Both the position numbers and the translations under genes were made by a program. Below, one piece after another: positions 1 to 64,000 of a DNA stretch of 64,000 bases; position 1 is the stretch's first letter, and every line of letters starts with the position of its first letter. The DNA comes from Panorpa germanica (Eukaryota; Arthropoda; Insecta; Mecoptera; Panorpidae), in NCBI GenBank assembly GCA_963678705.1, contig OY783209.1, positions 8,990,001 to 9,054,000 on the forward strand. Direction: 5' to 3'. The notes under the pieces were generated by a model. It was not told the origin of the DNA, made no database searches, and was given only the letters and a program-made list of their open reading frames with translations.

Positions 1-250
1 ATTTTGACAGATTGTCACATTTTGGAGGTTATGATATAATATAGTTTTTCTTAATTTAATATTTTTAATTTAAAACATTGAACGTTGTAAGGTTCTAAAA
101 AAACAAAGAAAACTTAAAAAATAAATTAAATTAAAAATGGTACTATGAATGACTACGCGTATTACCATATGCTAAACAATTTAAATTAAATACAAAATAC
201 AAAATTAAATTAAAGTAGTGAGTGGGAATGATACTTAATAGGCTGTCGTA
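1..250 (-). repeat. Repeat family D, copy 1 (cut by window start)
   Basis: This stretch matches the reverse complement of about 20290-20505: both hold a GGAGGTTAT / ATAACCTCC block, the GGTTC / GGAACC poly-A patch, and the same ATATGCTAAACAATTTAAATT segment. A GAGTGGGAATGA motif near 221-233 recurs near 20795 and 62830. The left end is missing because the window begins inside it. No coding potential is seen and the class is unknown. Confidence 0.6.
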
Positions 251-1582
251 CAATTATGGTTTCTATTAGATATAGCCCAATCATTTAAGATGAAAAAGGA
301 TTACATATTAAATGAAAGGAAATAAGCTAACTCATTGTATTGATATTTTTTAAGTTCTCTCAAATAGCTTGTGTACGCAAATTGTGTTTCTCAAAGGTAA
401 AAGGTCACAAACATTGTTTTTTATACATATCTTGTTTCCTACGCTCCCAATGAAATTCTCTACAAATTTTATCTTATGCAATTTTTGTATGATCAACCCT
501 TCCCGAGATATAACCTCTGAGAGTAGGAGGCGCAATCCGTGTATAGGATAATACTATCTTTGGATTTATTAGTAGAGAGACTGTGCAGGTTCACACCGCA
601 CTATCTGATAGAAATGTGAAATTTGGTACAAAGAAATAATTTACTGTGTTTCGCTCCTTTTGTGTTTCCCCAAGTTTATTGATAACTAAACGATACTGTT
701 ACTGATCAAAAGTGTAGCCCGATGTAGTTAATATAAGTGTTTTGATAAATTGTACATCTGGCAACAAAATCGTTAACTTAACGATAACGTATATCGTTAA
801 AACAGTTAAGTAATTCGGTTACTGATGTTTACATACAAATATTTTTTAAAAGATTGCTTTTGTTTATTATTGTTTACAAAACATTTTCTTTGCTGTATTT
901 ATGTTTATATAAAATCTCTGGATTCTTCACGCTACTCTGATTGTTATTTGAGTTTTCCGTCCAAACTAATTCCATTTTAATTATTCTTTAGGCATTATGG
1001 GTTATATACATACAATCTTGTATATATTTGTACATCTAGTGTTTAGATTATTTTGTTGTTATGCAAAACCTTGTCTGGTCTCACTTCACATGTGTCTAAG
1101 TCGAGAACTTAAAAATGAAGCTTTACGAAAGCTCAGACAGTTTCTGTTGGTTTCTGTATTAACAAATAGTATTTTGCTAAAAACAACACATTCTTTGTTT
1201 AATGTAAACCTACTTTATTATGGTTTTTATGGATACTTTATAATAATAAATAAAAACAAAAGGTTTGTTATTTTGTACTAAGCAAGTTGAAGCAATCTGG
1301 CACAATCTGATGTTTTGTGGATTCAGGTACGCAGTGCTTCTTAGACAAAGCCCCGCGCAATACTTGTTACTTTAGACCTCGTTATCTTGGATTGGTAAAT
1401 GTAATACAATAGTTCCTTTACCAGAATTTATGATTGTTAGTTATAATTGATAACGCCTGATAATAAGGATTAAGGATAGTAATCAAAAGACATTTTAAAA
1501 AATATTTTCTGTATACAAGTCCTAGTACTGCACATGTTATGAACACATGCAATGATGATTCATCTTAAGGACTAAGAAACCA
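251..1582. other. Intergenic, no supportable gene
   Basis: AT-rich sequence. A 94-codon frame at 997-1281 is rich in Phe, Leu, Tyr and Ile as expected from AT-rich noise, and has no recognisable domain or splice-site context. Nothing else is supported. Confidence 0.5.
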
Positions 1583-1586
1583 TTAA

Positions 1587-2268
1587 GGAGGTACAGGAGG
1601 TTAACGTAAAAGATGAAAACGTTGTGAAATTTGGAGGGTCGATACAAATAGTTAAAATACATGCTGTCTCAAAATTTTAGAGACCTAGGGTTCACAGTTT
1701 TCTTTTTATACATGATTAAAAATAGTCATTTTCCATACAAATCATAATTTTTAGCTCAATTTCACCACATAATATAACTTTTAACTATAGAAAAATGGTG
1801 ACACGGCTTTCAAAAACTAGGTGTATATAAAATAATCTTTTCTGTAACTATTGCAAAAAGAAAATTATCAAAAGGGTACCTATTTACGAAAATATTTAAA
1901 TAAAACCTTTAAGAAACAGTAAATATAGATTATAAGCCGGCAACGTTGCAAATGCCAATTTGAGCGGGAAATTTAAAATCGGAATAAATGTTATATAAAA
2001 TATAACAATTTATTGGTCAAAGAACCAAATCACGCATGCGTCAACACACGTAAATTTACAGGGTTGCCAAATTTTTTTTTTTTTAATTTTATACAAATTT
2101 ATTAAACTATTATATGCATAAAAAATCATTTTAACAAGCTAAAAGCAGTTTAATAGGGAATTGAAAAAATCATTTTCAAAGGTACAGTCCCAATATTTGC
2201 TCGTCCCTCATGTACTTCGTATTACCGAGAGATAAACTTTTTGCATTGACGGTACGTCTTGTACCTCC
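1587..2268 (+). mobile_element. Family A TTAA-flanked element, copy 1
   Basis: This non-autonomous DNA element has inverted ends: the left begins GGAGGTACAGGAGG and the right ends TCTTGTACCTCC. TTAA lies immediately outside both ends (1583-1586 and 2269-2272). It is collinear with the copy at 18827-19564 over its whole length. A TTAA target duplication is the hallmark of the piggyBac superfamily, so piggyBac-type mobilisation is inferred. No transposase is encoded. It ends about 100 bp from the stop codon of the minus-strand gene at 2372 and may contribute to its 3' UTR. Confidence 0.75.
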
Positions 2269-2371
2269 TTAAAACTACTATATAAAAATAAAACGATTAA
2301 ATGATGAGAATAACATTTTTTTTTAACTTAACAAGTTGTTACAAGGAAACAAATAGAACGCACAAAATAAT

Positions 2372-3933
2372 TCATTTTATTAAAAGCATTTCCAGTGTGT
2401 TTCCCTTTTCGAATTTTGCTATTAATACATCATTTTTTAAATTTTCATTTTTGTGCATTAATATTTTAATTAATTCACATTTTCGTAATATTAATTTTTT
2501 ACATTTCTTGCATTCAAAACACGCCCGGAGTATAACGTATCTTTTGTCTTCGGTATCGACTTTGACTTGGTATATCATTTCATGCAGAAGCGAAATCATT
2601 TCGTTAAGATCTATGTCTTCGTTGGCTTCGTGAATATGACCATCTCCTGCTTCGTCAAAATCATCCCATTTTAATGAACCTACCGACATATTCGAAGCTG
2701 TTCCAGTTCCCATATATTCTTCGTTCGGCCTGGAAGAAAATATAGAAAGATTTTTATAATAAATGGAAAATAATTCTAACACAGTTCAACCTGTTTTGTA
2801 ACTTTTTCTATGTTTGAAAAAATGAAGCAACTTAAGTCCAATACCTTGGGCTGGGCATAGCTAGCCTAATTTCGAAAATACATCAATACAGGCATAAAAA
2901 GTTACAAAACAGTTGCATTTCCGCCATTCACCACCTGTCTACCTTATTTCTCTTCCTCCTGAAGCGCGATAATTTGCACCGGTATTTTCCGGTGGTACTA
3001 CCTTCTCTTTCCGTCCTTTTTTCTGGTTCACTTTCTGCTCTTCTTTCTGTTCTACCTTCAGTTTCTCTTTCTGTTCCTCCTTTTCTTCTATTTTCTCAGG
3101 TGCAAAGCTTTTCATATTAAGATTATAAAAAACATCTTGAGACAAAAAATGGAAGTCATCGTTGTAATCACCATTTTGAACAATCCGATCGTCTAAACTT
3201 ATAAAGTTCAGTAAACAATCTTGTTGGAAGATTAAGTCGTTTTCAATTTTCTCATCGTCATCATTTATTAATTTTCTAGTCTGTAAAGGTATAACAGAAT
3301 TAGTGGTATTCACATCCCCCCGAGCTCTCCCTTTTTCCCTAAGCATTTTAAAGTCGTCTGTTAACAAATCGCTTTTGATAATGTTGTTGTCCATTGATAA
3401 GAGCAAAGATGTTGGATCGCAGGATGAGATCGCTGATTGGTGGACATCTTCTTCAGACAATCGTTTGTCAGTTTCATCTTGATGGTCTTGCTTGACTTCT
3501 GTTGAACAACTTGGCGAGTCCTGCAGGTCGATTCTTGCAGCTAGTTCATCCTCGAGATCTCCCTTACGTGGAGCGTATAACGTCGCGAAATTAGTTTGAG
3601 TAGACTGAAACAACAAGCAAATTTATTGTGGGTTTTGTATCACTTCAACGAGAATTAGTCACACAAACTACTGTGGACCAAAAGGTTTCCCAGAAAGATC
3701 GGACTTCCTTCCTACGTACCAAGGAAGAATACAGGTCAAAAAAAACCAAACTAAAAGTTTGAATAGGAAAGAACAAAAGGAAAGGTCTCGCCACCAAAAA
3801 ATAAGACACTGCATCATGATGGCTACTGTGTCGTTGTCTTCAAATCTTAAGACGTTCCCTTAGAAGCTAATGGCAACATTACATTAATTAATTTACCTTG
3901 CACCCATCGATTTGCAGAAACTTTACATTTTGT
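2372..3933 (-). CDS. Unrecognised spliced gene, 3' part (three exons)
   Basis: Three minus-strand exons join in frame: 3933-3897 (37 nt), 3604-2943 (662 nt) and 2729-2372 (stop TAA). Splice signals are good: donor CAAG|GTAAAT at 3897, acceptor TTGTTTCAG| at 3604, donor ATAAG|GTAGAC at 2943, acceptor TTTCTTCCAG| at 2729. Phases agree at both junctions (0, then 2). The visible product is about 350 residues, acidic and hydrophilic. Its middle has a Lys/Glu/Gln-rich stretch just before the second junction, likely coiled coil. The last exon carries a cluster of cysteines (CFECKKCKK, then another Cys) within a Lys-rich helix-like segment. There is no signal peptide or membrane segment in the visible part. 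The 5' end lies further right and was not found; the 37 nt exon is the least certain part. I do not recognise the family; a nuclear or scaffold protein would fit the composition, but that is a guess. Confidence 0.6.
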
Positions 3934-5720
3934 CTGTTGATTAAATAAATATAAAAACACTTTTCAAATAATTGTACCAAACCGAAGGAATCTAAAAACA
4001 TTATACTCGTAAAAAAATGCCACACTTAATTTAATATTTTTTTAAATTTTTTACTTTGTTTATATCACTTAATTTAATTTTATGGTAAAAAAAATAAAAA
4101 ATATATTGTTTTTTTTAAGTTACAACGTTTAGGCAGCCTACTGGCACGCATAATAGCCAGGCTTTAATTTTGCTTATGTATCTCATAATACGGATAGAGC
4201 TACAGTTACTTAATTCATTTGTTTCATTAAATTTGTATTTGTGTTTATTATAATTAAAGAACAATAATCATATCTGCTTCTCAAATGCTACTTTCAAGTT
4301 ATCTTCGTTGTCGAAATTTTCAAATTATATAGTTTTTTTTTGTAAATAAATAACACAACTTTCTTAATAGTAAAATCACAGGATGACGTAGATTTTTCTT
4401 TTTAATTGATTGCAAAGTGATATCTGCTCACTTTCTTTGCGCACAACTGATTATGTGGTTTCGAGACTAAACTATTTACATTCACTAGAAGTCTTTACTT
4501 TTATATTTAGGGTCCATTTTATATTTAATGCCCAATTGTGGTAGTCCTGTGTTTTTAATTATTCTGTCTCTTTAAATAACCAAAGGCGCAGCCCAAAAGA
4601 AGGTCACGTTTTAATCCTGGATAGCATCGAGATTATAGAACCGAAATCACTGTTTAATCCTGATATTACATCGATTTTTAAAAAAAGACTAAAACCGATA
4701 TTTAATATCAAACAATCATTAAGAAAATGAAAGAAATTATAGTTTTAAAACAATGAAGCATATCCCAATGGCAAAATCGGGACCCATGATCTGAGGTAAT
4801 AAATAATATAAATGAATACAATTAAATTTGGCCTGGGATGTCAAAGAAGACCTCTGGCTGCTCCATTCTTTTGTAGGGACCAATTTCTCTATAAAATTCT
4901 AATTGAAAACTCAAATATTTTTCAGAAAATGAATGATTATAGAACCTCATAATATTCTCTGTAGAAAACAACCGTATCCATGATTATACATCTTAATTTT
5001 TTCTTTACAGTGACGTTTAATTACCTGTCTGTTCGATCTATTGATGCCCTGAATTTAAGTAATTAAAATTCAACCGTTTTCTACCCCTAATAAAAGAAAC
5101 TGCGTCCCCCAGTGTCTGTAGCCACCGTCCAGTATAGATATAAAAGGTCAACTATCAACTGGGGTCATAACTTTTGTGCGTGAGTCCAGAAACTCATCTA
5201 TACTCAACGAAATAATGAGATTTGACATTTAGAAATTCCGTCAATTCACCCTGAAGCAAACAAGGGTTGTTAGTTTGCCCTGCAAACTGTGAAACGCCGG
5301 GACATATAACACGTCTTGAATTAGAGTTTGGGTGTGGAGGAGAAGGGTGATCTTGACTCGGGTGAGAGAGGGAGAGAGATGGTTGTATCCAAGACGTCAT
5401 CCACCGAATCCATTCAACTACCAGGCATTCAATAACGTCCGCTATTTCAAATCTGACATCTACAAAAATGATTGAGAGTAATGTGACGCCCTGGGTGTTA
5501 CGTTACAGCGGCGATTCGGTGATTCGGTGATTCAGTGATTCGATTCCCTCTTGAAGTTAGCGAGCTATTGTTTGAAGTTATTTCTAGAGTACTTTCGAAA
5601 TTCTTCAGTTTCATGTTACAGAAATTTGCTGGATCCACTAGTTAATTAATCTATTTATGTACAAAAAGTGAGTAAGCAGATGCCAGCGTTTGGAAACCTC
5701 TAAGCGCTCTTTATGTAACT
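3934..5720. other. Intergenic or upstream intron of the gene at 2372; nothing firm
   Basis: No exon of the upstream gene could be placed here with confidence. A 68-codon minus-strand frame at 5194-5400 is Ser/Pro-rich and lacks a domain or strong splice context. Short direct repeats (GATTCGGTGATTCGGTGATTC) occur at about 5513-5540. Confidence 0.4.
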
Positions 5721-5721
5721 A

Positions 5722-5835
5722 AGGCATGTCGCACACTGCAACGGTATTTGAGCGAATCCTATAAATGTAATGTGCGCAAGTGGCAAAGCAGTCCGAATAC
5801 ACGCGAATTTTAACGAAGCATATAAATGCAATACT
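5722..5835 (+). repeat. Family K short element, divergent copy 1
   Basis: It begins AAGGCATGTCGCACACTGC and continues with GGTATTTGAGCGAAT and CAGTCCGAATACACGCGA, blocks that recur in diverged form at 7142-7330 (GTATTTAAGCGAAT, CCGTCCGAATACGGGCG). It abuts the family E element on its right. Class unknown. Confidence 0.45.
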
Positions 5836-5840
5836 CTCTT

Positions 5841-6082
5841 CCCAGTAAACAATTTGGTGAAGAGTCCTATTTTGTGACGTTTCTATCACTATTGTACTTC
5901 AATTATAGTTCGCATCAACTTTATCTTCATTTGTATTCAAACAGGTGGAGTAGTTTCGCCATTTGTAGCCGATAAAATAGACATTTCATATGAACAACTG
6001 TGAGAAAATGAACTCTTCCATGACAAAAAAATCATGCCTATCTTCAATATGATGGCAAAGTGACTCCAAAATGTTTACTGGG
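5841..6082 (+). mobile_element. Family E MITE-like element, copy 1
   Basis: This 242 bp element has short inverted termini, CCCAGTAAACA at the left and TGTTTACTGGG at the right. Collinear relatives lie at 20928-21124 and 32511-32772, and an inverted partial copy at about 32838. It has no coding capacity. Its family cannot be settled without a repeat library. Confidence 0.75.
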
Positions 6083-6967
6083 TTTCATAACAGTGGTGTA
6101 TCGATAAAAATTAAAGTAAATCTGATGATAAATTATGTTAGTGCAAAACACCTCTAATACACCCTACAGTACACAAGTTTGACTTAGCGTACAAGACCTG
6201 CTTAAAATAGTATGCGCCATTTTATAGAGCTTGAGTAATTTCCCATAAATCATTTTTTTTTTCTTAAAAAAATTGTCATTACCTACCTCTCCAAATTACT
6301 AAAACATTTTGAAATATTAAATTTCAATAATCGCAAATGTTCCCAACATAATTTACATCCCCTATAATATTAGCATTAAAGCCGCCCACATTTTTCGCTG
6401 TTTTTTAATCATCTGACTTTTCATCTCTCTCCATCTTCAACACGGTTGTATGTTTTGTCTCACAGTTTGCACCATTCGTCTCCTGAACCCGCTGTATTTA
6501 AGCACTGTGCCTGCGTTTAATTTGCCCTGTCACTTTTCCGTGGTTTTCGCGTCACACACCGGTGGGGTCACACTTCAACAGGGCTCGGAGGCTGGTGACA
6601 GATCCGCGAAGAAAACTGCTTCGTCTGTATTATTCTAAATTTTCATGTATTATCGATTAAGTCACTTATTTTTTATGTTTTAAAACTTTTTACTTATGTT
6701 GGAACTTAACAATTATTAACAACAATTAACAATGGGCTTGTGTACTTATTTGATGTTAATACAAGTATATTGGCGTGTCTATTTTATTAAATATCTAAAT
6801 GCTGGCGGAGATATAGTAATTAAAAATTCGAATTGTAGTTTTTGCGGTACAGATGTCGTCCATATTTATGACGTAACATGTCTGTACTATTAAGTGTAAG
6901 TCAGTTATTTTTTCTATGGATAAGAGTTCTGTGTTTACGCTCTGTTGTATAAAAGAGATAGCAACTT

Positions 6968-7490
6968 AGGGGGCGTCCATAAATTACGTGAGATGTTTAA
7001 GGGGGGGAGGGGGTCGAGTCAAATCTCATCTAATCTTCCGTTGGAGAGAAGGGGGGTCTCGGCAAATATCACGCAATTTTTTTTCTGATTGAAACAAAAA
7101 AAAATTATACTATTTTGGTCCATTTAATCTAGATTGTACATGCTTAAGGCCTGTCTCAGTATGGGACCGTATTTAAGCGAATTTCTGCCGGACGTATACG
7201 GGCTACTACGCTTTACCTATCCGAACCATGTAAATGTAATGAGATCGCTCTGGAGCTCTCAGACTGCACGCTACAAAGCCGTCCGAATACGGGCGGCACT
7301 ACCTCGCACAGAATTTTATCCAAGCGTTACCACTACTACAACGATACCTACAACAACCTTATGATCTCTATTGCCCAAGTGTACGTGATGATTTAGAGAA
7401 AAGATGCTGCAGTACATGCGGTATTTACTTTGCATCTAGCACAGAAAATTTAAAAAAACACCTCACGTAATTTATGGACGCCCCCTTAGC
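6968..7490 (+). mobile_element. Family H element with 24 bp terminal inverted repeats
   Basis: The left end GGGGGCGTCCATAAATTACG TGAG is matched in reverse complement by CTCACGTAATTTATGGACGC CCCC at 7464-7488. Next to the left end is a G-rich run (GGGGGGGAGGGGG). The element sits inside family B copy 1 and contains a K-type segment at 7142-7340. The TIR is far better conserved than its host element, implying a later insertion. No transposase is visible. Confidence 0.75.
7142..7340 (+). repeat. Family K element nested inside H
   Basis: It begins AAGGCCTGTCTCAGTATGG and continues ACCGTATTTAAGCGAATTTC. A nearly identical start with an internally deleted body is at 31552-31620, and a more diverged relative at 5722. 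It has slightly higher GC than its surroundings. The 76-codon frame across it is not conserved in the other copies and is not called a gene. Confidence 0.6.
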
Positions 7491-7620
7491 GGACGTAATG
7501 TCTTGGAATGTTCTATAACGTTGAGTCCCTTTAATAATTTAAGTTTAAGATATCTTTACAATATTACTGCATTTAAAACAGCATGTATTTTGTAATAACA
7601 CTAAAATATTTACCAACAAA

Positions 7621-8294
7621 ATTAATAAACATCTTTTAATAAATTTGATGACGTAACACAGAATAGAATTTTTATGAATGAATTAAATTTTATGTAAAAC
7701 ATCAAACGTTAAAAATAAAAATGCCATGAAAACCTTTTAAATTAATAATAAAATAATTAATGAATATGATTTTAATCTGAAATATCAATTAAGTTTATAT
7801 CGTAATAAAATGAATATATACGAGTATATGTACATACAGTTGAGGTTATGTGTCAAATTCATAAAATTTATATGAAAGTGAGGTTATAATTTTATCTTAA
7901 GATTAAAGTAAAGGATTTTCTGTTTTGTTCTCGGATACTTTGAAGGATTAGCGTTAAGTTTAGTTCCCAATAAACAGCTTTTATAAATATAAGAGTTAAA
8001 ATGATCTTCAACGTCTAAGAAAGGGATGAAGATAGACAAGTTTTTGTCAAGAATGCTAAGGGAAAACTTTGTAATTCTCTTAAGTATTTTAGTTAGAAGT
8101 TAACAACGAGATAAGTTGAGCTAGATAAGATCAAAACGCTTTAACAATAACTGACAAAATGTTATTGTTTGGAGACGACAACGACAGCGTAGTCATTGTT
8201 GTTGATTCATTTGTGCAAATTATATTGCGACGTAGAATCTTCTACGGGTAAAACTACTATAAGGGTTGTGTTAAGGTAGTGCAGTATTGCCACA
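7621..8294. other. Intergenic, AT-rich
   Basis: No gene or repeat boundary could be supported in this stretch. Confidence 0.5.
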
Positions 8295-8930
8295 AATGGG
8301 CTTGTGTCCTCATTTTTTAGTGGTCGGTTTTTCAATTGTTGATTGAAATTAATGTTAATAAATGTGTATTGGCGTGTCTATTTTATTAAATATCTAAATG
8401 TTGACGGAGATATAGCTATTAAAAATTTGAATTGTAGTTTTAGCGCTAGAAATGGTCGGCCATTTGTATGACGTGAAATGTATTTTAACGTCAGTTATTT
8501 GTTGAGTAGCTCAGTGCTGTGGTAATGCTTTGTAGCTGTTAGTAGTCAAATAATCAAGTCAAGTCAAAGAATAATAAGTTTTTATTTTATTTAACCCTGT
8601 TACGGCAGACATAATATTGAAATTTTATTATTCCTTGAAATAGCTGTAAATAATATTTGATATTTTGATATATACATACATATAGCAGAGATTTATGAGC
8701 TGTAAGGTTGGCAGCGGTACACAAGGATTGTGATGTCACATGCATTTGGAATGTGTACAACGTTGAATCCCTTTAATAATTAAAGAGACAAAATGACTTT
8801 TTTAATTGTTAATATCTCTTAACATATAAGGAGTTATTAAAAAATAATTGAACATTTGAGGTTCTAGTAACTTACTTTATCAATATATAGTACACTTTTG
8901 TAGAAATTAAAACATAGGACACAAGCCCGT
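8295..8930 (+). mobile_element. Family B element, copy 2 (full length)
   Basis: It begins AATGGGCTTGTGTCCTC and ends ATAGGACACAAGCCCGT, an inverted terminal match of about 15 bp. The interior is collinear with the copies at 57120-57735 (same orientation) and 22880-23520 (opposite orientation). ACA occurs on both sides. No open frame of note. Confidence 0.8.
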
Positions 8931-9949
8931 ACAAAATATCTGAAACTAAGTCTATAAAGAAAATTAAAAAAAAAAAATCGTCTGTGAAAATAATCGCCGG
9001 ATTTACTTGAAATTTTCTGTGTGTGTACTTAAATATATGTACATTATGAAAATGAAATTAAAAAAATTAGATTTTTTGAAAATATTAATTGTATATTAAG
9101 GAGTTAATGAAGATCAGTTACGTTAAACATTTAGATACTGTTATGTATCTGATAACGTATCTAGTACGTTTACAATAATTAAATGATTAATATCGCGAAT
9201 AGAAAATAAAAATGTTGGAAATATGGTAAGTTTGAACAAGGTGTATAATTAATCCAAGATGAAATGTTTATCCAGTCTTAAATATACATGTATTTTACAA
9301 CTCTATCTTTATATATAATATAACTAGAGATTTCCACAAGCTTTAGTTTCAACATTTTCTGCTTTTCTTGTAGTCTGCTACCTCATATCTCCCCCAACAC
9401 CCCTCTCAAAAGTTATAATACAAGCTTATACATTTCGAAACTTTTTGTTCTGTCTGGCTGTTACATTTATAATGGCGTCTCTAATGGCTGCAAATAATTA
9501 ATACCTGGCGTATGGTTCATCCGTTGGCGGGGTCCTTTACTCATGCTTCTTACACCTGGAGGACGTGGATAAGCTACGTGACTTATCTATGGACCATCCC
9601 GCGTAAATCAGGGAGACGTCAGGAGACATTGTTTTGATTTTCATACATAAATTTATGAGCCATGTTTTATATGCTGTGAAAATTGTAAATATGTACGTCG
9701 AGGCATGAGGATAGGGAAAAATTATGAGTCAATAGATAATAAATATACGATGTCATGTGTAAATAATATACTTGTTATATAGCACCATGTGCCACCGTGA
9801 TATAAATTTCAAGATATGAAAATAAAAGTTGTCTACACTGGTACGACATCAAACTTTTACCAATTCTTTAATGTAATAAACATGACAGTAAATACTGTCT
9901 ACAACAATGTTTAAATATGCACATACTTTTGCAGTTGCACATACATATG
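8931..9949. other. Intergenic, no gene seen
   Basis: AT-rich up to about 9350. A somewhat GC-richer stretch at 9520-9620 has no open frame or repeat match that I could find. Confidence 0.45.
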
Positions 9950-10580
9950 ATATTATTATTTATTACATTAATTGTGTGCCTTTCGGCTTTACAATCTACA
10001 TTATTATATTTTTTAATGCATTTCATATAAATTCAAAGTTAAAACTAAACTTAAACTATTCTAGACTATTACTACTTCGAATAGTACTTTCTGTTTCTTC
10101 TTTTCTTGATCCTCTCTCTTCATGCCCCCTACTCCTCTTTTATTCACACCGTTTCCTGCTTCTCCTTCCTTATTGCCTGTATCTTCATCTATCACCTCTT
10201 GCCTTCCTTGTCTCCTCTCGACAAACCCTCTATTATCTTTTTACTATCCTTCCTGCCTTCTCTCTTCGTTTTCACTTCTCCACTTATGTCTATTACAGGC
10301 ATAAACGCTCTATCTTTACTATTTCTTCTTGACTCCCTTACTTTACTATTTCTTCTTGACTCTCTTCCTTTACTATTTTAGTATTGTCTCTATCTCCGTC
10401 ATCCACCTCTTGTCCTTATCTCCTTTCCGCAAATCCTCTATTTTTCTGAACTGAAGTTTAACTGTTTCCTCGCTACTTCTTTCTTTCTCCTGCTTCCCTT
10501 CACTGCCTCTTTTAGTACTTCCTCTCTCTTCATGTTCCTTATGCAACCCAGCTACGAGCATATTTATTGTCCTGTTTTTC
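9950..10580 (-). mobile_element. 5'-truncated LINE tail, copy L1
   Basis: Read on the minus strand, this is the 3' end of a non-LTR retrotransposon: a purine-rich coding remnant (Lys/Glu-rich, sharing a GLHKE motif with copy L2), a 3' UTR with the GCCGAAAGGCACACAATTAA block, and a short A-rich (TAA-type) tail at the left. The copy at 58826-59412 shares the same internal duplicated block, so the two are sister copies. The plus-strand Ser/Leu/Phe-rich frames here are antisense artefacts. Confidence 0.7.
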
Positions 10581-10639
10581 ATACATATGATATACATTGT
10601 TACAGGTTTCATATCACAAAAGAATATACATAGGATATG

Positions 10640-12520
10640 CAATAAACATGAATTAATTTTTTTCTGGATATTAACAACTGTTCGATTTTTCCAACACTAA
10701 TTTTATTTCTTAGTAGAATTTGTTGTGCTTCTTTTGATGGTTATAAAGTTAGGTTATAATATTTTTATTTAAAAAATATTGTGTTTTCGATTTTGATTCC
10801 TCGTATTTATTTACAATATTATAGAAGTTATTAACGATAGTCATTTCTGATTGAATAATTAAAAGCGTAACATTTACAAAATTATTATTTTTTTTATATT
10901 TATTTACTTATTTGCCTTGACTTTCTTTCGTCATAGCCACCATCAAACATTTTTTATATATCTTTTATAATTTATAATTCAATTTTACAAATTTCTAAAT
11001 ATTTCAATAATTCACTAATTAATTATTTAAAATCACTAAAATTTTGAATCACTTAACAAAAATTTAGTATTAACAGGAAAAGTTTTAATCACATCTAATA
11101 TATCACTATTGAATTTTGATCTTTCTAAACTATGATTTATGCATTCAAATATAATTATATATAATATAATTAATATGATTATAGTTGATATAATTTTGAA
11201 ACCTCATTTCTAAACCATCTCTTCTTACGTAAATTTGGATGTAACATATAATAATCTCTTCCTTTTAACTGACTTTTGTTAATGAAATCTGTGTTTCTTA
11301 AATTGAAGTTTAATTTTTTGTTTATATTAAAATTTCATATGAAGGTAATTTCACTTTCATCTCAATTTATAAATTTATTGATTCCTTTGCCAATTTATCC
11401 GCAATTTCGTTTCCTCTTATTCCACAATGTCCTATTTTTTACAAGTCCTTTACAAAATTAATTAACATTAACAATTACCATTACCAGAAGACGTGTTTTT
11501 AATGAATATTACTTTAATAATACATTGGATTTTGAACATTTTCTAATAAAAAAAGTACATGTGCTTATAATCCCTTAGTTTTCTAGAACTGTTGACGCCA
11601 GGTTAGTGTTTCTTTGATACTAATTAGCTTAAAAACACATTGTTTAAGAAGTTAAGTGATTCCCTGTAGTGAATTAAGTGAAGTCTTAGTAGGCGTTTAA
11701 TTTAAGCGTCCATACACCCGCACTGTTCCGATCTAACGCATTGTATTTATCGTATCAAATGTTACTTAACGTCTGAGATCGATTTTTTTTTCAAAACAAT
11801 CGGAGACAACGCATTTGTACAATTAAACATACAGATACCATTAAAAATCATAGTGAACGGTGAATACGCCTTCCGTTACTCTTCCCTTCTCTCACATGAT
11901 TGAAACGGTAAATCCGATGCATATGATACGAGCCCTATGATCTTATTAACACAAAAAATGACATTTAATCAAATTCTGTAAGAAAAATAATTCTTTACCG
12001 TATTCTTTCGTCTCACCAACACCATAACAATTTTGATAAGTTCTTAAATCATAGAGAGAACGATGTTTTCAAGATTGAATTTCAAATCAACTTCATACGA
12101 ACACGTCTGGAACTTGTACCCGACAAGATAAAAGAGAAAAATTCCATGGAGATATATTTACAGAGCGTTCTACTACAATACATATCTCAAGCGAGAGTTA
12201 ACAAAGAGAAATAAGTAAAAATTCAAGGAAAACAAATATAAACAGAGAAAATATAAGAAAAAAAGACAAAAATACTGTCTGAGTCTGGAAAATGTTATCG
12301 TCTGTAGATGAAATCTATAAATTTTTCTTTTATTCATTTTATTTTATGTATTATTTTGATTACATAACTTTCTATAAGTAAATAGATTCAGCGATAACTT
12401 ATTTTGAATATAAAACAGTTTGTACTTGTTTTGAGTTACTTCAACAAAAGTTCAAATAAATAAGCTCTCAGGAGTTACGAAATCTTTCTTTTTTCTTTTC
12501 ATTTTGTAATAATATATTCT
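10640..12520. other. Intergenic, AT-rich, with a small shared repeat
   Basis: No gene seen. About 60 bp at 11045-11103 (ending GTTTTAATCACATCTA) is nearly identical to 57750-57808, marking another small dispersed repeat. A possible element end, GCGTCCATACACCCGCACTG, lies near 11707, but no partner end was found. Confidence 0.45.
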
Positions 12521-12522
12521 CG

Positions 12523-12785
12523 CTTACAATCTGTTACAATAAGTATCTATGCTAATTAATAAATTGTCCAAGATTAGAAATAGTCGCCTAGTGACGACTT
12601 TATCTATGAATGGTTATGAAAAACGTTGTGGTAACTTTAACACACTATATCTTTTTAGTCTTTTAAAGTCAGACATATTTTTTATTCAGTAAATCCACAG
12701 CTAGATAAGTATCTCTGACTCAATTTGTTAATTTCTTCTTTAACTTTTCGAATTTGTTGTTTATGTACCACAATGTATTCATAAT
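12523..12785 (+). repeat. Repeat family G, copy 1 (uninterrupted)
   Basis: It shares TTACAATCTGTTACAATAAG, AAAACGTTGTGGTA, CACAGCTAGATA and TTTGTTAATTTCTTCTTTAA in the same order with 18633-18822. In this copy the final TTAA (12740-12743) runs straight on, while in the second copy a family A element sits at that point. Confidence 0.7.
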
Positions 12786-12904
12786 GCCCCTTACTGTCTT
12801 AGACTGAAATCAAAGGCTCGTTGGTCATGCCGCCAGAATCACATTTCATTACCAAATTAAACTAAAAACAACTCTAACATTTCAGTAATTCAAAAATATT
12901 TTTT

Positions 12905-13200
12905 TGATTATTACACTCTTGTCTCTATCTCGTCATGCTCCATACTCCTCTTTCTTTTTCTCTCTCTCTCTCTTTTATCTTTCTGCTTCCTTCTTCTCTG
13001 TATCTCCGCCATCCACCTCCTTCCTTCCTTGTCTCCTCTGAAGAAATTTTCTATCTACGGTAAACTATCAAGTCTCATTTTCTCTCATAGATATTCAGCA
13101 AACTCTCCCTTCCATTTCTTTCTAATACCTCTTCCTTTTGTTTCATTTTCCATTATTATCCGACTTGTAAATCTTGTGTCTTTTTCCTTCATGTATGCTA
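12905..13200. repeat. Pyrimidine-rich LINE-like remnant
   Basis: It carries a (TC)n run at about 12959-12976 and blocks such as TCTCCGCCATCCACCTCC that resemble 10389-10410 in LINE copy L1. It is probably a degraded antisense LINE fragment upstream of the channel gene; the match is weak. Confidence 0.35.
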
Positions 13201-13524
13201 CACATCTATGCTAGTCAAATCTTAGAGGTTTTCCTGGTAAATTTGGGCATAAAGAATGTATTTTTCTGCACCAAACTAATTTCGGGGATTTTAGTGGTAT
13301 TCTGACTTGAGTGTAAGGTGGAAACTTTTGGGGGTAATTCCCTGTTGCACAGTCTTTTGCACCTTTTACTGTATCAAGCCCAATTTTTGACAATTTCTTT
13401 GTTCGAATCTACAATCAATTTAAGACATGTGCAATAATTTATCAATTAGTTCATCGAACACATTCAGCACTTATTTAATTGTTGTGAAACATACTTTAAT
13501 ATATAATAAAACTTTTATTTGCAG

Positions 13525-13550
13525 ATAAATAGCATCGTGAACTCTCCATA
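13525..13550 (+). other. 5' UTR part of the first coding exon of the K2P channel gene
   Basis: The acceptor TTTATTTGCAG lies at 13514-13524, just before this 26 nt leader. At least one further non-coding exon must therefore exist upstream; it was not located. Confidence 0.55.
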
Positions 13551-16500
13551 ATGGAGCGCAAGCGATCCTTCCGTCGTCGACCAGCCCGACCGCCTTTGGG
13601 AGAGCGCGTTAAAGACTACTGTCGACATTTTGCGGCGTTCATGTTCAGCAATGTCGGTATTATAGGTCTCGTGGTTGCCTACACTATTGCAGGTCAGTTA
13701 TTTACCACATTTCTCTTTTCTATTAAAGATCAAAGGATTCACTGTGAATGGGGAAGAAATTTGAATATCTATCTATACACAGAGGACCAGAGACTCTTAT
13801 GTGGAAAATTACTCTAATATATCAATTACGTTTTAAATATATATATATATATATATAAGCAGCATAATCGCAGTAATATAATAAAAAAACATATATTACT
13901 ACCTACTTAAAATGTATAGTTGGATTCTTTTTACCGTCAGATTTTCCTGACTAGGGTCGTATCCCTGCAAGTCGAAACATGCCAATATGATACGCTCGCA
14001 TTACATCTCTTGTTTTTTATGTGTAATTTTATTGTTAATTTCATGTTTTAGAGCATGTGGTTTGTTTTATGTTTTTCCGCTAGGTGCATTTATGTTTATT
14101 GCAATCGAGGGCGGGGATGCTTTAGGAAGATGGGCAGAGGTTGAGAGAAACCGGAAAGAGTTGATAGCAAAGCTCTGGGATGTATCCTGTTGCAGCCACA
14201 ATATCTTCAATGAAACAGCGTTCAGAGAGATGTACGGTATAGACCACATTTATTATATTATATTATTCTTATGTATGTTCTCTCTAGTATATGGATTGTG
14301 GAAATACTTCCAACACATAAAATAGGAATGGATTATAAAAAAATGTTACATTTTCGTTACACACTTGTTACTAACTTGATTTTTTGAAAGTATACGTAAG
14401 CAAAGTGCATTCTCGCAAAACACTAAATGTAGATGTTACCTCACATTCGTGTAATGCGAAGATCATTCTAATATAAACCAGAATCTCGTTCACTGGACTC
14501 ACGTAGTGATGTCAGAAGCGCAACGCGACGGGAAACCGATGGCTAGGGAATGAAGGACAGATAGTGATGTAGACGTCCGCTATCTCAGTGTCACTATGAA
14601 TGAACAGAAAGTACCAACGTTAGTTGCACAATGCGTTATCAATCGTTATCTCTCCAAGGAAGGTGTGAAATTGAGTGAAATTTTGAAGAGACTCCAAGCA
14701 CAGTTCAGTGATACTACTCTGAGTAAAACAAAAATGTTTGAATGAAGTTCAAATGTGTTTTGAGATTGAGTTTTAGTGTTTCTTGTGCGAAAATGTAACA
14801 GTCCTTTCTATGTTAGAATGCTTGCTATACTCGTATATTATATACATATAAAATTCATTAATTATAAACTTAATAAATGAGGTAACATTTTTGAATTATT
14901 CCAGTATAGCAGAAACACTCCAGACTTATCAGAATGACGTGGTAGTTGCAGCACGAGGGGGATGGCCGGGAGGTGATAAAGGAGCCGCGGGAGATAAACA
15001 GTGGTCCTTTTCAGGAGCTTTTCTGTATTCACTCACTGTGATTACAACAATAGGTTATAAAAGAAATATAATTAATGATAAAATACATTAGCCATGTCCA
15101 AGAGCACACTTTTAATAAAAACATTTTAGTTTAGTTCAATGTGTTTGTGAAAAATGAAAATATGTCGACGCAATGAACGTCTATGTAGCAGATACGAGTT
15201 TAGACGAATCTGTAAACTATATAATCTGTCAACATAGTTCATGATGGGGATAGTTTTAGCCTCGAAATTAGCTTAGATTATTTCTTTCTTAGATTTATGA
15301 ATTTTGCAAAGGTGCTAAACAACTTAATGTTTTTTTAGGTTATGGAAATATTTCTCCACGAACGCAATGGGGTAAAATTGCCACGATTTTGTATGCAATT
15401 ATCGGAATGCCATTGTTTTTGTTATACTTATCAAATATAGGTAATAACTGCTTAAAATATTATTTCTTAATAAATATACAACGTTTACATAACATTTTTC
15501 TGTATTGATGTATTATTATTTATTGTTCAGGTGACATATTAGCCAGATCTTTTAAATGGTTGTACGCAAAATGTTGCTTATGTCGGGTTTGTCCATCAGT
15601 GGCACGACGAAGAGAGGAAAGAATGCGAAATAGAGACGCTCCCGCGTGGAGGGTAAGTAAAAAATTAAACTTTGTTAAATCTCTAAGGTTATACATGTCA
15701 ACATTAACAAAATTATTTTAATAGTTACGATACTATCTGGAAACAGCTGAAGGGGGCCCATACATCGAACCTGGAGATTTGGAGCTTACAGATGGTGATG
15801 GAGAAGATGGATCAGATGAGATTCTGTACGATCCAGAGAGAGTTACGGTTCCTCTTACTTTATGTTTAGCAATAATGGTCGGGTAAGTTATACCAGAAGT
15901 ATAATGTTAAACATTTCTTTACGATTTGCAACAGTGGTTTTCAACTCTTTAAATATATGAATTGTCAGTCACTACATTTTCACCTACACCGATTCTGTAT
16001 CTCAAAATGAACCAAATTGGGGTTGCACCACGCATTTCACATAATTATTAATTGTGGACAAGACTAAATTATTAAAGTACTATGAGCATTACTTGTAGAA
16101 CCAAACTTGGGGTTGCACCACGCATTTCACATAATTATTAATTGTGGACAAGACTAAATTATTAAAGTACTATGAGCATTACTTGTAGAACCAAACTTGG
16201 GGTTGCACCACGCATTTCACATAATTATTAATTGTGGACAAGACTAAATTATTAAAGTACTATGAGCATTACTTGTAGAAGTATAGCTACAAATTTAATT
16301 AATTTAACACAAATCTTCAAGACAATAATTTCATTGCTTTTATTAAATATTTATTTCAATTTAACATGTCGAAAAATAAAATACAGACCATATTATAATG
16401 TCTCATATAAAGGTTGTTTGGTAGATTTGCTTGGGCAAATGGTCTAACATTCCTTCAACATCTTCTGTCTTCCTTCATCTTCATCTTATTTATATTTCCC

Positions 16501-17419
16501 AGCTTTATTCTTCGAAGAATTGAAGTTATTATCACTATGTCCTTTCTTAAACTTATTATTTATTAAATTCGGGTAAGACTTATTGTACTTACATATTTTT
16601 GGCTGACCATTGTCGATGGTCTTCGATGGAGAAAGCTTCAAGTAAATCCATCCGAGAAGAAATCCAGACCACACCATAATCGGGTAGGTCATTTCTTTGA
16701 TATTTAATGCGTAAAGAACAAGAGATAGAAGCAGAAACGCAATCGGCAGATGGTCATATGTGAAATTGATGGATTTGATCTTAATGATAGTTTCATCACG
16801 AAAAGCTTTCTTCAAGGATACAGTTGCAGCAGACACATAACCTGACACTCCGTTTATGTTCGGGTAGAAGATCCATGCTATATTTGAGGTTAGGTGAAAT
16901 AGGAGTATGTAGATACCGGATGAGATGATAGCAGTAAGGAAGTTTGTGATTAAGAAGTATTTAAAGATTTCCACGTCTCCCCACAATGGTTTTATCTTCT
17001 TGGCGTGTATCATGATCATGAAGATGTAGATGATGACTTCACTGGTATTTTCCTCCACTATCCAAAATGTTAGGTAGTTACACCAGTCTGACAGATCCAA
17101 CGATGGTTTGACAGTGAAGACAAGATCTTCGCAGTCTATAATGGCGTGCCCCAAAAATATTGCCAGGCATATGATTTGCACAAATCCTGGTGACCGCAAG
17201 GTCAACGTCAGAGAATTCTGAAGAAGATCTAAGGTTTGGTCCACGACAGACATTGTATTCATTTAGAACGTTTTAATCAAATATTATTTAGATTAGAGCA
17301 AAACGTAGGTCACAAAATCTCATCTGTTTTTGACGCTCACTTGTTTTTCAAGGCTAGTTTGAATTGTAATTTTTTTGTTGTCGATATTAAGTTGCACAAT
17401 GTTATCACATCTGCCAGCA

Positions 17420-17503
<84 letters not shown>

Positions 17504-18294
17504 TACTACTACTATATAAACTATCTTGATTAAAACATTACTAATTTCTTTTCTCTTTCCTTCCAACAGTTATATATTTTTCGGAGCAACTCTTTTCTCA
17601 ACATGGGAGAATTGGGATAAAATAGACGGCTCCTACTTTTGCTTCATTTCTTTAAGTTCTATTGGATTTGGGGATATCGTCCCTGGAGATCAGATTACGT
17701 CTTCTGAAGGAGTGGAACTTAGTTTCATTCTTTGTGCCATGTACCTAATAGTTGGCATGGCGTTAATTGCAATGTGCTTTAACTTAATGCAGGTAAGCTG
17801 TGTGTTATTATTATTTAATCCTTTTATATTGTTGAAGCTTTGTTTCTATTAGTCGAGTTGCTTGTAGTGAAACATCTGTAGACGGGTTTAATTTAAGGTA
17901 GTGACAATCGTAGGCAAAGGTACAGTCGCATATTGTGGATAGGATTTTATTTTTTTCTGAGATTAAGCTTTATGATTAAGATATATGTGGTGAACTGTCT
18001 TAAATTCAAGGCAATTTTTATCCTGCACATACCGATTAGCACCCACTATAACTTGTTGTAGATTCTCCTACAACATATATTATTTCTAACTACTTAATAC
18101 TTTCAAAATAAGTCTGAATTTTAATCAGAAGCTACTTCACCAGTATTATCATACCGTTAGTTAAACAAATACCAAATAAAGCAATTTTAATGATGTTGCA
18201 GGAACAAGTAATACATACGATAAGAAAGTACAAAGCTGGAATGAGAAGACTCCTACGTTGCGGAGATGCAGGAACCAGTACCATCCGAAGCTAG
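13551..18294 (+). CDS. Two-pore-domain (K2P/TWIK-type) potassium channel
   Basis: Eight coding exons: 13551-13692, 14084-14231, 14905-15053, 15339-15440, 15531-15652, 15725-15882, 17570-17792 and 18202-18294. All splice sites are GT..AG, all phases match, and the product is 378 residues. Layout: basic N-terminus (MERKRSFRRR); M1 at about 26-58; an extracellular cap loop with a Cys pair; P1 with selectivity filter TTIGYGN at 144-150; M2 at about 158-180; a cytosolic loop with a Cys-rich patch and acidic stretch; M3 at about 262-284; P2 with filter SSIGFGD at 303-309; and M4 at about 320-342, then a short basic tail. K2P channels dimerise in the plasma membrane and carry background K+ current. 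The length is near the short end of the family. The closest named group is probably the insect TWIK/KCNK18-like set, but subfamily is uncertain. Introns hold a mariner relic, a minisatellite, an antisense TMEM115-like gene and a (TA)n tract. Confidence 0.93.
14596..14745 (+). pseudogene. Mariner-type transposase N-terminal relic
   Basis: A 49-codon frame starts at ATG 14596 and ends in TGA at 14743. It carries a mariner/SETMAR-type helix-turn-helix signature: a Gly-Val-Lys-Leu-Ser-Glu-Ile core followed by RLQAQF and a TLSKTK-type segment. The catalytic DDD/E region is absent, so it is a dead fragment. It lies in the second coding intron of the channel gene, in the same orientation. Confidence 0.7.
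16009..16277 (+). repeat. 90 bp minisatellite, three copies, in a channel intron
   Basis: Units begin at 16009, 16098 and 16188 with GAACCAAA(C)TTGGGGTTGC. The second and third units look identical and the first differs by a one-base deletion, giving 89 and 90 bp spacing. The near-identity points to recent expansion or to an assembly-sensitive array whose true copy number may be larger. It lies in the sixth coding intron next to the nested minus-strand gene. Confidence 0.9.
16486..17262 (-). CDS. TMEM115-like Golgi membrane protein, nested intronless gene
   Basis: An uninterrupted 258-codon frame from ATG at 17262 (MNTMSVVDQ) to the stop at 16486. Hydrophobic segments lie near 26-42, 70-87, 101-122, 124-140, 162-180 and 187-205. 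The KPLWGDVEIFKYF stretch at 91-103 matches the hallmark PLWG-x-x-E block of the TMEM115/rhomboid-like family, followed by family-like spacing through GVSGYVSA and the SGFLLGWIYLKL block. TMEM115 proteins are Golgi membrane proteins implicated in retrograde transport. Here the cytosolic tail after about residue 208 is short, Lys/Asn-rich and diverged; typical members run about 100 or more residues longer. The frame lies wholly inside the sixth coding intron of the K2P gene, antisense to it. The lack of introns and altered tail suggest a retrocopy that kept its frame; no poly-A tract or target duplication was found. Family call fairly sure, activity unknown. Confidence 0.75.
   Translation of the reverse strand: MNTMSVVDQTLDLLQNSLTLTLRSPGFVQIICLAIFLGHAIIDCEDLVFTVKPSLDLSDWCNYLTFWIVEENTSEVIIYIFMIMIHAKKIKPLWGDVEIFKYFLITNFLTAIISSGIYILLFHLTSNIAWIFYPNINGVSGYVSAATVSLKKAFRDETIIKIKSINFTYDHLPIAFLLLSLVLYALNIKEMTYPIMVWSGFLLGWIYLKLSPSKTIDNGQPKICKYNKSYPNLINNKFKKGHSDNNFNSSKNKAGKYK
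17419..17502. repeat. (TA)n microsatellite
   Basis: About 80 bp of pure TA dinucleotide, then TACTACTAC, lies between the start of the nested TMEM115-like frame and the seventh coding exon of the channel. The apparent frame across it encodes only a Tyr-Ile repeat and is not a gene. Confidence 0.97.
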
Positions 18295-18329
18295 CACCAA
18301 TATCAAATACATTAAAACACTTTATCATT

Positions 18330-18335
18330 AATAAA
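18330..18335 (+). terminator. Candidate polyadenylation signal of the K2P gene
   Basis: AATAAA begins 36 nt after the channel stop codon and is the first canonical hexamer there. The cleavage site cannot be fixed from sequence alone. Confidence 0.45.
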
Positions 18336-18632
18336 TTAAGTGCGGAAGACTTCAAAGTGATAATAATCATTTACATTTAATTTAATTTAAATTTATTAAA
18401 CTTGTTTAAAAAGTGTTAAATAATTGAACTTCATTTGTGATGTGAAGATAGCAACGGAGCACGTTTTAGGTTAATTGAATCGAATTTAGAGATAATTTGA
18501 TTGGTAAGTTTTATTTATTGTTAGATGTACTTTAATATAAAAGATTGTTAATAAATAACTTTGAAAAAATGAAGCAGGTGTCAATATTTATTTACCTATA
18601 CTATTGTTTTAATTTTTTCAATTTTTATGACA

Positions 18633-19640
18633 CGTTACAATCTGTTACAATAAGTACCTATGAGAAATAGTCGTCCAGTGACATCTGTATCTATGAATGT
18701 CAATTAAAAACGTTGTGGTAGCTTATTTTTATCCAGTAAATTCACAGCTAGATAGTTTGGGTGATTGTTTAATCGCAGCTGGTCTCTCTGACTGAATTTG
18801 TTAATTTCTTCTTTAAGGAGATACAGGACGTTAACGTAAATGATGAAAACGTTGTGAAATTTGGATGGTCGATACAAATAGTTAAAATACGGGCTGTCTC
18901 AAAATATTGGAGACCTAGGGTTCATAGTTTTCTTTTTATACATGATTAAAAATAGTCATTTACCATATAAATCATAATTTTTAGCTCAATTTCATCACAT
19001 AATATAACTTTTAACTATGAAAAAATGGTGATACGGATTTCAAAAACTAGGTGTATATAAAAAGATCTTTTCTGTAACTATTGCAAAAAGAAAATTATCA
19101 AAAGGATACCTATATACAAAAATATTTAAATAAAACCTTTTAGAAACAGTAAGGTTATAAGCCCGCAACGTTGCAAATGCCAATTTGAGCAGGAAATTCA
19201 AAATCGGAATAAATGTTATATAACATATAACAATTTATTGATGAAAGAACCAAATCACGCATGCGTCAACACACGTAAATTTGCAGCATTGGAAAATTTA
19301 TTATTCCTTTTACAAAATATTTAATTTGTATTTAAATTTAATTAATATAAATTTGATATTAATTATAGGTAATTTTTCATTTATTAAACTATTATATGCA
19401 TAAAAAATAATTTTAACAAGCAAAAAGAAGTTTAATAGGGAATTGAAAAATTCATTTTCAAAGGTACAGTCCCAATATTTGCTCGTCCCTCATGTTCTTC
19501 GTATTTTGCATTTCGTATTACCGAGAGATAAACTTTTTGCATTGACGGTACGTCCTGTACCTCCTTAACAGTTTTTATGCTGAAGACATGCTTTATGTAT
19601 TTGTTGTTTATGTTTCACGGGATATACATAATGGTTATGA
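18633..19640 (+). repeat. Repeat family G, copy 2, split by a family A element
   Basis: The left part, 18633-18822, matches 12523-12739. After the A insertion the similarity resumes around 19600 (TTTGTTGTTTATGT, ACATAATG). The split falls exactly at the TTAA seen intact in copy 1. Confidence 0.6.
18827..19564 (+). mobile_element. Family A TTAA-flanked element, copy 2
   Basis: The left end GGAGATACAGGACGTTAACG and the right end GGTACGTCCTGTACCTCC are inverted relatives, bounded by TTAA at 18823-18826 and 19565-19568. It is collinear with copy 1 except for a roughly 60 bp AT-rich difference near 19310-19380. No open frame for a transposase. Confidence 0.8.
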
Positions 19641-19651
19641 ATATTGAGTTC

Positions 19652-19675
19652 ATGAAGAGTGGATTCGAACCCACA
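19652..19675 (-). other. tRNA T-arm / B-box-like sequence
   Basis: On the minus strand GTGGGTTCGAATCCAC matches the pol III B-box consensus GGTTCGANTCC exactly. No convincing A box or cloverleaf was found upstream, so this is a tRNA or SINE relic at best. Confidence 0.3.
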
Positions 19676-20259
19676 TCTTCTATTTAATACATACATGCTT
19701 TATTATTTAAATCGTCCCGAATCGAAGCTGATTTCAAAGAGTTCGGTCTGAGTATGTGCTTAAATAAAAAATGGAGGTCAGTTGTACCAATAACAAAATA
19801 TAAAAAACTAAGTGAATAAATAAACAATAACAATAAGTGTATGTTTGTTTTTTCACCACCATTTTCTATTAAGGGTTCAGGTGTGATGAAATTACCATTA
19901 TATACATAAAAGAATCGCATAACAGCTTCAGAAAAACATTCCATTCGTAGCAGGGTCAGACAGATTCCCTAAGATGTTCTTTATAAATATTATTGGTACG
20001 ATGAAAAAAAGGAAAGAATAGAAAAAACACTCGCCAGTACGTGACCAGTTTAAAAAGTAAAAAAATACGAAAAGAAAAACATAAAAAAAAGATATCACAC
20101 TATAGAAAAAAAGTTTTGACCTTTACAAAGTATGGATAGAGATAGTAGGTTCCAGATGGCGCTCTAAGCGATATCTATGGTAGGGTGATGAATGTCTATG
20201 CTATAGATCATATATGGCAACACTAACGTGTTTAAACTTATTTCAAATTAAGGTTGTTC

Positions 20260-20830
20260 TCTATTAAAACTACTTCTCTACAGAATTTATTAGTTTTAAT
20301 TTTGTATTTTGTATTTAATTTAAATTGTTTAACATATGGTAACACGGGTAGTCATTCACAGTACTATTTTTAATTAAATTTATTTTTTAAGTTTTCTTAG
20401 TTTTTTTGGAACCTTACAAGGTACAATGTCTTAAATTAAAAATATTAAATTAAAAAAAACTGTATTTTATTATAACCTCCAAAATATGGCAATCTGTCAA
20501 AATGCAGTAGAATTTATATTTAAAAGAACTTTTAAAAGTAGTTTGTCAAAAATAAAGAAATAAAAACAATTTCTATTACTAATTGTTATTAAAAACAGCA
20601 ATTTTAATTATTTCTTCTTCAATTTTGTCCAATTGTCGAACTGTCAAAATTTATATTACTAAAGTCGCATGCGCACCAACTAAATTAACTAAACTCAAAT
20701 TAAAACACGAATGTGACTAAGAATGCCTATTCTGAAAACCTTAAATCTAGATTAAAATATGAGATAAAAACAGTAAATTAAATAACAAAACAGTGAGTGG
20801 GAATGAGGCTTAAAACTACTTCTTTACAGA
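20260..20830 (+). repeat. Repeat family D, copy 2
   Basis: The left part is the inverse of window positions 1-215, and the right part (GTCAAAATGCAGTAGAATTT onwards) is collinear with 62585-62850. It contains the GAGTGGGAATGA motif, and near-identical AAAACTACTTCT-TACAGAATT blocks at both sides (about 20266 and 20811). Confidence 0.65.
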
Positions 20831-20865
20831 ATTTTAGTTTTAAAATTTAATTTTTTCTCTAATAT

Positions 20866-20901
20866 TTAGCACATCTACTTTCGAAAGGTATTAGCACTTA
20901 A
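20866..20901 (-). repeat. Short motif M, inverted copy
   Basis: On the minus strand it reads TTAAGTGCTAATACCTTTCG AAAGTAGATG, matching the M motif at 33262, 46135 and 53585. Confidence 0.5.
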
Positions 20902-20927
20902 AACAATTTATAAGTACGAGAATGTTT

Positions 20928-21124
20928 CCCAGTAAACAATTTTATCAACTTTATCTTCATTTGTATTCCGACAGGTGGAGTAATTTCGCCATTTCTAGCC
21001 GATAAAGTAGACATTTTATATGAAAAAATGTGAGAAACTGAACTATAAATGAACTCTTTAATGACAAAAAAATCATGACGCATCTTCAATATGATGTCAA
21101 AGTGACTCCAAAATGTTTACTGGG
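20928..21124 (+). mobile_element. Family E element, copy 2 (internal deletion)
   Basis: Bounded by CCCAGTAAACA and TGTTTACTGGG. It lacks about 50 bp near the left relative to copy 1 but is otherwise collinear (CTTTATCTTCATTTGTATTC, CCGATAAA, CAATATGATG). Confidence 0.75.
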
Positions 21125-21129
21125 GTATT

Positions 21130-22879
21130 TCAAATATAAAGATTAATTTAGACTTATTGATAAAGTCTATAAGGTTTTTTTTGATTTTCTCTGCCTTTAA
21201 ATATCTGCTTATAGTCTTCAGGCATATTACAGTTTTGTCACAAGTGAACTATTTTAAGAAATATGCTAGTATTTGTGTACTCGATAAAAGTAAAATAATT
21301 ATAAACCAAAAAGCAAATTTTATTTTCAAAATTAGAGCAATATACATTATTATTAAATAGAAATAAATGAAGGACCGCATTTAGAGGTTACGCACAAAGG
21401 GTTCAAGTCTACCTTAAAACGTTTATAATTACTCAAATTAATTAATAGTATCACAAAGAGATATATTTTCTACGTAGTCATGGGCGTCCGCAGAAAATTC
21501 CAGGGATTTTACGGAAAAGTATACAGATTTTACGAATTTTAAATAAACTCAGAGAAAACTAAGTACCGTTTACTTATAGATATAGAGATAATATGAAGAC
21601 ATTCAACAATATTTATGTATTTATCTTTAAAAAAATGCAGATAATGAGATATTTTCATGAAAAAATCCAACTGGATGGACAAACTCAGAAGTGGGAGTAC
21701 TGGATTTCATATCCGATGAGAGTAAATGAAGTGTCCTTGTTACTCCTTTCTGCGTACGCCAATGTAGATGAATATATACATCCCCACCTCTATATACATA
21801 CAAGTAAAGTATATAAATATAATTCAGGATAAAATATTTGTAGTTACCCTTTTTCACCCTTAATTCAAATTATTTATATATCCACTTTAATTTCACAAAT
21901 GCGTACGTTTTATTTAATGTAATCCTTTACAAAAAAGCTCTGGATTAACTCAAGCGTATAAAGCTACGTGCTTTTAAAGTTGAAACCAAAAAAAGCTTCA
22001 GTAATTTCATTAAATTACCTGATATTGAAGAGTTAACATCTTTCGTTAACGCTGAGCCTGAGGCTGCAATTTATTTCATTTACATTAAATTATATTTGAC
22101 TTGGTTTGGTTGTCATGTTGAACAGGAAGATCACTCGTACATTTTAGCTACTTCACCGCCATCTTTGATCTGTATACAAAATTAAACGAAATAAAGAGAC
22201 TGACGCTGTAAAACATTTTATTTTGATTTCATACATATTTAGTTATTATCACCTTCCTCATATAAACCCCTCCTCTAACCCTACAACGCTCCATGTGAAT
22301 CTTCTATCAGCTCCTTCAGGACGCAAACCGGTTTATTTTTCACTAATAACAAAAAAATTCACAGGGGCCAAAAGTCTGAACAATATGACGGACTCCTGAT
22401 ATAATACATTAATGGTACTACCACTAAAATCAGCAAAATATACCTAACAATTTGTGTCTGACAATGATAACCTAACCTAAAAATAAAAATATAACCTAAA
22501 AAGTATCTGTCACGTAAAATGAAATAACTGAAAGACGGTAGACACGAATGGGCATTATTTATTAAACAAATCATGTCCATATGCAATATACGTCACATAT
22601 TAATATCATTATTGTCGGCTCTTCTTTACCATTCTTCTTTTTCAACAACTGTATATTTTTGGCTTAATAATTCAACTTCATAATTGATATGTTTTGACAG
22701 TTTGTCAATTTTTATTGAATTGTTTTGTCGTGTTATGATGTAAAAATAATTTTGCTTTAAATGTGATAATAAAACTGTCAATTTTGTATATAATTTTAGA
22801 TTTTATTATATTAAATAGAAATTATAGCGTAATTTGTCATAGTTGTAGTATTACCATATGCATTTACTTTTTGTTTTCC
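21130..22879. other. Intergenic, no gene seen
   Basis: Overlapping frames on both strands at 21593-21857 occupy the same bases, lack a recognisable domain and are probably chance. A run of minus-strand stop-free sequence at 22359-22586 is similarly unsupported. Confidence 0.45.
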
Positions 22880-23520
22880 AATGGGCTTGTGTCCTATATC
22901 TTAATTTCTACAAAAGTGTACTATATATTGATAAAGTGGGTTATTAGAACCTCAAATGTTCAATTATTTTTTAATAACTCCTTATATGTTAAGAGATATT
23001 AACAATTAAAAAAGTCATTTTGTCTCTTTAATTATTAAAGGGATTCAGCGTTGTACACATTCCAAGTGCATGTGATATCACAATCCATGTGTAAGGTTAC
23101 CAACTTTACAGCTCATAAATCTCTGCTATATGTATTTATATATCAAAATATCAAATATTATTTACAGCTATTTCAAGGTACAATAAAATTAGAATATTAT
23201 GTCTGCCGTAACAGAGTAAAATAAAATAAAAACTTATTATTCTTTGACGTGACTTGATTATTACGACTACCAACGGCTACAAAACATTACCACAGCACTG
23301 ACCTACTCAACAAATAACTGACGTTAAAATGCATTTTACGTTATACAAATATGGCCGACCATTTCTAGCGTTAAAACTATAATTCAAACTTTTAATTGCT
23401 ATATCTCCGTCAATATTTAGATATTTAATAAAATAGACACGCCAATACACATTTATTAACATCAATTTCAAGCAACAATTAAAAAATCGATCACTAAAAA
23501 AGGAGGACACAAGCCCATTA
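22880..23520 (-). mobile_element. Family B element, copy 3 (full length)
   Basis: It begins AATGGGCTTGTGTCCTAT and ends GAGGACACAAGCCCATT. It is the inverse of copies 2 and 6 and is one of the best preserved. The short frames in it are shared only as repeat sequence. Confidence 0.8.
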
Positions 23521-23948
23521 CAGAGAACAATTATATAATTTATAGGTTATGCCCAATAACACAATCATAAAACTACTTGAAAGTAGTATTAAAATTTTTT
23601 TAACAAAGCCACTGGGTTTAGTTTAAGTAAAGTAATACATGAATATAAAGTATACTTAAAAATACAAGAGTTCAGCGCTGACGTATAAATCTGCGAAACG
23701 ATGATGAATTTTATCTTATTCGCTCTTAAATACATTACAAAATAAGAAATGAGGCAGTGCCTTTTCATTGTATCGCAGATTTATACAACACAAGTTCTTT
23801 TTAAACATGAGGCACTGTCGATCTCTTGCAATTTGAACTATAACAATAATGTTTTGAATTTGCAGGTATCCTCCACCTCTCTAACCTATCGCTATCTTTG
23901 TTATACAACATAGTGCAAAAGAGATGGCATATTTATAAATGGAATACG

Positions 23949-24653
23949 TCAAAACAAGCATATTTTCGATAATGTTCTTTGACGACACAGTTAATATATA
24001 ATTACTTCTATAACTACTTAATGATAAAATGACATTTGAAGAATACTTTGTGAAATTTTCATAAATAAATATCAAGAAATGAGGCATTGACAGCGAATCT
24101 TCGCAGACGTCACAAAGAAAGTAACATTGCGGTGCCACTCATAACTCATCACTGGATTTTCTGAAATCGAAAAACCAGAATGATTTCATTAGTTAATAAG
24201 TTTCTGCAGGTAACAGTGTCGAGTTTTTCTTTTTTTATTGATTTTTCAATTTCTTACAGCACTTAAAAGTCAAAATACCGATTTTTCATGAAAAAAATCA
24301 GAAACTTTGTTATTTTACAATACGTTAAAATTAAAAAATTAAAAAGAACTCTACAGCGTTACCTCGGCATTTATGTAAAGAAAGAGTGTGCAAAATTTTA
24401 AAAGAATCGATTCAGTAGATTTTAAGCTATAGAGGGCACCAACTCAGAAATAGCTGAATATGAGAAACCTTATTTAAAAGTTTCAAATTAACACAAAAGC
24501 AGACCAGACAAATGAAGACTTAAATATCTATATCTCCGACAGTTTTACTCCAATCGATTTCAAACTTTTACACAATAAACTTAATATGTTGTACAATAAT
24601 ATAAATAAATAGAAAAGAAGTTGAAACCTTTGCCTCCACCCCCTTAAGTCAAG
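23949..24653 (-). repeat. Family C element, copy 1
   Basis: Collinear with 39410-40120 and 43640-44258, inverse to 30000-30775 and 42337-42956. Shared blocks include TTTGACGACACAGTTAATAT, CATAACTCATCACTGGATTT and ACTCCAATCGA. The right end is CCACCCCCTTAAG. Confidence 0.75.
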
Positions 24654-26605
24654 TTAAAATATCAGGAATTGTATCTCCGTCAAGTTTTTTATTCAAAAAA
24701 TATATAATCAAACATATATTTGGTACACTACAGAATTTTCCCTTGAGCATCCCTTGACTACACCACTATTTGTCATAAGCATGCGCATTAGAAAGAAACA
24801 GTTATATATATGCTATATCTTCTAACAATATCTATACGCCCGAGCCCGAGACCAAGTCCGACTTGTGTAAAATCTATGGCCACCGCCACCGTCATTCTAA
24901 CCAGTCGAGTAAAAGTGTTTTAGAAAATAGGTCCGATAACAAACAACAAAAAGGAAATTAATAAAAGTGTTTTAGTGAAAAACAATTATACTGTCAACAG
25001 TACTAAATGTTGTAAATTTAAAACAATGTGAAAGAAGCCTGAGTGGGGAGAAGGGGATAGAAAATATAAAGGTATGTTTTAATTTATGTATTTCTGAGTA
25101 AATATGTTAGGTAAATGAACTTTCTTAGCTAAGTTTTAAGTAAATTTGCTTTTGACTGAATTAGGTTATATTTAATGAAACACAAATTTAATGAAGATTG
25201 CTTCAGTGAATAATTAAAATAATGAAAATAATAAAGAAGCATTTTATTTATTAATTTTTGTATAGTATTATTCAATTAGTACATAACACGGTAGACTTAT
25301 GTAAAATATATGTGCAATAATACTTCATCATTCACATAGCGCATAAACAAATTTTTAATTACACTTTTCTTGAAATGTGTGCAATTACAAATCAAGTAAA
25401 TAACCAATACAAATATTACAAGTCAATTTTAAGTAAATATTACTTAAAATTCGCGTGATAAATTGTGTGTTTGATAGATAAACTGTCGTAACTGAAGATG
25501 TGAAACCTACTGCATTTCCATTATTTGTTTTTTCTAAGGTTTAGAAATTTGATAGTTAGTTATTCGATACAATCATTAATTTGACATTTCCATTACGAGT
25601 AAATTAACAATTTTAATTGCTTCTCTAACTAAGTAACAAACAAAACGTTTATATTAGGTAAAATTGTTTACGCAACAGATAACTTTTGTAATGTTTGTTA
25701 AACCTTTAATACACGTAATTGTATTTAGCGAGTAATGTATTCAAAGTTTTTAAATAAGCTATAAAATAATTTGCTACATATAACAATAGCACAAACACAG
25801 ATGACGATCAACTGGAAAGAAACGAAAGAAATTAATTCGATTAGAATTTGCGCGTATTCGAATGCAACGTTTGTCAAAATTTCATGTCGAAGACTTTTCG
25901 AACACAAACATACGCACGCTGTATTTTTATACATAAAGATTACAAAATTCACAATAATTATTATTATTTTTCCTTATAATTAATATATGAATTAATAAAT
26001 AAGGCTATTAAGGGGAGGATTTTTGTTTTAATAAAGTCATAAATCCAGTAATATGATGAATTACTCCTAAAGTATGAATGTTCGCGATTATTTCAAGTAA
26101 ACGACTGTCAAAACATTTTGACAATTGAGTAATATATTTATTCTGGTCCATAAAAACAAAAAGTTTGTAAAGTAGCTTTGTTTGTAGCTTCTACGTTTGT
26201 CGTCGTCAAATATTCTAAAGCTTCATAAAATTTTGATGTTTTATTTAAATATCAAATAAAACTTATTTGATGTCCTATGTGACATAGGGTTGGTATTTGA
26301 AAAAAGGAAACAAGGTGCTGCAAAAGTTTTATCAGATATTTTGTACGTAATTGGATTTGGAATGTAGATGTAATTACGTGATTTAATATTGAAAGAATAC
26401 AATACAGCTATTTTATTCATCACAGCTAAACTAGAAGGTCAGTAGAATTTTATGTTGACCTCTTATGATAAAGATAAAAACAATATTGACTAAGTTTGTT
26501 ACGACTTGAAAGGGCATGCGAAGTTTATTCAAAAAGTAAATGAAATTTGTAATTTAAAAATGCGCACGCTGTTTATTTTTTTAAATTTCAGTTAGCACTA
26601 TACTC
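24654..26605. other. Intergenic; possible non-coding first exon near 24830-25070
   Basis: A stretch at about 24835-25070 has higher GC than its surroundings and ends in ATATAAAG|GTATGT, a plausible donor. It could be a 5' UTR exon of a gene continuing beyond view, but no coding exon follows that I can recognise. The rest is AT-rich without features. Confidence 0.25.
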
Positions 26606-27013
26606 AATGGGCTTGTGTCCTATGTCTTAATTTCTATAAAAGTGTACTGTATATTGAATTATTTTTTAATAACTCCTTATATGTTAAGAGATATTGAAAT
26701 TTGATTGTTCCTTGAAATAGATGTAAATAATATTTGATATTTTGATATATAAATACATATAGCAGAGATTTATGAGCTGTAAGGTTGGTAACCTTACACA
26801 AGGATTGTGATGTCACATGCATTTGGAATGTGTACAACGTTGAATCCCATTAATAATTAAAGAGACAAAATGACTTGTTTAATTGTTAATATCTCTTGAC
26901 ATATAAGGAATTATTAAAAAATAATTGAACATTTGAGGTTCTTGTAACCCACTTTATCAATATATATGTTAGTACACTTTTATAGAAATTAAGACATAGG
27001 ACACAAATCCATT
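26606..27013. mobile_element. Family B rearranged copy 4: same end at both termini
   Basis: The left 90 bp (AATGGGCTTGTGTCCTATGT ... TTAAGAGATATT) is the inverse of the right end, 26895-27013. Full-length copies carry this sequence at one end only. The middle retains the TAGCAGAGATTTATGAGCTG region. It is therefore a foldback derivative with long terminal inverted repeats. Confidence 0.75.
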
Positions 27014-28690
27014 CGTACTTTTATTTTGAAGTAGCTCTATGCTAAAATAAAGATATGTATTGCTTTCCGCCAAAAGGCAAAATATGGATGTAATAAAAAT
27101 GCAACGACGCTACAAAATTGTCAATACAATACAAGGTCGTCTATGATAGGACTCAGCATCGGAAATAAGCCGACGTTAAATAAATTAAATACAAAAGAAG
27201 AAAACCTTTTTTTCTTTTTCTTCAGCTGGTCATTCATTCTAAAAAATAGCCGAAAATTATTCCTCTAAATCACAGCTAGTTATAAGATTTGAAAATTTGT
27301 TATAAAATTAGGTACTCTTATATTTAAATTTTGCAAATTTTTTAGAAAGGTGTATAATACGATGATTGTTATAGTTGATCAAAGTTGAGTTATAAATTTG
27401 TTCAAACAAATATCTAGAACAAAACAGATTAAATGAAACTTATATACTCGTATGTGATTTCTACTTGGTTTGTATACCTATCCATCTCTTTTTATGGCAA
27501 TCAAACTAGATATATCCATTTCATCTTTATAGATATATATTGCAACAAAAAATGATCCATGAATAAAAATAAAATCTTCAGAATAATGGTATCCCAGGAT
27601 CCTTGATATATTTTTTGACTTATTCTGTCCACGGAGGGTATAAAATGATCGTAGAGGGAAATGATTTTTCAAAGCTAAAAGTCACAAGGGAAAAAAATAA
27701 TCTACTAGCGGATTTAAAAACTCAATCGATTGGAAGTAATGTTGTTAACTTTTAATGAACCGTAGGGGATCGCATTACGACGGTGGCAGCATTGATTGAG
27801 TCGCGAAAGAGTAACAGAGAATCGTGATTTATGTCTGTCAATTGGTCGGCCTGGCCCGCCTGGCCCGCTCGTATTCGCAGACCCGATGACAGCGCTGTTT
27901 CAATTGTGACGCTTCATTTGTAAACTAACTTTTGAATTAAAGAAATGATATTAAATGCTCATCTCCTGCTGTCATAATTCAAGAATCGTTTAAAAACAAG
28001 AGGATTCTGAGGTCCATATTTAAGGTTGATATTCTTCTTTATTTATAAAAATTCAACGTGCGTATATTTGTGCTCACGAAACTCGAAAAGTAGTTGGTCG
28101 ATTGACTTGTTATTATCTTAACAAGCGATTCAATTTTCTACTGACAAACTTACATCATTTTAAATAGTGCTCCTTAGCTAAATATTGTATCTAGTACTCG
28201 TTAAATATGTACATATGTCATGAGATTCTGGTCCAAAAAAGGATAGAGTTCACAGATCCATTTCTACTATAACCTTTTGTTATAAAGACACTGGTGTACT
28301 ATGATGTGTACGTCTATGTATAAAATAATTAATTTGAGGTTAGAATATCTTTGACGTTTCAAAGGGAATCATGTAAAGTTTCTCAGTAACAATTGCGTAA
28401 CCTCTAAAGTGATTGAAATCAAAGCGTACGCAATTAGCAGTATATTAATGAACATATTCTAATAATTTAAAATTATAATATAGTATATTTGGAACCATTC
28501 TTCTTTTTATAGTTGAACATTTATCTTTTGAAGAAGTCTTTGTTCTCGTAACAAGAAATACGGATCAATGCTAAGACTATGTTAACATTATTTAACCTTT
28601 AATACATTTGTAAATGACGTGGAACAATTGCTTTTCTGCGATTCGGGTAAGATACTGATAGCAATGGTATGATAATGCCGAATCCGTAGT
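27014..28690. other. Intergenic, with a GC-rich patch
   Basis: No gene seen. About 27765-27910 stands out as GC-rich, with CGCATTACGACGG and a tandem GGCCTGGCCCGCCTGGCCCG. No open frame with a domain crosses it; it could be a regulatory or unrecognised exonic patch. Confidence 0.35.
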
Positions 28691-28691
28691 T

Positions 28692-28705
28692 CAGAGGTGG
28701 GCAAG
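28692..28705 (+). repeat. hAT-like terminal sequence, single end
   Basis: CAGAGGTGGGCAAG resembles the termini of many hAT elements. No partner end was found; a LINE tail begins about 70 bp to the right and may have disrupted it. Confidence 0.35.
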
Positions 28706-28764
28706 CGTGTTTTGGAGCGACAGATTGGAAAATATCTGATTTATATTGTAACAAAATAGTCATA

Positions 28765-29550
28765 TTAATTGTTTTTTTATTGTTCGCCTTTACAATCTAC
28801 ATTCTTAATACATTTTATATACTTCAACTTACAATTAAATTTAAATTATTCTAAACCTTTTTATTTCCAAAAGTACCTTCTGCTTCTTCTTCTCTTGACC
28901 CTCTTCCTTCATTTTCCCTAGTCTTCCTTCTGGACTGGTCTATTCCCTAGTCTATTTTTCTGGGCTGAAGTTTAACTGTTTCCTCGCTACTTCTTTCTTT
29001 CTCCTGCTTCCCTTCACTGCCTCTTTTAGTACTTCCTTTCTCTTCCTGTTCCTTGTGCAACCCAGCCACCAGCTTATTTATTCTCCTGTTTTTTCTTTCC
29101 TTTTTACTATTTTTGCCATCCACCTCTTTCCTTCACTGCCTCTCTTTAATAGCTGGCCAATATTCCTTTCGCTCGCTACTTTTTCCTTACACTCAAACTT
29201 AATGTGCTCCAGTGTTTCGTCCTCCGCTCCGCACACTCTACACTTTCTTTCCTCACTACTTTCCCAGTATCTGTTTCCTTCTTCCTCATTTCCCAATCTA
29301 AACCTTGCTATTTTTCTTATGTGTTTTATATCTTTTTCTATAAGATACTGAGGCACATTATTTTCCCATAACCTTTTATATCTTGTATTGTAGTTGCCTT
29401 TTTCGATTTTTCCCATTCTCTCCTGTTGTTGTATCTCCTTATCCCTTCTCCTTAGCTCCTCTTCCACACTTGCGCCTCCTTCTCTTCTCCTCTCTGCCTC
29501 CTCGATCGCCATTCCATTCCTTTCAAAATACTCCTTTCTCTTTACTAAAT
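28765..29550 (-). mobile_element. 5'-truncated LINE tail, copy L2, with coding remnant
   Basis: On the minus strand a 144-codon frame (29512-29078) encodes the C-terminal end of a non-LTR retrotransposon polyprotein: Glu/Arg-rich helix, then RIARFRLGNE-like and YWESSEE segments, then a CRVCG-x8-EH-x4-C zinc-knuckle as found after the reverse transcriptase in many insect LINEs. After a frameshift near 29080 the reading continues into the GLHKE-type tail also seen in copy L1, then the 3' UTR to about 28765. The reverse transcriptase and endonuclease are missing, so it is dead on arrival. Confidence 0.8.
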
Positions 29551-29997
29551 AGGCGAGGTGTGTGTTTAAAGAATGGTACAGAGACTAGCTCTAGAACCTT
29601 CTCTGTTTATAGACACCCCGCGCGCGATTTGGGTTCTTTAATTACTGAGCGGATGTTGCTGTAACTAATTATTTAAAGAATAACCACAAAATGTTAAATA
29701 TTTACAACACAGTTATTAGAATTATTTTTATTTCTACTGATTTTAGCACTGACTCACTGGCTGACTGACTGACTTTTCACTGTCTGACTCTGATCGACTC
29801 ACTGACTTAATACTCGGTTGCTCTTATATCTCAACACGCACGCTGCACAATACCCCTTCTCTGGGGATTATCTCATCTTCTAGAATCTTTAAGTGACTTG
29901 TGACTGTGTCAAACTGTTTTCATTGTACCAAATGGTGCTCACCTAGCTTGCATAACTTTCTAACTATACTACGTAGTTTATGGCTGACCCTTAACGG

Positions 29998-30775
29998 TGG
30001 TGGGGAGGGTAAGGTTTCAACTTTTTTTTAAATTTATTTATAACTAGCTAAACCCGGTCACGCTTTGTTGTGGCTTAGTCTGATATGAAACGAATGGGAA
30101 AGTAAAGTACACATACACATAGTGTAACTAACACGACTTTCTTTTATATATATAGATAGATAATGTACAACATATTAAGTTTATTGTGTGAATATTTGAA
30201 ATCGATTAGAGTAAAACTGTCGGTGATATAGAGTTTTAAGTCTTCACCTCTCTGGTCTGCTTTCGTGTTACTTTGAAACTTTTAAATGCGGTTTCTCACA
30301 CTTAGCTTTTTTAGAGACAGTGCCCTCTTTAGATCAAAATCTACTGGACCGATTCTTTTAAAATTTTGCACACTCTTTCTTTACAAAAATACAGAGGTAA
30401 CGCTGTAGAGTTTTTTTTTAATTTTTTAATTTTAACGTATTTTAAAATAACAAAGTTTCTGATTTTTTCATGAAAAATCGGTATTTTGACTTTTAAGTGC
30501 TGTAAAAAATTGAAAAATCAATAAAAAGAGAAATACTCGACAGTGTTACCTGCCGAAACTTATCAACTAATGAAATCATTTTGATTTTTCGATTTCAGAA
30601 AATCCAGTGATGAGTTATGAGTGGCACAGCAATGTTATTTCTTTTGTGACATCAGCGGAGATTTGCTGTCAATGCCTCATTTATTGATATTTATTTATGA
30701 AAATTTCACGAAGTATTCTTCAAATGTCATTTTATCATGTAGTAATTATATAAATACCCCTTCCCCCACTTAAGA
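29998..30775 (+). repeat. Family C element, copy 2, containing a small Helitron
   Basis: Begins GGTGGGGAGGGTAAGGTTTC and ends near CCCCTTCCCCCACTTAAG, so both ends are G-rich in inverted sense. It is the inverse of copies 1, 3 and 5. A roughly 110 bp Helitron derivative sits near its left end. Confidence 0.75.
30047..30156 (-). mobile_element. Minimal Helitron derivative (~110 bp)
   Basis: On the minus strand it starts TCTATATATATAAAAGAAAG TCGTGTTAGTTACAC, the same 5' end as the Helitron at 48630, and ends GACCGGGTTTAGCTAG before a host T. The 5' flank is A, giving the A^T insertion context expected of Helitrons. Nearly all internal sequence is lost. Confidence 0.7.
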
Positions 30776-31551
30776 CGTAATATATTACAAGCAGCCCTTA
30801 TCTTACAAAAGTCTGTCCATCTCTGTAGTAGTTGTATATTCGGCTTGCCACTAACATTTAGAGAGGGGTGTGTGAAGTATAGCTCACTACAGGGGTTGTA
30901 TGCAGACTAGCGGGGGCTTGTATGAGGTAAATGACAGTTCTGTCTAACTCGGCAGACTGGAAACTGGATTGTTAAACACTGGAGAGAAAGATGCTAGTTG
31001 AGTCATTGGGATTGTAATCTTTGAAGCGCCTTTGTTATCAATATACTCGACAGATAGAACAGAACATTGTTGTGGTACTTCAAAATACCATTATTTTGGT
31101 ATTGACTTATAATGAAATTTGAATTTACATATTTTCTCTTTAAATATTTATCTTATATATATAACACAATGCATAAACTTATACTAGGGTATTCATGTCA
31201 ATTGTTTTATTGTTACTAGTATCATGTATATTATAAGTGTTACAGTTCAGAAATTTAACATATGGACGATTTCAGATCGAACCGGAAAAGATTTGAGTGC
31301 ACACTGTCAGTTATATTGGGTAATAGATGCTCAATAAACATTTTAAGAAGATGATTTAAATTGAAATACATTGAATACATTGTTATAGTTCAAACTACGA
31401 GAGTTTATCAGTGACTCATGCTTAAAAGAGGTTATAAGAGCCGTATAAACATCATACACATTTTTTTTTTATATATATATAGTTTCTCGGGCGTCCTAGG
31501 CACGTAGCCTTTTATCGCCCCTAATATTGTTCTGCTTCTTCTTATACGTTA
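30776..31551. other. Intergenic, no gene seen
   Basis: A GC-richer patch at 30860-30970 has no supported frame or repeat partner in the window. Confidence 0.4.
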
Positions 31552-31620
31552 GGCCTGTCTCAGTATGGCACCGTATTTAAGCGAATTTCTGCCGGACCGG
31601 GCGGTAGCACCGCCCTTAGG
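31552..31620 (+). repeat. Family K element, deleted copy 3
   Basis: Starts TAGGCCTGTCTCAGTATGGC and runs through GAATTTCTGCCGGAC, where the match to 7142 stops. It then ends CGGGCGGTAGCACCGCCC TTAGG, giving a short palindrome. Confidence 0.55.
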
Positions 31621-32510
31621 AATCATACATACATTTATGAGAAACATGAGATTTATACGACAAGACTTATTTTAATTCGAACTCCGATTTATTTACTTAT
31701 TCTTATTTTATGAATACTTAAAATTATCTTATTCATAAACCATTAAACGTTCCCTCACAAAGTAACTAAAAATAAGACCGTTTTTCAAATCTATTTATTA
31801 ACTTGATTCTATTTATTTTTAATAGAAATATAATAGTGGAATTCATAGACATAAAAGCCTTTGAGCGCTCAACAAGACTCAACATGATTCCATAGACAAA
31901 ACGGTATCTGCAGGAATCAAAGTCAAGTCGTAGCAAAGAACCCAGAAAGGGGTGGGATGGGATGGGGTGGGTGGTATCAGAGACGATTTGAGGAGGAGAT
32001 TGATCTCTGTGTGTCTACAAATCCATGTCGACTCTCGTCCTCTTTTTGTGTGTAGCGATACCACCGTGGAGATGATGTGAGTGTATTTGATAAAAAGTCC
32101 ATTATAAACCAGTGATATAAATTCGGGTAAATTCGATGTTAGGGGTTACTTCAGGTTGGTCCCAATGATTATAACGCAGATCTTATACCATTTGTAAAAG
32201 TGTAGTAATTCAGAGGCGATGAAAATACTTGCTTAAAACAGTTACTACATGTAACACGACAAAAGTTATTTGTTACATAGACAATGTTACCTAAAATACA
32301 ACATTTTGCACTGAAAATAATTCTATCTTTTTGTATAATCACAAAACGTCTTACGCAAACCGGTTTAAGGATTGTAGAATCTTAAGAAATCCTTTTTAAG
32401 GATTAAATGGCAATAAAGTATCATTATGTAAACCCGTTTAAATGAAATTACTAAGTTTCTATTAATATTACATGAACATAATATGTTTTATGGTTAGTGG
32501 ATAGTAGTTT
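31621..32510. other. Intergenic, no gene seen
   Basis: Includes a GGGTGGGATGGGATGGGGTG run at 31950-31969. No supportable gene. Confidence 0.45.
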
Positions 32511-32772
32511 CCCAGTAAACATTTGGTGAAGTGTCCTATTTTGTGACGTTTCTATCACTATTTCACTTCAATTATACTTCGCATCAACTTTATCTTCATT
32601 TGTATTCCGACAGGTGGAGTGGTTCCGTCATCTGTAGCCGATAAAACAGACATTTCATATGAACGATTGTGAGAAACTGAGCTATAAATGAACCCTTTCA
32701 TGACAAAAAAATCATACGCATCTCCAATATGATGTCAAAGTAACTCCAAAATGTTCCAGAATGTTTACTGGG
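32511..32772 (+). mobile_element. Family E element, copy 3
   Basis: Bounded by CCCAGTAAACA and TGTTTACTGGG. The right terminus carries a short duplication (AAAATGTTCCAGAATGTTTAC). The interior is collinear with copy 1. Confidence 0.75.
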
Positions 32773-32837
32773 TTCTTAGACCGGAACTATTTCTTTAGCA
32801 CAGTAAGTATAATTTAAATACTAATAAAGTATCCAGT

Positions 32838-33005
32838 TACATTTTGGAGTCACTTTGATATCATATTGAAGATGTGTATGAATCTTTTTGTCATGAAACA
32901 ATTCAATTTGATTTCACCCGTTGAAGAGAAATACCAGTGATATGAACTACAAATGGTAAAATCACTTCAGCCTTCATAATCGAAGTGATATCACTTTATA
33001 ATTTA
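32838..33005 (-). repeat. Family E partial copy, inverted
   Basis: ATTTTGGAGTCACTTTGATA TCATATTGAAGAT is the inverse of the right part of the neighbouring E element. The ends are eroded. Confidence 0.5.
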
Positions 33006-33240
33006 TTACCGGATATATAGGGTTGTTTGTGAGGACCTAATTAGCAGTATACAATTGGTAGAGATGTGGAAAAGTAATACACAATAATAAAGAAAAGTGC
33101 TAATAGAAAAAACATTGTGATGCAGTTATTGTGTTGAAATAGAATCAGATGAGGATATTGAAAGATGAATAAGGAAGTTATTAGAGAAGCAACAATGGAA
33201 GAATTTGAAATAGAAAAAAAAATTCTATATACATTATGTG

Positions 33241-33265
33241 TTAAATACGTCCTGTACCTCCTTAA
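33241..33265. repeat. Isolated family A terminus between two TTAA sites
   Basis: TTAA-ATACGTCCTGTACCTCC-TTAA: 17 bp of the A right terminus bounded by TTAA on both sides. The right TTAA is also the first four bases of an M motif, so the fragment abuts that motif exactly. Confidence 0.6.
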
Positions 33266-33302
33266 GTGCTAATAACTATCAATAGTTAATCCACTCAAAT
33301 AA
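33262..33302 (+). repeat. Short motif M
   Basis: TTAAGTGCTAATAACTATCA then AGTTAATCCACTCAAATAAAT. Matches 46135 and 53585 in direct orientation and 20866-20901 in inverse. Class unknown. Confidence 0.55.
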
Positions 33303-33309
33303 ATAGTGA

Positions 33310-35600
33310 AGAGAAATAATAATAATGAATATAGAATATATAGTTTTCAACCCTGTGTTCGTAATACTTTTCAATATCTCAACGTAGCCGCAAACTCCGA
33401 AAGTATCAGATGTATGTTACCGACATACAATGAATTCAATCAGTTTCTAATTCGCTGTGTAATTACATATACGATAGTTTATACAAGTCATCTGTTTTAT
33501 TAATTAGAAGTCATTTATAATTACAAAGTATTTCACTTAAATTAATTTCACTATTGAAGGAAAATCTAAACCAATTCCAAACTAATTCGATACGTTGTTT
33601 GCCGTGTAGCATTCTCTCGATTCAGTTCTCGTTCCCCCTCTCCCACACCCTTTTTTCTTAACCACATTTAACTAAATTCTTTGTGTGTACTACACTACCT
33701 ACTAGTGCTACGTAACGTAACAACAATGTAGTGTTGCAGCTTCGGTATTTTCCTAATTACAGGACAAAGTCTATGTTAGTGTTTCAATCCACATCATACT
33801 CTTTCATCCCCTATTTTAACACTTGTAAGAACATTTCACAGTCGCAGTCAGTGATAAAATACGAGTATCACCCTACTACCCCTACTAAAACTCTATTCAC
33901 TATATGTACGAGTATAAAGGGGTTGAAACGTTGTTTAGACATATGGGGGTGGTGTAGATCGCACATTTGTGACAGGTAGAAATACCAACCCTTGTAAAGT
34001 TTACTTTTTAAAGAACATATATTATTTATTCTAAAGTGTCTGTAGTTTTATTAAAAGTTTACTTTGTAAACAATGTAGTAGACCCCCGCATAAGGGTTCA
34101 ACCCGTGTAAAGGGTTTTTCTATCAATTTGTCGCACTCTGTCGCAATTCTGGATTTTGAGACATCTATTTAGAAAAGAAATTACTGGTATTTAATTATGC
34201 CGGAGTGAATTGTTGTTGATAGCTACATAAAAACAATGTACTAGAAATGTGTGTATAGCGCCTCCTTACATAGATTTAGGTATATAGTTCACATTGCTAT
34301 TGAAGGGTATTCGAGTTATAAACAAAAATCCAAAAAAACATTAAGAAATTCTCATAACTTTAATATTTATACCAAAAAGACAGTTCTTAAAGCATTTTTG
34401 TCTTTAAAAACTGTTTTACTAAACAAAACACATTCCCATCTGGAGTCGGTAAAAGTAAAGGAAAACATATTTGTTGTTGTTTTTTAGTCTGATTGGTTTG
34501 AACACGCAGTTTTGTTTTTTGTGAACATATGCTCTTGTCTTGTTGTTGTTTATCATGTTTATAATTTTTATGGGACACACAGAAAAGCACTAAAAACAAA
34601 ACCAGTCTCTTCAGTGTAAACAGTCTGTTTTCGAAGAACAGAACTGTTTTAAAATAAAACAAAACTCTTTTCAAAACTGTCTCTCTGGTGCGAAACCGGT
34701 ATTATAATACTCGAAGACAAATACAATGTTTCTAAATATATTGTAGTGACTCTAACTAAATTCATGCCATCGAAGGTAACCAGAAGAGAAACATCGTTGG
34801 CTGCGAACTCAGACTGCTAACTTCGTACATTTCTCGTGTGTCTGTCTCGTCTTAGTGCTGCACAGTGCTTATCACTTGAGCTACCTTCCTTGATAACAGT
34901 CGAAGACAACATGAATTATTTTGAAGAGCTGTTGTTAACTGGTCTCTCAACGCAACAATATCATTTTGTTGTTAAGTCGCTTGTCCTAAAACTGTTAAAC
35001 TTGAATTTCCTTGAAACCTGATTGTATTTCCTTACTTTATGTACACAAATTAGTGCTAGTGCAGTCATAAAATGTCCTCACTTTAATAAAACGAATGATC
35101 TGTCAGTATAAGTCGTTACTCAATTCTAAAACAGCAATAAATAGTTATGCCTTTAACAAAGTAAAATAAAAGAAAAATAAAATAAAATGTTATTATACAT
35201 ACTTACCTCCTTCCATCCTCCTCCATTCACCCTTACAGTAACTCCATGTGCATTTGCCTGCCTCTCGCAAATAATATCTTGTTTTATAGTTCATATAACT
35301 GAATATTATTCATATAGTTCGTTGTAAAATTTATTTTATTTCTTTTTTCCCGTGTCAATATTTATTTCTAGTATTTTATTTTATTTTATTATTTTACTTT
35401 ATTTTTATATGTAATCTACAATTCTATGTTTTATGAGTAATTTTAAGGAAGCTTTGAAGAAAATTGAGAAAACTTATTGATGGGCCCAATAATATACAAA
35501 TTATATGTCTACAACACTTCAAATTAACCCATTTGCCCTCAATTTTTTATCAAAATTATTTAAACTTATTTTCTTGTTATCATCCGAAGAATTTCTTTTG
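33310..35600. other. Intergenic, no supportable gene
   Basis: Several overlapping frames on both strands (33731-33979, 34251-34487, 34387-34674) lack domains or splice context. AGACAGTT at 34378 and AACTGTCT at 34676 could be weak inverted ends of a 300 bp element, but the rest of the arms does not pair well. Confidence 0.4.
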
Positions 35601-35850
35601 TAGCCCAGTCATTATAGTAACTTCACCTCGGAATTCGAGATACCCAGCTGTAAGTCTATGTAAATACTTGTATATTGACACCCTAAAGTTGTCTCAAAAC
35701 CTACATATGGTTTATACACCCTACCATATGTAGGTTTTGAGACAACTTTAGGGTGTCAATATACAAGTATTTACAGACTTACAGCTGGGTATCTCGAATT
35801 CCGAGATTCTTACCTAATTTAAGCTTAAATGACTGGGCCATTGTTTTTTT
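35601..35850. mobile_element. Foldback hairpin element with ~85 bp arms
   Basis: Arm 35627-35711 (CTCGGAATTCGAGATACCCA ... ACATATGGT) is the reverse complement of 35723-35805 apart from a 2 bp gap, with an 11 nt loop. Outer flanks also pair weakly: AGCCCAGTCATT at 35602 and AATGACTGGGCC at about 35829. This is the shape of a foldback MITE. Transcribed, it would form a long near-perfect duplex. A palindrome artefact of sequencing cannot be excluded. Confidence 0.8.
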
Positions 35851-35959
35851 ATTATAATTTGATGGGCTTCTTAAGTCCACGGCACTTTTTCTCCCTTGAA
35901 ATTACAATAACATTAATTTACATTACGTATCGTACTAGCATGATCGTTTTAAACATTTC

Positions 35960-36200
35960 CTCGCTTAATTCTTTCTTCTAACTTCATTCTCGACCTCCTC
36001 TGCTTCTTTATCCTTACTTGAATTCAATCTAGTCTTTCTTCTCCTTTCTGTATTTCCTTCTGTTTCCTTTCGTTGTCTTTCATCTTCTTCTTCCTCTTTA
36101 TTACTTACGTCTTCTCTATTCTCTTCTTCTTTTTCATTATCACTTGGCTCCTTTATTTTAGCCTTAACTTTGACTAAAACGTTTTTATTTCTTTCTTAGA
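35960..36200 (-). pseudogene. Acidic, purine-rich coding-like remnant
   Basis: Read on the minus strand a stop-free stretch of roughly 70 codons is Glu/Lys/Arg/Asn-rich (KEEEEDERQRKE-like). It has no start codon or splice context. The composition resembles the charged regions of the LINE copies, but direct identity was not shown. May simply be low complexity. Confidence 0.3.
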
Positions 36201-36455
36201 TTTTGCAAATTTATATTTTAATGTTCACAATGTTTCATGAGTGGAAACGAGAGACGTCATATCGTCATAATGCGCCATGTGAACACGTGGAAATATCCAT
36301 AAGATTGAACGTGGCATACTCATTAAAAAGAGGTCATGTTTCACGCATTATTACGCACAATATAAACAAAAGAGTCATTTAATGTTTAAAGTACTACAAT
36401 AAATAATTATAATAACTATACGTGTGGCGAAACAACAAAACAACACTGCGTGCTA

Positions 36456-36471
36456 TCTCAGAAGTGGGATC
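36456..36471 (-). other. tRNA-Leu 3'-end-like / PBS-like sequence
   Basis: TCTCAGAAGTGGGATC resembles the 3' end of tRNA-Leu in reverse complement and the primer-binding site at 47968. Either an eroded LTR-element PBS or a tRNA-related relic. Confidence 0.3.
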
Positions 36472-36645
36472 AAACGCATTAACGAGAAAGCGTGTACATT
36501 AGAAAGGAATGCACGTATTAATATCTCTTCCACTTTAAGTTAATGTTATGGTTGTTTGCGAGGTGTATAGGTTGTGCGTTATGCTGGTTTGCAGTGACGG
36601 TTCATAAGATATTTAGCTGGGACACCTACCTTACTAAAACTAAAC

Positions 36646-37211
36646 AATGGGCTTGTGTCCTATGTCTTAATTACTATAAAAGTCAAATGTCCAATTATTT
36701 TTTTATAACTCCTTATATGTTAAGAGATATTAACAATTAAAAAAGTCATTTTGTCTCTTTAATTGTTAAAGAGATTCAACGTTGTACACTTTTCAAATGT
36801 ATGTGACATCACAACCGCTGCCAACCTTACATCTCATAAATCTCTGCTATATATATTTATATATCAAAATATCAAATATTATTTACAGCTATTTCAAGGA
36901 ATAATAAAATTCAAATACTCGTATTATGTCTGCAGGGTTAAATAAAATAAAAACTTATTATTCTTTGACTTGACTTGATTATTTGAAACATTACCACAGC
37001 ACTGACCTACTCAACAAATAACTGACGTTAAAATGCATTTTGCGTCATACAAATATGGTCTACCATTTCTAGCGCTAAAACTACAATTGAAATTTAATTG
37101 CTACATCTCCGTCAACATTTAGATATTTAATAAAATAAACACATTTATTAACATCAATTTCAATCAACAATTGAAAAATCGACCACTAAAAAATGAGGAA
37201 ACAAGCGCATT
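36646..37211 (-). mobile_element. Family B element, copy 5
   Basis: Begins AATGGGCTTGTGTCCTATGT, ends GAGGAAACAAGCGCATT. Same orientation as copy 3, with a roughly 40 bp deletion near the left and loss of the TTGGCGTG block near the right. Confidence 0.75.
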
Positions 37212-37977
37212 ATCTCTCTAAATCACCTATAGATGAATTGAACAAGTTCAATCCGTGTTGTCTTCAATTATTTGTTTCATTTCTAGAACCTAAAAAATAA
37301 CGTATCGGTAATTAGTACACAACAACGAGGTCCTACTATATATATTATATTTTAATATTTATTATTTGAAATGTTTGTCCCTAAAAATACCTCCGCCTCT
37401 GCTTTTTTCTCTGGTATACGAACCAGGGATAAACAAATACATTAAAAATCGATCAATTGCCCTTTTTGTGGTGCCTCATTCTTTGATACTGCTTTTGGTA
37501 TAATAAAATATAATACCCGATAAAGGATATTGATTGATAGAACCTTATATTCAGTTTAATGGAAAAATCTCGATATAAAGAATTTTCACGAAAATTGGTT
37601 TTAAAGTTCTCTATTTCTATTTTCTTTATTAAACGTTGACCTTTTTGAATTTATTAAAAATTATTTTTTCTTAGTTTATTTAACATTGTCCTATCACCGA
37701 CGACCTTTAGTTATGTACGTCAACTGCACCGCTGCCTAATAAGTTCGCAATACCTCCTACCCCTTTGGTTCTAAATTATTAATGTCAACCCTTATTTTCA
37801 ACATATTTATTATATATAGAAATCTAATATCTTTCAAACCACAAATTATTTATTTAAAAAATATATATTAACGCAGTATTATTTCACCCATTACTTTATC
37901 ATTCACAAAGAGTATGTGCGCAAAATTTGAGCCTAGATATATATTAAAAACCGATTGCAAAGTTTTGACCAAAGTAA
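37212..37977. other. Intergenic, no gene seen
   Basis: AT-rich sequence without supported frames or repeat partners. Confidence 0.45.
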
Positions 37978-38459
37978 AGGCATCGGCACACGACGCGACT
38001 GGTTGCAAACCTTAGCCCCGAATCTACACAAAGCGAATGTGATTACAACTGTTGTTAGCAAGAGATCGAACGTGTATGTGAGTGAGATAAAACACGAGGA
38101 AAGGCACACGAGTACAAGCCATGTCGAGCCGTGTATCGTGACTCTATATAATTTTTAACACTAGCAAAACAGAGGATTCTATTGTGTTATAATTGATTGT
38201 ATGTATGTATTTAAATACTTTTCAATAGTATTCGTAACCATCTCTGTTGATGGAACCAACAATCCCCTGATACCGAGAATTAGAGTCGCTGAATATATGC
38301 TCAAAACCAGTTTAAAATCAGTTTAGTTACGTTCGTGCCGTGTGTTTTATCTCACTCGTAAACACTTTCGTTCTTTTACTAACAACACAGTTGTAATGGC
38401 ATTGGGTTCGGGCAGATTCTTGGCTAAGGTTTGCAACCAGTCCAGTCTGCGGACGCCCT
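37978..38459. mobile_element. 482 bp element with ~130 bp terminal inverted repeats
   Basis: The left arm has GACTGGTTGCAAACCTTAGC, ATTACAACTGTTGTTAG and GTGAGTGAGATAAAACAC. The right arm contains their reverse complements in mirrored order, from GTGTTTTATCTCACTC to AAGGTTTGCAACCAGTC, and ends CGGACGCCCT. The middle is unique. The 67-codon frame in the left arm is not called a gene. Confidence 0.8.
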
Positions 38460-39400
38460 AAATGTACATTCACTAAATCTTCTAAACGTTAATAACTATC
38501 ACGTACGAGTATTTTCTTCATCTTGGAGACATATATATAGTTCGAATATAGAACTAAAACAGAAAGTCCAATAATTGAAATACAACAAAGTTCTACTGTT
38601 ATTGGTTTTGCTGTTGCACGTGCTGCATAACCTCCAGGCGGTCTTGGCCACAAACAAAACTCTACGAGTTTCCGACAAGAACAAGAACAAGAATATTCAT
38701 TATAAATCTTATCTTATTCTCTAATACAATTATATTTCAATTACTTGGTTCCGTTTCCAGCTAGTAACCACACCCATATCCGTTTATTACGATGCAACTT
38801 CTAAATGGAGACTTTATGGCTACATGCAAAAATACTATAAAAAACGAAATTAATCCGGGTTTACTTTGTAAAACATTTTGTGTGATTTATTACATTCGTA
38901 TTGTGATATAGTGGTTCTATATGTACAATATAATAAAACAAATTCATACAGTATGTGTAGAAACATTAGAAACGAAAGAAAACATTTTCTAACTAGAACC
39001 GTTATCGTCTGCTGTTATTGCAGCACATAGTTCTACGCCGAGCTTAATAAGCTTCACAGCTTTTCGTTATTTCTGTTATTCACTCGTAGCTAACGTAGCA
39101 ACATGTCGTTAAACGAATCACACGTTCACGTAGTGTAAAATATTTTTACTGAATTAAGTACTTGAAAACTTTAATATTTGTATGCGTAGACGCAAGTAGT
39201 CTATTACATTAGATAAAGTTAGACGGTTAAGTTAATGAGAAGCAGTTTAAGGCATGTCAAGTGTAGGTAGGTCTCGCGTTTTATGCAAAGTAAATGTATG
39301 AATTGACACGGCGCGGCGTAGTTCGAAAAGTGAGGTTATAAACAAATAAATGTATTTATTAGCAGACAGTATTTTTGCAACTTTATGAAATTTATACAGA
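38460..39400. other. Intergenic, no gene seen
   Basis: No supported gene or repeat partner. Confidence 0.45.
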
Positions 39401-39404
39401 ACGA

Positions 39405-40130
39405 TGAAAAAGAAGCATATCCTCGATAATGTTTTTTGACGACACAGTTAATATATAATTATTTCTATAATTACTACATGATAAAATGACATTTAAAGAA
39501 TACTTTGTGAAATTTTCATAAATAAATATCAAGAAATGAGGCATTGACAGCGAATCTCCGTAGATGTCACAAAAAAGAGTAACATTACGGTGTCACTCAT
39601 AACTCATCACTGGATTTTCTGAAATCGAAAATTTAAAATGATTTCATTAGTTGATAAGTTTCTACAGGTAACGCAGTCGATTTTTTTCTTTTTTATTGAT
39701 TTTTCAATTTTTTACAGCACTTAAGAGTCATGAAAAAAATCAGAAACTTTGTTATTTTCAAATACGTTAAAACGTTAAAATTTAAAAAAAAAAATTGACA
39801 CCATTACCTTGGTGTTTTTGTAAAGAAAGAGTGTGGAAAATTTTAAAAGAATTGATTTTGAGCTAGAGATGCCACCGACTCTGTGATGCCACAAACCTAG
39901 GTGTGAGAAAACGCGTTTAAAAGTTTCAAAGTAAGACGAAACCAGACTAGAGAGGTGAAGACTTAAAACTCTATATCTCCGACAGTTTTATTCCAATCGA
40001 CTTCAAATTTTCACACAATAAACTTAATATGTTGTAAATCTTAATCATCTTAATCTTAATAATGTTGTAATCTTTGTCTTAATATAAGTAAATAAAAGTA
40101 AAGTTAAAATCTTAACCCCCTGCCCTCCTA
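39405..40130 (-). repeat. Family C element, copy 3
   Basis: Same orientation as copies 1 and 5. Starts GATGAAAAAGAAGCATAT and ends near CTTAACCCCCTGCCC. Contains a small local repeat of AATCTTAATC near 40040. Confidence 0.7.
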
Positions 40131-41439
40131 ATGCGAAGTAAGACTACGCCCCAACTCGTATACAACACAAATATATATTCCTAAGCTAGCTATACTAAAA
40201 CGGCTCTAGGAATTGTGACCCGTATGATAATCCTACCCTGTGGACATTTCTTTGTAGTTTACATTTTTATTGAACGGGTTAATCGAGTAGTAATACCAGT
40301 AGTCGCCACAGGCGTTAAATGCGCCACTGGTCCTGACAGCTGGAATGATTCAGCATCCAGCATCCCAGGGAATTGACAAAGCTTAGAACATCAACACAAA
40401 CGAACTCATTCAGAGTTTATTCAAGCATGTAAAGTACAAATCAAACCACCCTCGAACGCCCTAACCCTCTAACCCTCTAAATACCTAAAGGGTCGTTCTT
40501 TTTTAAATATTGTAACAGTGTGCGTGTAGACTTTTACTTTGATATGTGTAAAAATGTATGTTTGGGTAAAACATTGAAAAAAGTTTATTAGACAATTACG
40601 AGGTTTTTCTCTTTTTTCGATTAAAATTAACTAACCCACGTAGCACCGAGCAGTAGAGCAATCGAATTAGAGGGTTCGTTTACATTCGCTGTGCTACTCG
40701 TACTCGATTCGTCGTATTTTAATGTCAGTTTCGAATCCAAATGGTTTTTCATTAAAATTGCATAAAATATTATTATTGAATTTACGATATTTACAAAAAA
40801 ACAATGTTTTAAAAACGAATTCTGTATAAAATGTATCCTAATATTCTAATGCGTGTGTAAACTGGGTCTTTTAAGGAACAGTTGAAATTTCAAACTCCCA
40901 TTTCTCTCGCATGAGTACAGAGCGCGCTTCACCTATGCCCCCTAAATATTAATTATTATTTCATAACTTTTATATTTTCATCAATAAAAACATATTTTGT
41001 GGCGAATAATCACCGTTCCGTTTATTATGACATTCCTGAATCCGTAAAATATTCACCATTTTCAAGTGCACAAATAATTCAACTTTTTGGAGCCCACGTC
41101 AAAGACACTACATTCTTTCGAAAGCTTATAATCTAAGATAAAAAAGTCTGCAACCGTTTTTCTTAATATTTGTTTGTTATTAAGTTATGAATTTTTTAAA
41201 AAAATTCCGTTTTTCCGCGTTTTTCATTATTTGTAAATTTTTATTAACAACGGTTATAAACTTTGGACTTTGGTAACTTCTGGACCATGTAGTAGACACT
41301 TCAAGAAGTAATCCAGAATTTTTTCAGATAATTTGAAAGCTTAAAAAACTGAGAAAACTCAACTGTTCCTCAAAGACCCAGTGTACACACCAAGACAAGA
41401 AAAATATAGTGATCACACGGAGGGTTAAAATTCAATTAT
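40131..41439. other. Intergenic, no gene seen
   Basis: Includes a TAACCCTCTAACCCTCTAA run near 40462. No supportable gene. Confidence 0.4.
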
Positions 41440-41662
41440 TAAAAAATCAGGTGAAAGGTGACCCGAGCCTGAACCGTCTTGAACGTCTTCTCGGCCATCT
41501 TAAACGCTTAAAATACTTAAAACCACTTGCACGCCATAAACATTTATTGCTGTATATTTCTTTCAATAAATTATGAATTTCAGTAGCGGGTTTTACAAGT
41601 TTCATGTGAAATTTCACCATAATTCGCTGCTCTATTGTTACACTTAACATTCTTAGCCGCAC
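41440..41662 (-). pseudogene. Mariner transposase N-terminus, frameshifted
   Basis: The minus-strand frame carries a mariner-type start: TIEQR, a VKFHMKLVKPATE-type helix and a leucine-rich LLKEIY segment. After a frameshift near 41500 the other frame gives GREDVQDGSGSG, matching the family's GREDVEDD-like block. The catalytic domain is absent. It is of a different mariner type from the relic at 14596. Confidence 0.7.
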
Positions 41663-42336
41663 CTCCTATATTCTGTCGAATGGAGACTGTTAATTTCGAT
41701 CGTATTCACTCAATAAAGACCCTGGTCGTGTATAAGACCCATTAAAATAAAGCCATTATTAATATGGAAACAATATACGATTCACCACTGAAATATGTTC
41801 GCTATACGAGTTTCTTCTGTCTCTTTATTTCTACGCCCTCTTAGGATTCGGTTCTCATTATACCGCTTCTAAGAATTTCTTACCATAATTATATACTAAG
41901 AAAATGAATACGACGGTAGTCAATCTTAATTTTATTCTGTAATTAAACATCCACCGTACCATCGTCTTAATAGGCACAATAATAACACTGAGCATGAGAA
42001 CAAAACATTATGAAAGTCTAGTAGGATTTTACGAGAACGTCTTAGCTCTTACTATTATAATAAATATTTGAGATAAATAAAATAATTGTTTTCAAGATGT
42101 TATCTAAAACTTGAGACATTTTCACATAATTAAGCATCAAATTTTATTAATAAAGGGTAGCATTCTGCGAAGGGTAATTCCAAAAGTTCATTTATTTTAA
42201 TAATAAATTCTGAGAAAAAAATTCATTGTTATAAAGCCATTTCATTTAATTAAGTAAAGATTTCTTATCATGTTTATTCGATATTCCCGTTAAACACTTA
42301 AATGGATTTTACCTGGAATAGATGTAACATTTTACT
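41663..42336. other. Intergenic, no gene seen
   Basis: No supported frame or repeat. Confidence 0.45.
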
Positions 42337-42956
42337 TGGGGGGGTAAGGTTTCAACTTTTTTTTTTTCATTTTTTTTATTTATTAATATTATTGTATAAC
42401 ATATTAAGTTTATTGTGCAAAAATTTGAAGTCGATTGGAGTAAAACAGTCGGGGATATAGAGTTTTAAGTCTTCACCTCTCTGGTCTGGTTTCGTGGTAC
42501 TTTGAAACTTTTAAATGCTGTTTCTCACACATAGCTTTTTCAGAGTCGGTGCCCTCTCTAGCTCAAAATCTACTTGACCGATTCTTTTGAAACTTTGCAC
42601 ACTCTTTCTTTACATAAATGCCGAGGTAACGCTGTCGAATTTTTTTTTATTTTTTTTATTTTACGTATTTTAAAATAAATAAGTCAAAGTATTTTGACTT
42701 TTAAGTGCTGTAAAAAATTGAAAAAAGAAAAACTCGACAACGTTACCTGCAGAAACTTGTGAACTATGAGTAGCACCGCAATGTTACTTTTTTTTGTGCC
42801 TCATTTCTTGACATTTATTTATGAAAATTTCACAAAGTATTCTTCAAATGTCATTTTACACTGTAGTAATTATAGAAATAATTATATATTAACTATATTT
42901 TATCATTTTGACCTTACAAGCCCAGCCTCCACCCCCTAAACCTTCTTAATATTAAA
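42337..42956 (+). repeat. Family C element, copy 4
   Basis: Starts CTTGGGGGGGTAAGGTTTC and ends CCTCCACCCCCTAA. It has an internal deletion before the CACCGCAATGTTACTTT block. Opposite in orientation to copy 5, only about 660 bp away. Confidence 0.75.
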
Positions 42957-43473
42957 AAATGCAGATAGAAAAGAAATCTTGAAATTAGTTTGTAACAAGC
43001 GTGCAATTTTCTTTGTGAGTCTACTGTCACAATACTAATCGCAGCTGATTGACTGTAATAGTAAACTTTACACAGTTATGTGTTTCACTATCATATATTC
43101 ATAGTTTATATAAATCACGACACTTTAGAAAATAAACTAAAAAAGAGAATCATTTTCTATATTTTTTAAGTACATAATTATGCCATAATATTCGTATCCA
43201 CTTAACTGCAAGTAAAGTATACTACATATCGTATATCACGATCTTATAAGGTTAGCTCATCAGCTCAGGCTTACAGCTCATAGTGGCGCCGTAAATTCAG
43301 CTTTAATCTGAAAGCTCTGTCATTACGTAGGTGACTACGCTTTCAAGGGCATACCTTTAAGCTCACATCTCTGTATGACACCCCAAATAGTACCCCCACC
43401 CTCAACCACACTTAATTTACGCGACATTACTCAAATCTAAAGCGTGCCACATCCAGCATTCTTGATTTGATGT
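42957..43473. other. Spacer between inverted C copies
   Basis: No gene seen. Confidence 0.45.
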
Positions 43474-43490
43474 CAGAGGCGGATTAAGTA
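43474..43490 (+). repeat. hAT-like terminal sequence, single end
   Basis: CAGAGGCGGATTAAG resembles hAT-type termini. No partner end found nearby. Confidence 0.35.
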
Positions 43491-43617
43491 GTTGGCACAT
43501 ACATTTTATTTTATGAATATGTACTATCACTTTTAATATAACCCTTTAAAAAGTATCTCACGAAAGAATATTATTATATTTCCTAGTTCTTATTTTTCTT
43601 TTTGAAGATTGAATTTA

Positions 43618-44258
43618 AGAGAGGGGTAAGGTCAAAACGATAAAAAAGAAGCATATTTTCGATAATGTTTTTTGACGACACAGTTAATATATAATTATTT
43701 CTATAATTACTACATGATAAAATTACATTTGAAGAATACATTGTAAAATTTTCATAAATAAATATCAAGAAATAAGGCATTGACAGCGAATCTCCGCAGA
43801 TGTCACAAAAAAAGTAACATTGCGGTGACACTCATAACTCATCACTGGATTTTTTGAAATCAAAAAATCGAATCGATTTTTCAATTTTACAGCACTTAAA
43901 AGTCAAAATACCGATTTTTCCTGAAATATATAAAAAACTTTCTTATGTTAAAATACGTTAAAATTAAAAAATAAAAAGAAACTCGACAGCGTTACCTCAG
44001 CATTTATGTAAAGAAAGAGTGTGTACAATTTCAAAAGAATAGGTCCAGTAGATTTTGAGCTAAAGAGGGCACTGACTCTAAAAAAGCTATGTGTGAGAAA
44101 CCGCATTTAAAAGTTTCACAGTAACACGAATGCAGACCAGAGAGGTGAAGACTTAAAACTCTATATCTCCGACAGTTTTACTCCAATCGACTTCAAATTT
44201 TTACACAATAAACTTAATATGTTGTACAATAATATAAATAAAAAAAAGTTGAAACCGT
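43618..44258 (-). repeat. Family C element, copy 5
   Basis: Begins GAGGGGTAAGGTCAAAACG and ends AAAGTTGAAACC. Inverse of copy 4. The 82-codon minus frame inside it is present in similar form at 23881 in copy 1, but with differences; treated as repeat sequence. Confidence 0.75.
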
Positions 44259-45493
44259 ACAAAATTTAAGTTTATGATTTCTCCTACCTTTGTCAGACTT
44301 TCTGTAACCTTCTTGCATTTCTTTTTGCGTGTGACGTAATTAATGTATTAATGAATTTACATTATCTAAATCTAATAAATCACAAATATTTCATAAAAAC
44401 AAAAAAATAGACTTGCTGCAGTGTCGAAATAAACGGCTTAAATAAACCCTCATTTTTCCACCCCCACATTACAGCTCTTTGAAAATCTGCTGCTTTACAT
44501 TTACTCTAAATGCGGGTTATTTTAAGGACACAGCAGCACAGTATCAGCGATTACATTTATTTTTTAAATTATCCTTTGACGACAAATGATGTTGTATTTG
44601 TTTTTTTTCTACCCTTATACATATTCCTCATACGAGATCAAAGTAAATTACCGACACAGATGGCAGCAGCTTCACCACGGATCAAATTAAACATGCAATG
44701 ATTTAGTTTCTAACTTTTAAAATATAATTTACATAAAAAAACACACACACACACATAGGAAAGTGTCTCGTTTTATTTATTCATGCTGTTTTATGTTCAC
44801 AATCTGATTTGAAATTCTGGGGACGCTGTCTCTGGTTGTCACCTTTCTCGTGTATACAAAGTAATTTTAAAAGTCTTTTTAAAACACTGGGAGCTTACAG
44901 GAATCATTTACAAAGCCCACAGCCCGGGGCTGGGCTAACGAATATTAACCCGCTGTAATATACGTCACTTCCGCGATTAATTTCACGTCACTTTAAAAAG
45001 CAACACTGCGTCCAGTGGTAATGTGTACAACGGATTTAATTTTAAGTGTAGCTGAGTTAATAAAACGCTTTGTTATTACAATGAATGCAATTTATAGTAC
45101 TTACCTATAGTTAACTTAATTTAGGATAAAGAAATTTCCTCTCTAAACACATTTCGTTTATGTAAGGTTTATTTAACATAAAAGAATTTACGTTTTACAT
45201 AAATAATGTTAGATTACATAACAAAAGTTATCTTTCGATATAAATATATGTTTCTCACATGAATGAAGCCATTTATACAAGATTTTATAATGCTACATAT
45301 TAAATTAATATATTAGTAAGCGATTTGTAATGTATTTTACATTTATTTACGTCAGGTAAAAAATAATACGTTAAGTAATACATGAGTTTACGTTTTGTGT
45401 TTGGTTTATTTCATTGAAATGTTCAGTAATCTTGTTTATTCGTTCTTTTAGTTAATTGAACATAAAATTACCTTTTTGGGGGTTTCATTATTA
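44259..45493. other. Intergenic, with a short (AC)n
   Basis: An (AC)8 run lies at about 44741-44756. No gene supported. Confidence 0.45.
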
Positions 45494-45830
45494 CAGAGGC
45501 GGCCTTTGGGGGTGGCAAGCATGGCATCCGCCCGGGGCCTCGCTCTTGTAAGGGTTACAGCGGTTTACAGGGCTCGCGCAACAACCCAAGTACCAAAATT
45601 CATTACTATATATGTATTTGAATCTCGCTCCTCGCTCTTTTGAAATCCCACTAGAATCACTGCGCATATCTTTTAAGGTATTCATGTACCTTAGGTTATC
45701 ATTATTAATATTTGTCGTCTTTGTGCTTGTTAACTTTTATAAATCCTCCTCGGTCTCGCAAAGATCTGCCACCCGGGGCCACGCAAAGATTTGCCACCCC
45801 GGGGTCTCGCAATGGCTAAAGCCGCCCCTG
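45494..45830. mobile_element. hAT-type MITE, 337 bp, with target duplication
   Basis: Starts CAGAGGCGGC and ends GCCGCCCCTG. Flanks CATTATTA (45486-45493) and AATTATTA (45831-45838) agree at 7 of 8 bases, the 8 bp duplication length typical of hAT elements. Internal GC is higher than around it, with CCCGGGG-type blocks near both ends. No transposase. Confidence 0.85.
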
Positions 45831-46134
45831 AATTATTATCATAAGGAGACCTTCTTTTACATATAACAACCATCATCTCGAATTTTTAAAATTAAAATTT
45901 AGACAATCTCAATTGAAGTATGAATTTGATTATCTTACTCATACATACTTATTAAAAAGAGGACCACAACCTATCTGTGAACAATGAAATAGTTTTCTTT
46001 AATGCTCCAAGTGCTTATTCATCACATAGATAAAAATATATAAAAAACCTTATTCACTATTCTAATTTAATCTATTCTATTAAACTATAAATTATGTACG
46101 AGTATTACAAATGTTTATAAATGTATATATTGTT

Positions 46135-46176
46135 TTAAGTGCTAATAACTATCGAAAGTTGATGTACTAAAAACAA
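46135..46176 (+). repeat. Short motif M
   Basis: TTAAGTGCTAATAACTATCG AAAGTTGATGTACT, matching 53585 and 33262. Confidence 0.55.
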
Positions 46177-46345
46177 ATATATATTTTTGATTATGATAAT
46201 GTCCAGAACTGCTTACTACTAGAAAGATAAAAGCATGATTGCTATACAGGCAGGTTATCTGAGCTTTTGAAACGGGAAACTGCTTTATTCGATTATCTTG
46301 CCTGTAATCCCAAGAGGAAGTATAACTGTCATTTACAAGTGTCAA

Positions 46346-46800
46346 TTATTGTATCTTTTTGATGGATTTGTTAGAGTAGAACACGTGTGGTTTCACTATG
46401 TGTTGCCCGAAAGGTCCGAATAAATGAAGCTGCGAAACACCCACATCAAGTATCCACATCGCAGTACAACATGTAAAATCCTCAGCCACATCGTTAAAAG
46501 TAACTCGCTCTGTTGAAACATCGCCACTTGTCAAAGAAGTGATTTGGGTGATCGGATGGTCCAATGAGGTTCGAAGGGAATCTGCTTGAATGGGGAAACT
46601 GATGGACAGGAATAGCTCGTTATGAAGACGTAAAGGTTTTAAGTGGAAAATGCGGTTGTATGGAAAATTTATATTAATATACAGTCGTATTCTATAGCCC
46701 AAAGAACAATTAACAAACATGTAACTTAACTCACTTTCTATCTCTTTCAAATATGTTCATATCACTCAACAAGATGTAGTAATCCCTGAAGTCATACCTG
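46346..46800 (-). CDS. Unrecognised coding candidate, 3' end
   Basis: The minus-strand frame 46750-46346 has a protein-like composition: alternating hydrophobic/polar, with a FHLKPLRLHNELFLSISFP segment and a VTFNDVAEDF segment. Two models are possible. Either the frame reads straight through, or a 43 nt intron (GTGAGT...CTATAG) joins an upstream exon starting after ATATACAG| near 46798, giving a YDFRDYYILLSD-like start in a compatible phase. A 43 nt intron would be unusually short. No domain was recognised, and an old pseudogene is possible. Confidence 0.35.
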
Positions 46801-47409
46801 TATATTAATTTTTCTTTTACTCTTCCTTACCTCTCACTCCACCTCCTGCAATTTTCAAAGTTGTACTACCATAACTCTGAACTCTAAACTGTTCCACACA
46901 CACTCCATTTCACGGTTTAAAGGAATTATCTTCCCCTTTCTGAAGTAGTTCCCTTTCTTATTCACTAAGCCCTATTTTTCACTTCCTAATATTCCCATAC
47001 ATGGTGGAAACCTATTTCCCTATTTTCCAGACCGTTCCTTTCGTCTTGGTTTACGTTGAGTAGGAGCAAATAATCCTCACAAGTCTAACAAACTAGCACT
47101 ACGCCATGATGGTGCGCTGGATTCAATGTATGCGTATATCCAAAACCTCCAGGAAGCTGTGAGACATTTGTAATACCACGAGGCTTTCACTCTTTGCTGA
47201 TTGTGATGGATTGTCCATTCAGATATCTGATCGTATATAAAGTCTGGGATTGATGCGGGGTTGTGGAGTGGTTGGGGGTACAGAAAACTGAAGATATATT
47301 ACTCCAACACTATGAGTATATTGTTATAGTTTGTGAACGATTGAGATAGTTTCAAGTAGACCCGTCAAACTATAAAACTAATTTATGATCTAGTTTCACA
47401 TTTATCGTA

Positions 47410-47967
47410 CGCCTGTGGATTTCCTGTGGAAGGCGTATCTGTGATCTGTCGGCGGTATCCAAGTTCTCGAACGGCAAATGTCGCTCAGTTCCTTTCAATA
47501 GTTTAGTGGGCGCACAATTTAATTGCGAAGGTCCTTTTAGCTGTTAACTAATTAATAGCAATTTTTTATTTATATCAAAAGACACAGCAAAACATCAGAT
47601 TTTTTTTAGATTACATTTATTTTAAACTACACTTTCCTTTTGACCATCTGAGGTTTAAATAAGGTTCATACAGTAATAAAATAGCACAGAGTTAAAATAA
47701 GACGAGGATCATGGTTTAATTTAGGATCAGGCGAGGTTCATATAATAACGTTTAGGATGAGACGAGGTTCACTTTACTGTTTTTAGAATGAAAAGAGGAG
47801 CAAGGATCCATTGTAGGATCAGGATAGGTCTAAAATCCAATCCAATTGCGTTGCGAACAAATAATGAATGCATTTGTTGCAACGTAATAAGAAAGCTCTA
47901 CTGTGCTACAAGTACGTATCGTTCTCATCTTCATAATATTTAGAATATTTATTCGCTACGTTTAATT
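47410..47967 (+). mobile_element. LTR-retroelement remnant (LTR / leader)
   Basis: It lies directly before a primer-binding site. The block at 47430-47605 recurs inverted at 52485-52613, suggesting LTR fragments. Between 47698 and 47830, AGGATCAGGCGAGGTTCA-type units recur four to five times in degenerate form. No gag or pol frames follow, so the element is truncated. Confidence 0.5.
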
Positions 47968-47985
47968 TGGTGTCAGAAGTGGGAT
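47968..47985 (+). other. Primer-binding site complementary to tRNA-Leu
   Basis: TGGTGTCAGAAGTGGGAT matches the reverse complement of a tRNA-Leu 3' end including CCA, as used by many LTR retrotransposons to prime reverse transcription. Confidence 0.6.
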
Positions 47986-48629
47986 CGCGCTTTATTATCC
48001 TGGTTTTAAACCTCAGGGAGACAACATATATACATTATGTACGACGTAATTAAGAGTAACGTATTATAAATGAAATACCATCAAGTAGTCAGGAGATATG
48101 ATGTCGCGTAATCCTTTAAATTTTAAGCTCCTTCCAAAAAGGGGTTGTGCTTTGTGCTTGAAGCTTTAAAGTTGTACTAGTCGTGATTCTATTGAGGTAA
48201 TTTTAAAGTGAGAATATCTATACACTACAATGGTGTCACGAAGCCTTGCTAAGAGGTTAAATATTTTCTTTAGAATATCCTTGTAGTACTAAAATTTTTT
48301 TTTAGTCCGTTCTCTAAACGAACGGACTCTAAACCCAGGCTTGATTTAGGGTAAAGTTTTCTTGGAAAACTTTCCTACAACTTGCAGCGAGCATCCGAGG
48401 AAATTCGAGAATTATCGAACGATAGCTTGTTTATCATGAAATTGGGAAAGCAACAGAAGACACAATTTTGTGATCACAGCAATCATGGTTTCTTAATGTT
48501 CAATGGTTCCTTGTATTCTGTTTGGTTTTATTTTTAAATTTAGATATCTTATCTTAAGATTGTTTTGAAAAACAAAAAAAGGAATCTCGTATGTCTCTCG
48601 TATGATCGAGTAAGGTCGCATTGCTAATC

Positions 48630-49009
48630 TATATATATAAAAGAAAGTCGTGTTAGTTACACTATTTATAACTCAAGAACGGCTGAACCGATTTGGTTGA
48701 AAATTGGTGGGGAGGTAGCTTAGAACCAGGAGACGGACATAGGATACTTTTTATCCCGTTCCCGTGGGACGTGACACGAGGTGATGATTGATATTTAGGG
48801 GCGGGAAACTTGACATTGTTCAATACAGTGCTTAATTAGGAAAAATTAAAATTTTAGAACAAAATAAAGGAACATAAATTTAAAAAACATATATTTTACC
48901 GAAAATTACTCAAAAATAATATTTTGCATTAAGTTCAATTTGCCAAATAACTTTAATTTAAGCACAAATATTATATACACGTCGCTTTGCGACAAGGCGA
49001 AGCGCTAGT
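48630..49009 (+). mobile_element. Non-autonomous Helitron
   Basis: The 5' end TCTATATATATAAAAGAAAG is preceded by host A. CGGCTGAACCGATTTGG, typical of lepidopteran Helitrons, follows. The 3' end has a GTCGCTTTGCGAC hairpin and then ...GCGCTAG before host T. No Rep/helicase. About 380 bp. Confidence 0.8.
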
Positions 49010-52000
49010 ATTGGATAAATGTGGATTGGAACTCATAATTTGTCTGAGGTGTTTTAGTTATATTTTATTGCTTTGTCAATATTTACCCTCGCTATCATAT
49101 TGTTTTAATTAAATATATTATTATTTATTAACTGAGGCGTTTTCACATCTGAGTTTTTTCAACTTGCTTTCAAACTTCCAAATGATTGCTAAATATTTGA
49201 ACTCTGCATCTACATTTCAAGTTACAGCTGGTGTACTTTTGAAAATATGAAATTATCGTAGTTTAAACTGGCTCTTTAAATATTTACTCCATTATTTTTT
49301 TGATTTTTTAGTTTGTTCAAACCGCAGTAGCTTAGTGGCTTAACCATATATTAGGCATCAAATTAGATGCACAAATATGGATGGATTACGTCAGACCATT
49401 CAAGATCATCTATTATTTCAACTCACTAGAATTCCTTTTTGTGAATTAAACATTTTATCTTGTCAAAACCAACATTTTATAACCTCAAAATGTAGTAACA
49501 ATAAATGTTTCTTTTTCATTCCTTTTTTTTTAATTAAACCTATATTATTTTTACTTTTCTCGCTAATTGTAATAGCGTAGCACCCTAGACCCTATATAAA
49601 CACAATAAAGTACCCTCCATAAAAATAATACTACATTAGAACCCCAAATGCGAGTGGAGCATGCATTACGAGATTAAGATTTCAGTCATCCGTTTTATCC
49701 AAACAAAAATATTTGTACGAGTATAAATGGACGATTGTAATTTTTATAATCTGTAATATCTTTGAATAAACATTTATAAAAAAAACCTCTCTGTGGTTGA
49801 GGAATGGAACACATTCAAATGGTTTTTATCATTTTCGCTACATCAAATTGTGTACGCCACAAGAATGATTAATTTGTTGTAAAACAGGAGTGGAAAACCT
49901 TTAGTCTCCTTTATAATATAATCTTTTTAAGTATACGAAATGAAAAGTATTACCTAAAAGGTTTTCTGACTCGTAAGTAAATTAGAATTTCTGCCACATC
50001 CAGTTGATATCTCAAAGGCACTCAATGTATGTGGAAATGTCGTTGTAATACTACCCCTTTTTGATGGTAAGAGTATAAAAGATCACATGAAATATGGAAA
50101 TGCAATTGAATTTCCATGTTTACGTTAACACGCTTGTCGATTGCTTTCTTATTCTGGAGCGAATCTACTTCTTCATATCCAACATAAATTAAACCACGGA
50201 TAAATTACGTTTATTTGAAGACATACACAACTTTTTAGGTTAGTTTCTAAATAGGAAACACCATAAGTTAAAATCCTGTCTGTATTAAATTTCTTTCTCT
50301 CACAAATCTCATTAATTTGGTTATTTGGTTCTATATCTATAAATCTTGCAACGAAAGTGTTTATTTCTTGTCCACCAGGATCACGTCGAGTTACAGCTGC
50401 TGTTTTGCACGTGACATATTATGACCATGTTGTCGATTTCTAACCTAAGTTTTAGTAAAAGTGTCAAACAAGTGGTCTTACTATTGATGCAGTAAAGTGA
50501 ATAACATTTTCATACATACAGCTATAGTGAAAGTGGAAATCTTATACATTATTTAAAGTGCCAAAAAATGTTAAAAGACGTGAACACTTGGCAAATAAGA
50601 TTCCTGGAATAATTAAACTACAAGAGCTCGAACACATTGGTAGTAATAGCAAGCATATCTTTAGCATTATCTTAACTTGTGCGCTCTTATTTAAACTTTG
50701 TTTTTGTGTCATTTTTGACAGATGCTTTTGCCGTTTTATAATACATCGGTCAAGGGGTTAGTACTGTTAAGAGCTTCGCGGTTTTCATCGACATTGATTG
50801 GTCGTTGCAAGATCAATTTACATGACTATGGATGCTATAGCATAAGATACTACAATAATCCCTAGACAAACTTGTAGTTACACGAATCAAAAACAAATTC
50901 AAAATTCAAATTCCAATTCAAAAACATAACACTTTATGAACTGATCATATTGCTCAAATGATAGAATAAGTGGCTCTTCACTACTTATGGCAAAAAGGTT
51001 CCTTGTCTCTGATTTAAAACAATGATGGTTTCATTACTAAATAAACAGAGGGCTCTGCATGTAATGTACCCGAATCCTGTAAAACATACAAATGTATTAA
51101 AGTTAAATCATATTTTTAAAAATAGCAGACTTTTTAGATTTATTACTGGTACATGAACTGGTTCGTACTTTGTGATAATTACTTTATGTGGACATGTTTA
51201 CCTGTGTATTCATCAGGAGAGGGGAAGATAAGGGGTAACGGGGTGAAATTGAATTGAAAGCTGGATTGAGTGCTATTAAAAAGGTTATGTACATCAATGT
51301 TCTGATTCGTTTGCATATTTACTTTAAAATGAAAAATATATTTTTAGAATTACTTTTCTAAGTGAAAAGAGTTTCTAGTATAGATATATTTTATATATTC
51401 TCAATCTAAAAACATATTACCCGCTAGCATCTAATATAAAAATGCTGTGTCTTCGAGTCGATCGACGGACCAGAGTTATATTTTCTGGGTTTGGTTGATA
51501 TTAAGTTAAATTGGTTATGCACATACATAATCATAAACTTATTAAACAGCAGTGTATTTCACATCGGAAATAGTACGATATTAAATAAATAATATTTAAA
51601 AAAAAGATTATGAAAACTATATGACAGTAAGATAACATTCATGTATGTGAACAATTATTTGAAAAGTGTGCACGTCTCAATATGTGTCCATAGTTTTCAA
51701 TAAGTCCACAGCGTTGACTCCAGTGTCCTCCTAGATATATGCACTGTAAGATTGACTCTTTCATAGACTAGGGCTGCACTTTGAAAAAGGATACAGCAGA
51801 AATAATGATAATATAAATATAAATAATAATTTCCGTGTGACTTTTAAATCAGCAGAGTGCGTGATTCAATATATTAAAGTGATAAGATTTAATATATTAC
51901 AGAATTACTTATTAAAAAAGCGTCTAAACCATGTTTTCGAACAGTTTCTTTTACAGTGTATAATGTTGAGACATATATACTACTGATAATTTAAATTAAA

Positions 52001-52484
52001 GAATATCGCCAATGCTAAAAGAATTAACGTATTCTTTTTGTTAATAAATGCATGCAATATTCATATTTGTATATCAATATCTCGCTTTTATTTTTAATTA
52101 ATGTTAGAATTAAGATTTCTTTGTCTCAATTCATTTATATTTTATGCCTAGTTGATTTATTTACACTGCTCTCTGTGGGCAAACGATAATATTTCTTATA
52201 TAAACATCTTTTGTTTACACGAGTCACTTCTACTAGGGCTCGACACTACGCATTTGTTCCCAATTTGTTCTTATCGCTTCAACACTCAAACCTACAGCAC
52301 GCTTAACCTTTTGGTGCATATACATATAATAATAAATACACATATTTTTATTTATAACCTAAAGTGCGAGTTACATTTGCCTAGTGTCGTAACTAATATT
52401 CTTATTAACTAAAGTAAATAAAATCAATTAATATGTAATTCAATAGTTTAGTTTTAAAATAAATGTAATCTAAAAAAGTTTTTA
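49010..52484. other. Long gene-free, AT-rich stretch
   Basis: No gene or clear repeat was recognised in about 3.5 kb. Short frames such as 49377-49580 and 50558-50761 lack domains or splice context. Confidence 0.4.
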
Positions 52485-52613
52485 TGTTTTGCTGTGTCTT
52501 TTGATATAAATAAAAAATTGCTATTAAGTAATTAATAGCTAAAAGGCCCTTCGCAATTAAATTGTGCCGTTCAAGAACTTGGATATCGTTAACAGATCAC
52601 AGATACGCCTTAG
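52485..52613 (-). repeat. Inverted partial copy of the 47430 LTR-like segment
   Basis: In reverse complement it reads GGCGTATCTGTGATCTGT, AACTTGGATA-type and GACACAGCAAAACAT blocks in the same order as 47430-47605, with a roughly 30 bp deletion. Confidence 0.6.
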
Positions 52614-52902
52614 CTAGCTTATAGATCTCTATAAGGTCCAAACTCCACAACACCTTTAAATTTGGCTCTTATACTCGTAGATATAGCTGGTACTATTAAA
52701 ATATTACGAGTATTTGCGTTATTTATAATAAAACTCTGAATTTTCTCGCTGGATACCCTGTATTTCTTTCTATGGAACACCCTGTCTATATATTTTATAT
52801 TTCCAATTATATCCTGACCTCGTATTATTTTTCTATTCACTTTATCTTGATCATAAAAATGTGAAATATCATCCAAAAGAAAACTTCTTATAAAAATGAA
52901 AC

Positions 52903-52968
52903 CAGTCAGGTCTACGTGTGCTACGGAAAGCTCCGGGTCTACGTCAAGCTACGGGTCTACGTCTAGTT
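52903..52968 (+). repeat. Short tandem GGTCTACGT repeat
   Basis: GGTCTACGT occurs three times at about 18-27 bp spacing, with CAAGCTAC-type filler. No function evident. Confidence 0.5.
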
Positions 52969-52969
52969 C

Positions 52970-55530
52970 GCTATAAAATATTAATGAAAATAAGTTCTAG
53001 ATATGAACAAAAACATAACAAGTACTAGCATCATCTGAAGACACCATTTCACTCACTCCTTTCATGTGGAGGGGTGTAATACGAACCCGTATGTATTTTG
53101 GATTAGTTTTAGGGGTGGAAAATAGGTGGAGGTTGAAACATACGGGAAGATTGACAGCACACATTGATTAATATGAAATAAATTGGAATAGGGAAGTAAA
53201 TAAGGAAAGCGTTAATATGTTTGAGCTGTAAGACTGCGAGCTAATGTGTTTCTTTGTTTTCATCCCTTAACACTGAAATGAAATGAAATGGTTATTAAGT
53301 TCGCGCTGAATTAACGTCACGCCTTGTGCTCTAATTTATATTAATTGTAATTTTATGATTTATGTATCTTTGTGAAATGACTTCACTACGTGCAATTATT
53401 ATATTAAGTAATTAATTTTTTGTTTTGTTTTGTGTACATTTTAATGTATGTGTTTGTAATTTAAACTAATGGTGCTTCCCTTTCTAGTTCAGTTCCGCTT
53501 CCTTTTTACTGTACGAGAGTGCAACATCAACCTGCATACTATAAAGAATATAAAACAGAAATTGGTGTTGTTTCAACTTTTGATTTAAGTGCTAATAACT
53601 GTCAGAAGTTGATGCACTCAAAATAAATAATAAAGAAATCTAAAGAAATGAAAGCTACAGTATATATGATGAATTTTGGTATGATTGAATTCTGACAGCT
53701 CACATTTTTTCAAATATTTATACTCAAAATGCAAATACAAAATAATAAATATCTGTTTTGTATTTAAATATCTTTTAAGAGTATAGAATTTTATATTTTA
53801 TTTGAAAACTTTAATAAACCTATTTCCTATTTGGAAAATACTGAATACTTTTTTCATTTTTGTTACATCATAGTGTTAATCAGTAAATATTATTTTTTGA
53901 ATACAAACCTAAAACCCTACCAACATTAACACCATCTATGATCTAAAAGTATCTGCACAATTGTCTTAATAATTCTAATTTAAAATGATAGATGTACCTA
54001 TTATTTTATTATTCTTCCTGTTACCCCCACCATAATACATCTGATTTTCGTTTACCTAAATTTGTTTATCATATTTTCTCGTTCATTATTTGTTTTACTA
54101 CAAGACAATCACTCCACTACTTTCCTTACTGAAATATATATACATAAATATATATTATTTTACCTACTACCCCCACATGTGACATCCAACATTTATATAT
54201 TTTCATTCATAAGTTGACATTATTTAGACATGAGTGAACTGAATCTGTTGTACTTTTAACGTACAGACTAGTGCGACATAAACATGCGACACTAATAAAA
54301 CCCTTACTTTTGCTATTTTTAAAAATTGTAGTTAATATTTTTATAAAAGAGAATTCTCATAATTATTTTTAAAAAAATTATATTAGTAACATAAAGAGTA
54401 TTCTATTTTCTCAAAAGTATTTTTAAAATACATATTTTGTATTTAAATACTAAAATGAAATTAATTTTTTACTTTGTATTTGAAATAGAAAAATAACGAA
54501 GTATTTGCATTTTGTATTTAAATGCTTTTGGAAAGCATTTGTGCACATATCTGCTGATAACTACTTAATTATAAAACTAATAAACTTTGCTAAAGCAGGC
54601 CTGTCCCCGTACTAGATCCCTTCATCATTGTTATTCACGCCGTCTCTGCAAGATATGTTATTATACATTACTTAATAACTATTACTTCAAGTACTTCAGT
54701 TAATACACTAAAAGATAAAGAGATTTGTTCCCTTATTACCAAACAAACTAACTATACGTAGACAATAACAATTTAACATTAATTACATTTGTAACCGCAA
54801 AAAGCAGCACAAGTATCATATTATTATTGAAACAAACACATTTATACATTACCTTAGTCGAGGTACGAACCTGTAAACATTTATTAATTTAATTTTCTAT
54901 ACACTGTGGTAATAATAATATTTAATTTTCACAATTACAATAACGTTTATGTAAACAAGGTAATTCCACGCTTTAGTTAATGTATTACACCCTCTAAGTA
55001 CGCGTGTTAGATCAACAAACTAACATTACGCCTTACATTTAGTTAACGGCAACATCTTTAACTTATTTACTCTAACGCTTTTGATTATGGCGTAATGTTT
55101 TAATTTTCTACACCCTCATGTGTATTATTACTTCTTACATGTTTTAAGGGATTATTTGTTAATTGGGTTAATATTTAAACCAATTATGTTTTTAGAAATT
55201 CATAACTTCAAAATCTCTTTAAATAAATATCTTAATTATTTTCTAATCGTCGCTATTCTTATCTTCTTTGTTTATCTAAATATTCATAAGGAGATAATCT
55301 TGGTAAAGCATCTTAATAATCGTTTCATAAAACCGCTGGTTCTTTATCTTTAAGACAATATATTGTTGTTAAATTTCTCCCTTGTGAAATACGCGCCCTG
55401 GTTTTTAAGTACAAACCACAAGCTAAACGAACAAAGGGAAAGTTTATTGGCTTAATCTCCCTTCCTCTCATTCACTACTCTTTCCCCACCACTTACATTC
55501 TCACTCTCTTTTTTTGTAGGCTGTATACGA
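52970..55530. other. Gene-free, AT-rich, with one M motif
   Basis: Motif M is at 53585-53628 (TTAAGTGCTAATAACTGTCA). Nothing else supported. Confidence 0.45.
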
Positions 55531-55560
55531 GGTGTGTTCAAAAAGAAACAGGAATTTTTA
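55531..55560 (+). repeat. Possible mariner-type 5' terminus
   Basis: ACGAGGTGTGTTCAAAAAGA, preceded by TA, resembles mariner/Tc1-type inverted terminal repeats. No matching right end was found before or after the 156 bp array. Confidence 0.35.
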
Positions 55561-55740
55561 AGCCTTCGAAAATATTTTTTACAGTGTATATATATGTACA
55601 TATTCCAAAATTGGAATAGATTTCACCATAAATGATATAAAATCGTAAACTTCGTCATTTTCCCCGACTACCGGATATTAAGCCATTCGACGTTGAACCA
55701 TTTCGTTGCAAATAAAACGGAAACTTAGAGACAAGTACAG

Positions 55741-56364
55741 TGCCTGAACTATTCACCGAGATTTTCCGTCTGGTAATGGTAATGGACGATTCAAACATGG
55801 GTTAACTAAACTACATGCAGAGGCGAACTAGATCTAAGATCGGATAACAGCTATATCAGGAACATGCTTCACTTTAGGCAAGCTAACACCCAAGCTTGCC
55901 TGAAATATTCTCCGAGATTTCCATTCTGGTAATAGAAATGGACGATTCAAACATGGGTTAACTAAACTACGTGCAGAGGCGAACTAGAGCTAAGATCGGA
56001 TAACAGCTATATCAGGAACATGCTTCACTTTAGGTAAGCCAACACCCAAGCTTGCCTGAACTATTCACCGAGATTTCCAGTCTGGTAATGGTAATGGACG
56101 ATTCAAACGTGGGTTAACTAAACTACGTGCAGAGGCGAACTAGATCTAAGATCGGATAACAGCTATATCAGGAACATGATTCACTTTAGGCAAGCTAACA
56201 CGCAAGCTTGTCTGAACTATTCACCGAGATTTTCCGTCTGGTAATGGTAATGGACGATTAAAACATGGGTTAACTAAACTACGAGCAGAGGCGAACTAGA
56301 TCAAGGATCGGATAACAGCTATATCAGGAACATGCTTCACTTTAGGCACGCTAACACCCAAGCT
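55741..56364 (+). repeat. 156 bp tandem array, four units
   Basis: Units start at 55741, 55897, 56053 and 56209, exactly 156 bp apart, with TG(C/T)CTGAA(C/A)TATTC. All contain GGATAACAGCTATATCAGGA and TGGGTTAACTAAACTAC. They differ by scattered substitutions only. Moderately GC-rich against its flanks. No open frame runs through all units. Confidence 0.95.
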
Positions 56365-57119
56365 TACCATTTCGCTACTGCACTAAACTACGAGTAATAG
56401 AAACTAAGGACGAACTTCACAAAATAAACATATAAATTTCAGGTTTAAATTATAATAACAATAACATTTTACGAGTGTTTGTTCAAGAGAAAAATCACAA
56501 TCTAGGTTAGACCCCTGGAATCTGTCCAGGTGTTGAGGTTCACATTGCTGCATCAGCATTTTTATCACAAAGGACGGAATTAGGTCGATGTTACATTTTA
56601 AATTTTTGAATATTGACTTCACGAACACGTTTTGTTTACTTGTCACATAAGTTAAATGTTTGTGGATTTGATTTTTATTTATATTTATGGACTCAAAATG
56701 CGTCGACTAAATTTCGTTTAGTTTTAGAGTTTTCCTTGAAGAAAAATATTGCTGCCTGTAGTCTAGGACATCTGGCATTGAACAGTGCATTCTGGATATG
56801 CAACAATTTCTTTTTCATCAAGTAAAAGGGTTAAACTTAGATTTAAATCTTAGTTTTCGAGACGGGGGTTATTTTTGTCTGTAACTTTTTTATTATAAAA
56901 ATTACAACAAAAAGTGATTATCAAAAGTTAAAGACAATATTGTTATCTACAAGAATCTCTTCTCAAAATTGATTTATGAGTTATATTTTTAAAGAAAAAT
57001 AAAAAAAAATCTGATTTCATCTTAATTTTTAAGATGGTGATAGGAAGTGAGCAACCCTCTCCCAGAAAGCTTAAATTTAAATCAAAGTTTGGCTCAGTTG
57101 CATGATGGATGTGTAATAA
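56365..57119. other. Intergenic, no gene seen
   Basis: Opposing short frames overlap at 56404-56825 without domains. Nothing supported. Confidence 0.45.
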
Positions 57120-57735
57120 AATTGGCTTGTGTCCACATTTTTTAGTGGTCGATTTTTCAATTGTTGATTGAAATTGATGTTAATAAATGTGTATTGGCGT
57201 GTCTATTTTATTAAATATCTAAATGTTGACGGAGATATAGCAATTCAAAGTTTCAATTGTAGTTTTAGTGCTAGAAATGGTCGGCCATATTTGTATGACG
57301 TGAAATGCATTTTAACGTCAGTTATTCGTTGAGTAGGTCAGTGCTGTGATAATGTTTTGTAGCTGTTTGTAGTCAAATAATCAAGTCAAATCGAAGAATA
57401 ATAAGTTTTTATTTTATTTAACCCTGCTAAAGCAGACATAATGTTGAATGTAAATAATATTTGATATTTTGACATATAAATACATATAGCAGAGATTTAT
57501 GAGCTGTAAGGTTGGTAACCTTACACAAGGATTGTGATATCACATGCATTTGGAATGTGTACAACGTTGAATCCCTTTAATAATTAAAGAGACAAAATGA
57601 CTTTTTTAATTGTTAATATCTCTTAACATATAAGGAGTTATTAAAAAATAATTGAACATTTGAGGTTCTAGTAACCCACTTTATCAATATATAGTACAGT
57701 TTTATAGAAATTAAGACATAGGACACAAGCCCATT
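57120..57735 (+). mobile_element. Family B element, copy 6
   Basis: Begins AATTGGCTTGTGTCCACA, ends AGGACACAAGCCCATT. Same orientation as copy 2, with a small deletion around 57448. Confidence 0.8.
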
Positions 57736-57749
57736 CGCTAATCAATTGA

Positions 57750-58825
57750 TAGAATCACTTAACAAAAATTTAGTATTAACAGGAAAAGTTTTAATCACAT
57801 CTAGTATTTATTTTACTCTTTATTTTGCTGTATATACATTTAGCGAGTATTAAATAACTCTTACCAATACTGTACGAGTCATATGAACGACGTTTCATGT
57901 AAAGCATTGAGACAGTGGAGACTCCATCGCGCGATCGCTCTTAATAACAAAATTTAGTGGAGAATCTCCTTAATAATTGCAACAACCATTCCGAAATAAA
58001 TGAGTTTGAAATAATTAGTTAAGTTAAAACGTTGTGCAGCTTCTGCTGCCTAGTAGATTGGGCAAGACACCATCCACCAGACGCTGTGAAATAATGAAGA
58101 AGAAAAGTTAGACTTCGCAGAGTGTATGTAGATTTGTATGTGTCAGAATAAGTGTATAGTGAGTCGGGTAAGGGAGAAATAAACGAGTCACATGACAACA
58201 AAACAGAAGGCAAAACTGTCAAGAAAGAGTGTGAGGTAAAGCGAAGAAGGAAAGCAACCAACCACCAGAAACCACTACCACTACCAACCGTTATAAGAAA
58301 TACGCCATGTTTTGAAATAAATAACCGACAAGAAAAATAAAAGAAAAACATATATATTTTGTAAACATTCTTGAATATATATATATATATAAAGAAAAAA
58401 AATTCTTAACGAAAAATTGTACTGCAAAAGTTGAAAAGAAAGTTTATTTCTGTAGTCTCAATAGATCAATAGAATAAGAAAAGCAATGTTTTCATTTTAT
58501 TTTATTTTATTTTATTCATGCATCGGTGGTTTTCTGTGTCAGATGTCAACGTTAATGTTTATGATCATTGTTAGGACTTCAAATATAAATGTAAACATCA
58601 ACTTGCTCTTAAAACAAAATGGTGGAATAGGAAATGGCGTTCATAAACATGAAGAGCTGCTCAAAGTCTAATGATGACCTGTCAGTAGATGATGAGAGAC
58701 ACGGGAGAAAGCTATTTATTCATGGTTTAATAAAAGATTTACTATTTACAATTTTATGAATTTAAATATTTAAATTCGATTTAAATAGTGCTAGGATTTG
58801 AAATCGCCATTAATTACTAGGCTAT
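57750..58825. other. Intergenic; small shared repeat, no gene
   Basis: 57750-57808 matches 11045-11103. Paired opposite-strand frames at 58019-58351 and 58152-58340 are mutually exclusive and unsupported. A (TA)n run is at about 58376, and a TTTTATTTTA run at 58496. Confidence 0.4.
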
Positions 58826-59412
58826 ATCATGAAGAGAGAGGAAGTACTAAAAAAGGCAGTGAAGGGAAGCAGGAGAAAGAAAGAAGTAGCGAGGAAACAG
58901 TTAAACCTCAGTCCAGAAAAATAGAGGATTTTCGGAAAGGAGATAAGGACAAGAGATAGATGACGGAGATAGAGACAATAATAACATAGTAAAGGAAGAG
59001 AGTCAAGAAGAAAAAGTAAAGTAAGAGAGTCAAGAGGAAATAGTAAAGATAGAGCGTTTATGCCTGTAATAGACATAAGTGGAGAAGTGAAAACGAAAAG
59101 AGAAGGCAGGAAGGATAGTGAAAAGATAATAGAGGGTTTGTCGAGAGGAGACAAGGAAGGCAAGAGGTGATAGATGCAGATACAGGCAATAAGGAAGGAG
59201 AAGCAGGAAACGGTGTGAATAAAGGAGGAGTAGGGGACATGAAGAGAGAGGATCAAGAAAAGAAGAAAGAGAAAGTACTATTCGAAGTAGTAATAGTCTT
59301 GAATAGTTTAAGTTTAGTTTTAAGTTTGAATTTATATGAAATGCATTAAGAAATATAATAATGAAGATTGTAAAGCCGAAAGGCACACAATTAATATAAT
59401 AAATAAATACTA
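58826..59412 (+). mobile_element. 5'-truncated LINE tail, copy L3
   Basis: Sister of L1 in opposite orientation. Starts GAAGAGAGAGGAAGTACTAA, includes the duplicated AGAGAGTCAAGA block, and ends with GCCGAAAGGCACACAATTAA TATAATAAATAAATA. The long minus-strand frames here are antisense artefacts. Confidence 0.7.
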
Positions 59413-59559
59413 AGCTATATGGTTAGAATAACCATCTTATTATTATGAAAACTCAATTTATTACAACCTCTTCGTCGTTATAATCTCCTTACATTGATTC
59501 CACATTTTATTTCTTAATTAACAAAGCTTTAAGATTAAACTAATACCTTTCACTTAAAT

Positions 59560-59760
59560 GTTCCTCGCGCTTGTTCTTCTACTTTTCTCTGCATCTCCTT
59601 TTACTTCCGCCAACCCTCTTCCTCTATTCCTCTCTCGTAGTAACAGTTCCTTCATTCTTATCCTGCTTTCCATCTGCAATTCCTTTTCCATATTGTCTAA
59701 TTCCATAAATCTAATTTCTTAAGTTTACTTTTCTCTCGTTCGCAACTGTCTGTATCTCTT
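59560..59760 (-). pseudogene. Coiled-coil-like coding remnant
   Basis: The minus strand gives a charged helical stretch (MEKELQMESRIRMKELLLRE). Possibly an internal LINE fragment, given similar composition; no start, stop or splice evidence. Confidence 0.3.
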
Positions 59761-60995
59761 ATTGTACCTCGATTCTTCGTGTTCTCACATCTACACCCCT
59801 TTCTTTTATCTTCCTGCACCTCTTACATCTCCTCCATGCTGATATTTATCTCCTCCACCGCAATTCGTCTTCCTTCATATTATCCTCTCTTTTCATGCAT
59901 TAGTGTGTTACAAAGGTTATTTATTTGCCAGCTTATAATTAAAAACATGTTCTGGATGTTCATACTTGAACGGTGTTGTGACCCTTTAAAACGAAATAGA
60001 TAAAACAATGATAAGTCGTGGTTAATGGGAAACTGTGATATCTATAAATTTATTGGAGAAGTGGAAAATATTTTCTTCCACAAATATATCATTAGAATTA
60101 TCTCGATAAAGGGGTCCAGCTTCTACATATCAAACTAATGAATTTCCTTTCCTTTCCTGTCAACATACTTGTATGACATTTAGTGAGTACTTCATCACAA
60201 CCTAATATTCTAGTTCTCCACCTAAACTAAAGCCGCTGCTGTCGCACCATCTGCGAGACTTGCAGCTTACAACGTGATAATACCTCCTCCTCACCCTCCC
60301 CTTTCCAGCAGTCGCACCCCATTCGGTATTCATCCCCCGCATGATATGTAGTCTGTAATTTATAAACAACATGATATAAAATACTTTCTGAGATTTTAAC
60401 ATGTATAAGGTGTGAGTACGAGCACAAAATAGAGCCCCAGCTTCAGCCCGTGACGCGAATATACTTTTTCATCCACAATTTAGTGGTTGATGTTTTGAAA
60501 TATTAATAAATAATTTTGTTGGATTTATCTTTGTATATAATCTTTTTATCCCCCAATCCAAGCAATGTAGGGGATGTTTTTTTTTTCTTTTATACAACTA
60601 ATAAGGAAACCACCTTCTCCTGGGAATAGGATACACATTTCTTAACTTAAGACTTGTATCTTTTTATTTATTTTTAAAAATTTTATCGTAGTTTTAGAAC
60701 AACAATGTGGATCTTTTTTTTCATTTTTTGGAGATTTTCAAGATACTAACTTGGATTTAGTTTTATTACAGAATGCTATATAAGCTTTAACTATGGGAAA
60801 ACCTTAAAAAGAGAATAAATAAAGGCAATAAGTTTTCCCGATGTTGCCTGAGGGTCCTTAAATGGAAAACCGTTATAATGTTATTGTAAATACGGAGCCC
60901 TTAGGCTGAAATTAAAAGTATATTTATACGAAGTAATGGTATTTTTATTTTAATCTAAAGTACATACCCTGATATTAGTAATGGTACGAAATTTA
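59761..60995. other. Intergenic, no gene seen
   Basis: Overlapping minus-strand frames at 60202-60427 occupy the same bases in two frames and have no domain. Confidence 0.4.
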
Positions 60996-61792
60996 GGGAC
61001 TTATTCTGTAACTTTTCAAAAAATCGACCTTATTTTTTCAGCGGTGGAAATATTTAATTTTTTTATCGATAGAATAAGGTCGCTGTATTTAAAATATCTA
61101 AAGTGGTATTCTGTATGCAAAATTTTCCACCGCCCTTATAATACACCGCGGTGAAAGAGTATAAACTGGTATTGATGATATTTGACCAATCACGACAAAG
61201 TATTAAATAGAAAAAATAGAAAATATTTTAAATGACAGCTGTTTATATAATTCCTACATGTCAAAATCTATTAAAAAAAAGTCAATATGGTATCTATGAA
61301 AAGGAAAACGGGAAAATCAGTGGGGAAATAATAATTATTAATAGAATTTCAAATGGCCATGCACAATTTAAATAAAAAAAGCATTCACCTGAAGCAATAA
61401 TTGACAAACAACATAACCTCACTTTCTGATATATTTATATATTCATACGTATACATATTATTATATCTATGGATAGATTGTAATATTCTGGGATGTCAAT
61501 AAAAATATAAAAAATATATGTATACATATAAATACTAACTTATTTTCAATTTTTTCGTAGAATCCTCCAACTATAGCAAATTATTGTTCAAATTGTTTGA
61601 CAGTTCTCAAAAATACACCGAAAGTCACCGCTGAAGGCGACCTTATAATTTGGTCGATTTTTTTCCAGCGTCAAAAATAAAATCGATGGAAATTTCTTAC
61701 AGAATACCCAATAACAAATCATCGCTTTTGTGACGTCATTTTACAGTGATGAAATTATTTCACCTGTGGAAATAGTTTACAGAATAAGGCCC
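60996..61792. mobile_element. 797 bp element with TTATTCTGTAA termini
   Basis: The left end GGGACTTATTCTGTAAC and right end GTTTACAGAATAAGGCCC are inverted matches. Several internal palindromic blocks (ATCGACCTTATT, AATAAGGTCGC, CACCGC/GCGGTG) recur near both ends. Flanks TTA and TTC are compatible with an eroded 3 bp duplication, as in PIF/Harbinger; that class call is inferential. Confidence 0.7.
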
Positions 61793-62540
61793 TTCAATTT
61801 AAAATTGGCACTTGCCTCTTTAGTTTTTGTTAAGCTAATAGTATAATTTGCGCTGCACATTTTTCAAAAAGATCGTCACTAAAATGTTTTTACAAATTTG
61901 CCCTAAACTCCATCTTTCAGAAAATTGTCTGTATGTCTACAGAGATACGAATATACATTTATATTTCTTAATACAGCATCCATGCTGCATGACATGTACG
62001 AGTATTCTCCTCGGACATCTACAACTTTCAACAATACACGTTTTCTGTTACCCAGAACAGAACTGACAACCCTGAAAATTTAATTTCGTTTCAGTTTCTC
62101 GCTCCGTTGGCACTGCAGCCCACAGCCTTTGAAACACTCGAGCTGTGTAACATCTAATGTCATGTTGCAGGATAGTTATATCTCCATAAACGTAACTATA
62201 CAAATATGTTTTGACTGGTTTTGATAGAATACCAGATGCTTCTACCATAAATTGAAACAAAGTTTGAAAACAAATAGCAATAGATATTCAAAAACATACA
62301 TATCAGTGTTGTTGTTGTTTTTTAATATTTGATTGCGTTTTGAAAATAACGTTGTTAAATACATTCTCGAATTGAATTATCACACGCTACAAGCGCAATT
62401 TACATCAATAGGGAATATGCATGCAAACTAAAAGTCTTAAGTATCATTCTCACTCACTGTTTTAATTTTGTGTTAAAGTTGTATAGCATATGATAATAGG
62501 CGTTAATTTAGAATTTAATTACCGTTTTCTTTGTTTTTTA
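61793..62540. other. Intergenic, no gene seen
   Basis: Two short frames overlap at opposite strands near 62050. No support. Confidence 0.4.
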
Positions 62541-62559
62541 GAATGTTTATATATTAAGG

Positions 62560-62850
62560 ATACCAAATTAAAAATATGGAAATCCGTCAAAATGCAGTAG
62601 AATTTATATTTAAAAGAAGTTCAATGTCAGTTTGTTAAAAATAAAGAACTAAAACAATTTCTATTACTAATTGTTATTAAAAACAGCAATTTTAATTATG
62701 CCACATTCTATTCTGTCGAACTATTGAATTGTCAAATTAAAACTCGAATGCAATATGGAATGCTAATTTTGAAAACCTGAAATCTAGATTAAAATATTTA
62801 ATAAAAACGAAAATTAAATATCAAAACAGTGAGTGGGAATGAAGCTTAAA
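62560..62850 (+). repeat. Repeat family D, copy 3
   Basis: Collinear with 20490-20810: GTCAAAATGCAGTAGAATTT, ACAATTTCTATTACTAATTG, AAATCTAGATTAAAATAT and GAGTGGGAATGA in order. Confidence 0.65.
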
Positions 62851-62859
62851 GCAGGTCAT

Positions 62860-64000
62860 CTAACAAAGTGAGACAACACAAGAGAGTAAGGGAGGAAAAT
62901 AGTCTTAATCGTCATGAAGTCACAGCTAATATAAGTTAACTAATAATCAGTTTACCCAAAACTATCGGCCGATTTCAAATAAAGGGCAAAATTAATCCCA
63001 TATCATGGAGTAGGAATAAGCAGCCTAATTTAGAAATTATAGGCATTTCAAAAACCGCCAGAAGTTATAAACAATTATAAAATTGGTATTTAAAATTCGA
63101 CATCCCAAAAAAAAACAGGATCAATTTTTTTAATTTAAATGTCTCACAATATGTGTGACAAGACGTGACTGAATCCACTTCAATTACACTGTAATAACCT
63201 TGAAATTAGCTTGTAACAAGCTAGTATGTATAAAACTGGCACTATTCTATTACTTAACAATTAAATATTAATAGCTTCTTATACTTTTTACATTGTTTTC
63301 GTTAATTAAGATCGTTTCATGAAGTGAGGCTTTTTTCTCAAGCCACAAATCCAAATGAAGCGAGCATAAATATTATCTTGATTAATGTACGAAGGTTCTT
63401 CACTCCTGCCCTTACAACTTCTACCCAGAATCCCTTCCAACTTGTTGTACTTGTATCTCCCAACTGTGTCCATAAATTGGCGTGGTTCTCAGCGACGTAT
63501 ATCGACCAGTTTCCAGTTCTTTAGTTCCCATTTCTCCAGCGTTACGGTGACGTAACCAAACTCTAAACGTTTCGAAATTAAACGCTGGGAACTACGAGTA
63601 TGATACGGATACTTTGTTTATGGTATGAGCCAGGGTACTTTACGAACGAAGTACTCTAGACATGATATGTACTCCGCCAAGCGTCGCGCTGCACGAAGCA
63701 AATAATATCATGTTTTTCATTAGTTTAATAATGAATTTCGGAATCATTATCAGTTAAAGGATCAGGAAAATAAAATAAGGTATTGATTAATTTTTGTTTG
63801 TGAAGTAAAAGGTTAAATATACATCGGATACATCAGTTCATTAGTGAGACATCTCCATAACGGAATCGTGAGAGTGATTGGGGAACAAATAAGATGGAAA
63901 AAAGAGAGAAGAAGGTACTATAAGGAAGAGAGATACAAAATCTGATAAAAGAAAGAGATATATAGTATAGATAAATGTGCCATTAATACGTCAGTTACTG
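62860..64000. other. Intergenic to window end, no gene seen
   Basis: A 66-codon frame at 63324-63524 has no domain or splice context. Nothing else is supported. Confidence 0.4.

Follow-up and report, generated by a model that had tools for sequence, protein, structure and literature searches.

The question raised by this locus is whether an uninterrupted reading frame, lying antisense within an intron of a potassium-channel gene of the scorpionfly Panorpa germanica, is a gene in its own right and, if so, how it is related to TMEM115, whose family it resembles. The window, i.e., the whole stretch of DNA analyzed, comprises 64,000 nucleotides of chromosome 6. With a probability of roughly 0.7, we consider the frame to be an old, protein-coding TMEM115 paralogue on chromosome 6, antisense in a K2P intron, with the ordinary TMEM115 gene on the X. 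The features on which the argument turns, in the coordinates of the window, are as follows.

13551..17792, plus strand: host K2P potassium-channel gene, seven exons recognized from peptide segments, splice sites, and Ion_trans_2 matches.
15883..17569, plus strand: K2P intron of 1,687 bp holding the frame in antisense, with GG/GTAAGT at 15883 and CAG/T at 17570.
16633..17262, minus strand: core of the putative TMEM115 paralogue, residues 1-210, recognized by Pfam PF08551, the family profile, identity to the X copy, and an AF2 model.
16009..16280, unstranded: tandem array of three 90-bp units with 99% matches, directly 3' of the frame and within the K2P intron 15883..17569.
17421..17502, unstranded: perfect (TA)41 microsatellite, 158 bp 5' of the ATG, between the start of the frame and the next K2P exon.

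We take the host to be a K2P channel gene from its two separate pore segments; the Ion_trans_2 domain was matched in three channel-exon frames, at 14852, 15293, and 17520. The flanking K2P exons are on the plus strand, one ending at 15882 and the next beginning at 17570, and a donor site at 17793 indicates that the gene continues beyond 17792. The placement of the frame antisense inside a K2P intron by the sequence-only reading is thus borne out by the splice sites, the frame lying entirely within one intron on the strand opposite to the host. As in nested intronic genes on the strand opposite to a host gene, a single intron of 1.69 kb contains, in antisense, the frame in its entirety along with a candidate poly(A) signal; the host here is a K2P channel. 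In another intron of the same gene, a 63-residue frame (14554-14745, plus strand), which we take to resemble the start of a transposase, had no Pfam match. Elsewhere in the window, a 156-bp unit is repeated in four tandem copies at 55741-56365, and a 168-residue frame at 29081-29584 (minus strand), probably a retrotransposon remnant, gave a subthreshold match to a zinc-binding reverse transcriptase (E = 0.0011). A match of the frame at 2375-2785 to a rotavirus profile was below the cutoff and was taken as chance.

The frame runs from ATG to TAA over 258 codons on the minus strand (16486..17262) without interruption, exactly as had been claimed from the letters alone, although the coding status of its last 35 to 48 codons is doubtful. 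No other run in the window goes as long without a stop; in 60 simulated 64-kb windows (first-order Markov), the longest run did not exceed 171 codons and averaged 126. At the frame's own base composition, the probability of encountering no stop over 210 codons is about 4e-6. Its assignment to the TMEM115 family, based originally on a PLWG signature, was upheld by two profiles. The Pfam model PF08551 (DUF1751, TMEM115) matched residues 63-151 with an E value of 1.4e-11 and 45.2 bits against a cutoff of 22, and a profile built from 120 of the 147 different family proteins collected matched residues 11-210 with 116 bits. The PLWG motif is at residues 92-95, and 19 columns of the alignment are invariant in all 49 rows (48 relatives plus the chromosome 6 frame). 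The same 120-protein profile gave a next best value of only E = 0.6 among the other frames of the window. Past residue 210, the frame showed no match to the conserved cytosolic region (F.Q.HSNG.RGD...SFFP...ERRRQIALKAL), and nothing significant corresponding to that region was found by the profile elsewhere in the window. A recognizable C-terminal half of TMEM115 is therefore absent from the window, and since the cytosolic region is missing, we refer to the frame as a TMEM115 paralogue (core only) rather than as a TMEM115 ortholog.

We then looked for TMEM115 loci in the P. germanica assembly of 464,208,970 bases. Three candidates were scored and two matched: the frame in the window, on chromosome 6 (24,531,805 bp), and an ordinary TMEM115 gene on the X (47,989,005 bp). 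These sizes agree with those given for the species in PMC11464959, namely, a genome of 464.2 Mb, a chromosome 6 of 24.53 Mb, and an X of 47.99 Mb, the longest scaffold. The X-linked gene encodes 391 amino acids in three exons, so a gene of the intron-containing parental type proposed as a check does exist, and the chromosome 6 frame as the sole TMEM115 gene of this genome is ruled out. Both introns are in phase 2, one at codon 236 and the other within RRRQIA, and exon 1 spans residues 1-235 uninterrupted. The flanking genes, which we named by reading their frames, are presumably those for Sec61-alpha and a deoxynucleoside-kinase-like protein. Among the matches listed for the X-linked protein (best 120 of 551), identity was 64% to a damselfly protein, with 97% of its length covered, and 85% to a partial protein, with 61% covered. 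In two trees, made from 62 and 24 family proteins, it grouped with Diptera and Lepidoptera, as expected of a scorpionfly.

The chromosome 6 copy turned out to be far removed from all of these. It has 133 residues fewer than the X copy and shares about 31 to 33% identity with it (30.5% over 210 aligned codons), 28.7 to 34.5% with TMEM115 proteins in the best 25 of 120 BLAST comparisons, and 23 to 29% with the 48 aligned relatives, whereas the matches to fly TMEM115 (best 120 of 703) share 56 to 86% with it. Over the 210 codons, compared in an alignment with seven family proteins, dN between the two copies was 0.70 (NG86), and dS was not computable, which we read as saturation. Identity was found at 11 of 28 shared 4-fold sites, and among the 64 codons specifying the same residue, 25 had the same third base. 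When the frame was searched together with its flanks at the DNA level, the chromosome 6 locus was the sole match. A protein search with the frame, which requires shared five-residue words, gave 541 candidates, none of them a relative at E = 0.001; this search missed even known TMEM115 proteins and excludes only fairly close relatives. The description of the copy as lineage specific accordingly holds only as far as that search reaches. In the trees, its branch amounted to 7.7 to 8.8 changes per column and was drawn beside Lepidoptera, a length that makes the placement unsure and the duplication undatable from the tree. In the AU test, a sister position to the X copy was compatible with the data (P = 0.38), as were deep placements with the horseshoe crab (P = 0.34) and with the horseshoe crab plus a centipede (P = 0.25).

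These distances bear on the age of the copy. Intactness had been ascribed to selection or very recent origin, and only the former survives: with about 69% of the aligned residues differing and dS not computable, very recent origin is ruled out by the divergence from the X copy. The dN of 0.70, together with a dS read as saturated, points to an old copy kept by selection. Since the frame has remained open and the family profile has been kept over such a distance, the copy has most likely evolved under purifying selection during the greater part of its existence. The extreme divergence and the compatible deep placements in the AU test would also fit a second insect TMEM115 of ancient date that scorpionflies have retained and the other sequenced orders have lost. 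This we regard as unlikely, as no relative emerged at E = 0.001 among the 541 candidates (a weak test, known TMEM115 proteins having been missed) and as parsimony prefers a younger copy with fast divergence.

The codon usage of the core was also unlike that of the X copy. GC3 of residues 1-210 was 0.50, compared with a GC content of 0.303 in the remaining intron (z = 6.2), and the core had C/(C+T) and G/(G+A) ratios of 0.53 and 0.40, against 0.54 and 0.40 for RpS3A. GC3 was 0.23 for the X copy, 0.28 for Sec61-alpha, 0.22 for the deoxynucleoside-kinase-like gene, and 0.39 for the K2P gene. It was measured in 12 of 40 actin matches (L015 was left out), the division of which into actin and actin-related was presumed from our reading of the scores. 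Four long actin matches had values of 0.46 to 0.61, and the weaker matches to the actin family that spanned 80 codons or more had 0.27 to 0.29, with one at 0.43; three short pieces (L014, L017, and L020) gave noisy values of 0.43, 0.41, and 0.54, and L013, L016, and L019 contained one to three stops each, with introns inside the match. Two of the actin matches, L009 and L010 (C18:5857100 and C18:5848352), are uninterrupted frames that are separated by about 8.7 kb, scored equally, and have a GC3 close to 0.61. Sec61-alpha is expected to be well expressed. The similarity of the core to RpS3A and the actins, and its dissimilarity to the X copy, suggests high expression somewhere, with the proviso that GC3 was used as a sign of expression from few genes and was low in Sec61-alpha despite the good expression expected of it.

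The end of the frame is of another character, and its features are the following.

16486..16632, minus strand: open tail of 48 codons (residues 211-258) plus stop, unlike TMEM115, with a net charge of +9 and predicted disorder.
16587..16592, minus strand: GTAAGT, the intronic half of a splice donor, in phase 1; the exonic side, TAT, is not donor-like.
16350..16355, minus strand: AATAAA, candidate polyadenylation signal, from the sequence motif.
16344, and 16509 and 16564 inside the tail of the frame, minus strand: further AATAAA starts, from the sequence motif.

The GC content of the tail by codon position was 0.23/0.31/0.38. Past the GTAAGT at 16592 it fell to 0.17/0.25/0.33, compared with 0.39/0.31/0.50 ahead of it, and pLDDT in the AF2 model was below 50 across residues 217-250. 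The GTAAGT is the sole match to GT[AG]AG[TAG] in the frame. Five acceptor-like sites, all weak, follow downstream in the intron and would lead to 0 to 21 residues. The noncoding composition and the GTAAGT mean that what had been called an altered short tail may in part be intron read-through, the coding status of the tail past the GTAAGT being doubtful on its GC of 0.17/0.25/0.33. The tail could thus be either a short basic protein end or an intron with the true end elsewhere. Given the AATAAA positions, the intron could accommodate a transcript of about 0.9 kb or less, and the copy would then constitute a small transcription unit of its own, of about 0.9 kb, inside the K2P intron. The noncoding appearance of the tail is also what would be seen in a nonfunctional fossil or a chance open frame. 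Such an explanation is very improbable for the locus as a whole, in view of the 210 codons left open despite very high divergence, the strong profile match, and a GC3 of the coding type.

As to how the copy arose, it would have come from the X-linked gene, and two routes, each compatible with an old TMEM115 paralogue on chromosome 6, were weighed as variants of its origin. The sequence-only reading had called it a retrocopy. Exon 1 of the X copy, which extends uninterrupted over residues 1-235, contains all of the homology (residues 11-210), so the lack of introns in the chromosome 6 copy is uninformative; a search of 15887-16486 gave no A run of 7 or more, and 17263-17420 shares no direct repeat of 9 or more with 16280-16486. 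That label is therefore not sustained by a missing intron, a poly(A) tract, or a target-site duplication in the flanks searched. Poly(A) tracts and target-site duplications decay with age. A retrogene, in which spliced X TMEM115 mRNA was reverse transcribed into the K2P intron, lost its 3' part, and then diverged, is still plausible, if somewhat short of an even chance. It agrees with a single dispersed copy on another chromosome without nucleotide-level relatives in the DNA search, and X-to-autosome retrogenes have been described in Drosophila and mosquitoes. It agrees less well with a homology that goes no further than a single exon of the X copy, with flanks lacking an A run of 7 and a direct repeat of 9, and with the absence of any significant trace of the C-terminal half from the window.

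The restriction of the homology to one parental exon is what would be expected if exon 1 of TMEM115 had undergone partial duplication at the DNA level and the copy ended at local sequence, an origin that we tentatively retain as possible. The GTAAGT at 16592, just past the homologous part and where the coding signal falls, may in that case splice to a new terminal exon. This donor is in phase 1 in the copy and the parental one in phase 2, however, and none of the five acceptor-like sites downstream in the intron, giving 0 to 21 residues, is strong. The difference in phase also leaves unsupported the identification of the donor-like GTAAGT with intron 1 of the parent.

We next considered what the old paralogue would encode. 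A hydropathy scan gave three membrane segments in the chromosome 6 copy, one fewer than the four of the corresponding part of the X copy. The AF2 model, built from an alignment with 48 relatives that pulls it towards the family fold, predicted a helix bundle with six membrane-spanning helices counted in the core and block means of pLDDT of 84 to 92 over residues 71-210. In a Foldseek search of the model, the best structural matches were rhomboid proteases (GlpG) and pseudoproteases (Derlin-1 and iRhom), with weak E values: the best PDB match, GlpG, had a probability of 1.00, E = 1.2e-3, and an rmsd of 5.2, and no match had an E value below 0.001. A sequence search for solved structures gave no match at E = 1. 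The copy contains GVSG at residues 138-141, and its last helix (residues 192-210) has no histidine; these we take to be the positions of the Ser-His dyad of rhomboid proteases. Unlike those proteases, the copy is without the usual Ser-His catalytic dyad, and the lack of histidine in the last helix led us to treat the protein as a nonprotease. The idea that GVSG restores protease activity was dropped, since at least five aligned relatives have HGLSGY and the last helix has no histidine. With TMEM115 (Drosophila Q9VMD2) the copy shares a PLWG-containing membrane core some 200 residues long, a Pfam match above the cutoff, and a modeled rhomboid-like fold, whereas the cytosolic half, with its F.Q.HSNG.RGD segment and ERRRQIALKAL motif, is present in TMEM115 and absent from the copy. 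The product would thus be a core-only, rhomboid-like membrane protein.

Work on human TMEM115 (PMC4077589) places a Golgi signal in residues 206-229, credits the C-terminal part, in the authors' interpretation, with COG and COPI binding, and describes self-association of constructs with the N-terminal 205 residues. By analogy, the chromosome 6 protein would be located in early secretory membranes, where it would pair with or replace the X-linked protein; its Golgi targeting and its contact with COG would be weaker or altered. Since a construct of residues 1-229 also pulled down COG3 and beta-COP in that study (PMC4077589), loss of the tail need not abolish COG contact. Of the parts distinguished in the human protein, the chromosome 6 protein retains just the N-terminal one; it may form pairs with the product of the X gene or function by itself.

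The chromosomal arrangement is like that of the out-of-the-X duplicates of Drosophila and mosquitoes, in which the ordinary gene is likewise on the X and the diverged copy on an autosome; the present copy is from a scorpionfly. In PMC10715201, the X of this group is regarded as the homologue of the ancient insect X; TMEM115 could, in the opposite direction, have moved to the X later. According to the same source, expression of X-linked genes in male gonads of Panorpa cognata is below that of autosomal ones, and male-biased genes make up 6.1% on the X versus 11.9% on autosomes, whereas testis-specific genes are equally frequent on the X and the autosomes (PMC10715201). The last result weakens the argument from escape from the X. 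An autosomal copy would most likely be needed in the testis; with X-linked genes lower in male gonads and testis-specific genes evenly spread in P. cognata, a role there is plausible but unproven. The reading we favor is a functional X-to-autosome TMEM115 duplicate, possibly of the male germline. The stronger proposal, that a core-only TMEM115 escaped from the X, evolved at an extreme rate, acquired RpS3A- and actin-like codons, and became a dedicated, highly expressed, tail-independent secretory-pathway protein of the male germline or glands, is speculative, and we consider it doubtful.

Nested antisense genes and X-to-autosome duplicates are both known kinds; the unusual part is a TMEM115 that is tail-less, very fast, and codon biased. 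TMEM115 is a slowly changing Golgi gene of arthropods, and a tail-less, fast copy of it would test the membrane core without the cytosolic tail. The locus is, in addition, a candidate X-to-autosome duplicate from a group in which it is disputed whether male genes escape from the X.
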